From Pelagomonas calceolata (Eukaryota > Sar > Pelagophyceae > Pelagomonadales > Pelagomonadaceae), in contig CAKKNE010000005.1 of the NCBI GenBank assembly GCA_918797485.1, forward strand, positions 186,001-250,000: 64,000 nucleotides of DNA, written 5' to 3'. The notes below the pieces were generated by a model. That model searched no databases. It was given only the letters and a program-made list of their open reading frames with translations, and had not been told where the DNA came from. The translations under genes were made by a program, and so were the position numbers. Each line of letters opens with the position of its first letter. Within the stretch, counting starts at the first letter, position 1. Below, one piece after another: positions 1 to 64,000 of the stretch.

Positions 1-1066
1 AGGCCGCGGCCATCTCTATCCTAGCTTCTGCCCTTGCCGCTTTGCGCTCCAGACGCGCGCGCAGGCGCGCGACCGCCGGTAGAAACGACCGCGCCGCGGT
101 GTACATCCCAGAATTCCGATCGGCCACGTCCGCCACGATCGTCTCGGACAGCGCCAAGGCGGTCGCGGTCACGCCGACGAGCACGGCGCCGCCGGCTGCT
201 CCTCTATCTAGAGCACAAACGACCGCAACAGTTGCCGCACAGAACGCTCCCAGAGTCCGCAGCACGACCCAGTGGCCCGAGGGGAAGCGCGGCCCCGCGC
301 CCGCCGCCCGTCGTTGCGCTCGGTATTCATGCAGTCTTTCCAAGTCCGCGCGAGCGCCCAGAGGCGTCGGCGGACACCGAGCGTCAGCCAGAGCCGCGGC
401 GCAGTCCGCCAGCGGGTCGACGAAGCGCTGCTTCTCATTTGACTTCGGACGACGCCCGCGCCGCTGCGTGTCGTCTATGGACGCCTCTAGTCGTCGACAG
501 TGCGCGGCCGCCGCCGCCAATGCTCTTTGAAAGTAGACTTCCGTCTCCGGCGCATCTAAATCGTTGAGGCCGCCTTCCAATAGTTCGGCGGCGGCGAGTT
601 CCGCCCCGACCGCATGTAATTGGGTTTCTTGCCGCGTCATCGCGGCTCCTAAAGTCGACCCCAGTAGAACGGAGTATAAAACACCCAACACAGCCAAGGC
701 GGCCTGCAGCGGCTCGGAACTTACATTTAGTTCCTCCGTGAGCTTGTGGGCGTACTTCGAGATGGCGTCGGCCGTGACTAGGTATAGAGAGCCGCAAACA
801 ACGCCCAAAATGACGCACCACGCTAAAACGTTCACGACCGCACCGGCCGCCGGTTGACCGCCATCTAACTCCTCCAATTCGTTTTCAGTGCGTAATAAGG
901 CTTCGCTCCGATCGAAAAAGTCTCCATGTCGCGCGCTGTCGCTGTTCGACGCTCCGCCGAGCTTCCGTATGACGTTCGAGGCGCCGCGCATGGCCGTCAC
1001 GCCGCCTCTTGGTAAGTCCAGGGCTGCTGCGACGCCCATCATCCAGAGGTACATGCTGCGTCGCAT
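1..1066 (-). CDS. DUF4239/bestrophin-like four-helix membrane protein (3' end off window)
   Basis: A stop-free minus-strand frame runs from the ATG at 1066 to the left edge, giving at least 355 residues. The N terminus (MRRSMYLWMMGVAAALDLPR) looks like a signal or targeting leader. Two hydrophobic helices follow at about residues 77-100 and 110-138, then a long soluble, Ala/Arg-rich loop, then a second pair at about 260-305. The segment LGVLYSVLLGSTLGAAMTR followed by an acidic helix resembles the start of DUF4239 (bestrophin-like) proteins, which have this 2+2 helix layout. That family is mostly uncharacterised; some members are proposed chloroplast or envelope channels. The family call is by pattern only. 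The C terminus is missing because of the window edge, not because of a break. Confidence 0.55.
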   Translation of the reverse strand, partial: MRRSMYLWMMGVAAALDLPRGGVTAMRGASNVIRKLGGASNSDSARHGDFFDRSEALLRTENELEELDGGQPAAGAVVNVLAWCVILGVVCGSLYLVTADAISKYAHKLTEELNVSSEPLQAALAVLGVLYSVLLGSTLGAAMTRQETQLHAVGAELAAAELLEGGLNDLDAPETEVYFQRALAAAAAHCRRLEASIDDTQRRGRRPKSNEKQRFVDPLADCAAALADARCPPTPLGARADLERLHEYRAQRRAAGAGPRFPSGHWVVLRTLGAFCAATVAVVCALDRGAAGGAVLVGVTATALALSETIVADVADRNSGMYTAARSFLPAVARLRARLERKAARAEARIEMAAA

Positions 1067-1588
1067 CGTCGACGACGACTGCGCGCGATGATGATGATGC
1101 AGGCCTGTGTGCTTGCTTTGCACAGCACACGTCGGCTGGCGTTTTGTACACTTTCCGCCCCGTTCAAGCACGGTCCTCAGATGCCTTTCGACTGATTAAT
1201 CGTTCGAATATCTATGGTTACGTCCACTGGAGGCAGCTTTGCATGACCATGTGCATCACACAACCTCCACCACTCGTGCGCCCGGCGTGCCGCTCAGCTC
1301 TCTTCTTGCGAGACGGATACTTGCATCCGCAGCAAGAATCTCACGCCCGTGCAAGGCCTCGCTTGCTAGTGTCTTAGGCCGCTAGCCTCAAAAACGCGCG
1401 CGCGCGAAGCGGCGGCTCGACGGTGCGTGCGGTGCTTCACGCGTGATAAAAACACTGTCTGCACAGCGCTCATACAAGTTTTGAAGCGCTGCTTGCGTTT
1501 CGCAGCTCAGACAAGAAGTGCTGTAATCAGCAGCACTGGCATCGATCCCTGCGCGGCCCGCGAACGCGCCGTCGCCGCGACATAACAA
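1067..1588. other. Divergent intergenic/promoter region
   Basis: This space separates the divergent DUF4239-like gene and the REV1-like gene. No credible coding frame was found. It contains one copy of the bipartite motif at 1365-1386. Confidence 0.6.
1365..1386 (+). promoter_or_regulatory. Bipartite CTAGTGTCT...GCCGCTAGC motif, copy 1
   Basis: Sequence GCTAGTGTCTTA then GGCCGCTAGC. It lies 203 bp upstream of the REV1-like ATG and 299 bp upstream of the divergent DUF4239-like ATG. The ends form an imperfect palindrome (GCTAG...CTAGC). The same arrangement recurs at five other 5' intergenic positions. Confidence 0.5.
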
Positions 1589-2465
1589 ATGGACCACTGG
1601 CAGAACACGGAGCAGCGCGAGGACAAGTACGGCGACCACGGCGGCGACCACCAACAATACCTGCAGCAAAAGCGCCGAAAGCTCGACGACCAGCGAAGGC
1701 GAACGGAAGGGAACTGGTTCGCCGGCTGCGTCGTCTGGATCGACGGGCTGACGGACCCGCCGGCGGACGACCTCGAGCAGCTAGTCGTGGCGGGCGGCGG
1801 CCTCGTCTGCGATTCTCGGGACCGGCGCGCGACGCACATCGTGGCGGTCAATATGACGGCGGCGCAGACGAAGAAGCTGAAGGCGCGGAAGCGGGGCTTC
1901 GCCAAGCCCGCCGTCTGTCCGCAGTGGGTCGTCGACAGCGCGGCGCGGCGCTGCCGGCAGGACCCGGGCCGTATTTATTGTGGCGGGCCTCTGGTCCTAC
2001 AAATGAAGCGCTGGCCGTCGTGCGCGCGCGGAACAACCTGCGGAAGGCGGGGTTTGGATCTGAGGCTGTGGAAGAGGTTGTGGATGACGCGTCGTCGGTG
2101 TCGAGTGTAGAGGTGCCTCCGGAAGAAGAATATGTGCAAGGGCCGTCGTTATTAGGGCGCGTCGAATCCTGGGCCGCGGTCGGCCCCGCCGTCGCCATGT
2201 TCCTTGGACGGGCGGATCCCGAGAACCGCGCGACCGTTTTATGCTATTGGAGCTCGCGTCGGAGCTCGTCGAGCGGTCGCGGCTGGAGGACGTGGAGGGG
2301 CTCATGCGCCTGCTGGAGGAGCACGCCACCGCGCACCCGCCGTGGCGGAAATCCGCGCGCCTTTTGTTTGACCTCGTTTCGTTCCTCGTGAAGGACCGCG
2401 CGGCCGAGCTCGCGGTCCTGCGGGCGCGGCCTGACTGGTTCTTCCTGGGGACGCCGTCGCAGTAG
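1589..2465 (+). CDS. REV1-like protein: BRCT plus REV1 C-terminal domain, no polymerase core
   Basis: Starts at ATG 1589. Residues about 43-125 form a BRCT domain with REV1-type features: NWFAGCVVWIDGLTDPPADD, a GGG turn, THIVAVNMT, and a VCPQWVVDSA motif. The last 75 residues (from 2241) have the spacing of the REV1 C-terminal protein-interaction domain (ELVERSRLEDVEGLMRLLEE, then LLFDLVSFLVKD). REV1 is a translesion-synthesis scaffold that recruits other polymerases. The roughly 115-residue acidic linker between the domains has no room for the Y-family catalytic core. The frame changes twice, near 1971-2008 (a possible 38-nt GT-AG intron) and near 2200-2240, so exact joins are uncertain. 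It could be a recruiting scaffold or a decayed paralogue. Confidence 0.55.
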
Positions 2466-2514
2466 GGGAGGTATGTGTAAGTTGTCCTTGTGCGCGTCGA
2501 CGGCGTCGGATTTT

Positions 2515-2537
2515 GCTAGTGTCTTATGGCCGCTAGC
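2515..2537 (+). promoter_or_regulatory. Bipartite CTAGTGTCT...GCCGCTAGC motif, copy 2
   Basis: GCTAGTGTCTTAT then GGCCGCTAGC, 220 bp upstream of the PsbP-like ATG. It differs from copy 1 by a single inserted T in the spacer. Confidence 0.5.
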
Positions 2538-2756
2538 TAACTCGCATGCGCATGCGCACGCCCCGCGTGCTGCCTGTGCGCGCCCTTTAAAATACATCGA
2601 GCGGGCCCCGGAACGTCTGCATAAGATCGGCAGCGCCGCATATAAAAATTGGAACGAGCAGCCATCGCTGCCCTCATTTTAGAGGGAGAGCACTGACAGA
2701 GGTGCTGCAACAAAACCCCCAGCGAACGCACCGGAGCCGGAATAAGTGTGTTAGCG

Positions 2757-3362
2757 ATGCGCCTGGCAGCGCTAGTCGCAGCGCTATACCCCGCGGCTGG
2801 GCTGCGCCTCACGAGACGCGCGCTCATACCAACCGCGACGGCACTCATCACAACAAAACCGGCGTTCGCCGACGAGGAAGCCGACGTGAAACCTAAGAGG
2901 GTCCAATACGGCCCGGGCACGGTCGAGGTGCCGGGCACGTGGAAGATCGACGGCGAGAGCATCTCCGAGTCGATATTAGGGACAATCACGACGTCCGTAC
3001 GGGCGCGGAGCGCGTCCACGCAAGCGCAGTCCATCGACCAGTTTGGGAACATAGACAAATTAGACCTGACGAAGCTGGGGCTGCGGGGCAATAGAGGAAA
3101 CGGCGACGTTGTTGCGGCCAAAAGGCGACAAGACGGCGACCGCCTCTTCTACGAGTGGGACCTCGCCGTGCCCCCCACGAACGGCTGTGCTAGATCAGAA
3201 CAGGAGTTGATTGTGTGCCCGCCCGTCGAGGTCGCCCTGGTTTCTGCGACGGTCGCGGACGGCCAATTAGTAGTGTGGGAGTGCGGCGTGGACCAGCGCC
3301 AATGGAAGAGCTACGGGAAGAGTCTTCGGGCCGTGCGGTCGTCGTTTCGGTTGGGGGGCTAA
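2757..3362 (+). CDS. PsbP-like thylakoid lumen protein precursor
   Basis: The first ATG is 2757; the frame opens upstream only at GTG. The leader (MRLAALVAALYPAAGLRL) fits a secretory signal followed by RRALIPTATALITT and an AFA|DEE-type cleavage, as expected for a lumen protein of a secondary plastid. The mature part (about 160 residues) has the PsbP-fold ending: FYEWDLAV, then VALVSATVADGQLVVWEC, then RQWKSYGKSLRAVRSSFRL. PsbP and PsbP-like proteins stabilise or assemble photosystem II on the lumenal side. Which paralogue this is cannot be told. Plastid targeting is inferred from the leader alone. Confidence 0.55.
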   Translation: MRLAALVAALYPAAGLRLTRRALIPTATALITTKPAFADEEADVKPKRVQYGPGTVEVPGTWKIDGESISESILGTITTSVRARSASTQAQSIDQFGNIDKLDLTKLGLRGNRGNGDVVAAKRRQDGDRLFYEWDLAVPPTNGCARSEQELIVCPPVEVALVSATVADGQLVVWECGVDQRQWKSYGKSLRAVRSSFRLGG

Positions 3363-3735
3363 GGCTCGTCGAAGTAGTTTGGCGTCCGCGTGCGAGCCCG
3401 GGATAGACACTCTGGGGCCCCGTCGGTAGTACGGCTCCGGGCCGTCGCCGAGGGAGGTGTCGGCGCGCCGCCGCGCCCGTCGCGTCTGCTAGACGACGTG
3501 CGCATGCGCCCGCGCCGGGCAGCTAGTGGGCAGCCTCTAGAGGCAGCGCAGACAAGTTTGCTGGGCAGCGCCGCGCCGCTGGTGCTGAGCGCGCACCCTC
3601 TGGACGAGTCAGTCCACACACTCTGGACGAGTCAGTCCACGCGCCGTCGACGACGCGACCGCCGGCGCGGCAGTCCCAGCCGGAACCGAGGCAAGCCCCC
3701 AAGAGGCAGCCCCCAGCCAGTGGTGAGAGGCAGCC

Positions 3736-6218
3736 ATGTTGGACAAGCTCCTCCCCCCGAAACTCAAGAAGAAGCCCAAACTAAAAAGACAAGGTACCTT
3801 CCTCGACAAGCCCAAGGAAGCGCTCAAAAAACGAAAGTACGGCAGGGACTTCTGGGAGCTCGCCACGTTCTTGCTCTTCGTAATTATCTACGGCATCTAC
3901 CTGGGCCAGACCTTCGAGAACAAGTCCAAATATTATATATCGTTGTACCTCGAAAACCAACTGACGGGCGGCGAATGGCATCCGAAAAAGTACTACGGCA
4001 ACACGGTGACCTCCGAAGACTGGCTGTCGTGGGCTTCGTTGCTCTTAGTGCCGGCTACCTTTCCGTCAGAAAATTATTTAGGAAAGAACTTTACCCAGAT
4101 TAAGCAGCAGTGCGGTTCCAAATACAGCCCGGACTGCGCGCACGCCGCTCCCGGCTTCATGGCCGACTGGGGTCCGATCCGCGTCGGCAAGGTCCGGGTG
4201 AGACAGCTGCGGATGAAGATGAACGCGAAATGTGCGATTCCTTTAGAGTTTTGTCCGGCCGGCAAAGTCGACGACTTGTGCGCGGACCAGGGCGCGGCTG
4301 CGTCGGTCCCTACGTCTACGGCGACGAGACGCCGACGGCGCGGTGGAGTCATTCTAAGAACAAAAACGAGCGGAAGCGAACGCTCGTGCAGACGACGCCG
4401 CACGGCGAGATTCCTCGGACCGGCGAACCGATCAAGTATGAACAAGCTGATGATTCGCTGAAGGACCTGTTCTCGGCGTACTGGTCCATAGGCACGCAGG
4501 AGAACTATGCGTATGGCGGCCACACGATTTATCTCGACTCGTACAATCCAGCAGAGGAGTTCCAGTCGCTCATCGACCAGTCGTGGTTCGATAGACAAAC
4601 TCGCGGTGTCTGGGTCGAATACGCGTTATATAGTCCTGATGCGGATATTGTGTCGATAGTACAGCTAGGTACTATATTCACCCCAACTGGTGATCTCGTG
4701 CCTGAGGCCCGGTTCACGCATGCGGCGATGAGGGACCTCGAGTTTCCCATGGACACGCCGGCCAATCAACTCTACACGCTGAACCAGGTCATCTTGTACG
4801 TCTATATCTTATTCAAGCTCATTTATGAAATATACTGCTGCTACGAGTTCCCGCACGGGTGGCACCACTATTTTACGACCGATGTCTACAATTGCATCGA
4901 GCTGGCCAATTTGTTGTGCTTCGTGCTTACGTTCGCATTACGATTGGCCATGCAAAGTGAGTTCGATCGCACGCTGCGGAAGACCATGGAGTCTGGTAAT
5001 GTTGAGGGGAGGTTCGACGAGCCGATCCGGCTGAGGGACTTGATCCTACACTACGACCGGACCTCGGCGATCAATGCTATACTGTCTATTATGAAGGCCT
5101 TCAAGTATGTTAGATTTTCAGCTACTTTGACACTACCAGTAGATACACTCATGGCCTCGATGATGAGGATGAACGTCCTATCCGTGTGTATCGGCATCTT
5201 GTTGATCGGGTGGGGCGTGACCATGAACATGATCGTCGGGTATGAGCTGAACAATTATAGATCATTCATGGAGTCCGTATTAACCTTAGTGAAGGTTATA
5301 TTCGGCGAGGCCGACTTCGGGGAACTCATGGAGGTCGACAACCGCATGTTCGCGCTCATCGCCTTCGGCATCTACTGCGTCGTGGTCTTCTTCATTATTT
5401 TGTCCATGTTCTTCGCCATGGTGTCGGCGGCGCAGGAAGCGATCGAAGAAGCCAACGCTAGTACCGAGGACGAGAAGACGCCTCGAGTCTTGAAGGATCT
5501 AGCTCATTTTTTTAGACCTACTTGCAAGGTGCTCGGTTATGTTCCTATCGTCGGGGCGCTCGTGCCGGATCAACGCAGTCTCTTGAAATTAGCGAATGAG
5601 GACACCGATGACGAGGAGGACGAGGAAGAGAGTAAGGAGGAGGAGGCCGAGGAGGAGGAGGAGGAAATACCGGAGGACCCCTTCGAGGACCGGAAGACGG
5701 ATAGCGAAGACTTTAAGCGGAGCGTGAGCGATCCGTCGGTGGTGGTCCTGGAGGCGCTGCAAGACATCGGGGCCGCGCAGAAGGAACTAGCTGATCTGCT
5801 GCGCGTGGCGACGGCTCGCAAGCGGGCCTCCATGGAGGTGGATCGCGTGCGGACGGCGTCGCGTGGAAGTCGCGGTTCCATGTCGCAGCCTCCCTCTAGA
5901 GCGGTTAGTCGAGGGTCGCTGAACCTCGGCGGCATCGACATCCCGAAGCGCGAGTCGCTCGATAGCCCTCCCAAGTCGCCGGCGCCGCGGACGCCGGGGG
6001 TAAGACTTCGGAATGAACGCGTCGGTGGCGTGAGCTCACGAGAGGTACTACGGTACCGGTACCGGTATGGTACCGGTATCGTATCGCGGCAGCATCGCAC
6101 TTTTGCCTGTTTTGCTCACCGTGCATCCGACCAGGAGTTTGTTTCGCATTTCTGGAGCCGTATATCATTCACACCCTGCGTGCACGCCATCAACGCAGCG
6201 TCGCGTGCCTCAGAATAG
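3736..6218 (+). CDS. Polycystin-2 (PKD2)-like cation channel
   Basis: ATG 3736. A basic N terminus precedes the first membrane helix (FWELATFLLFVIIYGIYLGQ). A long extracytosolic region of the polycystin type follows (DWGPIRVGKVRVRQLRMKMN, CPAGKVDDLC, then VYGDETPTARW). Further helices follow (QVILYVYILFKLIYEIYCCY; VYNCIELANLLCFVLTFALR), with a pore/S6 block at about 5170-5450 (VLSVCIGILLIGWGVTMNMI; FALIAFGIYCVVVFFIILSM). The C-terminal tail is acidic (a Glu/Asp run at about 5600-5670) and then Ser/Arg-rich. PKD2 channels are non-selective Ca2+-permeable channels, often ciliary. The frame shifts once near 4290, in the middle of the conserved loop and with no intron signal, probably one missing base. 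The last roughly 50 residues after RTPGVRLRNERVGG look noncoding, so the true end may be earlier. Confidence 0.75.
6047..6083. repeat. GGTACC microrepeat (GGTACCGGTACCGGTATGGTACCGG)
   Basis: Short reiterated GGTACC/CGGTAT units sit at the 3' end of the polycystin-like frame. They translate to RYRYRYGTG, which supports the view that the real coding end lies before this point. Confidence 0.5.
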
Positions 6219-6256
6219 CCGCACCAAACTCGAAGCCAGATTAGAGCTGCCAAAAA

Positions 6257-7810
6257 ATGCTCGTCGCGCGCGCCCTCCGCCCGACGACGCGCCGGCTCCG
6301 GGCGCTGAGCTACCTCGCCTCCATCGACCAAGGGACGAGCAGCTCAAGAGTCATCCTCTACGACGCCGAAACATTAGAACCGGTCGCCTCGCACCAAGTC
6401 GAGCTGCAGTCGGCCACGTCCACTCCGGAGCCGGGCTGGTCCCAGATGGACCCTGCAGCCATATTGAAGAGCGTCGATCAAGCAGCGGCTGGTGCATTGG
6501 ACAAGGCGAACGCGTCGGCGAAAGACGTCGTCGGCGTGGGCATCACGAATCAACGGGAGTCCACGGTCTGCTGGGATTCACGAAGTGGAGACGCGTTATA
6601 TGATTGTATATTATGGCACGACGCTCGTACTAGAGATGTCTCCCAATCAGTACAAGATAAGTTAGGTGGTATTGATGCCTTGCGAGGTGTCACTGGTTTA
6701 CCTATCTCGACCTACTTTTCGGGCGTGAAGCTGAAATGGCTCCTGGACGAGGTACCATCAATACGTAACGCCCTGGAGCAAGGTTCGTTACGCTTCGGCA
6801 CGGTGGATACGTGGCTCATGCACCACCTGACTGGGAACCATATCACGGACTTCACGAACGCGTCCCGAACGCTGATGATGGATCTCGCTTCTGGTGAGTG
6901 GGATGCAGGTTGTATTGATGCGCTGGGACTGCCTCCCTCGATGATAACCGCTCTACCGGAGATCAGAGGCTGTGCCGAGACGTTAGGCGTCATTGATAAA
7001 GGCCCTCTGCAAGGTTGTGCCATAACAGGCGTGTTGGGCGACCAGATGGCGGCGACAGTTGGGCAAAGATGTTTTGCGGTCGGAGACGCGAAGATAACGT
7101 ATGGGACGGGCGCCTTTCTCCTGACGAACGCTGGAGATAGTCCAGTACCCTCGAAGCACGGTCTACTATCAACAGCATTGTACGACTTTGGTGGGAAAAA
7201 AACTTATGCCTTGGAGGGTGCGGTCGCGTGCTGCGCCGTGGGCCTCAATTGGTTCCGCGACTCCCTAGGTATGGTGGCAACGGCGCCGGAGCTGTCCGAT
7301 CTGGCTTCTTCGGTCGAGTCGACGGAGGGCGCGTACTTCGTGTCGGCCTTTTCTGGCTTATTAGCACCGCGCTGGCGCGACGACGCCCGCGCAGCTCTTG
7401 TAGGCTTGACGCTGGCCCACGACCGAAGGCACGTCGCGCGAGCCGTCCTGGAGGGCGTCGCATTGCAGTGCAACGACGTCATTGCGGCCATGGCCGAGGA
7501 CACGGCCAACGAAGCGGCGACGCTGTACGTGGACGGAGGCGTCGCGCAGTCCGACGTCTTATTGCAGATGCAGGCCGACTGTGCTGGGATTGAAGTTGCG
7601 AGACCTTCAGACGTCGAGACGACGGCGCTCGGCGCGGCCGTCGCGGCGGGCCTGGGCTCCGGCGTTTTTGGTTCGTTGGAGGCCGTCCCCATTGACACAG
7701 GCGGCACGACGCGCTTCGCTCCATCAATATCGTCGGAGGCGCGCGCCGCAAAACTAGAATCGTGGCGGGCGGCCGTCGAGGCGACGTACGGGTGGGCGGA
7801 CCGGGTTTGA
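6257..7810 (+). CDS. GK: Glycerol kinase
   Basis: A single 517-residue frame from ATG 6257. It phosphorylates glycerol to glycerol-3-phosphate with ATP. FGGY-kinase motifs are in order: SIDQGTSSSRVILYD (phosphate 1), GITNQRES, ILWHDARTRD, GDQMAATVGQRCF, KITYGTGAFLL (phosphate 2) and LYVDGGVAQSDVLLQMQAD (adenosine). Length is normal for the family (about 500) plus a roughly 18-residue Arg-rich leader (MLVARALRPTTRRLRALSYL), which suggests mitochondrial or plastid import. No introns are needed. It converges with the downstream minus-strand gene, leaving 40 bp between stop codons. Confidence 0.93.
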   Translation: MLVARALRPTTRRLRALSYLASIDQGTSSSRVILYDAETLEPVASHQVELQSATSTPEPGWSQMDPAAILKSVDQAAAGALDKANASAKDVVGVGITNQRESTVCWDSRSGDALYDCILWHDARTRDVSQSVQDKLGGIDALRGVTGLPISTYFSGVKLKWLLDEVPSIRNALEQGSLRFGTVDTWLMHHLTGNHITDFTNASRTLMMDLASGEWDAGCIDALGLPPSMITALPEIRGCAETLGVIDKGPLQGCAITGVLGDQMAATVGQRCFAVGDAKITYGTGAFLLTNAGDSPVPSKHGLLSTALYDFGGKKTYALEGAVACCAVGLNWFRDSLGMVATAPELSDLASSVESTEGAYFVSAFSGLLAPRWRDDARAALVGLTLAHDRRHVARAVLEGVALQCNDVIAAMAEDTANEAATLYVDGGVAQSDVLLQMQADCAGIEVARPSDVETTALGAAVAAGLGSGVFGSLEAVPIDTGGTTRFAPSISSEARAAKLESWRAAVEATYGWADRV

Positions 7811-7850
7811 CCTTTTACCGCGTAAGACAATTTTCCTAGCACATGATGTC

Positions 7851-10229
7851 TTACACTAGTCTTCCCCTATATTCCACGCGTTTACGTTTGTTGTTCATCA
7901 GCCGGTGTTCCTGATCCAAATAAGCGCTGCGCAGCGCCGCGCGCTGCTTCTTCGCCGCGCGATAGGCGTCGAGGTCGTCGAACTCGCGGCCGGGGAACAT
8001 CTCGGAGTTGCTCCACTTGCCGTTTTTATTCTGCGTGGCTCCCTCGACACTCCTTCCAACATGCCTGCCGGTCTCCCGCTTTCTCCGACGCTCCGCCCGC
8101 CTTTTATGACTGGGGTCCCGCTCGTCCGGGGCGTCGACAATCACCTTCGGCACCGGCGCGCGTCCGGATCGGCGTGACGGTTGAGGCGGCGGCGGCGGCG
8201 GCGACGGGCGGCCTCCTGGTCTCGCCCAGGGGGCACGCAAGCCGCAAGCCGCAACGGCCTTCTCCAATAGAGGCCCGGACAAGTCAAAGGCCGGCGTCGA
8301 CGCGTCCCGGCCCCTCGAGCCCGGCCCCTTGCGGCGAGACGGTTGCTGTTGTATGGCCTCGGGACCCACTTCCTCGGCCACGAAGTGCTCGAAGCGTCTC
8401 CGTAAGGAAGCGTTCCAGTGGTTCTTCACGGCGTTGTCCGTGCGGCCCGGCAGCATCCGCGCGATCTCGGCCCAGCGGTTGCCCCGTTTATGGTGCTCGA
8501 CCAGGATCGTCCTCACTTCGTCGACGGTAAAGGGCGCCTTCGACACCGCCGGGTCGAGCTGGTTTAGCCACCGCTCCCGGCACTGCTTTCCGGTCCTACC
8601 GGGCATGGCCGCGGCGATAGTCGCCCACCCTCTTGGGCCCCGGGCTTGCACTAACCGCGTGAGTTCCGCGTCCTCGCTCGCCGACCACCACGGGAGGAGC
8701 TCCCGTGTCGGCTGCTGGTCCTCGTCCGTGGTGAAATCTCGCAAGCCCCGCTCGCACCGCAGAACTGATCCCGGCGCGTCGGCTTTGACTTTCGGCACCG
8801 GCGCGCGTCCAGATCGGCGCAGTGGAGCCACCGCCGGCGCCGCCGGTAGCGCGGCCAGCACCGAGGCGAGCGGCGCTTCCCCGGGAAAATTGAGCGTCCT
8901 CTCAGAAAGCTCGTACCTCGCCACTGCTGCGTCGAAGGCCCGCGCGGCGTCCTCCTCGACGTCAAAGTAGCCCAGGGGTATATAAGACCCTCGCACTCTG
9001 ATCTCCGCACGCCACTTGCCGAAAGTCCTGCTGAAGTGCACGCCCGTAAATCGACTGGTCTTGGCGGGGGGCAGCGCCAAGGCTTGGGCGCCTTTGTACT
9101 CGGCGTCGGTGCGGTAGGTGCCGCCGGCACGCGCGAGGGCAAGGGCGCCCTCGAGATACTTCCGCAACGTCGGCAGCGTGTTCGCGTGACCCTGGACCAC
9201 GTAGTTCTTGCCGACGACGTCGTAGTAGCATGGGAAGTCCGGCGGGACTGTGATGGAGAATTGTGCTCCATTCCTTTGTTCGGCGCCGCAGCGGAAGCCG
9301 CGACTCGTCAGCGGCTTGCGGAGGCCCCTCATGTTCGTGCGGTCCTTGGCGGCCTCGAGCAGGTCCGTGCAGACTGCGACCACGGCCGAGGCCGTCACGG
9401 GCGGCGGCGGCGTCGGCTTCGGCACCGGCTTGGGCGTAAGGCAGGCGTCGCCAAGTCTCCTGCGGCAGGCGGCACATGCACCACACCGCCGATGGCGTAG
9501 GCCGCAGCCGCAGCTCGCCGGGCACGGATAGGTGAGGGGCACAGCAGCTCCCCTCACTGCTACGGTGCGTAGTCTCAGCGGTGCTTCTCGAGGCACGATG
9601 GCGCGCGGCTCCGGCGCCGGCGGTGGGCCGGATGAACGCGTGCCCGCTCGGCGTGTCGACGGTGGCGGCGCCGCCGGTGGCGCGCGCAGATCGCCGCTGC
9701 CGCGCGCGGAGAAGCTCACGGCACTACTCTCGATGCCGAACGCGGCGTCATCATCCTCGTCGCAATTCTGGAGAAGGACGTGGCGCGGCACCGGCGCCGG
9801 TGGCGCTGCCCGCGACGTCACCACCGCCGCGCGGCGAGCATGGCGCGCCGTCGGCGCGTCGACGTCGACCGTGAGCGGCGCGGCCCGGACTCTAGAGGCG
9901 GGAATTTCGTTCGAGGAATCCTCGTCGTCCCACGCGATCTCGTAGGCGCTGCCACCGTCCTTGACCGCGTAGACCTCGCCGGGGTACCACTTATGGCCCC
10001 ACAACGCCAGAACGGCGTCGCCGACGCCAAACGCGGCGACGGGCGTCGGGGCGGCGACTCGTGACTCCTGGCGGCAGCTGGGGCACGCGATCACCGCCCC
10101 CCGCCGAGTAGGTGCCGATCCGGTCGCCTCGGAAAGCTGCCCCAGGCAATCAGCGTGACAGCGGTGCCCGCAAGGCAGCGCGGGCGACGATTCGTCGAGG
10201 TCATCGAGGCATATTGGGCACTTGTCCAT
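7851..10229 (-). CDS. RING - Tudor-like - CXXC-like - AP2 - two-repeat Myb fusion protein
   Basis: ATG 10229 (the frame opens further upstream only at TTG); about 792 residues, no stops. A RING finger lies at residues 3-55 ([25 protein letters not shown]). A Tudor/SH3-like module is at about 66-115 ([40 protein letters not shown]). A Cys cluster is at about 245-270 ([18 protein letters not shown]). An AP2/ERF domain is at about 390-450 ([40 protein letters not shown]). Two Myb/SANT repeats are at about 513-613 ([40 protein letters not shown]). The tail is basic. Known parts: RING domains are usually E3 ligases, Tudor domains read methyl marks, AP2 and Myb bind DNA. Inference: a chromatin-associated transcription regulator with ubiquitin-ligase capacity. 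The 5' end shares a 211-bp divergent promoter with the next gene. Confidence 0.85.
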
Positions 10230-10258
10230 CGGTAGGCCGCAGAGCAAAAGCTGAGAGA

Positions 10259-10280
10259 GCTAGCGTTTCGACACACTAGG
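10259..10280 (-). promoter_or_regulatory. Variant of the CTAGTGT...GCTAGC bipartite motif
   Basis: GCTAGCGTTTCGACACACTAGG reads as the reverse-complement arrangement of the motif, with a changed spacer. It is 30 bp upstream of the RING-AP2-Myb ATG and 161 bp from the divergent ATG at 10441. Confidence 0.35.
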
Positions 10281-10440
10281 ATTTCGAGCCACACACAAGA
10301 TCACGCGAAATCTGGAGCGCGCTGCCCGCAGCCGGACGGCAAATCCATCGCAGGACGCTCTCTGACCCATTCCCACGGCGACAGCGGCGTGAGACGACGC
10401 ACAGAGCAGCCCGAGTGATTTGGGCAGCCACCACGATAAA

Positions 10441-10935
10441 ATGCGCGGCGGCTCGGGCCTCGCACTAGCCTACGTGCTCGGCCTGTTCGCGCTCGCCGCG
10501 ACGCGCCGCAGGGAAGGGCTGCAGCGCGTCCTTGTGAGGGCCAAATTGCTGCTGCCGCCGGCGGATGCCGATTGGGGCCCGTGCGCGCGGCACGTGCCCT
10601 TCGCCGAGGGCGTCTCGCTGGCCAATGGCGACGCGCTGCGGGGCTGCGCCGGCGAGTGCGCCGTTGGGACTTGCGAGCCGTCGCTGTTGCGGCTGACGGC
10701 GCAGGGCGCTTTAGTTTTGCATCGCGGCGCGGACGCGACGGCGCCCGTCGCCTGGAAGCTCGCGACGGAGCCGTGGTGGCGGCGCTTCGGGCCGCCCAAG
10801 CCCTACCGCGCCACTATCAATGGTGGAGCCGTCGAGCTGTATAGCCAAGGCGCGTTGCGAAAGACGGCGCCGCTCGCGCAGCTTCATGCACTATCGGAGG
10901 CGATCGGCTACGACGCCCCACCACAACGGCAGTAA
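10441..10935 (+). CDS. Small N-terminally anchored protein, unrecognised
   Basis: ATG 10441; 164 residues. The N terminus (GLALAYVLGLFALAATRRRE) is one hydrophobic helix followed by positive charges, so it is either a cleaved signal or a signal anchor. The remainder is soluble, with four Cys in about 30 residues (CARH...CAGECAVGTCE) that could pair. I do not recognise the family. It ends 8 bp before the stop of the convergent ribosomal-protein gene, so the 3' untranslated regions must overlap. Confidence 0.5.
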   Translation: MRGGSGLALAYVLGLFALAATRRREGLQRVLVRAKLLLPPADADWGPCARHVPFAEGVSLANGDALRGCAGECAVGTCEPSLLRLTAQGALVLHRGADATAPVAWKLATEPWWRRFGPPKPYRATINGGAVELYSQGALRKTAPLAQLHALSEAIGYDAPPQRQ

Positions 10936-10943
10936 CCGAAACC

Positions 10944-11297
10944 CTAAATAAACCCGGTTTTTACGACCAGGGCCGATCGCGACGGGTAGAGCATCACGCG
11001 CACCGGCCCGCCGATCGCCTGCGGCGGCAGGTTCCGCCGGAACTTCGCGCGCACCGTGCCCGAGCTGCCGTGCGGCCGCGTCACGCGCCCCCAGATCACG
11101 CGGAACTTCGAGCCCTTCTTCAGCGTGTGCGCCTTGTAGACGTACGCGATGCGCTTGCCCAAATAAAATTTCGCGGCGTCCTTGTCCTTGACGTGCTCCA
11201 TCTTGATGAGGGACGTCGACGCGTACTGGTTCCGCAACCCCCGTTTGTAGCCCATGACGACGCCCTTGACGTATAACCTTACTTTGCCCTCCGACAT
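10944..11297 (-). CDS. RPL35A: 60S ribosomal protein eL33 (L35a)
   Basis: ATG 11297; 117 residues, the usual family length (about 110). Clear eL33 signatures are [55 protein letters not shown] and the near-terminal VRVMLYPSR. It is a structural component of the large cytosolic ribosomal subunit. The short tail after YPSR ([10 protein letters not shown]) is longer than usual. No intron. It provides the firmest evidence that this is a eukaryotic nuclear locus. Confidence 0.96.
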
Positions 11298-12073
11298 TTT
11301 CGTTTCGTCGGCTCTCTGCGTCTGTCTGTCTGTCTGTCTATCTGTAGGGACCTGCGTGGATGACGACGGTGAGCGTTTCCGCTACGGCGTGCTTTCTCTC
11401 ACAGCCTCTCAGCTGCTGTCGACGGCGTGCCCGTGCTCCGTCGCTCGCGCTCGTGGCGGTGCGGCGGGGGGCAACAGTGAGACTCGCTGCCGAGTCCCTC
11501 GTGCTCCGCGTGGCTACGCAGCTGTCAGAGACTGGAGATTGACTCCCCAGCTCTGGGCTCCTCGCGCGCCGCGCAGGCACGCGCTTGCCCTCAAAGCTAA
11601 GCTTCAGCGACTCGCCAGAGCCGAGCGCCGCGCGGCAGCCAGCGGTCCCAGAGCGTCCCAGGCGACTCGTAGACAGCCCGTCTCTCGTTTCAGGTCTACA
11701 CAGGCGCGTACAGTGAGTCAAATGAGCAAAATCGCGAGTTGGGCGAGCTTTGCTTGCGTAAAGACACTAGCGAATTTTGAGTCGTCCCCGAGCCCCCTAC
11801 CCCTCAACCCCACGGCTCCGAAGCCACAGCCGTCCAAAAGACGCCGGCGGACGCGGCCGTCGAGCGCACTTGGAACTGCAGCGGCTGATCAGCTGATGTC
11901 AAAGATGTCCGTGCGGCACGCCACCGCCGCGCCCTGGCGGGAAGCCATGGTACTTAGAGCAGTGCGGTGATCCATCGTTAAAGCGGAGGGCAGCGCTCAA
12001 CAGCCCAGGCCGCCGTCAACCAGAGTGAGGCCCAGGCGCTGCGTGAGGGCAGCGCCGCCGCCGCGTCGGCGCC
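11298..12073. other. Divergent intergenic region
   Basis: No believable gene: the long plus frame here begins in the eL33 gene and is Arg/Ser/Pro-rich noise. Contents are a TCTG microsatellite (11321-11344), a half-site GACACTAGCG near 11766, and a 16-bp sequence at 11883-11898 shared with 38878-38893. Confidence 0.55.
11321..11344. repeat. (TCTG)n microsatellite
   Basis: Six tetranucleotide units (one TCTA variant) just upstream of the eL33 start on the minus strand. Confidence 0.85.
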
Positions 12074-13153
12074 ATGGGCAACGGCGCCTCGCTCGACCTC
12101 GACCCGAACATTAGTGAGGAGAAGCTCCAGAAGATTGCGCGAGTGTGGGAGCTGTTCTTCGAGAACGCGCAAAAACGCGTCGCCGCGCGGGAAGCCTGGT
12201 TAGCAGACCCCGTTGGTTTTAACACGCACTATAACAAAGTCGTGACGTCGCCCAAGAATGCCAACAGGAGGCAGGCGCCTCCCTACAGTCCGGGGCCCCG
12301 GAAGGAGTGGCGCTCCAAAGTCTTGGACGACGACGTTCCTTCAGCTAGAAGCCCTTCTGTGAGACGAGAGAAGACGCCCTCGCCTCCAAAGACGCCCGTC
12401 CAACAGTATACGGTCGAATGGGACCCGAAACAAAATGCCGTGTTCTACGAGCCGCATAGCTACAAGGGTCCCGCGCGCTGGAAGCTACCGGCCAATGCGG
12501 AGATTGTCGGAGATCGCACAGCGGGCTGGACGCGGTGCTGGGACGATTCTAATAAAGCACATTTCTACCGCCCGCCCAACGGTGGCACGGCCTGCTGGAA
12601 CGCGCCTTCTGCTCTTAAAAAAGCATTGGATGAAGCGGAATTTACCGAGCATTTTGACCCTGAAAGTGGGAGGACCTATGTCTTGTCACGAATCACGGGC
12701 AAGACGGAGTGGGTTACAGCAGTTTGTTTGATGCCCAGCCGCGGTGGTGTCGCGTCGTCAACGAGAGAGGTAAAGGTGGTTCGAAGACGAGACTACTGGA
12801 CATATCTCGCGAGAACCCCCTCCAGGTGTATACGAGTCGGACTGGGTGCGCGTCGCGGCCAAGCCGCCTTATTACTTGCATGAGCCGACTTCCTTTGTCT
12901 GCTGGAACGGCCGTGGATTCGAGCACGGAAGCGCTTCGTGCGAGTGGGAAGTTGTCGGTCCGCCGGTAGTACGGAGTCGACGTCGGACGACTACTTCTAC
13001 AAAGATTTAGCGACAGGACAAACCCAGTGGGACGCGCCCGAGGACGTCTTGTGCCGGGGCTGGGTCGAGTGCTGCACGGACGATCCCGTCGACCCGCCGT
13101 TCTACTACGAGCGGAAGAGTGGGCGGAGCGTGTGGGTGCCGCCGTGGGCGTAA
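12074..13153 (+). CDS. WW-domain-repeat protein, probably N-myristoylated
   Basis: ATG 12074. The start MGNGASLDLD fits an N-myristoylation site. After a Pro/Ser/Lys linker come serial WW-like units: EWDPKQNAVFYEPHSYKGPA, WDDSNKAHFYRPPNGGTACW, HFDPESGRTYVLSRITGKTE-W, YYLHEPTSFVCW, YFYKDLATGQTQWDAP and FYYERKSGRSVWVPP just before the stop. WW domains bind Pro-rich ligands. A 56-bp GT-AG intron at 12770-12825 restores NERG-VYESDWVRV and is well supported by frame. Two further frame changes, near 12713 (in GGG) and near 12975, are each explained by one missing base. The partners are unknown. Confidence 0.7.
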
Positions 13154-13365
13154 GGAGGAGTTTTGTAGTCGTCGCGTCGATGGCGTTATTCTTAGTCAAA
13201 AGTAGGGCGCGGGCCGCCGCGCCGCGGGCCGCGCCACGGGCCGCGACGGCCGCGCGGGCGCCATCGCCGCGGCCGCGGCGGCGGCAAACGGGTCCATCGG
13301 CTTCCAGAAGCGCGCCGGCGTCGGCTTGAGCGCGGCGAGTTGCCTCCGCGTTTTGCTACCCCGCA

Positions 13366-14964
13366 TCACGGATTGGATTTTCGCCGCCGCGCCCCCCGGG
13401 AGGACGTCTCCGGGCCGGGTCGGCCGGCGCCGCAGGCCCGCCGGCCGCTGCGGCCGGACGCCGCGACGCGCGGATAGCTCGCGCGGATCGCTGGCCTCGG
13501 CGCGGCGAGCGAGCGCGCCGCGGCGTTGCTGTTAACAGGCCGCTGCGGCCTTTGGGAGACTTCTGCGGCGAGGCGCTCCCGTCGTCGTTCACGTCGCGCA
13601 GCGCCCCGCGGATCACCTTCGCGGGCGGGCCCCGCGGCTTGATCGGCGGCGAGCCCGCCGGCGCGGGGCGGCGCCGCCGGCGCGAGGCGCGCCGGGAACG
13701 CGGGGGCCAGGGCGCGCGCCGCCGCTGCAGCACTTACAACGGGCTTCGCGCGGCGGCCGCGCCGGCTCCGGCATCTTTTTTCATGACGCTCCAGCGACGA
13801 GTCGCGCAGGTGCTCGTCGCGCGGCGCCGCCCTTCTGGCAATCTCGGCCCGGCGCGCGTCCAGCGCCGCCGACTTCTTTTCAAGCATTTTGCGCCGCTCG
13901 GCCCACGTCGGCGACGGCGCGTCCTCCGCGGCGGGCGCGGCGGGCGCTTGCGGCGCGGCGGCCGCTTTGCTCTGCTCGATCTTCCGGCCGAAGTCCAATA
14001 AAGCTTTTTTCCGCGGGTCCGGAAATTGTTTTTTCTCCTCCCACGCGATCGGCGACCGCGGCTCGTCGTACTGCGCTTCTGGCAATACTTTGCCGATCAA
14101 TTGCCGGTTATTCGGTACCTTGATAGTTTTCAACAGTGAGACATCGGTCGCGACCGAATCCTGTGGAGAGACAGTTGACCCAAGCACTTGAGCTAACTTT
14201 TGGGCGGACGGTCGTCGTTGTGGACTTACACATAAAGAAACACCAACAACATCGTCGCGCAGCTCCTTGGAATAGGTACGAGGTAGAGCATCAAATTTTC
14301 CAGATTTCACGACCCGACCCAAGCCCGGCAACGACCGAGCCACGAAGGGCGGCCGCAAGGCACACAACTCATACGCCGTACATCCCAGGGCCCAGACGTC
14401 CGCCGACCACGTGTAGGGCCGGTCGTCCCAGACCTCGGGCGCCATATAATAAGGCGTGCCGATCTTCGTCTTCATGAGACACTGGTTCTTCTTGAGGACT
14501 TTCGAGACGTTGAAGTCGCCCAGCCTTACGATGTCGTTGTCAGCGATGAAGCAGTTCGCCGGCTTCAAATCGCGGTGCACGATGCCATGGCTGTGGAGAC
14601 ATTGTAGACCGCTCGCGATGCCCCGGAGCCAGCTTCGTATTTGACCTTCGTCAATCAATCTTCTTCCCCGTTTCGCTCGGTCGATTCGTTGCGACAGGTC
14701 ACCTCGTTCGCAGAAGTCAATAATAACCACTAGCTCACTACTTTCGCAGAACGCCTCCAAGAAGCCACAAACGTTCGCGTGTTTGACCGACGCTAACACG
14801 CGCACCTCGTTCAAGGCGTCGGCGACCTCCACATCGGGCATATTGGACAGTTTGACGCGCTTCATCGCGTAGAGCTGCTTGTCTTCATGGCGCCGTACTT
14901 TGTAGACCGTACCGAACGTGCCCTTGCCGAGCTTGTGTAATATCGCAAAGTCGCGGAGGGGCAT
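13366..14964 (-). CDS. NIMA-related (NEK-type) protein kinase
   Basis: ATG 14964. The kinase domain spans residues 6-265: glycine loop GKGTFGTVYKV, catalytic Lys in YAMKRVK, HRDLKPANCF catalytic loop, IGTPYYMAPEVW activation segment end and ADVWALGCTAYELC. The usual DFG is replaced by DFN (RLGDFNVSKVL). I recall a similar DxN-VSKV form in some algal NEKs, so it may be a subfamily trait. The tail has Lys/Glu and Ala/Arg-rich low complexity. From about 13790 the frame probably shifts: the neighbouring frame gives a more protein-like ending (PPIKPRGPPAKVIRGALRD). NEKs act in cilia, centrosomes and mitosis. Confidence 0.85.
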   Translation of the reverse strand: MPLRDFAILHKLGKGTFGTVYKVRRHEDKQLYAMKRVKLSNMPDVEVADALNEVRVLASVKHANVCGFLEAFCESSELVVIIDFCERGDLSQRIDRAKRGRRLIDEGQIRSWLRGIASGLQCLHSHGIVHRDLKPANCFIADNDIVRLGDFNVSKVLKKNQCLMKTKIGTPYYMAPEVWDDRPYTWSADVWALGCTAYELCALRPPFVARSLPGLGRVVKSGKFDALPRTYSKELRDDVVGVSLCVSPQRRPSAQKLAQVLGSTVSPQDSVATDVSLLKTIKVPNNRQLIGKVLPEAQYDEPRSPIAWEEKKQFPDPRKKALLDFGRKIEQSKAAAAPQAPAAPAAEDAPSPTWAERRKMLEKKSAALDARRAEIARRAAPRDEHLRDSSLERHEKRCRSRRGRRAKPVVSAAAAARALAPAFPARLAPAAPPRAGGLAADQAAGPAREGDPRGAARRERRRERLAAEVSQRPQRPVNSNAAARSLAAPRPAIRASYPRVAASGRSGRRACGAGRPGPETSSRGARRRKSNP

Positions 14965-15340
14965 CTTGGTACGCTGCGTCTGCTCGATGGCGTGGAGGTG
15001 GTGAGCAGTGCTCGTGGGCCCGGTTGGGACGCAGCCCTTTCGTGCGATGGAGTAGCGCGGGGGCCGGGGCTGCTGTCGCGCTGCTTTGGTGTGATGAGTG
15101 CACTGTGTCGGCCTCGCGCAACGCGTTTTGCGCAGCGCCGCCCAAACGACCCAGCAAAAGCGAGCCGATAACGAGACCCGCGCGAACGAGACGCGGAATC
15201 AGGGGCGTCGGGGCCACAGGCTTACGCCTAGGAGCGGTCCCGTGGCAATTTGCAGGAATCCTTACCCTCGGGCCGGGCGCGCTCGCGAACCGCCACGGGA
15301 CTAGCACTCTCGAGTCTTACTACCCGGCACGCCGTCGACG
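14965..15340. other. Intergenic region upstream of the NEK gene
   Basis: About 375 bp between two minus-strand genes. Open frames on both strands are short and compositionally poor. A GCCGTCGACGC introner-like core is at about 15330. No other feature seen. Confidence 0.5.
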
Positions 15341-16435
15341 CTAGGGGTAGCGCCGCCTGGCTCTATGAGGCGTAGCGCGCTTGCAGACGACGGCGCCGGC
15401 CCGTTCCACCGTGACGGTGGGCGACCCGGGCGTGTAGTGGTGCCGCACGCGCTGTGGATGGAAGGTCTCGGCGTGCGGCTTGATGGCGGGCGGCAGCTTC
15501 TTGGGGTTCACGTTCGACTTTATGGTCGACACGGAGCCGTCGGCGAGGTCCATCTGTGCCTCTCTCGCGCTTCGCACGATGTCGTCATCAGTCCCGAAGC
15601 ACGTCGGGTCCGTGTAGTGCCGCGCCTTCCAGAGGTACTTGCCGACATTCTCGACCTCCTGCTTGTCTCGCTTCAGCAGAGCCTGCTTCTCGTCGTAGGC
15701 CCGCTGCCTCACGAGATCCTTCTGCACAAATTTAGCAAGTTCATAGGCCTCCGAATCGCGAGGCACGCCTACGTGTTTGGCCTGGCGTAGCGCATGGTCC
15801 ACACTGTCCGCATCCCTACTATCGCAGGCGTCCCTCAGTAGCTCTTCTGCTTCTCGAATGGCCATTTGTCTATCTCTTTCAGCAGCTTTCTGTCTATAAG
15901 CTTCTTTGATGCGTGGAGACGCGTCCCGCTGCATCGCTTCATGTTCCGTGCCCCAGGTTAGGACTGGCGGGTCCCGATGTAAATCACGGCGATCTTGCGT
16001 GGCCGAAATCGCCTCCAATTTGAACCTAGGAGCGCGTGCCGTCCAGAACCTCGACCGCTCCTTGAGCATGGGATCTTCCTTGGGAGGCTTACGAACAGCG
16101 TTCAACGTCGCATCGAACTTCTTCGCGTCCTGCCACTTGCCCTGCCTTCTTAAATGCCAGGACAAGATCTCGGCCCGTCGCCGCGGCTTCGAGAAGAGCT
16201 TCTGCACGGCGCCAGCCTTGACGACCGGTGCTGACTCAACTCTGTGGACTTCCGTCGTGTGTTCATCTAATTCACAATCGGCGTAGCGCTCTCTGTACGC
16301 TTGTTCGTCGAAGCCGTCGATGGTCTTGACGAGGGTCTGCTTGAAGGTCTTGTCGAAGGACTCCGGGTACTGGTCGGCCGCGTCCGCTGGTACCAGTATT
16401 CCTGTTGAAACCGGGGCGAAGGCGGCGGCGGCCAT
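15341..16435 (-). CDS. Charged coiled-coil protein, unrecognised
   Basis: ATG 16435 (the longer frame opens only at GTG); 364 residues, uninterrupted. The sequence is rich in Arg/Lys/Glu/Gln with long helical stretches (EAYRQKAAERDRQMAIREAE; FVQKDLVRQRAYDEKQALLK) and a Trp-containing conserved-looking block (LSWHLRRQGKWQDAKKFD). No membrane helix and no enzymatic motif. Such proteins are often cytoskeletal or ciliary, but nothing here proves it. The gene shares a 557-bp divergent promoter with the acyl-CoA synthetase. Confidence 0.6.
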   Translation of the reverse strand: MAAAAFAPVSTGILVPADAADQYPESFDKTFKQTLVKTIDGFDEQAYRERYADCELDEHTTEVHRVESAPVVKAGAVQKLFSKPRRRAEILSWHLRRQGKWQDAKKFDATLNAVRKPPKEDPMLKERSRFWTARAPRFKLEAISATQDRRDLHRDPPVLTWGTEHEAMQRDASPRIKEAYRQKAAERDRQMAIREAEELLRDACDSRDADSVDHALRQAKHVGVPRDSEAYELAKFVQKDLVRQRAYDEKQALLKRDKQEVENVGKYLWKARHYTDPTCFGTDDDIVRSAREAQMDLADGSVSTIKSNVNPKKLPPAIKPHAETFHPQRVRHHYTPGSPTVTVERAGAVVCKRATPHRARRRYP

Positions 16436-16992
16436 GACGACGCGGCGGCGGCGCTCCTGACCAAGCTCTGTCGCTTGCAACGCTGCCCCGGGCGCGCGAA
16501 CGCAGCCCGTGCGCGACACACGCGGTGGTTTTGGAGTTCGGGACGCGCCGACGGTGCGTCGACCCGGTCTTGCGCGCGTCTGGGCCTACAACACGTCGCC
16601 TCTCACAGTGCGCTGTGCCAGAGGCGCTGCATGCAGTCAAAATCGCACTAGCCGCGCGCAGGATTGCCTTCTGTGCCTGCGCCACGACTCCCGGAAGCCT
16701 CTCGCGGCCTCCGACGGCTATTCGCGAAAAACCCGGCGCCGCATCCAGCTCTCTCCCACGGAGAGGCAAGGCGTATTCACACGCCCGCGCTAGCCGACGC
16801 GACAGCAGGAAGCTCGGAATCCCGAGCCGACAGCTGACTGCGCAAGGAAACCGTCAGCGAGCGCCCGGTGAGCTCACAGCACGTTATTTTGACACGTGTG
16901 GGGTCAGCGCCCGCAGCGACGCGCCGCCAGCGCGTGAACGGATATCTCAGTCATCAACCGTTATCGTCAGCGCCGCCGAGCCATCCAAAACC
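16436..16992. other. Divergent promoter region
   Basis: No ATG-initiated coding frame is credible; the frame that continues into the synthetase opens at a GTG. A GCACTAGCC half-site with adjacent TCAAAAT occurs at about 16636-16651. Confidence 0.5.
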
Positions 16993-19428
16993 ATGTCCAG
17001 CGGCAAAACGTTCAAAGCGTCGTCGACGCCGTCGCTCGCATTATTACTGAACCCCCTCGCCTGGTTCATCTGGATCCTGGATTTTGCGATCTGGGTCCTG
17101 ACCTTCGGCTGGGTGAAAACGATCAAGTTCTACCTCCAACCTTCCTATTCGGTAGAGGTCGGCCCGGCAGTAAGAAGAAACAGAGCCGCCGTCGACAAGC
17201 TCTTCACCTCACCAGTACCGGAAGGAGAAGGCGGCGGCGCCGTCTTAACGACCCCGAAACTCTTCGCCTGGGCCGCGGCCAAGTACGGCGACGAGAAGGC
17301 CATGGGCACGCGGACGTACCTAGGCGAATACAAGGAGGCCGGCTGGCGCTTCCCTAAAAAAAAATTCGGAGCGACGACGTGGATGTCCTTCCGCGAGCTC
17401 AAGACGAAGGCCGACGCGTTTGGGGCCGCATTAGTAGCTTCAAGGGCCAAGGGCGGCTGTGCTATGAAGCCCGTGCCGAAGGGTAAAAATGTGGAAGATT
17501 TGACCGGTCCTCATACTATCCTGTTATTTGAGGACACGTGCGCGGACTGGATGACGTGTGCGCTCGGAGCTTTGTCGCAGTCTCTCGTCGTGGCTACGTC
17601 CTACGCGACGCTCGGAATAGATGCGGTGGGCGAAGCTATCAAGGCCTCGAACATTACCACGGTCGTGACGAACAGGAAGAACGTGGAAAGAGTCGCGGGA
17701 CTGAAGAAACAGTGCCCTACCCTACAAACGATTATTTATACCGAATTCCACGTCGAGCCGAAAGACCAAGGGAAACCAATCACGGTGCCGAAGGGCCTCA
17801 CGGCCATTCCCCTCGAGGACTGCTTCGCCTTCGAACCGACGAAGGAAGCGGCCGAGCCGACGCCCGACCAGGTCGCCGTGATCATGTACACGTCCGGTTC
17901 TACGGGCAAGCCCAAGGGGGTGCTGCTCAAGCACGAAAGCGTTTTGGCGTCGATTGCTGGGTTGTTAGATGTCCTCGGCAAGGCGGCCACGACGGGAGAC
18001 TGCTACCTGGGGTATTTACCGCAGTCGCACATTTTGGAGTTCTGCGCGGAATTAACATGCTTGGCGCTGGGCATGCACATCGGCTACGCGGACCCTAGAA
18101 CCCTTACGAGCACGGGTGCCGTCCGCGAGCGCCCCGACGGCTCCATAAATCAAAAGCCCGAGTGGCCGTGCCCGCCCGGCGCGATCCAGGAGTTCCGCCC
18201 GACGTTCATGGCCGGCGTGCCCAAGGTCTGGGACATCCTGAAGAAGGCGCGGCGCGGCGTCCTCCAGACTTCTCGATGGCGTCGGCCGCCATCACTGTTG
18301 TCGGCCCGAACTCGGACACGACCTCCGAGCGACTTGATTTCCGCACAGGCCATGGAGGACAAGGTGGCCGAGATGTCGCCCGTCAAGAAGTTCATTTTTA
18401 ATGTTGCTTACGTCGGTCGAGCTACGGCTCTCAGACAACATAGAGACGCGCCTCTCCTGAAAGCTCTCGTGTTCAAGAAGCTCGCGAAGATGCTGGGGGG
18501 CAAGCTCAAGGCTACGATCTCGGGCGGTGGCGCTATTAGTTCCGAAGTGCAGACGTTTGCGCGCGTCGCGTTTTGTGCGCCCGCCGTGCAGGGTTATGCC
18601 CTCACGGAGACGTGCTGCTCGGCCACGGTGCAGCCCGTCGACGACGGCAACATCGACGGGGTGGCCGGCGCTCCCTTGACGTCGATTGAGATTCGTTTAG
18701 AATCTTGCGACATTACTGATAGAGACGGCAAGCCTTATAGATCGACGGACACGTCGCATCTAGGCTCCAAATGCTGCGGCCGCGGCGAGGTGCAGATGCG
18801 GGGCACGCCCGTGACCGCAGGGTACTTCAAGCAGCCCGACAAGACGGCCGAGGTGTTTACCGAGGACGGCTGGTTCCGGTCGGGAGATGTGGGGGTGTGG
18901 CGCCCCGACGGCCAGCTGCAGATCGTCGATCGGTTGAAGAACCTTATTAAGTTGAAGGGCGGCGAGTACATCGCTATTGAAAGTATGGAAAAAGAATATT
19001 CGACGTCGTCCTACGTGTCTGGCGTCAACGGGGGCTTGATGTGTTATGGGGACTCGGACATGGACCGGCCGGTCGCGTTCGTGGTCGCCGACGAGAAGAA
19101 GTGCTGCGCCTGGGCTGATAGTAATGGTGTTGAGTATGGCACCTTCGCGGACCTTTGTGCGACGCCGGAGATGAATAAAGAGGTCCTATCTTCGTTGATC
19201 AAGGCGGGCAAGTCCGGCAAGTTGGGCGCGAACGAGATCTTGGCTGGTATTTTGTTGTTGCCGGGCACGGGCGCCAAGGACAACGAAACTCCGCAGTTCG
19301 AGGATCCCTGGACCCCGGAAAACGGGGCTTTGACGGCGTCGAACAAGCTCCAGCGCCGCGTCATCAAGCAGGCCTACGGCGAGGCCACGGGCAAGTTCGA
19401 GGCGCTCAAGGCCAAGGGCATCCGCTAG
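16993..19428 (+). CDS. Long-chain acyl-CoA synthetase (AMP-forming)
   Basis: ATG 16993. It activates fatty acids to acyl-CoA via acyl-AMP. An N-terminal membrane anchor lies at residues 15-40 (LLLNPLAWFIWILDFAIWVL). The AMP-binding P-loop is YTSGSTGKPKG (about 298). GYLPQSHILE, GYALTETCCS (about 534), GWFRSGDVG (about 625) and IVDRLKNLIKLKGGEYIAIE (about 642) are the ACSL signatures. Residues encoded by 18259-18348 interrupt the conserved KVWDILKKARRG...AMEDKVAEM stretch. That segment is a 90-bp, in-frame, stop-free GT-AG intron, so the mature protein is about 781 residues. Typical of ER, peroxisome or plastid-envelope ACSLs; the location is not determined. Confidence 0.92.
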   Translation: MSSGKTFKASSTPSLALLLNPLAWFIWILDFAIWVLTFGWVKTIKFYLQPSYSVEVGPAVRRNRAAVDKLFTSPVPEGEGGGAVLTTPKLFAWAAAKYGDEKAMGTRTYLGEYKEAGWRFPKKKFGATTWMSFRELKTKADAFGAALVASRAKGGCAMKPVPKGKNVEDLTGPHTILLFEDTCADWMTCALGALSQSLVVATSYATLGIDAVGEAIKASNITTVVTNRKNVERVAGLKKQCPTLQTIIYTEFHVEPKDQGKPITVPKGLTAIPLEDCFAFEPTKEAAEPTPDQVAVIMYTSGSTGKPKGVLLKHESVLASIAGLLDVLGKAATTGDCYLGYLPQSHILEFCAELTCLALGMHIGYADPRTLTSTGAVRERPDGSINQKPEWPCPPGAIQEFRPTFMAGVPKVWDILKKARRGVLQTSRWRRPPSLLSARTRTRPPSDLISAQAMEDKVAEMSPVKKFIFNVAYVGRATALRQHRDAPLLKALVFKKLAKMLGGKLKATISGGGAISSEVQTFARVAFCAPAVQGYALTETCCSATVQPVDDGNIDGVAGAPLTSIEIRLESCDITDRDGKPYRSTDTSHLGSKCCGRGEVQMRGTPVTAGYFKQPDKTAEVFTEDGWFRSGDVGVWRPDGQLQIVDRLKNLIKLKGGEYIAIESMEKEYSTSSYVSGVNGGLMCYGDSDMDRPVAFVVADEKKCCAWADSNGVEYGTFADLCATPEMNKEVLSSLIKAGKSGKLGANEILAGILLLPGTGAKDNETPQFEDPWTPENGALTASNKLQRRVIKQAYGEATGKFEALKAKGIR
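18259..18348 (+). mobile_element. Introner-like intron in the acyl-CoA synthetase gene
   Basis: Starts GTCCTCCAG and ends GATTTCCGCACAG; 90 bp, 3n and without stops, so it hides in the open frame. It contains CGATGGCGTCGG, the reverse-oriented introner core. Its 3' end matches the DHH-CBS intron end (GATTTCCACACAG) at all but one base. No target duplication is visible. Confidence 0.65.
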
Positions 19429-19501
19429 TCATTGACGCATGCGCGCCCTCCCCCATGCGCGCCCGGGGCTCCGCTGCTAAGGTTGGAGTCTTACTCATAG
19501 T

Positions 19502-19928
19502 TCAGGGTACCGAGGTGTGCATCTCCCCGGGCAGGGCGACCTTCGACGGCGCGCGGCAGAGCGGGCACGCCACCGAAACGCCGCTGCGGCGGCTCATCGA
19601 TCGCTGCACTTCGGACTTCGCGTAGGAGCCCGCGCACGACGCGCACATCGCGTGGGAGCACTCGAAGACCGTCGCGTCCGCCGACAGCGTCTCGTAACAA
19701 ATGGGACAGTTCCCCGACGGCGCGACAGGCTTCTTTGTCCGTCGTGGCGCTGGTGTCGGCGCCGGCTCGGAGCTCTCGGCGTAGGCGGCGTAGAAGCCTT
19801 TCGGTCGCTTCCGCGGTTTCGGCGCGGCGGCATCGATGGCGGCGCGACGGGCGTGACCCTACAGGACGGTCTCGAGAGCTATTTTACGGCGCGTCGCGAC
19901 GAAAATAAGTCTCGACCTTCAGAAGCAT
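19502..19928 (-). CDS. Small RING-finger protein
   Basis: The supported coding part is the minus frame ending at 19502. A Lys/Pro-rich segment (AAAPKPRKRPKGFYAAYAES) precedes a C3HC4 RING: NCPICYETL, FECSHAMCASC, VACPLCRAP. RING domains usually confer E3 ubiquitin ligase activity. The frame has no ATG of its own. Splicing ATG CTT CTG AAG (19917-19928) through a 58-bp GT-AG intron (19859-19916) to GGTCACGCC restores a start in phase. That first exon is a proposal. About 120 residues. It converges with the acyl-CoA synthetase (73 bp apart). Confidence 0.6.
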
Positions 19929-20023
19929 TACCGTGCGCGTGTCCGGTCGCCGCAAGCCGCCCGCCGGACGCTCAGAGGCGGAAACACCCAGAGACTGTTC
20001 AGACCTGACCAAAAGGAGATCTC

Positions 20024-20848
20024 ATGCTAAACGGTCACGCGCAAGCGGCGCCGGCGCCCGCTGACGGGCTCGCGTCGCGCGTTCGCGTCGGTGCCACGGT
20101 TGGCAAGTCATTCCCGGGCTACGGCTACCACCGCGGGACCATCATCGAGGTCGGCGCCGACGACGTCGTCGTGCACTGGGAGACGAACGAGCACACGACG
20201 CTCTCGCTCAAGGAGGCCTCGCGGCGCGTCATCAGCGCCGACCCCACATGCGGAGCGGGCGGCGCGACTCACCCCGCGGCTACGAACGAGCCGGATCCCC
20301 CCGCCACGCCCGCCGCCGTGCAAGCGCTCGATCCGGCAACGGCGGCGATCCGCGAGGCGTACGCGCGCGAGCAGGCCGCCGCGAAGGCTCGCGAGGAGAG
20401 TGCCGGGACGCCCAAGCCCGAGGCCGAGGCGGCCGACGAATCCGACTCTGATGATGAGTCGCTCAATGCGATGCGGCGCTCGGCGCGCGAACGCCTCGAC
20501 GCGGCCACGTTCACGACGGGCTCGAAGGTCGAGGTCACGAGCCCGGGCGGCGTCTGCTGCACGAGCGGGGTCGTCGTCCACGACAACCACCACGGCGTCA
20601 GCGTGCGGTTCAAGATCGAAGACGGGGACGGCGCGATCGTAGTTGTGGACCCGTCCGCGGTTGAAATAATCGAGTACGCGCTGCCGAAGGTCGAGGAAGA
20701 CGTCCAGTCGGAGGCGCGGCCGGCCATTGTTGAGCCCCCCAAGGACGACGTGGACACGGCGTCTATCGTTACGCCCGACGACGCCGCCCGCCCATCCTCA
20801 AAACGTCGGGCGCACTGGCGGGCAGCGGCACAGCCCGACACCGCTTGA
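20024..20848 (+). CDS. Protein with two Tudor/SH3-like modules, unrecognised
   Basis: ATG 20024; 274 residues. Two similar beta-rich units (VRVGATVGKSFPGYGYHRGT...DVVVHWETN, and GSKVEVTSPGG...HHGVSVRFKIEDGDGAIVVV) flank an Ala/Glu/Asp linker (EAADESDSDDESLNAMRRSA). Each unit resembles the barrel of Tudor or agenet-like modules (a positively tuned strand, then V-x-W/F-x-D/E). No catalytic motif. Possibly a chromatin or RNA adaptor, but that is only inference. The Ser/Arg tail may be noncoding-like. Confidence 0.5.
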   Translation: MLNGHAQAAPAPADGLASRVRVGATVGKSFPGYGYHRGTIIEVGADDVVVHWETNEHTTLSLKEASRRVISADPTCGAGGATHPAATNEPDPPATPAAVQALDPATAAIREAYAREQAAAKAREESAGTPKPEAEAADESDSDDESLNAMRRSARERLDAATFTTGSKVEVTSPGGVCCTSGVVVHDNHHGVSVRFKIEDGDGAIVVVDPSAVEIIEYALPKVEEDVQSEARPAIVEPPKDDVDTASIVTPDDAARPSSKRRAHWRAAAQPDTA

Positions 20849-20964
20849 ACGTCGCGCCGCTGCACCTTTGCCCGCAGAACGGCGCCTCTGCACCCTCTGC
20901 GCACGAAGTCTGGTTCGGATGCCCGCCACCGAGATTACTTGATAACTTAGCTCGCGCGACGCCG

Positions 20965-21659
20965 CTACTTCTTCGATTGCACGATGGAGGCGCCAGATCG
21001 TCCAGCAGAAGTTTACGACGTGGCGGATCGGGATGCGGCATTACGAGGTACCGAGAAGCAGGAGGTCCGCGGGGCCCCAGCACTTCAGTAACGGTGCGAG
21101 ATCGTTCTCGTCCGTCCGTATAAGTGCCCCAGGATTCGCCGAAGCACGACGCCAAGCCGCAGTCGCCGAAGAAGACGGCCTTGAAGAGGTAGAACGTGGG
21201 TAAGTACACACAGGATAAGATGGTCAGGTTCAACGCGATCTGCATCGCCAATTGTATTAAACCTTCCGTGTCCTTGAGCTTCTTCTCCAACGACTGGGAG
21301 GTGAATCTCTCAGTAGCGGTAAAGATGCGCTTGAAGATGTTGACCTGGTACCAGTACTGGAACGCGCCGAGGTACGCGCCGCCGAACGCGAAGAACAACA
21401 GGTTGCGCTTCAGGTCGAAGTCGGACTCGCTGTCCGAGACCTGGGCCATCAAATCGGCGGCCGCCGTCTTGAAGGCGCCAATAATAATACCGTTCGCCGC
21501 GGCATTATCCTTAGCCCACTGGCCGTAGCCGCCGGACGCCTTCTTGCCGCCGCCCAGATCAATGGCTTGCACGGCCTTGACGCCGCTCTTCTTCGCGAGA
21601 TGCACGGGTGCTAATTTGGCATGGACCGCCGTGAGGAGCAGCGCTGCGATGAGCTTCAT
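20965..21659 (-). CDS. Mpv17/PMP22-family membrane protein
   Basis: ATG 21659; the longer upstream frame has no ATG. The signal-like start (MKLIAALLLTAVHAKLA) suggests targeting through the ER to the plastid. The family core is NGIIIGAFKTAAADLMAQ, DFDLKRNLLFFAFGGAYLG, FQYWYQVNIFKRIF and a helix (LNLTILSCVYLPTFYLFKAV). The C-terminal signature (IPIRHVVNFCWTIWRL) is present at 20968-21019 but in another frame. The joint around 21030-21110 is therefore a short intron or an indel, and the exact C terminus is unresolved. Mpv17 proteins are inner-membrane channels or stress proteins of mitochondria, peroxisomes or plastids. Confidence 0.75.
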
Positions 21660-22093
21660 GGTGGTGCTGCGGGGTTGCAGGTGTTGTTTGTGCTGTGGCG
21701 TCGACGGCGTGCAGCGCGTTGCAATTATATTGGGTTGAGGATTCAGAGGCGACCTCGAAACCGATGCAGGGTGCAATGGGGTGCTGTTACGCGAGCAGTG
21801 CGCGAGCAGCAACTCTGAGGCTGGGCTAGAGCCTAGACGACACTAGCTTTTTGGGACGTCTGGATCTCTCGCGCGGGCCGAGCGTTGGAAGCAAGACGGA
21901 TCATAACGGTCTCTGTGAGCATCTCGTGAGCTCCCTGCATCCCAGCGCCATGCTGCACAGGCGGAGAGCGCCCATAAAACGATGGGGAAACCTAGCCCCC
22001 TCTTACAAGACATGGTCCATCGCTAAAGCCCGGCGCCCACAACAAGCGACCGACGCAAAAAGGGGCTGCCCACCACTGCCCCCAAAGTAAACC
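21660..22093. other. Divergent promoter region
   Basis: No gene seen. It contains GACACTAGC at about 21838-21847, a half-site of the recurrent bipartite motif. Confidence 0.5.
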
Positions 22094-25000
22094 ATGGTGC
22101 GCACGGCAGCAGACCGCTGGAAGCGCGTGAAAAGAGCCCCTCTGGACCTCCTGAAAGCGGCCGCCGCCCAGCCCTTCGACGATAACTCTTTGTTGGGCCA
22201 AGCCGCAGTCTTCCGCGCGAAGCGCGCGAAGCGCCACAAGCCCGCGCCGGCGCCGAAGAAGGCGGTGCTGAAGGATCAGCCTCCGGGACGATTGTTACCG
22301 TTCAAGGAAGGGACTTCGGTGAAAGTCGTGAAGCGCAAGCTCGCCGTCGGTAATGCTCCAGAGGCGGGCCAGCCCGAGGTCGAGGCCTTGGTGAGGGAGC
22401 CGATGGGGCGGGAGGGCTCCCTCGAGTCCGACTGGAATTTGAGGAGGATAGGCGCTTTATTAGCCAAGTCCGAAGCGATGGACGACGAGTACGCCGTGGC
22501 CCGGCGGAAGATCTTCAACCCCTTGCCTACTACGAAAGACAAGGCTAGTAAGGCGCCCGTGACGGGTCTGAGGACGTCCGGGCTTGTCACACGTTCAATA
22601 GTCGCGTTGGATCATTTAGGAGACGCGTCGGCATTGAGGACCGAAGGATTAATAAGGTTGGAGGGTCCCATCACCATAAAAAAACGAAAACCGCCCGTGC
22701 CGCGCCTGCACTTGGATCGCGTCGAACGAGACCCGCTCGAAGGGTTCATGCCAGGACATCGTATCGGAGCCAATAAAGATAGAGTCGATCTACTCAGAGA
22801 ACCGATCCGAGACCGGGACAAGGACTGGCGCGCCCTGTCGTGGCGGGACCACCTCGTACTGAGAAACGGCGACGGCGTCGAGCGCTACGAGACGAAGAAC
22901 AGAGGTTTCATCAGAGATAAATTCTGGGGCGGCGACCGCACGCGGTTCGTTCCCGAACTACGACGAGCAGCATCCACGCACATCATCGAAGCGCGAGGAG
23001 CCATTATCTCGCGGACGCGAGGCCGGTTGAGCGTGATTGGGATTGGCTTTGCCGGGACCGTGTTTGAGAAGTTACATGACGAGGATCATAGCACGCGCAT
23101 GATCAAGATCCAGTTCCAGGCTCCCTCCAATTCAATTTCTTGGTACCAGATGGATCGGCGGGGTCTGTTGCACATCTTCTCGGAGCGCGAGGATCGAGAT
23201 TCATTGTTGGTGCCGGGGAACCGTCCTAAATTGATCAACGCTCTCTTGGAGCACAGCTACTTCGTCTATGCTCTCACAGAGTGCTGGTGGGAGCGCGAGG
23301 CGCCGGCCGGATGGGGTACGAGTGCTCCCTTCGGCGAGCACAACGACGTCGAGAAAGAGTCATCACAGTTAAAGGGCACGCGGACGACGTACTACACGCA
23401 TTTGGAACAGTGGGAGGCGGAGCCCGGCGTGATCCCGAGGAAGGGCCCGCATCTGCCCGACGAATGTAGAGTTTATAGAGAAACGAAGGCGAAGAAGCGG
23501 TTCAAGGCGCGGCTCGCGCTGCTGCGGGCCATGTCCCCCGAGAAGAATGCCACTACTCTCTTCGAGGCGCCGTCGCCGTCGCGGCCGGCGTCGTCCACAA
23601 CGCGGCCGCCCTCGGCCCCGCCCCCGCCAGCTGTGTCCGCGCCGACGCCCGCCGCGGCCCCGGCGCCCGCCAGTAGTACACAATCGGCGGCCGGCGTCGG
23701 CGCTGGGCGGCCCCGGCGCCCGCCCGGAGTAGTAGCACCATCGGCGGCCGGCGAGGGCGCGAGACCGTCCTCGAGACAGCAGAAGAAGCCGAGAAGTGGC
23801 CGGGCGCCTACACCGTGAGACTGTGCATGGCCGCGGGCCCGTCAGACGAGTCCACCTGGACCAAGTGAGACACGCCGAACGAGCAATCAAAAGATAGAGA
23901 ACAAGCTGTGGCGGCCTACAAGGCCGCGAAGTGGCACCTGACGCCGAAACGGTACCGGGGCTGCGTCGTGGCCTGCGGGGCCTATGTGAAGGGTGAATCT
24001 TGTGCAGTCCGGGTCTACGACGCGCCGGCGTTGCTCAACAAGATCTGCACCGTGAGAGTCACTCATATAAGGACCGGATTGGAGTACGAGTGTCGCCTGC
24101 CTTATACTGATTTAGCCAAGTGGACGTCTACCGATGAGCCAGTGGACGAGGACGACGTCGAGGGCCGGAAGCGCCTCGCGCGCAAGATTCCCTCGCTGCT
24201 GTCTTTCTGTTCCGAGAACGACCTGGCGCGGAAGGCCCACGCCGAATCAGTGAGGAGGTGCCACGCGCGCGGCATGCCGGGGCCACAGGCACCATTGCTC
24301 GAGAAGGGTCCTAGTCTCGAGGTCCTGAAGATCGGTCCTAGATCGGTCCCCTTGGACGCGGACTATTTGACGGGTGAGAATGTGCTAGAAACGCATGCGC
24401 AGCAGAAGTACACGAAGCCGCTTTATTTACAAAGTGGCATTGCGGGAGATTGTCTGTTCAAGCAGCAGGGCTACGGTCCGGGGTTGGTGCACGCTCTGTC
24501 ATCTCCCCTCAAAACGCCCTCGTCTCCCACAGAAAGGGGGTCGTACCGACTCATCAAAAGAAGAACACATGCTCGCTGCGTGGAGAAAGAATTGCTAGCG
24601 CGAGGCGCTTCAGTCGTAGAAGGGAGACGGTGCCGCTTCGAGTGCCTGCGGACTTTGGAAGACAACTACGAGCTCCGGCTCTTCTTCGACGTCAGGGAGA
24701 CCTACACGCTGCCCCTGCGGAAACATGCTGTTGATAGATACGGCAAGGCCTCGGCGTCGTCCAAGTTCGTCCACGTGAAGAGGGAGGAGGCCGTCCTCGA
24801 TGCGCGCAACGCCGCCATCGTAGCGGAAGGAGCCTGCCTCGACGACTTTGATGATGAGGACGCCGCGAAGGCGAACGCCGCCGCGGGCATGGCGATGAGC
24901 GTGCGCGACCGCTTCAGGAAGAAGCGGAAGAAGAAGAAGGGCCGCGGGCCGCCCAAAGTGGGCATGTCGCGGGATGAGAAGAAAGCTTGCATGGCTATTG

Positions 25001-26105
25001 CGGTGGCTTCTCGTCGTATGGAGTTTCGCGGGCCTGCTACCTTCTCGGAGTTTGTTCGGGACTTGGTCGAGCAATGCGTTGATGATGCTCTCCAAGAGCC
25101 TCAGAGAGTTGTGAAGGAAGTCTTGCGACAAGCGGTGCGTACGGTTGCGTGCTCGGTCTCGGCGGACGACGCCGAGGAACATGTTCGCCATTCTTGTGCT
25201 TCTTGCTGGTCCGATTTATGTAAGAGGTTGCTAGCGGACGTGCGCATGGTCCCCGACCTACCTGTACTCCAAGAGAGGGAGCGGGCCGTCGCCTATTCCG
25301 GTGAAGATGCCTTCGAGGCCGCTTGTGTAGCTTTATGTGCGGCGCCTGCGTCGAATTTATCTAAGAAGCCTCCCATGAGTGACAACTTCGTCTCCACTAC
25401 GAAGCTCGAGCCCTGGCTGCGCCGCGAGCTGTGTATCTCGGACACGGTGCGGAAGCGACTCCTCGACAAGAACCAGTCCCAAGCGTTCCTCGCGAAAGTC
25501 GCCGTTGCTGGAAAGAAGCACCGGGACCACTCTGGTAATGTGTTTGATGCAAAGAACGCTAGAATTCTCCTCAAACACGTGCTCAGAACGAAATACAAGG
25601 AGAAGCCCCGCCTCCGCCTTGAATCAAGATTGTGGCGCGGTATGCGTAGAATAAAGTGCTTCGGTTTACCGGGCGTTGGTACTCATTTATCGGTCTGCGT
25701 CACCGTGAACTGGTTTGATGATAGTGCGCAGTGCAGCTCGAGCAGATGGAGACGTGCGAGTTGATCCCGCTTTCTGTAGATGTAGTATTTGATAGATTTG
25801 GCGGACCAGATTGATAATTTGAAATGGTGGATGGTCGGTACGACCTCACAATAAACATATTCCTGCGGGCGTTAGTCATCAAGGAGGCGCCGAAAGGAAG
25901 TGCTACCAAATACGTCGCGGAATTAGATGAAACTTCGGGCTGGGCGTCCTCCAGACCCACGACGCGGGCCACCGATTTGATGGTTGATGATTTAGCTGAA
26001 TTTGCGTTCGTGGACGACGACGACGACTCGCCGCTGACGACGGACCAGGACTACGGGGTGGAAATGGGGGAGGGGTACTACGAGGCCGCGCGCGCTCGAG
26101 TATAA
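22094..26105 (+). CDS. Large basic protein of unknown family (multi-exon)
   Basis: ATG 22094. The first 573 codons end in a Pro/Ala/Ser-rich linker. A GTGAGA donor at 23815 and a TAG acceptor at 23897 remove 83 bp and continue in phase into the next long frame (RAPTP-EQAVAAYKAAKW), so I treat both as one gene. Conserved-looking blocks are GRLSVIGIGFAGTVFEKLHD, QMDRRGLLHIFSEREDRD, YRGCVVACGAYVKG and a basic run (RDRFRKKRKKKKGRGPPK). The last part (MVDGRYDLTINIFLRALVIK) needs another intron or frame change at about 25715-25860, which I could not fix. About 1,290 residues. I recognise no domain. The stop lies 10 bp from the convergent acetyltransferase. Confidence 0.5.
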
Positions 26106-26115
26106 ATGTGACTTG

Positions 26116-26748
26116 TTATGAGATGCCTAGCAGCTGGGTCAGCTCCTTCTCGCCAAGCCTCAGGTTCACCCACGAGTCGAGGCGGTTCGCGCCGAGGGCC
26201 TTGTAGAAGTCCAGCGCGGGCGTGTTCCTGTGTTCACATGAGTGACGAGGCGCGTCGATGGCGTATCTCTCGCGACCCATCACCACGAGGACGCCGCACA
26301 CGAACCAATCTAAAGCCTGCCACGACATGCGCTTGCAGCCCTCAACGTGCGCGATCGCCGCGACGGTTTTCAGGAGGAGCGTCCCCGTGCCCGTGCCGCG
26401 CGCCGACTCGTCCACGTACAGGTCCTCGAGGTAGATGCAGCGGCCCTGCCACGTGCTGTAGTTATAAAAGAACAGCGCGAAGCCGATTGCGACGCCCTCG
26501 ACCTCGGCCAGCAAACAGCGAAAGACCGGCTGGGCACCGAAGCCGTCCCTCCGTAACTCGTCCTCCGTCACCTCGACCGTCTCCTCAGGCTCCTTCTCGT
26601 AGAGGGCCAGGCCGACGATGAGTTTTCGGATCGTGCCGACGTCGGCCTCGGTCGCGAGGCGGATCGTCACTTTCGTGCCCTTCTTTGTTGTGTGAGTGCC
26701 GAGGCCGTACTGCTGCTCTTTGAACGGACAACTCGTCTCGGCGGCCAT
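26116..26748 (-). CDS. GNAT-family N-acetyltransferase (diamine acetyltransferase-like)
   Basis: ATG 26748. The GNAT fold is shown by VTIRLATEADVGTIRKLIVG, acetyl-CoA motif A (LEDLYVDESARGTGTGTLLL), and the motif B end (MSWQALDW...NTPALDFYKALGA). The layout, including the FYNYSTW-type strand before LEDLY, resembles spermidine/spermine (SAT) acetyltransferases; the substrate is not proven. The conserved LDW-N junction is split by a 78-bp in-frame, stop-free intron (26228-26305); removing it leaves about 184 residues, close to the family norm of about 170. Confidence 0.88.
   Translation of the reverse strand: MAAETSCPFKEQQYGLGTHTTKKGTKVTIRLATEADVGTIRKLIVGLALYEKEPEETVEVTEDELRRDGFGAQPVFRCLLAEVEGVAIGFALFFYNYSTWQGRCIYLEDLYVDESARGTGTGTLLLKTVAAIAHVEGCKRMSWQALDWFVCGVLVVMGRERYAIDAPRHSCEHRNTPALDFYKALGANRLDSWVNLRLGEKELTQLLGIS
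26228..26305 (-). mobile_element. Introner-like intron in the GNAT gene
   Basis: On the minus strand it starts GTTCGTGTGCGG and ends TGTGAACACAG; 78 bp. It contains TACGCCATCGACGCG, the introner core. It splits the Trp codon TG|G of LDW. It is 3n and stop-free, so it would be missed by a simple frame reading. Confidence 0.7.
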
Positions 26749-27031
26749 CGCTGCGGTGATTATCTGGTGCTCTCCGAAGCTGGTGGTGCTCTCTGGGAAG
26801 CTGAGAGCAGGTTGTACACGGGAATCGCAAGTGCGAGAATGAGTTGAAATTGGTCTCTATTGATGAGCCGTGGCACTCCTACTGCACAACAGGGCGAGCA
26901 AGTGGCCCGAGCAAAGCCCGGCTTGTATATTCCTAGTGCATGTCTACACTAGCTCGCCTTCCCCCTCCTTTGCGCTTTACAACAACATCACAGGGGTCTA
27001 CGTGCTCTACGGAAGCGTTGAACGAAGCGCC
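26749..27031. other. Divergent intergenic region
   Basis: A 283-bp spacer. A GTCTACACTAGC half-site of the bipartite motif lies at about 26942-26953. Nothing else seen. Confidence 0.45.
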
Positions 27032-28611
27032 ATGAACGCCGCTTTCCCCCGACTCAGCGCCTGGCTGGGCCTGGGCCCTCCATCACCCTCTGCTGAGGAG
27101 GCAAGCACTGCCCCGCCCGCCGAGGCACCGCCGACGGGCACACCGATGGAGGTCGAAGAAGAGGCCACGGCCGCCGCCGCCGTCGCCTGGCTCGCCCGAG
27201 CTCGCGACGTCGCCCCAGCGGAGGGCCCCGCCAGTTCCGCCGCCGCCACGGCCCCCTTCTCGCCATCGCTCACGACCGAGCGCCCGCAGCGGCCCCGGCG
27301 GCGGCCCTCGCCCCAATTGATGGAGGCGCCCGCGCTCGCTTCGCCGACTCTAGCGGAAGAGCCGCCTTCACAACCGGCACCCGCCGAGCTGCCCGAGACG
27401 CCCCCGTCGAACAAGTAGAGAAGATGGTCCTCGAACCACCTAAACCACGGCGCAAGCCCATGGCCCCGCCGCCGCCGAAACTGGAAGAGGCCCTCCGGCA
27501 AAACTCGCGGAAGCTCGGGGACGACGCTACATCATACATCAATTCATTTAGACGATGTGGCCGATGTGGCAAGGCCTGCGACTCTTCCAAGTGTATGGTG
27601 GAGCACCCGGCCCACTTGCGGCGGGACCGAGGCGCGACGTTTTCCTTTCGCCGCACGAGTCGCTCTACGCGTGTGGCGTGTGCGGCGCCGAGTTCAAGGA
27701 GGTCGTCGACGCGAAGAACGGCGTCATCTCGTCGTCGAAGTTCGTGGGTGACTTGGTGTGTTTTTGTGGAGTGCACGCCGCCCAGTGTTTGCGGAGCGAT
27801 CCCCAACGGGTCCACGAGAACGCCGTCACGCTGTCGCGGGCCCACGACCTCCAGGAGCACTTGGATAATGTGCCAGATGATGTAGAAATACTGACCGTGA
27901 CGTGGGGGGCCACTCGACCCGTGAGCGTGAGCTTCCAGCCGGACGGTTTGCGTTTTTTAAAGCTGCGGGTCTTGTCCCTGCAGACGCTGGAAGGGTTTCG
28001 GACCGTCTACCTCGACCAGGTCACGGTGCCCTCGCTGCAAGATTTAACATTGCAACATAAATCACGAAGTTGCTGGGTGCATTTGGATTTACCGCAGATC
28101 CGTACGTTGTCGCCCCACGCCATCGCCGCGCCGACGGCGTGAACGCGCCACTGCACACTCACGGCGTCGGTCCGCGCAGGAATCTATATCTGCAAGTTGG
28201 GAGGGCGAGGCCGACTGCGTCCGGTCGTTATTAGCCGAAGCTGTTGATTTAGAAACGTTCGCGGCTAGATGCCCACCGCCGAGGAGAGATTTTGCTCGGA
28301 CTGTCTAAGGGAGGTGACGGTCAACCGCTGCGAAGCCTTGCGGACGTTAATTTTGGATGCGCCGTATTTGACGCATCTGCGCTGTGGACCACTGCTTCAA
28401 TTTGGACAATATCGAGTTCCTGCCCTCTTCAACAGGTGGGCCGCTGAAGGTGTCGAGTCGCGGCGCGTATCTGGGCGGCACGGCGCGGAGAAACTTGCGC
28501 GCGCATCCGCGTTCCGTACGAGCTGATGATGATCAAGACGCCGGGCGCGTTCCGTCTTTCCTCTCGCCGTATGCGCACGAGGACCACTCGGGGCAAGCGG
28601 TCGAGCTCTGA
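27032..28611 (+). CDS. Cys-rich / leucine-rich-repeat-like protein with several frame breaks
   Basis: ATG 27032. The N-terminal part is Pro/Ala/Glu-rich. A Cys module follows (RCGRCGKACDSSKC, then YACGVCGAEFKEV), then a C-terminal leucine-rich region (LRFLKLRVLSLQTLEGFRTV, DQVTVPSLQDLTLQ, NRCEALRTLILDAPYLTHLR). The frame changes near 27417, 27630, 28310 and 28385. An intron probably ends at CCGCGCAG (28181), with CACGCCATCGCCGCG and CACGGCGTCGG inside it. This is either a badly resolved gene or a pseudogene in decay. LRRs are protein-interaction scaffolds; no function is assigned. Confidence 0.4.
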
Positions 28612-28787
28612 ACGGGCGCTCGTCGGGCTGCGCCTGGTGGGATGCCGAGGCGATGGGGAGTCGGACGTTGGGGATAGTGATGACGAGGACTAAGAACCTT
28701 GCGCCGGCGCGACTTCCGGAGGATGGCGTTCGTCGCGCGACGCGCCGGCGACGGCGGTGACTAAAATTTTTTGCTGTTTTCGCACCC

Positions 28788-29219
28788 ATGCTGCGTCGTG
28801 TTCCTCTGCCTATTGACGTTCGCGCTTATTCTCGCGGTTTTGTCCGATGCGCACGTTTTTGGTCCCACGCCCGTCAAGTGTCGAACAGCATAAGTTCATT
28901 ACGCGCCCTCGGCCCAGAGGAAAATCGCTCGCGCATAGCACAAGCATCGAGGCTTTGGTCATCCTCTGAAACTCTGCTGAGTCTGCTCACCATCGCGTTA
29001 ATTGTATGGCCGAGTGCGGTTGCTGCGTGTGGTTGGGTTATACTAAGCGATTCCTACCGCGATTTCAAGAAGCGCCCGTCGCAACGCACGCCGAAAAGGT
29101 CACGAGTCTCACCGAGCGCCAGTGAAAGCAGCTCAAACACTGAGTCGTCGTCAAGCTCCCCAGTCACTAGAACGAAGCGCCGCCACAAACCGTTGATTCG
29201 GAATAAAAGAAGAAGGTGA
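28788..29219 (+). CDS. Possible small single-helix membrane protein
   Basis: ATG 28788; 143 residues. One clear hydrophobic segment lies at about 62-86 (LLSLLTIALIVWPSAVAACG), followed by a Ser/Arg/Lys-rich tail (SASESSSNTESSSSS). No homology recognised. It borders the gene-poor island and its upstream sequence is T-rich, so it may be a chance frame. Confidence 0.25.
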   Translation: MLRRVPLPIDVRAYSRGFVRCARFWSHARQVSNSISSLRALGPEENRSRIAQASRLWSSSETLLSLLTIALIVWPSAVAACGWVILSDSYRDFKKRPSQRTPKRSRVSPSASESSSNTESSSSSPVTRTKRRHKPLIRNKRRR

Positions 29220-30660
29220 ACGCGATGGGCCAGGCGCGGGCGCCGCCCGCGCGTCTTGCGGGCGTGAAGCGGATAGGCCGCTCCCTCAAGTACAGCAGAG
29301 CATGATGAAAGGTATGCCCCGGCTCATGATGTCTGGTTGAGCGCTTTGAAATTCCCCTTGTATATTCCTTTGTATGCATATAATCTCCTCCCGGACAGAG
29401 CGGGAATTAAGCTCTGAACTTCACTATTCGGGGTCAGTTGAGGTCCCTTTTCAAAAGTCATCCGCCTAGGCGCCTGCAATTTTCTATCGCTTTTCCATGT
29501 CGTATATATATATACGGATTCCTAGTATGTCGATACGCTAGATCGCTAGGTCTTGCGGCTCGCCAAAATACACCAGCGATTGACGGCGCCATCTACCGTC
29601 CAAATGGTACATCATATCAACTCCAGCGCGGTTTTCATCCACACTCGACGGAACCGGAGCCGACGGCCCGCCGGAGGGCGGGAGAAGAATTCTACTAGAC
29701 AACTCCCGAGTTTATGTTCGTTTTTATCCGTTTGTTGATGGTAGAGGCCGTTTAGGCCGCCTGGACATGAGCCTATCTATATTAGAAGTCCCGTTGGAGC
29801 CGCCACAAACTGCGATTCGGCAGCCTCGCGTTTACCCAAAGGTGAGCCGAGAACCTGACTCTGCGAGTATCAGCGACGACACCATCCAGATGGACCATAA
29901 CGCCGTTGTTCTATTCACAATCGACCGACTTGCCCGTTCTCCGCGGACGACGGTACGTTGACGGAGCACCAGAAAGGGCCCAGACCAGTGGTTTATAAAA
30001 TAAATTCGCGTTTCAGGCGCTTCGGTTATGGGACGGGCCAGCTAATTGGCCTGAGCGTGTCCTACATTTGATTTCCTATTGCCAAATGCTCCCGCGCCTT
30101 GTCGGTCTCGCGACCACCGTATCTCGCTTATATGGGCGAGTTACTTTGACCTGCGACCATCAGCCCGTGTAACATCACCATGGACCATGACGCGATCATT
30201 TGTTTCATGACCGACGGACTTACGCGAGGTCCAGATAAAGATGTTCACGCCCCGAGCGTGGGCAGCCAAAAGTACCCTTCTTATAATGTAGATGTCATAT
30301 ACTTGTAGTTGACTATCGATGGGGTAGTATAGGGTCCAACGGGACCGCTATTACGATTCCTGGGGGCCCTCAAAAATTGACGTTTTTGACGGGAACGGGG
30401 CGCCATCGGGCCCAAATTGTTTACTTTTTTCGGATCTAGATCGGCTCACGGACTCTCTCCGGGATAGGTCTGGGGTCGGGTGGTCCCCAGGCCGCATTCG
30501 CCAGCGCTTGGGGCTCCCAGCGCCCTGGATCGAAATCTTTGGCAAATCATGGTCGGCACGGCCTTCAGCATGACGGCGACGGTGCGGCCTCGCGACGGCG
30601 GTACGGTGGCGGCCGTGTATACTTGGAACTCACAATCGATGGACGGACCTCACGACCGGC

Positions 30661-30940
30661 GGGCGGTCTCGTTTGGCCCGACGGCGTGAAGGCAACATTA
30701 ATGGAGAGCCCGACGGCGACACGAGGCCGACCGGCGCAACTGAAATGGCATTACTGGGCAGACCTCGCGGCCCGCGGGCGGTCTCGTTTGGCCCGACGGC
30801 GTGAAGGCATCATCAATGGAGAGCCCGGACGGCGGCACGAGGCCGCCCGCGCAACTGGAACAACATCGACGGAGTGGTTCGGCGGCCGGCGGGCGGTCTA
30901 GTTTGGCCCAACGGCGTACCGACGTGGAGAAGGCATTGAT
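30661..30940. repeat. 115-bp tandem repeat, two and a half copies
   Basis: The unit begins GGGCGGTCTCGTTTGGCCC, then GACGGCGTGAAGGCA. Copies begin at 30661, 30776 and 30891. The third is truncated and carries TAGTTTGGCCCAACGGCG. Copies differ by scattered substitutions, which indicates an old duplication. Confidence 0.8.
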
Positions 30941-31541
30941 CAATGTAAATCCCTGGATTGTCCTATCAGCTTCCCCCGTGGAGCAGTTACTGGATGCGAA
31001 AACGTCCTAAGTCCGCATGAGTCGGCGGCGCGAAGTCCGGAGCCTGAGGGCAGACCGACCGCGTGGTGAGTCCGGCGGTGACGGGCAGGCGGCGGCATGA
31101 CCTGGTAGGAACGTCCGGTCGCGTTGGCCCACTTGGACCGGCGAGACACGCTCGGAGGGTGCACCTACCCGAAGTTTTTTTTCCCTCCCTTTCCATGAGG
31201 CCGGGGGGTTGTTTTCGAAGGTAAGGTCTAAAACACTAAAAAAAAAAAAAATGGTCCAAAGCAATAGAGCGCAAAGGACCTTGCTTATATGTATGCACCG
31301 ATGGGAGCGCCCGCGCATGCGGCGTAGGCGATTGCACGTGTACAGTACCGACCCTTAGCGATCCCCGGGCACCTCAGGACCACGTATCGACAGGATTCCA
31401 CCGACGCGCCCGCCACGGTGGCGTCGCCAATATCGCGAATTAATTAAAAACTTTTTTCGTCCCCCAAAGTGTCCCATTGATCTCTTTGGACCAGTAGCTA
31501 ACCGAAGGGTACTCAAACAACTGCATGTCGTTCGCCTGCTT

Positions 31542-31566
31542 CCTAGTGTGTCTACAGGCCGCTAGC
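31542..31566 (+). promoter_or_regulatory. Bipartite CTAGTGTCT...GCCGCTAGC motif, copy 3
   Basis: CCTAGTGTGTCTACA then GGCCGCTAGC, 207 bp upstream of the EamA transporter ATG. The first half carries an inserted GT. Confidence 0.45.
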
Positions 31567-31772
31567 TTGATTTTGGCTGGGTTTGCAGGTACGGCGCAAG
31601 AGGGAGCGCTACGTTGCAGTTTCACTCCTCCGACGTGCGCACGAATGTGCCGGGAAACTTGCATCAGCTTGCACCCCATAGTTGTGCAGCACTGAAAGTG
31701 TACAGCTGCAGCATGCCCACTGCAGCTTGACTGCAGCAAACGACGCGACACGTGCACGACGCCGACGCGACG

Positions 31773-32709
31773 ATGCGGCCCTCCGCGGCCCGCGCGACGT
31801 TGCTGGCAGTCGCCCTGAGCTACGGCTCGCAGGACGTGGCGCTGCGGCTCGTCCTGACGCTAACCGCGGCGCCGTCGCCGCCGGCCGTGGCCCTGGTCAA
31901 AGCGTTGATCCAGGCCGCCGCGTTCGCGCCGCCCTACTTTTTTTCGAGGCGCGACGGCGCCGCTCCACCCTGGTCCGTGTCGCTCGGCCTCGCGGCGGCA
32001 CTCGTGGCGTCCAACGAGTTTCTGCTCGAGGGCATCAAGCGGACGTCGGCGGCGAAGGCTGCGTTCCTGCTCCAGTTGTCCGTCGTGTTTACGCCGATCC
32101 TGGAATACCTTGTGCTGCGGCGACGGCAAGGCGCGCGCGTCTGGCTCGGAGCATTGTGTGCGTGCGTGGGCTGCGCGTTTCTGACGAGCAGTCCGGACGA
32201 CTCCTTCGTGATCGTCCAGCAGCGGACCGGCGATTTACTGGTCGTGGCCGCGGCGACGGCGTGGGCGGCGTACATCGTGCTCACGGCGGCGATCCCGCCG
32301 GACGCGGGCGCGCTCGAGGTGCAGGCCCGCAAGAACCTCGCCTGCGCCGGGTTCTACGCGCTGAGTGGAAATTAAATTTCGGGCGCCCCACGCCATCGAC
32401 GCGATGTTGTCTACACAGGTTCTACGGCATCTGCTGGGCCTCGTCCGCGTCCGTCGAGGCCTCGGGCGCCTGGACGCCGCGCGCTTTATTGGTTGTAGCC
32501 TACTGCGCCCTGGTCCCAGGAGCGCTCGCGGACGTGCTGCAACAAGGAGCCCAGGCCGCGATTCACGCGCCGGCGCGCCAATCGCCCTCTCATCGGCCGA
32601 TCTGGGCGGCGCTCCTCGCGGCGCCGGTGCTCGGCGAGGCCTCACGGCACGCGTCGGCGGCGGCGGCGCCCTGATCTTCGCGGGCGCGGCGCCGCGGCAG
32701 CTGCTCTAG
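31773..32709 (+). CDS. EamA/DMT-family transporter
   Basis: ATG 31773 (GTG upstream is unlikely). Repeated hydrophobic helices are of the drug/metabolite transporter type: SVSLGLAAALVASNEFLLEG, AAFLLQLSVVFTPILEYLVL, VWLGALCACVGCAFLTSS, and in exon 2 LLVVAYCALVPGALADVLQQ then IWAALLAAPVLGE. The EamA feature P-x-x-E (PILEYLVL) is present. A 68-bp intron (32351-32418) joins NLACAG to FYGICWAS. Near 32637 the frame shifts by one base and the last helix (GGGALIFAGA) continues to the stop at 32709. The substrate is unknown; relatives move nucleotide-sugars, triose-phosphates or amino acids. Confidence 0.82.
32351..32418 (+). mobile_element. Introner with 8-bp target-site duplication (EamA gene)
   Basis: The intron begins with GTTCTACG (32351-32358), and the same 8 bases follow the acceptor at 32419-32426. 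The first copy supplies the GT donor. The element body starts CGCTGAGTGGAAAT and ends TTGTCTACACAG. It contains CCACGCCATCGACGCGA. Splicing restores the codon GG|G and the helix AGFYGICW. This is a textbook footprint of a DNA-transposon-like introner. Confidence 0.85.
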
Positions 32710-33097
32710 CCCGGCGCCGAGGCGGCGGCACCTCGACGCGGCATTCGCTGATGTGCAAGTTGAGGTTTGGTTTAAGTTAAGCCGACCATCGCGTTCGCGA
32801 GCAATCCGGGACGGCCTTAGTCTTCCTCGCAGATCGAGACCGGTTCGTCTGCACCCTAATTGGCCGCAAATTCGCAGCGTCCACAACCAATCCTGACGCG
32901 CAGCTTGCTACAGCTCGCATACGTCACTATCAATCATTTAAACACGCGCGCGCCGCTTTCACAGCCGCCGCGGCAGCAATAATGGGCTCACCATGGCCGC
33001 ACGCGTTCTCGCACGCCGCGCGCGGCGAGGCGCCTGTCGACCTTCTCGCACGCAGACCGAGCGTAGCGCTGCGCTCTAACGCGGCCGCGGGTGCAAG
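32710..33097. other. Intergenic region
   Basis: 388 bp between same-strand genes. No credible gene or clear regulatory repeat was seen. Confidence 0.45.
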
Positions 33098-34190
33098 ATG
33101 GGTGGTGTCACGGGCCCGGTTTACGGAGACAAGCTCAAGGGCATCTCGGAGGAGAAGGCCGACGCCGTGCAGCACGCGCTAGACCTCTGCAAGGCACCAA
33201 GACTCGCATACGGATATGTGGACCAAGTTGCCTATAATGATAGGTTCGTCCCCGCGTTCATGGCGCGCCTCGGCCTCAAGGACGCCAAGGAAGTGCCGGG
33301 TACGGTCGGCGCCGACCTCGCCCACCGGACCCACCTAGCTAAGAAAGAAGAAGAGACGCTCAACGCGCGGCACGAGACGTACCAAAATAAGAAGGACGAG
33401 TCGGACGAGGAGGAGTCGGGAAGTTCTGATGACGAAGACGAGGAGTCGGACGGCTTCGCCGGTTCTGATAGTGATGATGATGATGCTGCTGCTACTACTA
33501 AGGTGACGGCGGTCGTGCCGTGCGCCCCATTGCGCCGCCGCCTACGAAATGTTCCGAAGTCGGAGGACGACCTGCTCGCCGAGAAATTAGCTCCGGTCCA
33601 CGACGCCCTCCGCAAGGCGGACTTAGCGTTACAGAAGGCCGTGAGAGACAAGTGCGCGACGCAGGAGGCCCTACGTGCTATCGGATTAAGCGGATTCGAT
33701 AGCAGGGTTCTAGGGTTCGCCCGAGGACAAGGACTACGCCATCAGTGGGCGGAAACCGCGCTCCCAGAAGAGCACGGTTTAGATTTCGCGTCGATGCCCA
33801 CGTCACGGCGTCTGGCGCGGGCTCATCAGGTATCATCGAGGTCTGGCCGACGGCGTGCTCGAAAAGCCGGATCACGGCCACGCTGGAGTGCTGCGCCGAT
33901 CTCGACTTCGACCACAGAAGCACGTATACCCAGAACGCGCACGTCGCGCCGGCTATACGTGCTGCCGCGGTCGCTGGGTCAAAGCGGAGGAAGATGAACG
34001 CGACGCCGACGCCGAGGCCATCGAATCATTAAGGGAGTTCGAGGATGATCAGGGGGCGCTGCTCCCACCCAACAGTGCCTTCCACCGGTCCGTCGTGCCC
34101 CTACAAGTAGAACTTCTTCCCGATCACGTTGCTCCAGATCTGACGCAATTGGTCTGGGCCAAGGACGCTGAGACCGCCAGCCCGTATTGA
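33098..34190 (+). CDS. Acidic/charged protein, unrecognised, with frame changes
   Basis: ATG 33098. The first 205 residues read well: MGGVTGPVYGDKLKGISEEK, FVPAFMARLGLKDAKEVPGT, an Asp/Glu/Ser tract (DESDEEESGSSDDEDEESDG), and a charged helix (LAPVHDALRKADLALQKAVR). After about 33710 the coding frame becomes uncertain. An acidic stretch in another frame (AEEDERDADAEAIESLREFE) and the ending WAKDAETASPY at 34190 plausibly belong to the same gene. No domain recognised. MGGV could be a myristoylation site. Confidence 0.4.
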
Positions 34191-34324
34191 TCAAGGCGGA
34201 GAGATGCAGGAGAAGGTGATCTTAGGTCGGGGCTCCGAGTTTCAGCTCGGGCTCAGTAGTAGAGGCAAGGACCAGGAGCCCATCGGTCGGGTCGCGGCGA
34301 GTGCATGATGGAGACGCGGCGCTG

Positions 34325-35131
34325 ATGACGGGCGACGCGTGGAACGGCCATCCACTAGGTGATGGTACCTACGTCACGCACCGGGGCCGCGGGGGCCCGT
34401 TCGCTCTCTGTTTGGACTTCCGCGACCGGGCGTCGACGTGGGCCCTAGGCGGACATGACGACATGGACGCGGTTCGGTCGTCGCTCGGCCTCAAGCTCGT
34501 CTCGTCGACGGCGGTGGTCACTACGGAAGGGACGCTCGAAGATTTCCGGCACGCGCGCTTCGAGAGCACGGGCGAGATCCCCGGCGGCTTGTCTGCTTTA
34601 ATGGAGGACTGCGAGGTCCTGTGTGCGAAGATGCGCGACGCCTCCTCGGAAGCGGCGGGCGGCGAGGTGTGGCTAATTGGTGGGCTTCAGCTCGAGAGAC
34701 TGGGTCGGAAGGGGGCGTCGGAAGGGACGACCCGGTTCAACATCGTCCAGTATTCGAGATGCGCGGGCTGCATGAACTCCCTCCAGAAGCTGAAGCTAGA
34801 TTATCTGGAGTCGCAGGGCCTCAAGGCCCTACACCACGCCTCGCTCAAGGCGGCGCTGCTCGGCCACATCCAGGTGCGGCTCGTCGGATACGCACGCGGG
34901 CGGCCGGGAACTTCCATCCTGATGGTTCAGTCGTCGGGCCGATCCGCTCCACGCGCATGGCGAACTCGGCTGCGATGGCGGCGCCCGCGAACTTGCGCTC
35001 GTGCCCCCGAGCGGCACGAGCGCCCCATGCCCGCGCCATGGGACCAGCCTTGGGGCCGCCGGTGTGAACCTCTCCCTTCCCACGCACCGCCACCGCAAAG
35101 TGATGACACCTTCAACGAAGGATCAGTCTAG
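34325..35131 (+). CDS. Soluble protein of unknown family
   Basis: First in-frame ATG 34325. Residues 1-190 look genuinely coded: GDGTYVTHRGRGGPFALCLD, RSSLGLKLVSSTAVVTTEGT, GGEVWLIGGLQLERLGRK and CMNSLQKLKLDYLESQGLKA. After about 34900 the sequence turns Arg/Pro-rich and is probably out of frame. It may be a later exon of the preceding gene rather than a separate gene, since only about 130 bp separates them. I do not recognise it. Confidence 0.35.
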   Translation: MTGDAWNGHPLGDGTYVTHRGRGGPFALCLDFRDRASTWALGGHDDMDAVRSSLGLKLVSSTAVVTTEGTLEDFRHARFESTGEIPGGLSALMEDCEVLCAKMRDASSEAAGGEVWLIGGLQLERLGRKGASEGTTRFNIVQYSRCAGCMNSLQKLKLDYLESQGLKALHHASLKAALLGHIQVRLVGYARGRPGTSILMVQSSGRSAPRAWRTRLRWRRPRTCARAPERHERPMPAPWDQPWGRRCEPLPSHAPPPQSDDTFNEGSV

Positions 35132-35874
35132 CCTCCCGCAGGCGTCCTTGGACGCCCGTGCGGGTGCTTTGAACACCGTTAGTCCGCGCACGCGCAACGG
35201 ACGCACAACGCGAGATAACGGGGTTAGAGGATGCAGTTGCGCCGCCGTCAAAACCATTTAATTTTTATCTGATCGACGTTGAATTTTTGGTTTATCGAAG
35301 CCACGCTTGAGCTTGACTTGCTCGGGCTCGTCGGCGCCCCGCGACCGCCGCGGGGTGACTGGCCCGTGTCATTCGCGCTACCCGTCCTGGGGAGGACTGG
35401 GAGGCGTGGAGTGGGGCGGAGATGCGTAATGAGACCCGCCAAAATCGGTGGCTCCCAACAAGCTCCTTGCGAAACTCATCGAACCCGCATTTACGCCACG
35501 TCGCCGCCCGCGTCGCAATTTTACAACGCGCGCCGCGCATCGCGGCGCGGTCTCGATCGACCCTCGGCCGTCGCGGCGCGCGTCGCGCCCGGTCTCGCGC
35601 AAAACTATTTTTGCCTGCTCGCATTTTCTACGCAAAAAGTCCGCGGACGCGCGCGCGCAAGCCCGCGAGGCGCCGCGCGGGACCACGGAAGCGGTCGGAG
35701 CCGCCACGGCCGCTGACGAGGCTAAAACCCGGCCTTGTAAGCAGCCAGCTCGCGTCTGCTTTCGAGACGCTTGGATGTATTACATCAAGCAAAACTAACC
35801 CTCCGGGCCCGCCCAACGCCATCGCCGCGCCAGCACGCCCGTCACGCCCCCCGCCCCGCAGACACAACAACAAA
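35132..35874. other. Intergenic region
   Basis: About 740 bp. The Arg-rich frames here are compositional artefacts. CAACGCCATCGCCGCG, an introner-core variant, lies at about 35815-35831, just upstream of the next ATG. Confidence 0.5.
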
Positions 35875-36551
35875 ATGGCCGCCTACCAGACCATCGAGAC
35901 GCCCCTCGTCGCCGACAAGCCGGCCGGCAAGTCCCTCAAGGGCTTGGTGGCTGGCGCCGCCGCGGCCTCCTTCGTCCTCGGCGCGCTCGCCGCCACGGCC
36001 GTGTCCGCCACGGTCGCGGCGCCGACGACGTCCTTCTTCCGCCCCTGTACGTCTTCGACCAGCAGCTGGGCACGACGACCTTCGACGAGTGCGTGGAGAA
36101 GTGCCCCACGATCGACGACTTCTGGCACATCCCGTGCATCACGTCCTTCGACATGAACCACCAGCTCCTCGCCTGGATGACCAAGAAGTACGGCCCCGAC
36201 AAGTCCTTCGCCTGGGTCGGCCACCGCGACAGCGACTGGGTCGAGCCGGAGTGCCAGGCGTTCCAGGACGCGCAGTTCAAGGGCGACATGGTCAAGCGCA
36301 ACGGCTGCGCGTTCGAGGGCGACCTCTCGAAGCCCGAGTGCTCGGGCAGCGACTTCGACGGCGCCGACGGCTGCGCCGTCCTCGTCAACGCCCAAACGGA
36401 CACGGGCGCCGCGGCGCTCAACCTCCCCGGGGGTTCGGTCACGTCCTACGAGCAGCTCCACGGCAACTGGATCAAGTCGACGGACTGCGAGTCCGCCGGA
36501 TTGCCCGACGACCAGAACGAGGTCAACTGCATCTGCCAGAAGATCATGTAA
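35875..36551 (+). CDS. Membrane-anchored C-type-lectin-like protein
   Basis: ATG 35875. A short cytosolic N terminus (MAAYQTIETPLVADKPAGKS) is followed by a helix (GLVAGAAAASFVLGALAATA), so a type II membrane protein is likely. The extracytosolic domain has the lectin-like ordering FDECVEKCPTIDDFWHIPC, FAWVGHRDSDWVEPECQAFQ, the loop GADGCAVLVN, NLPGGSVTSYEQLHGNWIKS, and CICQK at the end. The WIGL-equivalent is WVGH and Ca2+-type EPN/QPD motifs are not seen, so sugar binding is unproven. One frame shift near 36040 (between TTSFF and LYVFDQQLG) is best explained by one missing base. It converges with, and overlaps, the TPR gene frame. Confidence 0.6.
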
Positions 36552-38684
36552 GTCGCGGACGCCGCGGCTTCGAGGCGACGCTCCCCTTCCCCCCCCCGCT
36601 CACTCATGGCTACGCGCCTGCCGTGACGTGGTTTCCCCTTCCCCCGCGCCGCCTCGCCATCGAGTACCCTTCGCGGCGACGCGCGCGCTGGATGCAACAA
36701 CAACGCGATGCCGCTTGCGAGGTAAGTTCGGACTCGTCGGGTCAAGTGATGTTCGGGGCCGTAGGCGCGCTCCCAAATTGCATGGGCGCGGCCGTAGTAT
36801 TCGCGCGCCTTGGCTTGGTCGCCGAGGCCATCGCACAGATTACCGAGATTTGCGAGTGGTAAGGCCACATCCGGGTGGTCGCGGCCGTGCGCCCGCTCGT
36901 TGATCGCGAGCGCGCGCTCCAGCATGTCTCGCTTCTTCGCCTGGTCGCCTAATCTACCGTACGCATTACCGAGGTACGTCAGCGTGCGGGCCACTTGCGT
37001 GTGGTCGCGGCCATACGCCCGCTCGTTGATCGCGAGCGCGCGCTCCAGGACGTCTCGTGACTTCGCGTGGTCGCCCAAGTCGCCGTACGCGTTCCCGAGG
37101 TTCGTCAGCGTCTTGGCTACGTTCGGGTGGTCGCGGCCGTACGCCCGCTCGTTGATCGCGAGCGCGCGCTCCACCATGTCTCGCTTCTTCGCGTGGTCGC
37201 CTAAACTGCCGTACGCGTTCCCGAGGCTCGTCAGCGTGCTGGCCACTTCCGCGTGGTCGCGGCCGTAAGCTCGCTCCTTAATAGCGAGCGCGCGCTCCAG
37301 CATGTCTCGCTGCTTCGCGGGGTCGCCTAAGTAGCCGTACGCACTCCCGAGGTTCGTCAGCGTGAGGGCCACGCTCGTATGGTCGCGGCCGTACGCCCGC
37401 TCCTGGATCGCGAGCGCGCGCTCCTGCAGGTCGCGCAGCTTGTCGTAGTCGCCAAGGCCCCCGTACGCGTTCCCGAGATGATGAAACACGTCGGCGACTT
37501 TCGTACTATCTTCACCGTACTCGCGCTCGTAGATCGGGTGCGCCCGCTCCAAGGCGTCGCGCGCCTTGGCGTAGTCGTCGCCGAGGCGCCCGTACGCGAC
37601 CCCAAGATCAAACAGCGCCTTGCCCGCCTCCTTGCTCTCCGCACCAAACGCGCGCTCCTTCTCCGCTAAGATAGCTTCCCGGACCTTCACGACGCCCGCG
37701 GACTCCTGAATCGACGTGAGCAACGCGCAGAGACCGTCAAGCAATTTCGCGTCAGCACCAGAGCCGAGCACGTGGTCCACCAACTCATCCACATCGTTCG
37801 CCTCGTCGACTGGAAGCTTGCACAGCATCTCGAGCCGCTGCGCGACCGCGTCTGAATTGCCCAAGAAAAACGACCGAAAGTACTCGTAGACCGTGTGGCT
37901 CCGGTGCAGCGCCTCCGAATCTTTGATCGGCATGAGATGGATCTGAAGCTCGCACAAGTGCGTCACGTTCTCGACTTTCACGGCGACGTTCATCAAAATG
38001 TCCTGGTAGCCGTTGAATAGTGGAGGATTAAAACGGTTCTTCGTCCGCACAATATCCACACGGTCGTCCGCTTCGAGCGACGCGTAGAGCTGCACGATGG
38101 CCTCCTCGGTCTGACATAGAGCCGCGCCGCGCGTAATATCAAAAAGCCAGCTGTAGCACGGCGCCGTCTTGTCCGCGTACTCGTCTCTCGCCTTGGCGCC
38201 GGCACGGTCGCGGCCCTTCAGCGGCGCAATTTTTAACGTGACGCCGTCGGGGCACGCGGCCGTCATAATCTGCTCAAACTGCACGCTCGCTAGCGCGGCG
38301 ACCTGGCGTAGCAGCGTCGGCGGCGGCCGGCTCGCCGTCGAGGCCGCATTGCCGACACTCGTCGCCGAGACTCTTGCCCACCCAGGGGATCTCGCGCACC
38401 GGGCCCTTGATGTGCACGCGCGCGATCTCTGCAATTTGCTCCCGTGCGGACTTGAACGCCTTCAGGTTGTGAAACATGCATTTCCGCGGGTCGAGCGCGC
38501 GCTCGTCGTGCTCCTTGGCGTGGGCCTCTATCGTGGGCCACGGCACCGTGCGCGTCCCGTCCGGGCCCTCGGTCGCGGCCGCATCAAAGGCTCGCTTAGC
38601 CTTGTCGTCGAAGAGGACGCCGACCTCGCTTTTTAGCCTTACTTCGGTGAGCGGTTTCCTGTCGGTCGACGCGCCTGAGCCCAT
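36446..38684 (-). CDS. RelA/SpoT-like domain plus kinesin-light-chain-type TPR protein
   Basis: ATG 38684; the start MGSGAS suits N-myristoylation. About 100 residues of charged sequence lead, after one frame change near 38330, to VAALASVQFEQIMTAACPDG. A RelA/SpoT-like region follows (SWLFDITRGAALC, VDIVRTKNRF, FNGYQDILMNVAV, LCELQIHLMP). That family makes or degrades (p)ppGpp; here several catalytic positions are not evident, so activity is doubtful. Eight to nine 42-residue TPRs of kinesin light chain type then repeat RALAIxERAYGRDH and NLGNAYGxLGD. The C-terminal roughly 100 residues after YGPEHHLTRRVRTYL are low quality and overlap the convergent gene, so the true stop is probably near 36720-36760. 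Confidence 0.65.
36830..37600. repeat. 126-bp coding tandem repeats (TPR array)
   Basis: Near-identical blocks such as GCTCGTTGATCGCGAGCGCG recur every 126 bp (about 36896, 37020, 37146, 37272, 37398), encoding successive 42-residue TPR units. The high DNA identity indicates recent expansion or homogenisation of the array. Confidence 0.85.
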
Positions 38685-39126
38685 GTGCTATCGCGGGCTG
38701 TTGTTCCTATATGGAGGTATCTATGTGCTCTGGGCTTGCAGGCTGCCCCCAAGTGCCAGATCGCTGCGCGTATGGGCAATTCCTTTTTTTAAGGTGTAGC
38801 TGGTGTGTCGGCGCAGCCCCGATACAACTTAAGCACAGCAGCTGCTCAGTCTCGGATAAGCAGGATCATCGATCAGCCATCAGCTGATCAGCCAGCGCCG
38901 AGGGAGATGCCGAGGGCCCGGCTAGTGCCCGCGCGGCTCCGGCCGAAGACCGCCACGGCTCAGGACCCCGCCAGGCCCTCGCGACGCCCTCCGCCGCCGG
39001 CGGGAAAGGCCAGACCGAGGCGGCGCCCCGGCACCGTTTTTTTTGGCTCAGAGTGCCACGGCTTCGCGCAAGAAGCTTGGGCCCGCGCCGAACGGGGCAG
39101 CCCTCGTCCCCAGGAGGCCCAGCACG
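38685..39126. other. Divergent intergenic region
   Basis: No gene. It contains CATCAGCTGATCAGCC at 38878-38893, identical to the reverse complement of 11883-11898, within ATCGATCAGCC-type palindromic sequence. Confidence 0.5.
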
Positions 39127-39954
39127 ATGACCTTCCCCGCTTTGCTAGCCCACAGCAGCCCGCCCCTGCGGCTCTGGCGCTTCGCAGGGGTTGTTTTTTT
39201 GGTGGCGCAGGCCATCTCCGACTCCTTGTCGCTGCGGGACACGTGGAAGGCGAAGCATATTGTGGAACAGTGCCTCACGGACGGCGCGCCGCGCACCATC
39301 GAGGGCGTGGAATGCAATAGATGCATCACGAAGGCGTGGCAGAAGCCGGCCGTGGGCCACCCTGAGCGGCTCTACGATGAAAAACTGCACGCCTACGTGC
39401 ACCAGGTCGACTATATCGTGTGGTGGTACCTCTTGCTGGACATCTTCGTCCATTTGATTTCGGGACGAAAAGTGTCGAAGGACGGCTACAAGGACCTCAA
39501 ACCCCTATACCACTCCTACCTGAAGAGCTGGTGGTTCTCGGTCGATGTGGGGTGCTTGATGCCGGGCTTGATCTCGGCCTTACTGGCTTACATTCTACGA
39601 CGGACTGGGTTAAATCATCCGCTCCACTTCGCGGTGACGCACATAAAGATCAGGCTCCACCCGCCCAAGAAACTCATCCGGCCGGGCAAGATCATCCGGC
39701 AGCTCCTGTTCTCGCTGCTGCGCTTCGCGATGCACCACCGGCGACTCGTGAGGAGTCTGATCGCGGAGATCGAGATCGTCGCGCGCGTCGCGGAGACGGG
39801 TCGCTTGATCGCGCGGGAGACGCACGTCTTGGCGGAGCTCGAGGAGCAGTTCGAGGACGCGTACTACGCGCGCGGGTCTTTAAGGGCCGATAGCCCGAAG
39901 AACGCGCCGAGGCGGTCGTCGCCGCGCTTGGCGGAGCGGAAGAAGCTGCGGTGA
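39127..39954 (+). CDS. Membrane protein resembling the S2-S3 region of EAG/CNG channels
   Basis: ATG 39127 (the upstream opening is TTG); 275 residues. Hydrophobic stretches are LRLWRFAGVVFLVAQAI, DYIVWWYLLLDIFVHLISG and WWFSVDVGCLMPGLISALLA. The run LLLDIFVHLISGRK, then YHSYLKSWWFSVD, mimics the S2-S3 linker of KCNH/HCN channels (LD-F-G, then YL-SWF--D). No S4 voltage sensor or pore is recognisable: the rest is a basic amphipathic tail (KIIRQLLFSLLRFAMHHRRL). It is either a very divergent or truncated channel relative, or a coincidental match. Function unassigned. Confidence 0.4.
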   Translation: MTFPALLAHSSPPLRLWRFAGVVFLVAQAISDSLSLRDTWKAKHIVEQCLTDGAPRTIEGVECNRCITKAWQKPAVGHPERLYDEKLHAYVHQVDYIVWWYLLLDIFVHLISGRKVSKDGYKDLKPLYHSYLKSWWFSVDVGCLMPGLISALLAYILRRTGLNHPLHFAVTHIKIRLHPPKKLIRPGKIIRQLLFSLLRFAMHHRRLVRSLIAEIEIVARVAETGRLIARETHVLAELEEQFEDAYYARGSLRADSPKNAPRRSSPRLAERKKLR

Positions 39955-40212
39955 CGTGCTGTCGTTCGATCGGTTCCGGTGCGTCTATCACGCGGCGGAG
40001 AGTAAGTTGTCTTCCTCTAAGATTTGCTCACGGGTTTTTTGCTCGATCCGATTTTGATTAAGGCCATTTACTCACGCTGTGTGGCTCGATCCGGCTGCAG
40101 AATTTGCACAGAGCAACGACATAGGTAGCTCCATCAACGGCGTCGGCGAATCCAGCCGTGTTTGCCCACAGCCTCACAAAGACTGCCGGAGAGCATATTT
40201 GTATTTCGAGCA

Positions 40213-41010
40213 ATGCGACGCGCAGCTGTCCTGTTGGGGGCAATCCTGCCGGTGGGCAGCGCGCTGCGAGTCGCAAGGCCAGCACCTCAGGCCGTCGACC
40301 GCCGCGCCTTCGCCGCCGCGCTCACAACATTAATACCGGGAGTAGCAAACGCAGCGCTGGCACGCGACGCGCCGCCGCCGCCGGGCATCCTCGAGAATAG
40401 GGACCGCGGCCTGAACGAGAAGGCTTTGATCGCGAACGATTTCTACTTCGTGACTGGACGGAAGCCGCCGCGCCCTCGACGTCCAAAACTTACCGCGTGA
40501 CGATCCGAAATGGAACGCCTGGGGCGAGTGCGCATCCGGTTCTGACGGGTCGAACGCGTGCACGTACATTCCCCTGAAGCAGCGGTACGACGCCTACTCG
40601 AAGCACGGTTTAACGGTGCGAGCCGCCTCCGAGGACCTGGCCGACCTCGGCCAGGCCCTGCGGAAGAAAGATCTGAACACGGCTTCATTCTTGCTCGACA
40701 GCGGCGAGAAGGGCAAGGCGCCTTCCTCGTTACGCCAGGCGTCGCGCAAGGCCCTGTTGTTGGCCGACGGGCTGCTTATCTCCGCGAACAGCGGCAGCCT
40801 CGGCCGCGAGGTCCTCGTGGCGAGGTACTACATCAACGAGTTCCACTACGCGACGGAGCGCATCGCCGATATGCTATCGGGCGGACGACGTCGACTGGGC
40901 GGCCGCGGTGGTTGTGGCGCCTCGGCGCGGACTCTCGCGCGCCCTTCTTCGTCTGCGTCAACAAGGCGATTGTTCCGAAGGTCGGAGAGGGGGTTTCTGG
41001 CGGTGCGGGT
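40213..41010 (+). CDS. Thylakoid-lumen-type precursor, helical protein of unknown family
   Basis: ATG 40213. A hydrophobic signal (MRRAAVLLGAILPVGSALRV) is followed by DRRAFAAALTTLIPGVANAA, which has a twin-Arg and an AxA-like site. That combination fits import across a secondary plastid into the lumen. The mature part is helical: TVRAASEDLADLGQALRKKD, SSLRQASRKALLLADGLLIS, REVLVARYYINEFHYATERI. The frame slips once near 40470 (KPPR to ALDVQNLPRDDPKWNAWGEC). The end after ERIADML is uncertain. It could be a PsbQ-like four-helix protein, but no diagnostic motif is visible. Confidence 0.45.
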
Positions 41011-41029
41011 ATAGCTAATTCATCAAAAT

Positions 41030-41053
41030 GCTAGCGGCATGTAAGACACTAGG
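41030..41053 (-). promoter_or_regulatory. Bipartite CTAGTGTCT...GCCGCTAGC motif, copy 4
   Basis: GCTAGCGGCATG then TAAGACACTAGG on the plus strand (reverse orientation), 292 bp upstream of the ATG at 41345. The spacer CATG is the same as in copy 5 at 43804. Confidence 0.5.
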
Positions 41054-41126
41054 CCTAGCTAGCAAGGAAGCACAGCTTGCCCTGGACACGGCTGGCTGCG
41101 GCATCCGGTGCGGGCGCGGCGTCCCG

Positions 41127-41340
41127 AGACGATTAAAAACCACGCGCAAAGCCCAGAGAACGAGTTGTGCTGCGCGCCCGCCGGCGAGGAGACCTTGCGA
41201 GCCCAAAAACCGCCCTGCCTCAAACGCCGGCGAACGCCATCGACGAGACGATTGAAAAGCACGCGAAGCGCAGAGAACGCCGGGAGAGACGGCGCGAGCC
41301 CAAAAAACCGCCCCGCCTCAAACGCCGTCGAAAACGCAGG
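41127..41340. repeat. Imperfect tandem duplication upstream of a small gene
   Basis: Two roughly 110-bp copies (from 41127 and from 41246) share GACGATT(A/G)AAAA, CAGAGAACG, GCGAGCCCAAAAA and CCGCC(C)TGCCTCAAACGCC. A CGCCATCGACGAGACG introner-like core lies at the junction. The duplication ends 5 bp before an ATG, so it forms the 5' untranslated region or promoter. Confidence 0.7.
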
Positions 41341-41344
41341 CACG

Positions 41345-41608
41345 ATGGCGACCGTCCACACGCGCCTCATCCAGTACCTGACGAAGCTCGGCGGCGGCCC
41401 CGCGCCCTGGGCGCCCGCGAACCTCGCGGGCACCGCGGCACTCTTCGGCGCGTCGGCCGTCTGCGCCGGGGCCTACACGCTCTGGGGGTCCTCCGGCGTG
41501 CCCGGCACGCACAAAAGCTCGCTCTGGCAGGAGGCGACGAACGCCTACCTCAAGTTCCAGGGGGCCGACCCGATCTCGTACCCGGAGGTCGGCAAGCCCA
41601 AATTTTAA
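41345..41608 (+). CDS. Small single-helix protein, probably organellar
   Basis: ATG 41345; 87 residues. It has an amphipathic start (MATVHTRLIQYLTKLGGG), one helix (NLAGTAALFGASAVCAGAYT), then a short Lys/Pro-containing tail (YLKFQGADPISYPEVGKPKF). Size and layout resemble accessory subunits of mitochondrial respiratory complexes, but I cannot name it. Its stop is 4 nt from the next ATG on the same strand. Confidence 0.5.
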   Translation: MATVHTRLIQYLTKLGGGPAPWAPANLAGTAALFGASAVCAGAYTLWGSSGVPGTHKSSLWQEATNAYLKFQGADPISYPEVGKPKF

Positions 41609-41612
41609 TACC

Positions 41613-41939
41613 ATGGCGGCGAGAATATTAATACTGATGGCGGCGGCTTCAGCTCTAAGTGTGACACGTCGCGTTTTGTTGCTCGCGTCTACCGGCGACC
41701 AGGCGCGGCGTTTATTAAATGACCTCGACGAGGCGTCGTCGAGGCTCGACGCGTCCCTCAATACGAAGAGTCTCCCCACGGACCTCCCCTCGCGATTCAA
41801 CGTGACGGCGGGCCCGGCCCAACGCACTGGGGTCAACCAAAGGACGGGCTACTGCTGGTACGAGCTCGCCGGCGAGTGGAGCCGTTTAGAAGGCGACCAG
41901 TGTTCGCAGCGGGACGCGAAGGGCCGACTCCAACCATAA
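41613..41939 (+). CDS. Small secreted/plastid-type precursor, unrecognised
   Basis: ATG 41613; 108 residues. A hydrophobic leader (MAARILILMAAASALSVTRR) is followed by VLLLASTGDQARRLLNDLDE and a compact C-terminal part with two Cys (GYCWYELAGEWSRLEGDQC). The leader resembles the bipartite presequences of the nearby lumenal proteins. It begins 4 nt after the preceding stop and ends 13 nt before the convergent DHH-CBS stop, so it has almost no independent promoter or terminator space. Confidence 0.5.
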   Translation: MAARILILMAAASALSVTRRVLLLASTGDQARRLLNDLDEASSRLDASLNTKSLPTDLPSRFNVTAGPAQRTGVNQRTGYCWYELAGEWSRLEGDQCSQRDAKGRLQP

Positions 41940-41952
41940 TACTTGATTGTTT

Positions 41953-43616
41953 TTACCCGGGCCCCGCCTCGCCGGACACGCCCAAAGCCGACGGCCGCGG
42001 CAGCTCGCCGCCGTAGTAGTTCCGCAGGCGCAGCAAGTCCGTCCGCGTCACGATGCCCAGCAGTCGGCCATCGTCTTCCACCACCGGAACCCGCCCGACG
42101 GTCGTGACGAGGATCTCCTCGAGCCGCGCCAGAGGCGTATCCCGGCTGACGGTCGTCACCTGCGTGCGCATGACGCCCTTCACTTTATCATTTTGCCTTC
42201 CAGCTTTTTCAGCTTTAGAAACGTCGCTCATCTTCAGGACGCCCCGCAGCCGGCCCTTCGCGTCGACCTGTGTGGAAATCACCCAATGAGTCGGGTGCAC
42301 ATCGCCACGCCATCGAGCTGGCGTCGCGTCGATGGCGTGGAGACGCGCCGCGACAATTTGATTTATGCACTGGCGTCGACGACGGCCGTCGCCTTCAGCG
42401 AGTGCGCATTTAACAATCGACGAGCGTCGGCGATGGTCGCGTCGTCCTTGAGCGTCACTACTGCGGATGTCATGATTGCGGCCGCCGTCGGCTCGGCTGG
42501 TATTTGCCCCAAGACGTACTCCCGCGCCACGTCGAGCACGTTCCGCGGCGCGCCCATGGCCTTGCGGTCGTTCTCCGGCACGGCCGCCGCCGCAGCTCTC
42601 GCGTGGCCGCCGCCTCCAAATTTGGACATCACTGTTCGGAGGTCGACCGTCGCGGCTCCCGGTCTGGCTCTTCCAATGAGGTCCAGGCCGTTCTGGTGCT
42701 CGCAGGCCATGATGAGCACGTCGGCAGCTGTGAGCTCGAGCAACTCTTCCACGACCGCGGCTAAGCCGGGCACGTAGCCTTTGCTGCGGACCGCGACCGT
42801 GGCGACGCCGACGCCGCGGTACAAACGCGACTCCACAGTTCTTAGAGCCGTCGCCAGGATCTTCCGCTGATCTCCGCTTATTCGTTCCACCCCGAACTCT
42901 GCGATGGCGGCTTGGGACGCGCCCTTGCGCAGCAGCCACGCTAAAGCGTCGGCGTCTCGCGCCGTCGTCGTCTCGTAGGCGAGGCCGCCTGTGTCCGCCC
43001 GGATGCCTAGCACGTACAACGTTGCTTCCGGTACTGATGGGGTCACGTCGGCGTCCCGGAGTCGCTCCACTATTAATGTAGTGGTGCTACCAACGGGTTC
43101 AACCACGACCTCCGTGGCATGCAGTCCCAACGACTCGGACTCCTCGCCCTCGCCCCCGACGTGGTGGTCGTAGACGTGCAGCGACTGCGCGAGACTGAGC
43201 CATCTTTTCGACCGTCCTAGGCGCGCGGCCGACGACGCGTCGACAACGCCCAATGCCTCAATATCAGACCCGTCGATGGTCTTGAAACCGCGCACGGGCA
43301 ACACATGCTTGTGGTAGGCCAGGAACCGCTGGACCACCGGCACCGCGCCGCGTGGCATGACGACGTGCGTCGGCACGAGTGAAAACTCCGGGTCCCGGCC
43401 CCATAGAGAAGCTAAGGCGCAGGCCGCGGCGAGCGAGTCGAAGTCGCAGTTTGTGGTGGTGAGGACGACGTTGCAGGGCTCGGCCGTAATCTCGGCGACA
43501 GGTTCTTGCGTCGCGGCGCGGAGTGCAGTGCTGCACTTTGGCCTTGGTGCAAGGAAACCTCCCGCCGTTTGCGTGATGGCCAGGAGCGCTGCGGCGACTC
43601 GTCGTGTTCGCGGCAT
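41953..43616 (-). CDS. DHH-family phosphoesterase with two CBS domains, plastid-type leader
   Basis: ATG 43616 (a longer frame opens at GTG). The leader MPRTRRVAAALLAITQTAGG, then FLAP, resembles a plastid presequence. DHH motifs are TTTNCDFDSLAAACALA, GVVDAS, YDHHVGG and GIRADTGGLAYETTTARD; the DHHA1 domain has KFGGGGHARAAAA. Such enzymes hydrolyse phosphodiester or phosphoanhydride bonds (nano-RNA, pAp, cyclic dinucleotides, polyphosphate). Two CBS units follow (TIADARRLLNAHSLKATAVV-DAKGRLRGVLKMSD; RVPVVEDDGRLLGIVTRTDL), which usually sense adenosine nucleotides. A 113-bp introner sits exactly inside the first CBS domain. In bacteria the DHH-CBS pair often precedes a CCA-adding polymerase; none is present here. 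Confidence 0.85.
42268..42380 (-). mobile_element. Introner with 8-bp target-site duplication and internal inverted repeat (DHH-CBS gene)
   Basis: GTCGACGC flanks the element twice (plus-strand GCGTCGAC at 42373-42380 and 42260-42267); the first copy supplies the GT donor. It ends GGTGATTTCCACACAG. Inside, CCACGCCATCGA and TCGATGGCGTGG form a perfect 12-bp inverted repeat. Splicing restores ATAVV-DAKGRLRGVL of the CBS domain. Confidence 0.88.
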
Positions 43617-43999
43617 TGCTGCGACGCGCGCTGCAGCTGCCCTCCTGCTTGCTCTTCGTTGCACGCTTGCTCCTAGCTACCGCAACGCAGAGAAGGCGTA
43701 GCCAGCGTGCCTCAGGGCTGCGATAGGACGTCCCGTGGCCTTATTCTTGATATTGTGAACGTGCACGGGGTTTGTTGCGGGTGCAAGCGCGCGCCGAGGT
43801 CTCTCTAGTGCCTTACATGCCGCTAGCTAAATCCGTAATCGGGAGACCAGCCTCTCGCTCGGAGCCTGAGCCTCCGCTGGCGTTCGCGCAGCGGCACGCC
43901 ACAGCTTAAACGCACCGGAACTGGTCAGAGATCTGCCGCTCCATCCCTGGACCAGCGGGCGTGGTCATCCCGTACATCCTTACCGGCCGAGCCGCAGCA
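43617..43999. other. Divergent promoter region
   Basis: 383 bp with no gene. Bipartite motif copy 5 lies near the middle. Confidence 0.5.
43804..43827 (+). promoter_or_regulatory. Bipartite CTAGTGTCT...GCCGCTAGC motif, copy 5
   Basis: TCTAGTGCCTTACAT then GCCGCTAGC, 173 bp upstream of the ankyrin-protein ATG and 188 bp upstream of the divergent DHH-CBS ATG. Confidence 0.5.
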
Positions 44000-44720
44000 A
44001 TGGCTGATTCCGGTTCTGATTCCGATTCCAACTCCATTCCCGAAGAGCAGCAAGAGATCTGCGACGCTGTACGAGCTTTCGACGTCGAAGCTTTGCGCCG
44101 ATGCCTCGCTGCTGGCGTCGACCCTAACCTAAGGGAACCACGGTCAAAATTCCCGCTGTTGTACTACGCGATACTTTGGGGTAGCGGGGTGCGTCCCGAA
44201 AGGACTATTCAGGCGCGACTCGCGTGCATTTCGATGCTGCTGGAGGCCGGCGCTTCAGTAGATTTAGGTCCCGAGGGTACCGATGGAAGAACGCCGTTGC
44301 ATTACATTGCGAGCTATAAAACCCCATCATACCGTCGTCATCGCATTACCATAAAATCGGGCGCCGATGTCAACACTACTTACTTTGGGGGCTCAGTGTT
44401 AGAAACTGCAGCAAAGTGGTGTGGTGGCCGCTACCGTCAAGAAGCTCATCACGGCGGGCGCAGTGGGTTTAGACCGAGCGCTGGTAAAAGCGATTGCGAA
44501 AGGCAACCAACGCACTTACGCTCCGCTCATGCGCGCCGGAGCAGCAATACCTCTATCTAGTAGCACCTTCTGTGAGAAAATCCGCATAGCAGGCGCTTCA
44601 AAGCCTATGAAAACGCGCACCGCCAGCACCGTGGCGATCTTCGCGCCGAAATTCCTCATCTCCCGGCCCGCTCGGGCGCGTCCTCGAGTTTGTATTCGAC
44701 GTGGGGGGTCACTGAATGTA
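44000..44720 (+). CDS. Ankyrin-repeat protein (end uncertain)
   Basis: ATG 44000. Ankyrin-type units are seen: EICDAVRAFDVEALRRCLAA-GVDPNLR, LACISMLLEAGASVDLGPEG, TDGRTPLHYIASYK, KSGADVNTTYFGGSVLETAA. A one-base frame change near 44420 continues with VAATVKKLITAGAVGLDRAL and YAPLMRAGAAIPLSS. An acidic Ser/Asp N terminus (DSGSDSDSNSIPEEQQE) precedes the repeats. Ankyrin repeats mediate protein contacts; no partner is evident. The stop cannot be fixed because the surviving frame runs into the convergent reductase gene. Confidence 0.6.
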
Positions 44721-44736
44721 CTGTTAAACAATTACA

Positions 44737-45906
44737 CTAAGCTCGTCGATGCGCGATGCCGAGCTGAACACACCCCCTCACCGTGTCCGCGACCGTGTCC
44801 GCATGCGGCCGGAAGGTCAGTCCTAATTCATTTTTGGCCCGCGCGTTCGACAGCGTCGTGCGGGCCTCGAAGACGCGCCGCTCGTACTCCGTCATCACGC
44901 GCGGACCAAGTACAGGCACATGACTCAGCGCCTTCCCAATGGCAAATTTCCAGGGCGGCAGCAGCGGGTCCGCCGTGTACTCGTATTCGGGGCACGCCTC
45001 CGCGGCCACCTTTCCGAGCGACACGGGATTCACGCTCGCGCACGTCTCGTCGTTGCACAGGACGAACCGCCCCCCGTCCAACTCAGATGCCCGCTCCACC
45101 GCAATACAGTGCGCCGCGGCGACGTCGCGCACGTCCACGAAATGCGCCGAATTCGGATTTAAGATAGGCTTCGGCAGCAATAGATTCCGCACGAACACCG
45201 GCGACGCCTTCGTGTGGGGCTTCGTCATCACGGGCCCGAGGACGATGCCGGGGTGCAGCGCGACGAAGTTTATGTTCTTGCAATGATCTCTCGCTCGGCG
45301 CTCGGCCCGCGTCTTGCCAAAACCATAAGCGTCTCCATTTTTGAGGGACGAGTAGTCGTTCCAGTCGCTTTCGTCGAAGGTTAACGATGCCTTGTCGAGG
45401 GAAATGACCGCGGCGATGGACGAGGTCAACACGAAGGTCTTGCATGTACTAGGTAAGGACGACAATACATTTTCGACACCATCAACCGCGGCGCTCGCGA
45501 TGGACGGGTCCCTCCCGATGACGACGGTGGCAGCCGCGTGGACGACGGCGTCGGCGCCGGCCAGTCCCGCCTCGAAGGAGCCCTTTACTCCAAGGTCGCC
45601 GCCGTCGACCAGTGTTAATCGATCAGCACCGGGCAGCGCTTGTAAGTGTGCTGCTTTCTCTTTATTGGTATCGCAGCCGCGGACGAGCGCTCTGACCTCA
45701 TGCCCGCGCTTTAGTAGCTCTTCGGTGATGTAGGAGCCGACGTAGCCGCTCGCGCCGGTGACGGCCACCGTCAGGTCGCGGCGGCTGGCCGCGGCGACGG
45801 CGCGTCTTGCGGCGCCTCGCAGCAGCACCTCGCCCGTCACTGCTACGGTCAAGTGGCGCCGGCTTGCAGCGACGGCGCGTCGCGATGCCACTCGCAGCAG
45901 CAGCAT
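44737..45906 (-). CDS. Extended SDR reductase/epimerase (dihydroflavonol/cinnamoyl-CoA reductase-like)
   Basis: ATG 45906 (a GTG-initiated extension is unlikely). The Rossmann motif is TVAVTGASGYVGSYI; the acidic and adenine site follows (LVDGGDLGVKGSF). The active site has FVLTSSIAAV (Ser) and DAYGFGKTRAER (Tyr-x3-Lys). HPGIVLGPVMT and HFVDVRDVAAAH are typical of the DFR/CCR branch that uses NAD(P)H to reduce aldehydes or ketones. The substrate is unknown. The N terminus is unusual: the beta-1 segment is duplicated (ASRRHLTVAVTGE, then ASRRDLTVAVTGA) through a 78-bp tandem DNA repeat. About 389 residues. Confidence 0.85.
   Translation of the reverse strand: MLLLRVASRRAVAASRRHLTVAVTGEVLLRGAARRAVAAASRRDLTVAVTGASGYVGSYITEELLKRGHEVRALVRGCDTNKEKAAHLQALPGADRLTLVDGGDLGVKGSFEAGLAGADAVVHAAATVVIGRDPSIASAAVDGVENVLSSLPSTCKTFVLTSSIAAVISLDKASLTFDESDWNDYSSLKNGDAYGFGKTRAERRARDHCKNINFVALHPGIVLGPVMTKPHTKASPVFVRNLLLPKPILNPNSAHFVDVRDVAAAHCIAVERASELDGGRFVLCNDETCASVNPVSLGKVAAEACPEYEYTADPLLPPWKFAIGKALSHVPVLGPRVMTEYERRVFEARTTLSNARAKNELGLTFRPHADTVADTVRGCVQLGIAHRRA
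45758..45906. repeat. 78-bp tandem duplication in the SDR N-terminal coding region
   Basis: Copy A (45758-45835) and copy B (45836-45906) share the order GTCA/GTGACNGC, GGCGCCGGCTTGCAGCGACG-like and CGCAGCAGCA. A third, degenerate trace (GCCGTCGGTTCGCAGCCACG) lies further upstream at about 45922. The period is exactly 26 codons, keeping the frame. Confidence 0.75.
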
Positions 45907-46253
45907 GAGTGATGTATTGCGCCGTCGGTTCGCAGCCACGGCTGCTCACGTGGTTAGCGATTGCAAAAGTTGTCTCTCGCCGCAGCCTCGCTTGGTTTCT
46001 GGCACGACTTGATGCCTTTGTGCTGAATGCAGCAGTCATAAAGCCAAGCTGCAGAGAGCCATTTTGAGCCATTTTTTGCACGGCAGCGCTCGCCCCCGCT
46101 AGAGCGGCGCTCGCCATCAGCCTTGCGCATCGCTCGAGTACGTGCGACTGACGCCTTAAACGGCACGCCGCGCCCGCTCGCGTGCTCCAATTGACCTTGT
46201 GCAGCAGCACACGCGTAGCAACAAGCGCGCGGCACGCACCGCGCTCACTAAAA
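45907..46253. other. Divergent intergenic region
   Basis: 347 bp. It includes the third trace of the SDR repeat. No gene or clear motif seen. Confidence 0.45.
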
Positions 46254-47583
46254 ATGCTCCGCCTGCTCGTCGCCGCCGCAGCGATCATCGTAAACCATGC
46301 GGACGAGACCGTCACCCTGAAACGGGACGCCGCCGGCCGAGGACGAGCCCGAAGTGCAGGCGTCGATGAACTCGCTGGGCGGCGCCTTCATGCCTGCTGT
46401 GGGAGAGGACTACGAAAATGAAGCGGCGAAGGAGGCCGAGCGTGTTAGGCTGTCCCAAGCGGCCGAGCAGGCGGAAGCTCGCGCGCGGGCCGAGCACGCG
46501 CAGCGCTTGGAAGAAGCCCAGCGCCAATACGCGGCCCAGCAGCAGGCCGCCCAGACCGCGGCGTTGGAACGAGCCAAGGCCGAGGCGCTGGCGCAGGCGG
46601 AGGCGCAGGCGGCAGCGAAGGCCGAGGCCGACGCCGCGGCGGCGCAGGAGGACGCGTCGCCCGAGACGGCGACGCACACGCCGATGCACGCCGAGGCGGC
46701 GGAGCTCGCGCAGGCCTACGCCGCCGCGGCCGAAACGCTCAGCGGCATTAGTGGCGAGGAGGAGGAGGCTGCTGAAGAGGCCCCCGCGGCAGAGGAGGCC
46801 GCCGACGAGGCCTCGCCGGTGGAGCAGGCCGCGGCCGCCGAGGCGCTGCGGGCGGAGAACGCCGCGCGGCTCCGCGAGGCCGTCGCGCAGCAGCAGCGGC
46901 AGCTGCGCGAGGCCGAGCTCGCGCGCCGCGCCGAGCAGCAGGCGACGCTCGCCGAGGCGCAGCAACAGGCAGGAGTGACCACCGACGCGTTGCGCGAGCA
47001 CACGATGCCCATCAAGCAGGAGCCGCGGTCGCCGCTCGAAAGCGACCTCCGGCCCGCCGACGCGGCTCAGTTAAAGGACATTTATCAACGGGACCAGAAG
47101 TTGGCCGAGATGCGGTCGCGCGCGCAAGTCGATCCTTCGACAGAATTAAGACGGGCCCAGGCCTGGGCCGAATTGCCGGCGCGGGAGCGGCGGAGCTGCG
47201 CGGCTGAGGTTAGTAGGATCACCAAGAACTACAAGCGCGGCCACTACGCCGTGTTAGGCCTTCGCAGAAGCGCGTCCCAGATGGAGATCCGACAACGCTA
47301 CCGCCAGAAGGCGCTGCTCGTGCATCCCGAGAAGAATCCGTCGCCCGACGCGCGCCTGGCCTTCGAGCAGCTGCGGGAGGCGGGCGAGACGCTCGCCGAC
47401 GACCGGTTGCGCGACGCGCGTATGACAAGAAAAACGCAACGGCAGCAGGAAGAGAAACTTGATCATTTCAGGGGGGAGGTCTTGGCGTTTGCGGAGACGT
47501 CGGCGGAGTACCTCCAGGCGCGGCTGCGCGAGTTTCCCCGGGTCTTGTACGGGGCGGCGGCGGTGTCGTTCCTGCTGGTCTAA
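46254..47583 (+). CDS. Membrane J-like protein with coiled coil and HPE instead of HPD
   Basis: ATG 46254. A short signal (MLRLLVAAAAIIVNHADE) leads, after one frame change near 46335, into AEDEPEVQASMNSLGGAFMP. A long Ala/Glu/Gln coiled coil occupies about residues 50-270. A J-domain-like segment follows (RGHYAVLGLRRSASQMEIRQ, RYRQKALLVHPEKN, LREAGETLADDRLRDA) and a terminal helix (VLYGAAAVSFLLV) reaches the stop. J domains stimulate Hsp70 through His-Pro-Asp; here the motif reads HPE, so Hsp70 activation is doubtful. An ER/plastid membrane J-like scaffold is my best reading. Confidence 0.65.
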
Positions 47584-47665
47584 GTCTATCTATATGGGTC
47601 TTCGCGTATCCAGGCTAGTAACTCTCAGCTAGATAGTGCCTCGGCGACGCAGACGCGACACGCTG

Positions 47666-50261
47666 ATGGACGCGAATCAAAGAAAACAAGGCCGAATAAA
47701 TAACACCGCAGCTGCTATTTCGGCTGGCACCCTCGGTGACCCGAGCCAGGACCCTAATCTACCCTGGCAGCCCACTCGACCCTATGTAGATGCTCATAAT
47801 ACTGACGCGGACGGCCAAAGGGATGCGCAAAACGAGGCATGGTTGGCCCGGGCGCGGCGAGAAGCCGACGACATCTACGACTATTCACAACCAAGCAACC
47901 GACCGCCGCATCGGTGGACCGACGACGAGGAGGCGCGCTCCTCGCCGCCCTGCGGCGGCGGAGATTGCTTCAGCAGTCACGGAATAGATTTTAAGCGCGT
48001 CGCCGCGCAGCTCAATTTCGACGTCGACTGGCAGCAGTGCTCGAATCGCTGGCAGAGTCATCTAAAAGACACGACCGACGGCAGCGCGCGCGCGGGCGGG
48101 GGCGCTGCGAGTGGGACCACTGCACCTACTGCCCCTTTTCAGTGGACGGCGGCGAAGGACGCCGCGGTCTTGGCGCTCGTGGGGAGCGGCGTCGGCGTGC
48201 AGCCTCTGAGAGCTGGTGGTGCGAGGGTAAGTCACAAGGCCGTCGCCGAGCGGCTCGACTTCGTGGTCACGGAGAGGCAGCTCACGGTTCGGTGGTGTGC
48301 ATTAAAAAAAAAGAAGGAAGGCCGCGCGGCGCTCGTGGCGGGCCTCGAGGCGGCCAAGGCGGCGGCCCGGCGGCTCCGGGGCGGCGCCGGGTGGCCACGC
48401 CCGGCGTGCCGACGGCGTCAAGCGCCGTGCCGCTGCGCAAGGGTAACTGGGACGCGCCGGAGAGAAGATACGCGACGATGATCGCCGGGATGTTCGTCGA
48501 GGGGCGGCTCGAAAATTGTGCGGACGGCACGATGCTGTACGCGCTGCTCGCCGAACGGCTGTTTCGCAAAGAAGGTAGTGTCAAAAGCGGAAAGAAGAAG
48601 TTCACGAACGTCACAGGGATCAGCAGTCGCGCCTTCGTCCGCACTGGTGCTCTGACCGACGAGGAACGGGCCGAGCTGGGCCGTCTCGAGACGGCGTTCC
48701 GCGAGTCGTTCGACGCGGGGCAGCGCTGGGCGCTCGCGGTAGCCGACGCCGAACCGACGCCCGGCGCCGCCGCCGCCGCGACGGACGGCGCGCGCGCGGT
48801 GTGGCCGCGCGTCGGGGCGTGGAATCAGGAGGAGGACGCGCGCTTGGTGACGCTGGTCGCGGCGTTCGAGGCGGGCCGCGCGTCGTGCTCGCCCGGCGAG
48901 ACGCTCGAGACGTTTCTCAGTAGGGAACTGGGGTGCTCGAGGTACCGAATAGCGCTCAAGTTCAAGGGCAACGGCGAGCACGGCACGGAGCTTGACGGTC
49001 GCACCTTCGCGCCCAACGAGGGCGACGCGCGCGACGCCGACGCCGCGGTCGCCATGGAGGAGGACGCGCCGACGCGGCCCGGCACGCCCGCGCCGCCGAC
49101 CGCGCCGTCTCCAGTCCCTCACGGCAACGCGACCGACGCGACGACGCCGCCGGGCGACGACACGCCCATGGCCGAGGCGCCGGCGGCCGCGGCCGCGCCG
49201 GCGCCTGCCGCGGCCGCGCCGGCGCCTGCCGCGGCGCGTCGCGGACGCGACGCTGCGCCCCTCGCTATCGGACGGCTGCTCCCGCCGCCACCGCCCAAGC
49301 CACGGCGCGGGCCGCGGCAACCGAAGGTGTCAAACATGCACCGCGAGTTCGTGGAGGCCTTCAATTATGCGAACGAGGGCCTGGAGCTTTTGGACGTGGA
49401 TCCCCTGTCGTGGCCGGCGTCGCCTGGCGCCTTCGTCGGCTTTAATAATGAGAGAGCGCTGGAGTCCGTGCTGCTCGGCGTGCAACAGGTCGTGGCGACG
49501 GTTCGAGGAGGCGTCGTGCGGCCGAACGACCCCGAGGTGCTGCGAGTGATGTACGCGAGGCTGCGCCGCGACCACGAGGGCCTGCTGCGCGCGGCGTTTA
49601 ACGAGATGTTCGGGCGCGAATTGAGCGACGTGGACTACGAGGGCATCGCGGAGGTCCACGAGCTGATCGCGGTTAAGCAGGAGACCGCGTACTCGATCGG
49701 GGCGCTGGCGCTGGTGCACGGGGGGATCACCCCTCTTTTCGAGGCGTACCCCGAGACCTGGAGATCGTACTTTAGCGGCCGCGCGTGCACGAAAGCGGTT
49801 GCTGATCACGTGGGCGGTTTGATCCCGAACGTCTCTGGGCGGGAGTTTGGGTCGCTCATGAACCATCGACGCGGTGACGGCGATGGCGACGTCATCCAAC
49901 GCGACGAAGACGCGCCTGCTGCGCCCTTCGCCGCCGCCAACGACGCCGACGACGCCTCCGCTGCCCACGACGACGACGCGCTCGTGGACGACGACCCCGC
50001 GAGCCGGCGGGAACGGGTCGCGGAGTTGCGGGCCATCGCCACGCGTGAGTTCCAGCTCTGCGACGGCATTAACGCCCAGATCCGACACCTACAAATAGAG
50101 ATCCAACGCCTCGCTGGCGAGCACGACGCGCGCAAGGCGCGGGCGCGCAGTGCGGTGGACGACGCCGCCCGGCTCGAGTCGGTGAGGTGGCGGTCGGCGC
50201 GCGGACGGCACGAGGCTACGGCGTACTGGCGGTCGTGGACAGCGAGTCCATGCGGTCCAAC
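47666..50261 (+). CDS. SANT/Myb-like multi-domain protein (end uncertain)
   Basis: ATG 47666 (82 bp after the previous stop). Trp-containing SANT/Myb-like units are RWTDDEEARSS...VAAQLNFDVDWQQCSNRWQS, FQWTAAKDAAVLALV...VTERQLTVRWCALK, and after a frame change near 48410 NWDAPERRYATMIAGMF and AWNQEEDARLVTLVAAFE. The middle is Pro/Ala low complexity (about 49090-49320). The C-terminal half has FVEAFNYANEGLELLDVDPL, VLRVMYARLRRDHEGLLRAA and a coiled coil (NAQIRHLQIEIQRLAGEHDA). Probably a DNA- or chromatin-associated factor. The frame stays open into the next gene, but 50262-50475 reads as noncoding, so I stop here. Confidence 0.5.
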
Positions 50262-50475
50262 TAGTTATGCTTTAACTGTGCTTTTTCTGTATCCCGACAC
50301 CTGTTTTTCGGGCGTCGCTACCAGCGTTCCGACGCGTATTCGCCTGCGCGGACGTGCGGGCTCGCCGTCCGGGCATCATCACGATAGCCTTGGCATTGGC
50401 CTTATTTGTGCCTCGCTTTTTGCGCCTATCGTCGCATCGTCGGATCCGCGTAGTGCTCGTAACTATTTGCCCGCG

Positions 50476-51931
50476 ATGCCGAAGGCGAGCGGTGTGCCGA
50501 CCTTGCGCGAACGCGCCGCCCAGACGTCTCCAATGACTCGCCGGAGCGGCGGCCAAAAAGCACAGCGACGCGACGAAGACCCCAACAATTCGGCACGCAA
50601 ACAGAACGCGGCCGAGACGGGCGACGCCAACGCCTTCAAAGGCCGAAGGCTCGACCTCGACGGAGATGACCAGTCGTCGTCGACGTCGCGGCGGGTGCCG
50701 ACGGTCGCCGCCCCGACGGGTGAAAAAGCGGACACGTTGGCACTCGGCTGGCCGGCGCTGAGGGACAAAGTCCATGAATTCGACGAACAAGTCGACGCCG
50801 CGGGCACGCGGTGGTATCGAGTCAGAGCGCGGAGCAGCCGTCACACTTGGTATGACCGCTACGGTAGAAACGCCCTCTTTCAGCCGAGCCAGGACGAGGC
50901 CGTGCGGCAGGCGCAGACAATCTACCTGACCAAATGCGCCGAGAGCGTCTTCGCCGATTGCCCCGTCGCGAAGGGTTTGCACGGCGACGTGCAGGTTCGG
51001 TGGTTGCGCGTCAAACCTCCGCCGCGCGACACGGGACTCCGCTCGGCGCTTTTTGAGGGACCGGATGGCGCCGTCCGGCGGCTCAAGGACGGCGGGCTCG
51101 CGTCCGCGGCGACGAACCTCAGGACGTCGCCGGAGCAGCTTGAGCATTATTTGTCGAAGATGGGCGACGACAAAGGCCACGTGGCGGCCTTTGTAGAGTT
51201 TGTGGGACGGGAGTCGCCGGACAACGTCCGGGCCGCGCGTTGGGTCCGCGAATATGATCGAATGGAGATTATCCGGGCAAAAAGCGCCGCCAAGGCCAAC
51301 ATGCGTTTCGACGAATTGCGGGCGAAGCTGCGCGAGAAGGAGGCGGACGTCGCGAAGGCTCTCCTCGACGACGGCACGCGCATCCTGCCGTACCGCCCGG
51401 AAAGTCAAGGCGAAATTTCGTGGCTCGGGCATCCGAACCACTTCGCGCGGGAAGTCCTCGCCGCGTGGCGCGCGTCCGACCTCGGCGCCGCCAACCGCGG
51501 CGCGCTCACGAACGCGCGCAAGTCCGAAATTCGGAGGGAGCTCGAGGAGACGGGGATGCTGGACAAATTCGTTCGTCTCAAATTCCCGTCGCTCGTTCCG
51601 AGCTTCGACGCGGACCCTCAACTGCTACAATTATTTGTAGAGGCGGTCCACGTCGACCACATCGTAAGCAGCGGCTGCGACTTCGACGAGAACCTGTGGT
51701 CCGCGGCCCGCGTCTGCAATCGACGCCGATTCGACGGGGCGCGCTCGCGGCCAGCCTCCGACGCTTCATTTTCTTCCGCGCAGGCTCGAGATGGACAGGA
51801 TCAACGAGTGGTTCGGCGAGAACCGCGCGATGCCGCTCAAGCGCGAGCGCGTCGGGGACCCCGTCTGGGCCCGCGCCGTCGCGGTTTTCAACCGCCTTGT
51901 TCGCAAGGAGGCCGGGGTCTTCCGCCTCTGA
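50476..51931 (+). CDS. Basic protein with HNH-like C terminus, unrecognised
   Basis: ATG 50476. The N terminus is Ser/Lys/Arg-rich. The central part includes LGWPALRDKVHEFDEQVDAA, GTRWYRVRARSSRHTWYDRY and DEAVRQAQTIYLTKCAESVF. The C-terminal third has EISWLGHPNHFAREVLAAWR and VHVDHIVSSGCDFDENLW. Removing an 85-bp GT-AG intron (51699-51783, ending TTCTTCCGCGCAG) restores W and continues LEMDRINEWFGENRAMPLKR to a stop at 51931. V-DHI...ENLW resembles the first part of an HNH nuclease motif, but the second His/Asn region is not clear. It could be a DNA-binding protein or a domesticated nuclease. No function assigned. Confidence 0.5.
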
Positions 51932-52659
51932 ATTTTTTTTAGTAAGAATCTGTTTTCAACCAGTCTCCGTGCGACGTCGACTACGTCCTCGCACACGTGC
52001 GGGTTAGCGCGGGGACGGGGCCCTTGGGTCTTGTATGTTCGAACGAGGCAAGGTGAAGGCCTGGGACGCTTCGTTAAAGCCGCGTTTTCTTGGAGGGCGC
52101 GGGCGTCTATTCCGACGAGGTGGTTTTGGAGCGGAAGCGACGGGACGTGGAGCTCAGGCGGGTAGGTCTTTAAATAGGCGGGTCCTAGGCCCGGACCCGG
52201 TGCCAGTGGTCCCTGTGCCGGCTCATAGGCGTCCCGGAACCGTCTCTTGTTCAACTTTACGAAAAGCTGAGATACTAGCTCTCAACGGAGCTGCAGAGAG
52301 GCAGGCGGTGGCCTACCTCCCAGCGGGCCGCTGGGCTAACCTCGAAGGCAGCGTACACGCGTACTGCAGCCTTGAGGCCCTAGCTACGAGGCTCAGCTTT
52401 CCTGCTGCAAATTGCGCTGCCAGCGCCGCCGCACAGCCATACTGAAGGCCAGCGCGCGAAAACAGCCAGCGCCCCCGCGCGAAGCACCTACGCGCCCCGA
52501 AGCGCCGAAACGCCCGTGGAGCTCCCCTCTCGCTCCACGTAAAACTAAACACGGGCCATAGTAACAAGCAGCGCCTCGCGCGCCCGCCGAACAACCGTGG
52601 AGCGCCTCGCGATCGACCACAGCGTCACGCCGCCGTCGATCGGCGGCTCGCCCGCCGAG
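51932..52659. other. Intergenic region
   Basis: About 730 bp. Both-strand frames here are shadows or Arg-rich noise. ATACTAGCTC (about 52271) resembles a half-site of the bipartite motif. No gene seen. Confidence 0.45.
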
Positions 52660-53361
52660 ATGGACGGCAGCCCGACGTTTGATGGAGGCTACAGCCCCGC
52701 GTCGCTCGACGGCGCCGCCGCGCTCATCAGCCCGGACGAGGCGCAGGAGATGGACTTTTGTCGGTCGCCGAGGGCGTCCTTTGGTTCTAGGCGGTCGTCC
52801 CAATCCCCTACGGTCCTAGATGACGAGGACGACGCGCCGCGCTGCGTCGTGTTGGACTTCGACGGGACGCTGTCGACGCCGAAGTACGTTGAAAGATTGC
52901 AGAACTGGGCCGTCTGCGACAAGGAGGTCTTGATTTCATCCTTGACGGACGAGGAGATTTGGGCGAACGGCGGCGGTGTCCAGCGCGTCGAGTTAATGAG
53001 ACAGATGCTCGAGACGCTCCAACGCCAGGGCTGCGCTCTGTACATCGTGTCCCTGGGCTTCACGGGCGCGATCCGGCGCCACCTGGACGTCTGGGGGCTG
53101 TCCTCCTACTTCCCCGAGTCGCGCGTCTTCGGCCAGGACTCGCCTTTACTAATTGAGCGGGACTACGTCAAGGCGGCCTTGATCGAGAACCTCATGGCGC
53201 GGCGCGGCTGGGCCTTTGGCGATGTGCTGTTCGTCGACGACAGCCAAAAAAACATTTCCGAGTGCGACCGCCGCCGCACGTGCGCCACCTACACCGTCGC
53301 CGAGAGCGGCCTCACGGAACGCGACATGGGCGCGGTCTGCGCGGCGCTGCGCGGCAGCTAG
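52660..53361 (+). CDS. HAD-superfamily phosphatase-like protein
   Basis: First ATG 52660 (the longer frame opens at GTG). A disordered Ser/Pro/Asp leader of about 60 residues precedes the HAD core: CVVLDFDGTLST (motif I, about residue 65), YIVSLGFTGAIRRHLDVWGL (motif II Ser), a Lys-containing segment DYVKAALIENL (motif III candidate) and GDVLFVDDSQKNISEC (motif IV, DD). These support an Asp-nucleophile Mg2+ phosphohydrolase. The cap is small. The substrate is unknown. 233 residues. Confidence 0.8.
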   Translation: MDGSPTFDGGYSPASLDGAAALISPDEAQEMDFCRSPRASFGSRRSSQSPTVLDDEDDAPRCVVLDFDGTLSTPKYVERLQNWAVCDKEVLISSLTDEEIWANGGGVQRVELMRQMLETLQRQGCALYIVSLGFTGAIRRHLDVWGLSSYFPESRVFGQDSPLLIERDYVKAALIENLMARRGWAFGDVLFVDDSQKNISECDRRRTCATYTVAESGLTERDMGAVCAALRGS

Positions 53362-53729
53362 CTTTACTCCCGGAAGTCGCGCCTATGACGTCCGTTGTGG
53401 CCTACTGGGTAGGTTACGATGGACCGAGGAAACCCGCACCCGCAACTTCCCCCGCCACGACGAGGAGCACCGTCCTGGCGGCCCCAATTCGAACACTTAA
53501 CCGGCGCCCAAGTCCCCGGCGCCCCGAACGCGCTCGCGAGAGCGTTATTCCGGTGTGTATGCCCTCCCCAATCAAGGCCGGCGCCGACGCGTCGCGAGCC
53601 TAACGTCAAACCAGTCTATCTAGAGCCTCGTCGATGGCGTCGAGGGGGACCCTGGTGTATCTAGAGCCTCGTGTCGCGCGCGTCGTCGATGGCGTCGAGG
53701 GGCCCCGGCGGCGACTTAGGTTAACTCAC
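53362..53729. other. Convergent intergenic spacer
   Basis: 368 bp between convergent stops. It contains the two-copy TATCTAGAGCCTCG repeat and no gene. Confidence 0.5.
53617..53700. repeat. Two-copy repeat carrying the introner core
   Basis: Both copies start TATCTAGAGCCTCG (53617 and 53658) and end CGTCGATGGCGTCGAGGGG. The core CGTCGATGGCG is the reverse complement of the introner core but lies in a 3' intergenic spacer, not in an intron. Confidence 0.6.
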
Positions 53730-53999
53730 TTACTTCTCGGACCGCTCCGCCGCGGACATCTCCGCGCTCGACCGCTCGACGGCCATGCCCACTCCAGTCC
53801 CCGCGCCGAAGAAGGTGATGGCCCACCGCGCCGTCCGGCCGCGGCTTAATACCAGCGACGCGGCCAGTCCTATCATCGCGCCAGCGCCCGAATTAAGGAC
53901 GACCCGCTCCAGTAATGTATCCCAGCGCGCGCTCATGATGAGCTCGCTCGGGAGCGATTTCTTCGCGGGCGGCGCCTTTTTGGCGGCTTCGTCCGCCAT
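53730..53999 (-). CDS. MIC10: MICOS complex subunit Mic10
   Basis: ATG 53999; 89 residues, normal for Mic10. After a Lys/Ala/Pro N terminus comes the family core: SARWDTLLERVVLNSGAGAM, first helix GLAASLVLSRGR, second helix WAITFFGAGTGVGMAVERS. The Gly-rich stretches (GAGAMIGLA; GAGTGVGM) are the oligomerisation motifs that bend the inner membrane at cristae junctions. Location is therefore the mitochondrial inner membrane. A 367-bp divergent promoter is shared with SND3/PHO88. Confidence 0.88.
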   Translation of the reverse strand: MADEAAKKAPPAKKSLPSELIMSARWDTLLERVVLNSGAGAMIGLAASLVLSRGRTARWAITFFGAGTGVGMAVERSSAEMSAAERSEK

Positions 54000-54277
54000 G
54001 GTTTCGACCTATGCGTTGCGTCGCCGACGAGCTGTCGCGAGGTGTTGCGAAGACCGCGCGCTACGTCGACGGCGTCGGAAGTGTCGCTATGTGATGCGAG
54101 GACCGCGCGCGCCCGGATCCTGGGTCTGGGTCCAAGGGCCACCACTCGTCAGCGAGCTGGGTTTAGAGGCCACCACTTGTCAGCGACGGGCTGCAGTGTG
54201 GATGAAGGTGTTCAAACGAGCAGCGATCGGCCCGTAGCACGTCCACGCCCGTCGTACAAAGTCTGGCAAGCCGGAGA

Positions 54278-54300
54278 GCTAGCGGCAGTGAGACACTAGC
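54278..54300 (-). promoter_or_regulatory. Bipartite CTAGTGTCT...GCCGCTAGC motif, copy 6
   Basis: GCTAGCGGCAGTG then AGACACTAGC on the plus strand, 67 bp upstream of the SND3/PHO88 ATG and 279 bp upstream of the Mic10 ATG. Confidence 0.5.
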
Positions 54301-54366
54301 AAGCGGACTCTCCGTCGCAAATCGACTTGAGCGCAGGCCCAGGGCACTTAGCGCTCGTCAAAAACC

Positions 54367-55004
54367 ATGGCCAACCCGCCGAAGAAGTCCGCGAAGCGGC
54401 CAGAGCCGGAGCTGTCGCCCAAGATGTTCGTAGGCTGCAGCGCAGGCACAGCACCACTACCGCGCCGACGCCGCCCCCGCCGCAGGTCGTCCCGGCCCTA
54501 CTGATGGTCGTCAAGTTCTTCAAGCTCGACTTTTCGCTGTATGTCCCGCAATTACGAGCTGGGTACGCGTGCGCCGTGGCTCTAACCGTATTAACGACAT
54601 TGATGTGCGGCCAGCTCGCCCAGAAGAAGCAGGAGCCCGGCGAGGTCACGGTCAAGGAGAAGAACTACCAGAATATCACGGTGGAGAAGAAATTTACCAT
54701 AGCTGATTATGATCAAAGGGAGGCGGTGTCCAAAGTGCGGGCTTTATGTTTTCAAGTGGCGATGACGAGCTTCATGCACTACAAGTGGGGGTCGCCGATG
54801 CCCCTGTTGTTCCAGTGCGTCATGCTGCCCATGAATCTGGCTGATGAGCCCCTGGTGAAGATTCACGTGTTTGGCGCGCCGGCCGAAGGGAAATTGGCGC
54901 GGCCCTTCGCGAAGCCTCCCAATCCTCTCGCCGATGCTTTAGGAGTGAACCCCGATGCGGATGACGGCGCCGTCGCGCGGAAGCCTTCGAAGAAGGACGA
55001 CTAG
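54367..55004 (+). CDS. SND3: SND3/PHO88-family ER protein
   Basis: ATG 54367: exon 1 encodes MANPPKKSAKRPEPELSPKMF. A 56-bp intron (54430-54485, GTAGGC...CCGCAG) joins it to VVPALLMVVKFFKLDFSLYV. Family features follow: a membrane helix (YACAVALTVLTTLMCGQLAQ), TIADYDQREAVSKVR, AMTSFMHYKWGSPMPLLFQC and the signature EPLVKIHVFGAPAEGKLARP-F. Known role: SRP-independent targeting of membrane proteins to the ER (the SND pathway), originally linked to phosphate uptake in yeast. The tail is acidic/Lys-rich. About 194 residues. Confidence 0.85.
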
Positions 55005-55223
55005 GTCTTTTTGTCAGCGTCTTTTTGGTCATGACGCGCGCGGGGGACGACCCACCTGTCTGTTTATTCCTGAAACACGACGCAAAATTTAATCTTTGAG
55101 AGCCGACGCGCGTTTTTTGAAGGGAGGGTCGTGGCGATGCCTCTTCCGCCTCTTATGTATATCGCGCAGGTTATTTTTTATGAGGGAGTGGTAGGAGTAG
55201 TAAAACAACAACATAGTTATCCT

Positions 55224-55320
55224 CCACGCCATCGAGCCGACGCGGCCACGGGGACAACGTCGCGTCGATGGCGTGGAATCGCCACGCCATCGAGCCGACG
55301 CAGCTACGGAAGCACGTCGC
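55224..55320. mobile_element. Paired introner-like inverted repeats just 3' of the ALKBH8-like gene
   Basis: CCACGCCATCGAGCCGACGC occurs at 55224 and again at 55282. Between them, CGTCGCGTCGATGGCGTGG is the inverted partner. The arrangement is the same as inside the DHH-CBS introner, but here it lies immediately beyond a stop codon, in a 3' untranslated or intergenic position. Confidence 0.6.
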
Positions 55321-55321
55321 G

Positions 55322-56851
55322 TCACAGTTTGGTGCAGGCCACGGCCCAGTTCCCCTCGTCATAGTAGCACTCGTCGACGCGCGCCGCCCCCGCCACCAAT
55401 CCCCGCAGTTCGCCCTCCGCAAACACGTGGCAGTACCGTTTGAGGACGGTGGCGTTCTTCCTTTCGTCCCGGACCGCGTGCGCCGGGCATTGCCGAGCCG
55501 TCTCCTTGTTGTAGTGGGGCCCGTGCTCGCGCAGGTGGAAGGGCACCAATACATCTGTGGAATCGAACTGGTGGCCACTTCGGTTCTCAGAGCCATTTTT
55601 CTGCTCCTTCGCCCAGGCGTAGAAGAGGGCCCGGCCGCCGGGCTTGAGGATTCTCAACGTCTCCCGGATGCACTGTACGCGTCGTTCAGCCGTAGACAAG
55701 TGATGTAAGACGGCGATGTTCAGCGCGACGTCGAAGGCACCACTTCTATACGGCAGTCGCACGCCGTCGGCCACGAGGCACTCGTACCGCTTATCTTTGT
55801 GTGTTGTGTGGGCGATGTCTATTAATGCATCAGAGGTATCGCACGCTATTGTAAAGGCGCCGCGCCGGCACGCGGCGTCTGCCATCTTCCCATTTCCACA
55901 CCCAACATCAGCGACGAGCGCTCCAGCACCGCAATTCATCAAACAAAACTTCGCGACCCGCGGCCAGGCCTTGTAGCGCGTGCCGTGCCACTGAGGCGCG
56001 ATGGCGTTATACACCGACCGGACGTGCTCGAGTTCAATTGAGGGCGTCTTATCTGTAGCTTCGCTCGGCAATGGCGCCGCCTCGGGCCGCCGTTCCGCTC
56101 TCACCGACGGCTTGGGCGGCTTGTTGCGCTGCTGGCGCTTCAAGGCCTTCTTCGCGTCGCGGCGCTCCTTTATTGCTTTGGTCTCGTCGGCAAAGTGGCG
56201 CTTCGTCTCCGCATTCAATCGTCGAAACGTCAGCGAGATGCGAGGACGCGTCGCGGGCGGCAGGCCGTGCGTCCAGTCATTTGCCGCATCGCCGCCCAAG
56301 CGTAATGCGCTTCCAACAGGCAGTCGTATCCGTCGCGCGAGATACCCGCGCCTCCTAAAGACGACGCACTGCTCCGAGCCCAGCGACACCGTGACCAAAG
56401 GCCGTTCGAACTTCTTGGAGTCGACGTGGTCCGGGAGCCACTGGCCCTGCCCGTAGAAATTCACGCAACAAGCGTCAGGAACGCTCTGCACGACCCCGAG
56501 CTTCTTCAGTCTCCGGGCGACGCGTAACAAAGCAGGCGGCAGCGGCGCGACCGCGGCGTTTTGCACCCTATTTTTGTCCACATAAGCGCCGAACTGGAGC
56601 GTTTCTCGAGATTGGTTCCGTTTCTTGAAGGCTGGCGCGGTGACGGGGCTGTACGTCTTGCCTGGTAGTGACGAGCCGTTCCTCAGCAAGTCTCGCAGCA
56701 ATGTTTCCAGCGTTTCGCACTCTTCCTCGTCTAGCACGGCTTCGAGGAGCGTGGCGCCCTCCGGTGGCTGTCTTCGTCGATACCAGTAGAGCAGGGCGGC
56801 GGCAGCGGCGGCGCCTGCGGCGATGCAGGCGCGGCGCTGCTGGTGCGACAT
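55322..56851 (-). CDS. ALKBH8-like fusion: AlkB dioxygenase plus tRNA methyltransferase (TRM9 type)
   Basis: ATG 56851; 509 residues, uninterrupted. An N-terminal anchor-like helix (CIAAGAAAAAALLYWYRRR) is followed by the AlkB domain: CVNFYGQGQWLPDHVD (Fe-binding H-x-D), DWTHGLPP (distal His), RPRISLTFRRLN (2-oxoglutarate Arg). A Lys-rich linker leads to a class I methyltransferase: HVRSVYNAIAPQWHGTRYKA, SAM motif LVADVGCGNGKMADAA, FDVALNIAVLHHLS and RILKPGGRALFYAWA, as in TRM9. Known role of the family: wobble-uridine modification (mcm5U and its hydroxylation) of tRNA. The RRM of animal ALKBH8 is absent. The membrane anchor is unusual. Confidence 0.88.
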   Translation of the reverse strand: MSHQQRRACIAAGAAAAAALLYWYRRRQPPEGATLLEAVLDEEECETLETLLRDLLRNGSSLPGKTYSPVTAPAFKKRNQSRETLQFGAYVDKNRVQNAAVAPLPPALLRVARRLKKLGVVQSVPDACCVNFYGQGQWLPDHVDSKKFERPLVTVSLGSEQCVVFRRRGYLARRIRLPVGSALRLGGDAANDWTHGLPPATRPRISLTFRRLNAETKRHFADETKAIKERRDAKKALKRQQRNKPPKPSVRAERRPEAAPLPSEATDKTPSIELEHVRSVYNAIAPQWHGTRYKAWPRVAKFCLMNCGAGALVADVGCGNGKMADAACRRGAFTIACDTSDALIDIAHTTHKDKRYECLVADGVRLPYRSGAFDVALNIAVLHHLSTAERRVQCIRETLRILKPGGRALFYAWAKEQKNGSENRSGHQFDSTDVLVPFHLREHGPHYNKETARQCPAHAVRDERKNATVLKRYCHVFAEGELRGLVAGAARVDECYYDEGNWAVACTKL

Positions 56852-57272
56852 GTGAGAGCCGCTTTTTGCGCACGTGTGCGCGGGATCTGGAAGCGCTTAG
56901 CGGCTACCAGCGGCGCTACAAGAGCGAGTTGCTAGGGAGAGCAGTGCTTGTAGATGCTTGTAGAGCGACAGGCGGCGGCGAATCGATGTGAATTTCGACA
57001 CCACTCGTATGCAGGGATATCGGGCGCTATGCGCGACACCTAAGCGACCCAGCTGCACCGGGACGCGCCGCAACACTTGCGAATCGCCTTAACGTGCGGG
57101 TTTGAGGTGCTCGTCTGTTTACGCCATCGACGCGACGTTGGCTTTCGTTTCGATCGCGTGGAGGGCGTGCGGTAGTAAACGAGCTAAGTTCAATAGGAAT
57201 TTAATCTGTCTATGTACGGGCGCACGGCGGGCGCCATTTGAAAGGGTGTCCAAACCAAGGACTCAATATGGT
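56852..57272. other. Intergenic region with an introner-like remnant
   Basis: 421 bp. TTTACGCCATCGACGCGACG at about 57119, then TCGATCGCGTGGAGGGCGT at about 57151, form an imperfect inverted pair of introner type, downstream of the glycosyltransferase-like gene. No gene seen. Confidence 0.5.
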
Positions 57273-58379
57273 TCAATCCTCCCGCTCCCGAAGACCGGAA
57301 GCAGCGGAAGCCTCCCGCTCCCCTGGTAAAGCGGATTTCATGCGCTTCTGGACCGCGCGCCGCCGCCGCGGCGCCGCCGCGCGCCAGTTGCGCCTTACTA
57401 ACGCGTCGTGGCACCGCCCGTTCTGCGCATCTCTATCACTACTACGTAATTGCTTCTTCTTCGACAACGCGTGGATCTGCCGATTCGACTGCCAGGGCCT
57501 ATTTTCAAACGAGAAGCCGGGCACGTCTTTGACCGTGATACCTCGCGCTGCTAGAAATGCTGAAACAACTATATCGTCCACCACGCGGCAAGTAGGTTCT
57601 AGACGAGACGCCATGGCCGCATAGGCTGCGAGGGCGCCGTCCAACGCTAAGTCTAATCGTATTCCAACACCTCTAGAACCGTAGGCCACGGGAAAGCGCG
57701 GCCTAAAGTTTAATTGAGACGGTGGTGATTGGACCGTGAAGACGGTCGACGGCGACGCCCGTAAGGCCTTCGAGTACCTCTCGACGACATGTTGATTATA
57801 TTCGTGGTCGTCGTCCAGCACTAATAAAAAGCGGGGCATCGTCTTGCGAGTTTTGCGGATCGCGTCTTGACTACCAATATACTTCTCAATCGGGCCTCGG
57901 TCGGAAGCCGTGCGCACGAAATGCACGTCGACGGTGTGCTGCTTGTCTCGGTTCCGCGAGAAGTAATGAGGACACGCGTTCGGGCGCTCGTGACTATCCA
58001 CAACGTATATAGCTCCAGGAACCGTCTTGCCCGCGACTAAGCTCCGCAGCATGATCGGCAGCGCTTCGGCCCGCTCCGGCTGCGTCGTTATACTGATGAC
58101 GAGGTCATTGACCACGTGCGGCGCCGGAGTATGCGTGTTTTCGGCGACCGCGTAATACCAGGGCCAAAAACTCCCGTGCCGCAGGCCGCAGGTCAGGATC
58201 TGGCCCGGTTCTAGCGGTGGCGGGGGCGGGGGCGGGTGGCGCCTCCGATAGTCTAGCGCCGCGAAAGCTGTCGCCGCTAGCAAAGCTGTTAGCGCCGCTG
58301 CTTTGACACGGGGGCTGCGCGCAGCCCCCTCATCCTTAGATGAGGACCGCTTCTTGACGTCGAAGGTCGGCAGCTCCAT
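57273..58379 (-). CDS. Type II membrane glycosyltransferase-like protein
   Basis: ATG 58379; 368 residues. Short cytosolic tail, then one helix (AAALTALLAATAFAALDY), then a Pro stem. The lumenal part has VISITTQPERAEALPIMLRS, AIYVVDSHERPN, PRFLLVLDDDHEYN (a DxD-like metal and sugar-nucleotide site) and RVVDDIVVSAFLAARGITVK (a possible catalytic acid region). This ordering is that of GT-A fold Golgi glycosyltransferases. Donor and acceptor are unknown. The Arg-rich last 50 residues are less convincing. Confidence 0.7.
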   Translation of the reverse strand: MELPTFDVKKRSSSKDEGAARSPRVKAAALTALLAATAFAALDYRRRHPPPPPPPLEPGQILTCGLRHGSFWPWYYAVAENTHTPAPHVVNDLVISITTQPERAEALPIMLRSLVAGKTVPGAIYVVDSHERPNACPHYFSRNRDKQHTVDVHFVRTASDRGPIEKYIGSQDAIRKTRKTMPRFLLVLDDDHEYNQHVVERYSKALRASPSTVFTVQSPPSQLNFRPRFPVAYGSRGVGIRLDLALDGALAAYAAMASRLEPTCRVVDDIVVSAFLAARGITVKDVPGFSFENRPWQSNRQIHALSKKKQLRSSDRDAQNGRCHDALVRRNWRAAAPRRRRAVQKRMKSALPGEREASAASGLRERED

Positions 58380-59136
58380 GGACACGCCTAGCTACGCCTG
58401 GGGCGCGTCATTGTTGCGCAAGTTTTTTCCCCGCTGGCCCGCGTTTGGCATCAGGATACACTAGTCTAGTAGACGCTAGGCGCGGCCTTGCGAGGGGTTG
58501 TTGGCTGAGGGCTCGGGGGGCTGCCCCGGGAGGGCGTCTTGGGGCTTTGTTGGTACCATGGTGGGCTGGGTGCTTTTGTTGGGTCTTGGGGCTGCTGGGG
58601 GCGTCCCACGGGGTCGCAGGCTTGGGCGGAGCGGTCTTGGGGCTCGGCGGTGGGGCGGAGAGGCGTTTTTGGGATCGGTGATTTAAACAATAATCATACT
58701 AGGAGCAAAACCCCCATCCCGGAGAGGCTGCTCATTTACTGCCTGGATTAAGGCACTTCCGCCCCCTCGCCAAACACAGCGGGCGCTGGAGGCAGTAGCC
58801 AGTGGCCATCTCAAGACCCACAGCGAGTTTCGCGACCCCGCGCGCCGCGTAACCGCAGCGCGAAGACTTGGCGCCGCGCGCCCAAATCGCCGCCGCCCGC
58901 CGCCGCGGACCCGGCGCCCGCGCTAGAACCGCGGCGCGAGGCCACCCAAGGCCCGCGAGAACCTCGGGAGCACCGCGCGCCGCGCGCCGGGCCCCTAAAA
59001 AAAAGAGGCGGGAACACCGCGGCGGTTTCGACCCGCCCCGCGCCGCAAGGCCCGCGAGAACCTCGCGAGCGCCGCGCGCCGCGTATCGACGCCCTAAAAA
59101 AAAGAGGCGGGAACGCCCGGAGCGGTTTCGCGCACG
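58380..59136. other. Divergent intergenic region
   Basis: 757 bp. It has a G-rich plus-strand block (58495-58680), ACACTAGTCTAGTAGACGCT (about 58460), and a 93-bp tandem duplication reaching the next gene. No gene supported. Confidence 0.5.
58953..59130. repeat. 93-bp tandem duplication ending at the cold-shock gene start
   Basis: Copy 1 (about 58956) and copy 2 (about 59049) share GGCCCGCGAGAACCTCG, GAGC(A/G)CCGCGCGCCGCG, CCCTAAAAAAAAGAGGCGGG and GCGGTTTCG. Copy 2 ends directly before ATG 59137. The CCTAAAAAAAAGAGGCGG box is the best conserved part. Confidence 0.75.
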
Positions 59137-60078
59137 ATGATGATGTCCCCGCCGAGCCCCGGGCGCCTGCCCCAGAGCCCCAGGTTGGGCCACCCGCCGC
59201 CGCTCGCGACGCCCGGGTTCTTCGACGACCCCGACGACGACGCGCTCATCTGGACGGCGACCTCCAGTCATCAATTGGACCAGGACAAGGGCTGGGAGGA
59301 GCCGCCCGTGTCGCCCGTCCTGCGCCCGTTGCAGACGCCGTCCCAGAACGAGGTCATGGAGATGGCGCAGCGAGCGTGGAGTCCGACCAAAGCTCCTCAG
59401 CGTTCACAAGTGAATCAGGTCACGCCGGCGTGCTCGCCCGTCGGCCCCGTGGACCACAGTGCGCCGCTCATGCCGGGCCTGTCGACGCAAGCGCCCGAAT
59501 TCGTGCCGGGCTATCCCCAGCAGCCTCAGGTCCCGTTCGACCCGCACGCGAGGATGGCGGGGACCATAGTTCATCTCAGTCGTAGACTGTGTGGCGCGTT
59601 CACGTCTCGTCGACTGGATGGTAGCACGGCGACGTACTATAATGGGTGGTACGGGTTCGTGCGGCCGGACGCGGCGACCTTAGATGCGGAAGGGATCTGT
59701 CGGGACGACTTGTTCTTGCATCCGTCCGATGCTGCTGATGATTATAATCCGGCGGTCGGGGACCGCGTGACATTTAGAAGAGGCACGCACAACGGTCGGG
59801 CCAAGGCGGTGGAAGTGCGCTTGATCATGGATCCAGCTAGAAGGATGGTGCCGCACGAGCCCGCCGTCGCGCCGTGCTGGGCGGCGCCGGCTCGAGCCGT
59901 GTCGCCGGACTACCGGCAGGCGCCGGCCATTAGGGGCGAGAACCGTCATGTTTCATTGGGCCCGCGCGGGTCGCCCCAGACGTATCCGCAACATGCGTAC
60001 GCGCCGCAGCCGCAGCGGGCGCACTTCCCGCCGCATCAGCTGGAACTGCCCCAGGCGGCGCCGCCGGCGCACTGGTAG
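59137..60078 (+). CDS. Cold-shock-domain-like RNA-binding protein
   Basis: ATG 59137 (MMM; a later Met is possible). The first 140 residues are Pro/Gln/Ser-rich and disordered. A cold-shock-like barrel follows: MAGTIVHLSRR..., NGWYGFVRPD (RNP1-like), DDLFLHPSDA (RNP2-like), NPAVGDRVTFRRGTHNGRAK and AVEVRLI. The insert between TIVHL and GWYGFV is longer than usual and could contain a short in-frame intron. The C terminus is again Pro/Gln/His-rich. Likely binds single-stranded RNA or DNA; the rest is inference. Confidence 0.72.
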   Translation: MMMSPPSPGRLPQSPRLGHPPPLATPGFFDDPDDDALIWTATSSHQLDQDKGWEEPPVSPVLRPLQTPSQNEVMEMAQRAWSPTKAPQRSQVNQVTPACSPVGPVDHSAPLMPGLSTQAPEFVPGYPQQPQVPFDPHARMAGTIVHLSRRLCGAFTSRRLDGSTATYYNGWYGFVRPDAATLDAEGICRDDLFLHPSDAADDYNPAVGDRVTFRRGTHNGRAKAVEVRLIMDPARRMVPHEPAVAPCWAAPARAVSPDYRQAPAIRGENRHVSLGPRGSPQTYPQHAYAPQPQRAHFPPHQLELPQAAPPAHW

Positions 60079-60299
60079 ATTGCCCCAAAGCCGCGCTCTA
60101 CCGCAAGAAGAAGACTCAAAGCTAAGTACTACATATACGCTAGTCACCACCACGTCGCGGCGTCGTCGGCGTCGGGGCCCGCGCCCTCGACGCCACCGAA
60201 ACGCCACCGACGCGACAAAGTACGCGACACTTCCTGCCGCGAGGTAACTCTCGAAACTGGTCACCCCCACGCCGTCGACGTGACTATCACACAAAAGCA

Positions 60300-63200
60300 T
60301 TACACCATGAACCCCAGCGCCGCCGCCATGCCCGCGTCGGTAGGCTTGAAGGACTCCTCCTCGTCGTCGCGCGTCAGCAGGGACACCTCCGTCGAGCCCG
60401 GCCTTGATTTCACAGCGTAGGGGTTCGCCTCGCCGTCCTTTGAATATCTTCTTTTAAATTTTGGCGGCTCCGTGGACCAGGTCACGACACTTCCGTCGTC
60501 CACCCCATACGCCTCTTGCGTCAATCCTAGTTCCTTCGCGGAGACCTCGCTATTCAACTGGCGCTGGGGACCCGGCTTCAGCTTCTCAAAATCAAATATT
60601 CGTGAAGCGAAGTAGACGTAGTCGCGGGGGTGGTTCGGCAGTAAGTGCGACCGCTTCCGCTCGTAGAACGCTTTTTTGTCGACGTTCAACACGTAGCAGT
60701 AGCCCGCGAGCTTCTCCGCGCGCAACCACGTCACTCGCGAGTCTTCATAGAGCTCCCGCTCGTGGTCAAATAGTCTATGCGTGACCCCTTTCAGAGCCTT
60801 CACACCTTCCGCGTCTAAGAAGTAGGCCACGCAAATCCACACATTGCATTCTTCATCTCTGCAAGTAGCAATCAACTGGCACGGCCGCCGCTCGCCCTTC
60901 TCACCCATAGTGTAGGGACACCTTTCACTTTGCACCGCAAAGGTCATGTCCGTGATCACGGGCCGCTCGCCAGGCACGGTGGCCGACGGAGCCTTGACCA
61001 CCACTTCAGGGTAGAACTTCATCGGTGCGACCGGACCTTTCATCCGTCTAGCACAACCACAATCCCAGCACCGGAAGCGCTCCCGCTTGTGCTTGAGACA
61101 GACAGCGAGAGGAGCTCTTTTAGGTGGGGGAAAGGGTGGTGTCAGCTGCGCTTTCCCTTTCACGTCGGCGAGGCCCTTGCCCTTGCCGGCCTCCATGGCG
61201 TCGGCCTTGGCCTGTGTGGAACGACGGTCTCTGACGGCCACGTCGACGGCGCCACGGTGGCATTTGCGTCGCATTGACGCCATCGACACGACCACGTCAA
61301 GTTCAAGTTCAATGAAGACGCTGAGTCAGCACCGCCAGCTTCAACTCCACGTAGATCTTCTTCACCTCGCGCTTCGAATGGCCGACCTTCAGGTGCCGTT
61401 TCAGATCGTCGCGTCACGCACGGCTGGAAGCAGATCGGGCACTGAAATAAACACTTCTCCCTATCTTTTTTAGCTATCTCGCCTCGCTCCCAGATCATCT
61501 TCTCGTCCGGCCAGACCCTCCTAAAGAACTGGTCTTGTTCGGGCGTCGCGACGGCCAATCTCCTTCTCCCTAAATGCTCCCTCTTCGCATGTTGTACTGC
61601 AGCCTCCTTCGTGGAGAAGACGGCGCCACAACCGGGGTGGGGACAGAGCCAGGGCCGCATGCGCCGGTCTTGCCTTATGGGCTCGAACTCTTGAGTTGCC
61701 GTCGCGCGCGCCGTCGCGATGTCGTGAGCTAGTTTGTGCACATCTGACTGGGGCGTATCCACCCTCATGTCCGACTCGGAGTTCCTCCTTTCTAAGATGC
61801 GATATTCCACACCGACAGAAGGTCTAGTAGTACCGGACCGGCCCATGTTGGAAGACGAGGCTCTAGAGGTCGGCTCCGACATGTCCTCGTAGTAGGAACT
61901 ATCACGAGACGACAGCGAGGAGTACCGCGACCGCGAGTCCCTGCTCTTCAATGAACCAGCGAAGCGCACGCTACGACTGGTCGCGCCGCGGTCCTCCTCC
62001 TTAAAATCGTCCGGGACAGAACGACTGGTCTGCGGCCGCTCTTCCGGAATCTCGGCGACGGGTTTTTCCGCCGCTCTCGCTTTGCTCGGGTCCTCGAGAG
62101 CTGATGATATAGCTTGGTCCCACCGCATGGAGGCGTTCTTCGACTTTGTATCTACTGAAGGTTCGTCCTGGATCGCCTTGGCGGACGCGCCACTCCGTTC
62201 GGCGGAGCGCGCGTGGAATCCTAATCTGCGAAAGGCTTCCTCGAGTTGGGAAGCGTGCTTCGGCTTCGCGTACAATCGTTGCGTGAGCTCGTGGCGCCGC
62301 TCCTTACTCAGGTCGAGGTGGCGGTTCAGCGCGCCCTGCGTGCGAACGGCCTCAAACTCGAAAAAGAGACCACCCCCGGCATCGTGCGATGGCCACGAGT
62401 CGCGTCGACGGCGTGGGACGCCGCGAGCGCACCATATCTAACATCCCTCAGAATTTTCTTCCAGTGCCGCTCGAGGAAGACGTCGTTCCTAAAACAGAGC
62501 GACACGAAGCCCGTGTCCTCATGCTCCCGCAAATTCAAATCTTCCTTGCCGAACCGATCCAGCAGCTCCAGATACACTTCCGTGGGGTCCGTACTAATTC
62601 TCAATTCGCCGTCCAGAATCATGGGAATCGGCCGCGTCAGGTGAAAGCCCTTCCTCAGTTCATTTTGGGACTGGAGCTTGCCCGCGAAGTGTTCCTGCCA
62701 CAACGCTTCCTCCTCTTCCTTGGCCACTGCTATGGACTCCAGGTGGTGCCGGCCCGGGCTTTCTTGTTTTTGGACCAGCGCCAAAGCTTGCAGCTCGGCT
62801 GCAGGGACGTGGCCACTCCTTCGGTTCGGGTCCAGAAGTCGTTTAGCTGGTCTTGCGATGCAGACGTCATCATTCACGGGCTCTGGATCTGCGTACGTTT
62901 GCTCGAACGGCGCGTCGATGCTCCGAGACGCGTCGTCTTCAGGGATGAGGCGCGAGCGGCTCGAGGGTCGCGTTGGCGACTCCATGACCACTTGCGATGA
63001 AGCCTGCTCCCCCACCACTTGGGAGATGAGCGGCCCCAGTTCCAATTTTGGCTTTGTAGGCTTATCTGATCTGTTATGAAAGATGTCCCGCAGCAACTGT
63101 CGCGTGACGGGCCCGTGCACGTCCGCCTCGACGCAACAAGTAGGCACCAACAAATGGGTCATGGGCGTGTGGCCGCAATGCTTACAAATCAAGTCGCGCA

Positions 63201-64000
63201 CGCCCTCCTTACTGGCATAGCAGTCGCACTCGCAGCCTTTCCTCATGCACGGGCCCCTCGACACACACAACGAGCAGACGATCCTCCGGTGTAAAGAACA
63301 GGGTCTGTAGGACATCCTAGCGAAGTCGAGGAAGTCGCGCCTGCGTGGCACCGACGCCGTCGCGACACGGCCTCTGTGCACTCACGAGACGCGGTGCGGC
63401 CGCGTCGACGGCGTCGAGGCGACGCGGCATCGCCTCGACGCCATCGCGGCGACCACGTCATGCGCGGAGCATCGCGGTCCCTCGACGCGGTCCGAACGGC
63501 CTCGAATTCGAAAAAGAAACCACCCAGGTCATCGTGCGATGGCCACGAGTCGCGTCGACGGCGTGAAGGCGACGACAGACGCCGCGTCGGCACCAGCAGA
63601 CGACGCCGTTGCGCTTCTTGTCGAACATCGACGCCCAGCCCTCGACCTCCGACGGGAGTATTGGTAAACCTTTCGCCTGCCACAACGCGTTGAGGGCCTT
63701 CCGGAACTCGAACTTCGAGCAGTTTCCCAATTCCAGATCATCATAAGGTAGAAAATGTACTTTATCTTGATCGGTGAACCACGTCTCCGGCCGCTGCCAC
63801 GACTTACTTGTTGTGATCGTCGTGACGGACTCTACGTCATCTGAAGTGACGCGGTACGACGCCTTTGGCAGCAACGCCTCGAGGTCGCGCTTCCTCTCGG
63901 GCGAGACGGAACCGACCATGCGCCAGCACTCCTCAACTATCTTTCGCTTCGCAAAGCCGCGCGTCCTCCCGCCATAGCCTCGCCACGCTCGCTGGATATC
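60300..64000 (-). CDS. IQ-motif / EF-hand / zinc-finger protein (5' end off window)
   Basis: A minus-strand multi-exon gene open at the right edge. It begins with a clean IQ motif (IQRAWRGYGGR), then an EF-hand-like unit (FDKKRNGVVCWRDFLDFAR) formed by splicing the 253-bp intron 63341-63593. A Cys-rich zinc module follows (CSLCVSRGPCMRKGCECDCY, LICKHCGHTPMTH). A second intron (62336-62442) joins KKILRD to GALNRHLDLSKERR. Next are Ser/Arg regions, a CPHPGCGAVFSTKEAAVQHA-KREH C2H2 finger and a second finger (CPICFQPC, then in a neighbouring frame DDLKRHLKVGHSKREVKKIY). A third intron (61212-61332) joins VELKLA to AKADAMEAGKGKG. Several more CxxC pairs follow to the stop at 60300. A calmodulin-, Ca2+- and Zn-binding scaffold; role unknown. 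Confidence 0.7.
61212..61332 (-). mobile_element. Introner-like intron 3 of the IQ/zinc-finger gene
   Basis: On the minus strand it begins GTGCTGACTCAG and ends CGTCGTTCCACACAG; 121 bp. It contains GTGTCGATGGCGTCAATGCG and GCGCCGTCGACGTGG. Splicing is in phase (KLA-AKAD). Its end matches the TTCCACACAG terminus of the DHH-CBS introner. Confidence 0.65.
62336..62442 (-). mobile_element. Introner-like intron 2 of the IQ/zinc-finger gene
   Basis: Begins GTTAGATATGG and ends GTTCGCACGCAG; 107 bp. It contains CACGCCGTCGACGCGACTCG and shares about 75 bp of high identity with the intron at 63341-63593. Confidence 0.65.
63341..63593 (-). mobile_element. Composite introner-like intron 1 of the IQ/zinc-finger gene
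   Basis: 253 bp, GTGCCGACGC...GGTGCCACGCAG. The portion 63491-63564 is a second copy of the intron-2 element. The remainder holds a perfect 13-bp hairpin (GGCGTCGAGGCGA, 7-nt loop, TCGCCTCGACGCC at 63410-63442) and further GTCGACG cores. It splits a Trp codon, giving VVCW-RDFLDF. Confidence 0.7.

What the first reader, a model, noticed from the sequence alone, without database searches (positions are those of the whole stretch)
42260..42380. Second introner with 8-bp duplication and a 12-bp internal inverted repeat, inside a CBS domain
GCGTCGAC flanks the element on both sides. Inside lie CCACGCCATCGA and its perfect inverted partner TCGATGGCGTGG. The terminal ATTTCCACACAG is the inverted counterpart of the 5' terminal CTGAGTGGAAAT of the EamA element, which suggests shared terminal inverted repeats across the family. 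The insertion interrupts ATAVV-DAKGRLRGVL and is exactly corrected by splicing.
Basis: seen in the sequence. Interest (0 to 1): 0.75.

Follow-up and report, generated by a model that had tools for sequence, protein, structure and literature searches.

The report
Transposon-born intron with terminal repeats
A 105-base piece of mobile DNA landed inside an algal gene, copied 8 bases of the gene as it did so, and appears to be removed from the message as a new intron; it has many sister copies in this genome and is a new example of a known way in which genes gain introns.

Summary
Window 42268-42372 is a 105-bp element with imperfect terminal inverted repeats (10 of 14 bases), a 12-bp internal palindrome and a perfect 8-bp target-site duplication (TSD). 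On the minus strand it is a 113-nt intron: the first duplicate supplies the GT donor, the element's CACAG end the acceptor. Removing it restores a DHH-DHHA1-CBS-CBS protein exactly. The assembly fits the published Pelagomonas calceolata genome (inference). The terminal motif occurs 2,050 times against 2 for a reversed control. Of 179 distinct copies paired by termini alone, 122 carry an 8-bp TSD with at most one mismatch (shuffled: 0.7%); in 121 of 122 the TSD offers a GT/GC donor on one strand or the other. Copies with an acceptor at both ends lie either way round in genes (17 of 28 sense); the window's subfamily lacks it at one end and is nearly always sense (16 of 17; p 0.017). The target resembles that of hAT and P transposons. 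Two hAT-like elements found have other termini; no cognate transposase was found. The mechanism is the one published for Aureococcus and Micromonas introners: a new member of a known kind. Splicing itself was not seen in RNA.

The parts
42260..42267 (-). Target-site duplication, copy 2 in gene sense (GTCGACGC); first 8 bases of the downstream exon
   Evidence: Read directly; in frame after joining
42268..42372 (-). 105-bp introner (non-autonomous element with terminal inverted repeats), CAG-type subfamily; sense strand is minus
   Evidence: Homologous copies in the genome, aligned; family statistics
42373..42380 (-). Target-site duplication, copy 1 in gene sense (GTCGACGC); its first two bases are the inferred GT splice donor
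   Evidence: Read directly; this donor with the CACAG acceptor restores the frame
42268..42380 (-). Inferred 113-nt spliceosomal intron, GT...AG, with in-frame stops; length not divisible by 3
   Evidence: splicing inferred, no RNA reads examined
42359..42372 (-). 5' terminal inverted repeat in sense, CAGTGCATAAATCA
   Evidence: 83 exact copies genome-wide, 0 for the reversed pattern
42268..42281 (-). 3' terminal inverted repeat in sense, TGATTTCCACACAG; ends in the AG acceptor
   Evidence: like the 3' terminal majority sequence of the family
42305..42340 (.). Internal palindrome: 12-bp arms CCACGCCATCGA / TCGATGGCGTGG around a 12-base loop; one difference from the family core used
   Evidence: as RNA the intron folds better than 200 of 200 shuffles (z -4.04), but the stem shows little compensatory change
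42381..43616 (-). Upstream exon of the host gene from the first ATG taken: DHH-like and DHHA1 regions and the start of the first CBS domain
41953..42267 (-). Downstream exon of the host gene: rest of the CBS pair, to the TAA stop
32361..32418 (+).

Best explanation
The feature is an introner: a short non-autonomous DNA transposon that became a spliceosomal intron when it inserted. Steps: (1) a transposase working in trans binds the terminal inverted repeats and inserts the element across an 8-bp staggered cut (inferred; the exact 8-bp duplications and inverted termini are shown). (2) The preferred target is a near-palindrome, roughly GYNNNNRC, so that after duplication the element is preceded by GT or GC on one strand or both (shown statistically; a target preference apart from survival is indicated by RC at the end not used for splicing in 12 of 30 one-way copies against an 18% background). 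(3) The terminal ...CACAG of the element is the 3' splice acceptor; intron = first duplicate + element, so the mRNA is restored to the base (supported by frame, homologues and domains; splicing inferred). (4) In one subfamily both ends read CTGTG.../...CACAG, so an acceptor is present whichever way the element lands; in the subfamily of the window copy one end reads CAGTG..., the acceptor in that direction is lost, and copies are found almost only in the sense direction (supported, modest numbers).
For: Perfect TSD and termini in the window. 2,050 termini versus 2 in the control. 179 distinct copies from 193 loci, ends paired without looking at the flanks: 122 with TSD at most 1 mismatch, 68 perfect, shuffled 0.7%, agreement dropping to 33% at positions 0 and 9; in the three sampling sets 29 of 42, 47 of 62 and 46 of 75. 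Donor on one strand or the other in 121 of 122, expected 33%. The longer open frame across the rejoined flanks follows the donor strand: 27 of 27 sense-only, 5 of 6 antisense-only, Fisher p 2.5e-5; with clear internal orientation only, 19 of 19 and 2 of 3. Among copies with clear internal orientation CAG-type 16 of 17 sense, CTG-type 17 of 28, Fisher p 0.017; without that filter 24 of 25 and 18 of 32. Exact joining keeps the codon phase in 27 of 34 testable copies, expected a third. Pfam domains cross the rejoined junction in L006 (URO-D), L036 (DLIC) and L182 (Kinesin). Window gene.
Against: No RNA reads were examined, so splicing of this copy is inferred. No cognate transposase was found. 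57 of 179 copies have TSDs with two or more mismatches, and 7 of 34 do not keep phase when joined exactly (decay, untranslated regions, neighbouring introns or mis-set ends; not resolved). No empty allele of this site was seen as DNA. The strand call rests on open-frame length, a rough measure in a GC-rich genome; L035 went the other way (283 against 279 residues). Only 3 of the 6 antisense-only copies have a clear internal orientation. Of five antisense flanks scanned, one gave no Pfam family and one a domain that does not cross the junction.
Confidence: 0.92

Rival explanations
1. Narrower form of the best explanation: the introner family is an hAT-superfamily miniature element, mobilised by an hAT transposase.
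For: 8-bp TSD; target composition G-T/C at 1-2 and A/G-C at 7-8, like the hobo motif GTNCGNAC and Hermes nTnnnnAn (PMC3276498, PMC10368747, passages read). CAGTG as a hAT-like end is recalled. Two hAT-like elements bounded by matching ends and perfect 8-bp TSDs lie in the same genome.
Against: Both have different termini (CAGGGCAGCAGAAGGG; CTAGGTTGCC). Their Pfam matches are weak: Dimer_Tnp_hAT 22.3 bits for L011 (cut-off 21.4) and 18.8 for L012 (below cut-off, 23.6). As queries they found only themselves or themselves and one 63-residue hit, L048, not followed. zf-BED and DUF4371 found nothing, DUF659 only L012 again.
Confidence: 0.5
2. It is a miniature element of the P-element superfamily.
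For: The P element also makes 8-bp TSDs, target GTCCGGAC (PMC3276498, passage read). PMC2820524 (passage) gives YARNG as the P-superfamily terminal consensus, which CAGTG fits and CTGTG does not.
Against: No match to the TNP-like RNase H domain in the genome, though the control genomes did not ring either, so absence is not shown.
Confidence: 0.2
3. RNA-based spread: the intron was copied by reverse splicing and reverse transcription, and the flanking repeat is coincidence.
For: Copies appear to be spliced out exactly, which reverse splicing also predicts.
Against: 8-bp duplications in 122 of 179 copies, inverted termini, and antisense copies in genes are not expected from reverse splicing.
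Confidence: 0.02
4. Chance: an ordinary old intron whose boundaries happen to look like a repeat.
For: GCGTCGAC is a common 8-mer here (24 in 64 kb).
Against: Genome-wide family with the same termini and duplications.
Confidence: 0.01

Closest known systems
Introner elements of Aureococcus anophagefferens and Micromonas pusilla (Huff, Zilberman and Roy 2016; paper not held; known here through passages of PMC9860276, PMC9481584, PMC7789003, PMC10228655 and recall of its abstract)
   Same: Short non-autonomous elements with TIRs and TSDs; one splice site carried, the other taken from the duplicated target, splicing restores the mRNA (recalled); insertion in both orientations is credited to Huff et al. 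by PMC10228655 (passage).
   Different: Another species; no sequence comparison with Aureococcus introners was possible. The one-way CAG subfamily and its orientation skew are measured here; whether Huff et al. describe the like could not be checked.
Introner-length introns of Pelagomonas calceolata (PMC9481584; passages read)
   Same: Very probably the same genome; the paper notes an intron-length peak near 210 bp as in Aureococcus introners, which fits the 200-206-bp class found here plus its 8-bp TSD (18 of 179 copies).
   Different: The passages read give no termini, TSDs or orientation; its Supplementary Note 3 was not readable here.
Symbiodinium microadriaticum introners (PMC9860276, section 7 read)
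   Same: TIRs; 3' splice site carried, 5' splice site taken from the TSD.
   Different: 4-bp TSD there, 8-bp here.
Aureococcus sp. family 4 introners (PMC9860276, Fig. 2 legend read)
   Same: 8-bp TSD in a pelagophyte.
   Different: Those carry both splice sites and add 12 bp to the transcript; the window copy adds nothing.
hAT transposons (hobo, Hermes)
   Same: 8-bp TSD and GT....AC-like target preference.
   Different: No hAT transposase with these termini found.

Membership tests
Introner | Many similar introns at unrelated sites in one genome | tested here: met
Introner | Copies lie in genes and removal restores the frame | tested here: met
   27 of 34 testable copies keep phase; window gene exact; splicing not seen in RNA
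Introner | Lineage-specific (recent) insertion | tested here: inconclusive
   Perfect TSD in the window copy; protein homologues are continuous but no relative's genomic DNA was available
DNA-transposon-type introner (Aureococcus/Micromonas type) | Terminal inverted repeats | tested here: met
DNA-transposon-type introner (Aureococcus/Micromonas type) | Target-site duplication of fixed length | tested here: met
   8 bp
DNA-transposon-type introner (Aureococcus/Micromonas type) | One splice site carried, the other co-opted from the TSD | tested here: met
   By frame and donor statistics; not by RNA
DNA-transposon-type introner (Aureococcus/Micromonas type) | Insertion into nucleosome linkers | not testable with these tools
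   No nucleosome maps
hAT superfamily | 8-bp TSD | tested here: met
hAT superfamily | Target preference nTnnnnAn | tested here: inconclusive
   T 31 and C 17 of 55 at position 2, A 29 and G 16 of 55 at position 7 in CTG-type copies; mixed with selection for splice donors
hAT superfamily | hAT transposase with the same termini | tested here: inconclusive
   Two hAT-like elements found, both with other termini; no third found, but a six-frame search can miss genes cut by introns
P superfamily | P/THAP9-type transposase | tested here: inconclusive
   No hit, control silent too

The most novel reading that the evidence does not exclude
A two-way intron-making transposon and its one-way derivative: the near-palindromic target (roughly GTNNNNAC) hands a donor to either strand, the inverted repeats hand an acceptor to either strand, and a subfamily in which one terminal repeat has no AG survives almost only in the sense direction. 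This natural experiment separates the transposase's target choice from selection on splicing. (Odds lowered from 0.6 after a recheck, in which the orientation contrast weakened from p 0.0007 to p 0.017 once copies of unclear internal orientation were left out.)
Probability: 0.55. Interest if true: 0.5.

Novelty: new member of a known kind. Interest (0 to 1): 0.38.

Why it matters
How genes acquire introns in bursts is an old question, and introners are among the most direct answers. Here a chromosome-scale assembly, probably of the ocean alga Pelagomonas calceolata, holds roughly 1,500 copies (estimate) of one family, with perfect target duplications in 68 of 179 sampled copies. The contrast between a two-way and a one-way subfamily would let target preference and selection for splicing be measured separately in one genome.

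Tried and rejected
Cognate transposase: Dimer_Tnp_hAT gave two loci; DUF659 one of these again, below its cut-off; KDZ, MULE, DUF4371, TNP-like RNase H and zf-BED gave none. For Dimer_Tnp_hAT, DUF659, KDZ, DUF4371 and TNP-like the prokaryotic control genomes were silent too, so for those not found absence is not shown. A six-frame search can lose genes cut by introns. One 63-residue hit (L048) was not followed.

The two hAT-like elements as the missing partner: rejected, other termini. Homologues of their proteins: 3 and 5 clusters, all from metagenome-type sources without names beyond 'hypothetical protein'.

Viruses as carriers: 43 viral stretches hold CTGTGTGGAAATCAA; 1 of 43 had paired termini at the loose threshold, with 6 of 8 TSD bases differing, taken as chance; two internal patterns gave 0; the host protein gave none; no match in phages.

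RNA function of the hairpin: in 93 of 179 copies with the ungapped core, changed pairs were broken 137 times, kept by a one-sided change 28 times, compensated twice; so no sign of selection on RNA structure.

Bacterial promoter/terminator scan of 41900-42600 and Rfam at gathering thresholds: nothing. The ends of the 61212/61805 termini in the window make no TSD pair at the thresholds.

Rows dropped before counts: elements without a partner end within 320 bp or within 20 bases of a locus end, and copies identical in sequence; in the CAG/CTG table 37 of 122 copies with unclear internal orientation or another 5' end, 87 loci shorter than 1,900 bases, copies with more than 2 TSD mismatches, and also CTG-type copies with donors on both strands. 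Of the 193 loci 41 were picked by likeness to the window copy, 72 by the general terminus, 78 by the CAG terminus and 2 are the hAT loci (0 elements); so CAG-type copies are over-represented and their share is not an estimate. A first pass on part of the data gave 70 of 95.

Full report
Where it is. The window is bases 186001-250000 of contig 5 of an assembly of 32,445,274 bases in 8 contigs. Size, contig number (six nuclear, one plastid, one mitochondrial) and a large near-identical end shared by contigs 1 and 5 fit the published Pelagomonas calceolata RCC100 genome (PMC9481584, passages read); the element has a 100% identical copy at C1:228362-228482, as that duplication predicts. The species name is an inference.

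The observation. The element occupies 42268-42372, flanked by GCGTCGAC on both sides. In gene sense (minus strand) it reads GTCGACGC | CAGTGCATAAATCA ... TGATTTCCACACAG | GTCGACGC. Its ends are imperfect inverted repeats of each other (10 of 14). It holds a perfect 12-bp palindrome with a 12-base loop. The 8-mer by itself is common in this window (24 against 8.75 expected), so the case rests on its register with the termini and on the family. A scan of the window for family termini plus a matching 8-mer out to 6 kb gave this element alone, and none in the reversed window.

The gene. Removing 113 nt (first duplicate plus element) joins a frame that codes for a 516-residue protein from the ATG taken; unspliced, the frame meets stops. 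Pfam finds two CBS stretches and DHHA1 over their cut-offs and DHH below its cut-off (20.6 of 28.1 bits). Eleven homologues, chosen from the 120 listed, among them ones named as Pelagophyceae sp. CCMP2097, Chrysophaeum taylorii and Aureococcus anophagefferens, run through the junction ATAVV-DAKGRLRG with at most one residue of difference in length there. A 98% identical 516-residue protein (P0001) has the spliced form; whether it comes from RNA, from DNA without the intron, or from an intron-aware prediction is not known.

The family. The terminal motif CWGTGYRKAAATCA occurs 1,042 + 1,008 times in the genome; the reversed pattern 1 + 1. In the first 618 kb of contig 1, where the capped listing looks complete on both strands, 42 termini make 31 elements, which scales to about 1,500 elements (an estimate). 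I fetched 193 loci: 41 by likeness to the window copy, 72 by the general terminus, 78 by the CAG terminus and the 2 hAT loci; ends were paired by terminal likeness only. Of 179 distinct elements 68 had a perfect 8-bp TSD and 54 more a single mismatch; shuffled pairs gave 0.7%. Agreement was 75-92% at positions 1-8 and 33% at positions 0 and 9, so the duplication is 8 bp. By sampling set the good TSDs were 29 of 42, 47 of 62 and 46 of 75 elements. Copies of 200-206 bp have perfect TSDs in 13 of 18 cases and a median pairwise identity of 0.89 (range 0.60-0.96); copies under 160 bp in 44 of 130.

How splice sites arise. 121 of the 122 good TSDs have GT/GC at the start or AC/GC at the end (either copy of the TSD gives 121); 33% would be expected from the flanks. 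Such a TSD gives a donor to one strand or the other. The element ends in CACAG. If both ends read CTGTG.../...CACAG the acceptor is there in both directions. If the 5' end reads CAGTG, as in the window, only the sense direction has one. Prediction: CAG-type copies need a donor in sense, CTG-type copies do not. Observed: sense donor in 28 of 30 CAG-type and 40 of 55 CTG-type copies (Fisher p 0.025). Independently, the longer open frame across the rejoined flanks lies on the sense strand in 16 of 17 CAG-type and 17 of 28 CTG-type copies of clear internal orientation (p 0.017); without that filter 24 of 25 and 18 of 32 (p 0.0007). The frame follows the donor strand in 27 of 27 sense-only and 5 of 6 antisense-only copies; of the six, three have a clear internal orientation, and two of these agree. 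Rejoined antisense flanks of five copies were scanned: URO-D (L006) and dynein light intermediate chain (L036) cross the exact junction; kinesin (L182) does too, but that copy's internal orientation is unclear; L031 has a domain beside the junction; L035 none. Where the codon phase could be read on both sides, exact joining kept it in 27 of 34 copies.

Target choice or survival. In CAG-type copies the far end of the TSD plays no part in splicing, yet RC stands there in 12 of 30, against a background of 18% (p 0.005). So part of the pattern looks like target preference for a near-palindrome, and part like survival of spliceable copies. The preference resembles hobo (GTNCGNAC) and the P element (GTCCGGAC) (PMC3276498, passage read) and Hermes nTnnnnAn (PMC10368747, PMC2803484, passages read).

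The missing enzyme. hAT dimerisation domains were found at two places, with weak scores. Both lie between matching ends: L011:4050-7700, with an identical 16-base inverted terminus and TSD TTGCTCGC, and L012:4022-6890, 15 of 16 bases, TSD ACACTCGG. Neither has introner termini. No other candidate was found. hAT is the likeliest superfamily, P the next; neither is shown.

What is known. Introners with TIRs and TSDs, one splice site carried and the other co-opted, are in print for Aureococcus and Micromonas (Huff et al. 2016, not held; abstract recalled, cited in PMC9481584, PMC9860276, PMC7789003, passages read). PMC10228655 credits Huff et al. with insertion in both orientations (passage). PMC9481584 notes introner-length introns in P. 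calceolata. PMC9860276 (section 7 and passages read) catalogues the ways of splice-site recruitment and compares ends in both orientations. A search for 'introner' with 'hAT superfamily' found no paper, and one for 'Pelagomonas calceolata' with 'introner' one, PMC9481584. The library lacks most subscription journals and all preprints. So this is a new, well-documented member of a known kind; the one-way subfamily is the part for which I saw no account.

Noticed in passing
L011:4050-7700 (G000:C4, about 4499549-4503199): hAT-like element, 3,651 bp, identical 16-base terminal repeat (20 bases by the repeat finder) and perfect 8-bp TSD; an introner-like stretch that may be an old intron lies just upstream of its 714-aa frame.
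   Followed up: partly
L012:4022-6890 (G000:C5, about 1220521-1223389): A second hAT-like element, 2,869 bp, perfect TSD ACACTCGG, 832-aa open frame; a 95% identical protein cluster with 206 member sequences is in the protein collection.
   Followed up: partly
L004 and L025 (G000:C6:240586 and 245743): Copies 5 kb apart share the TSD GTCACCAC and similar flanks: the insertion seems older than a local gene duplication.
   Followed up: no
G000:C1:293627-293990 and 602991-603522: Pairs of introners only about 70 and 145 bp apart, recalling the nucleosome-sized exons reported for introners.
   Followed up: no
window 164-247, minus strand: ARAGORN, run with the bacterial code, calls a tRNA-Pyl with CTA anticodon in this algal contig; probably a false call.
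   Followed up: no
P0123: A 513-aa protein from an unnamed source: 102 residues near its C-terminus are 87% identical to the L011 frame, the rest is not alike; perhaps a transposon fragment fused to another gene.
   Followed up: partly
window 18332-18348: Another family-like terminus (TTGATTTCCGCACAG) inside the frame of an AMP-binding enzyme gene, without a paired end and TSD at the thresholds.
   Followed up: partly
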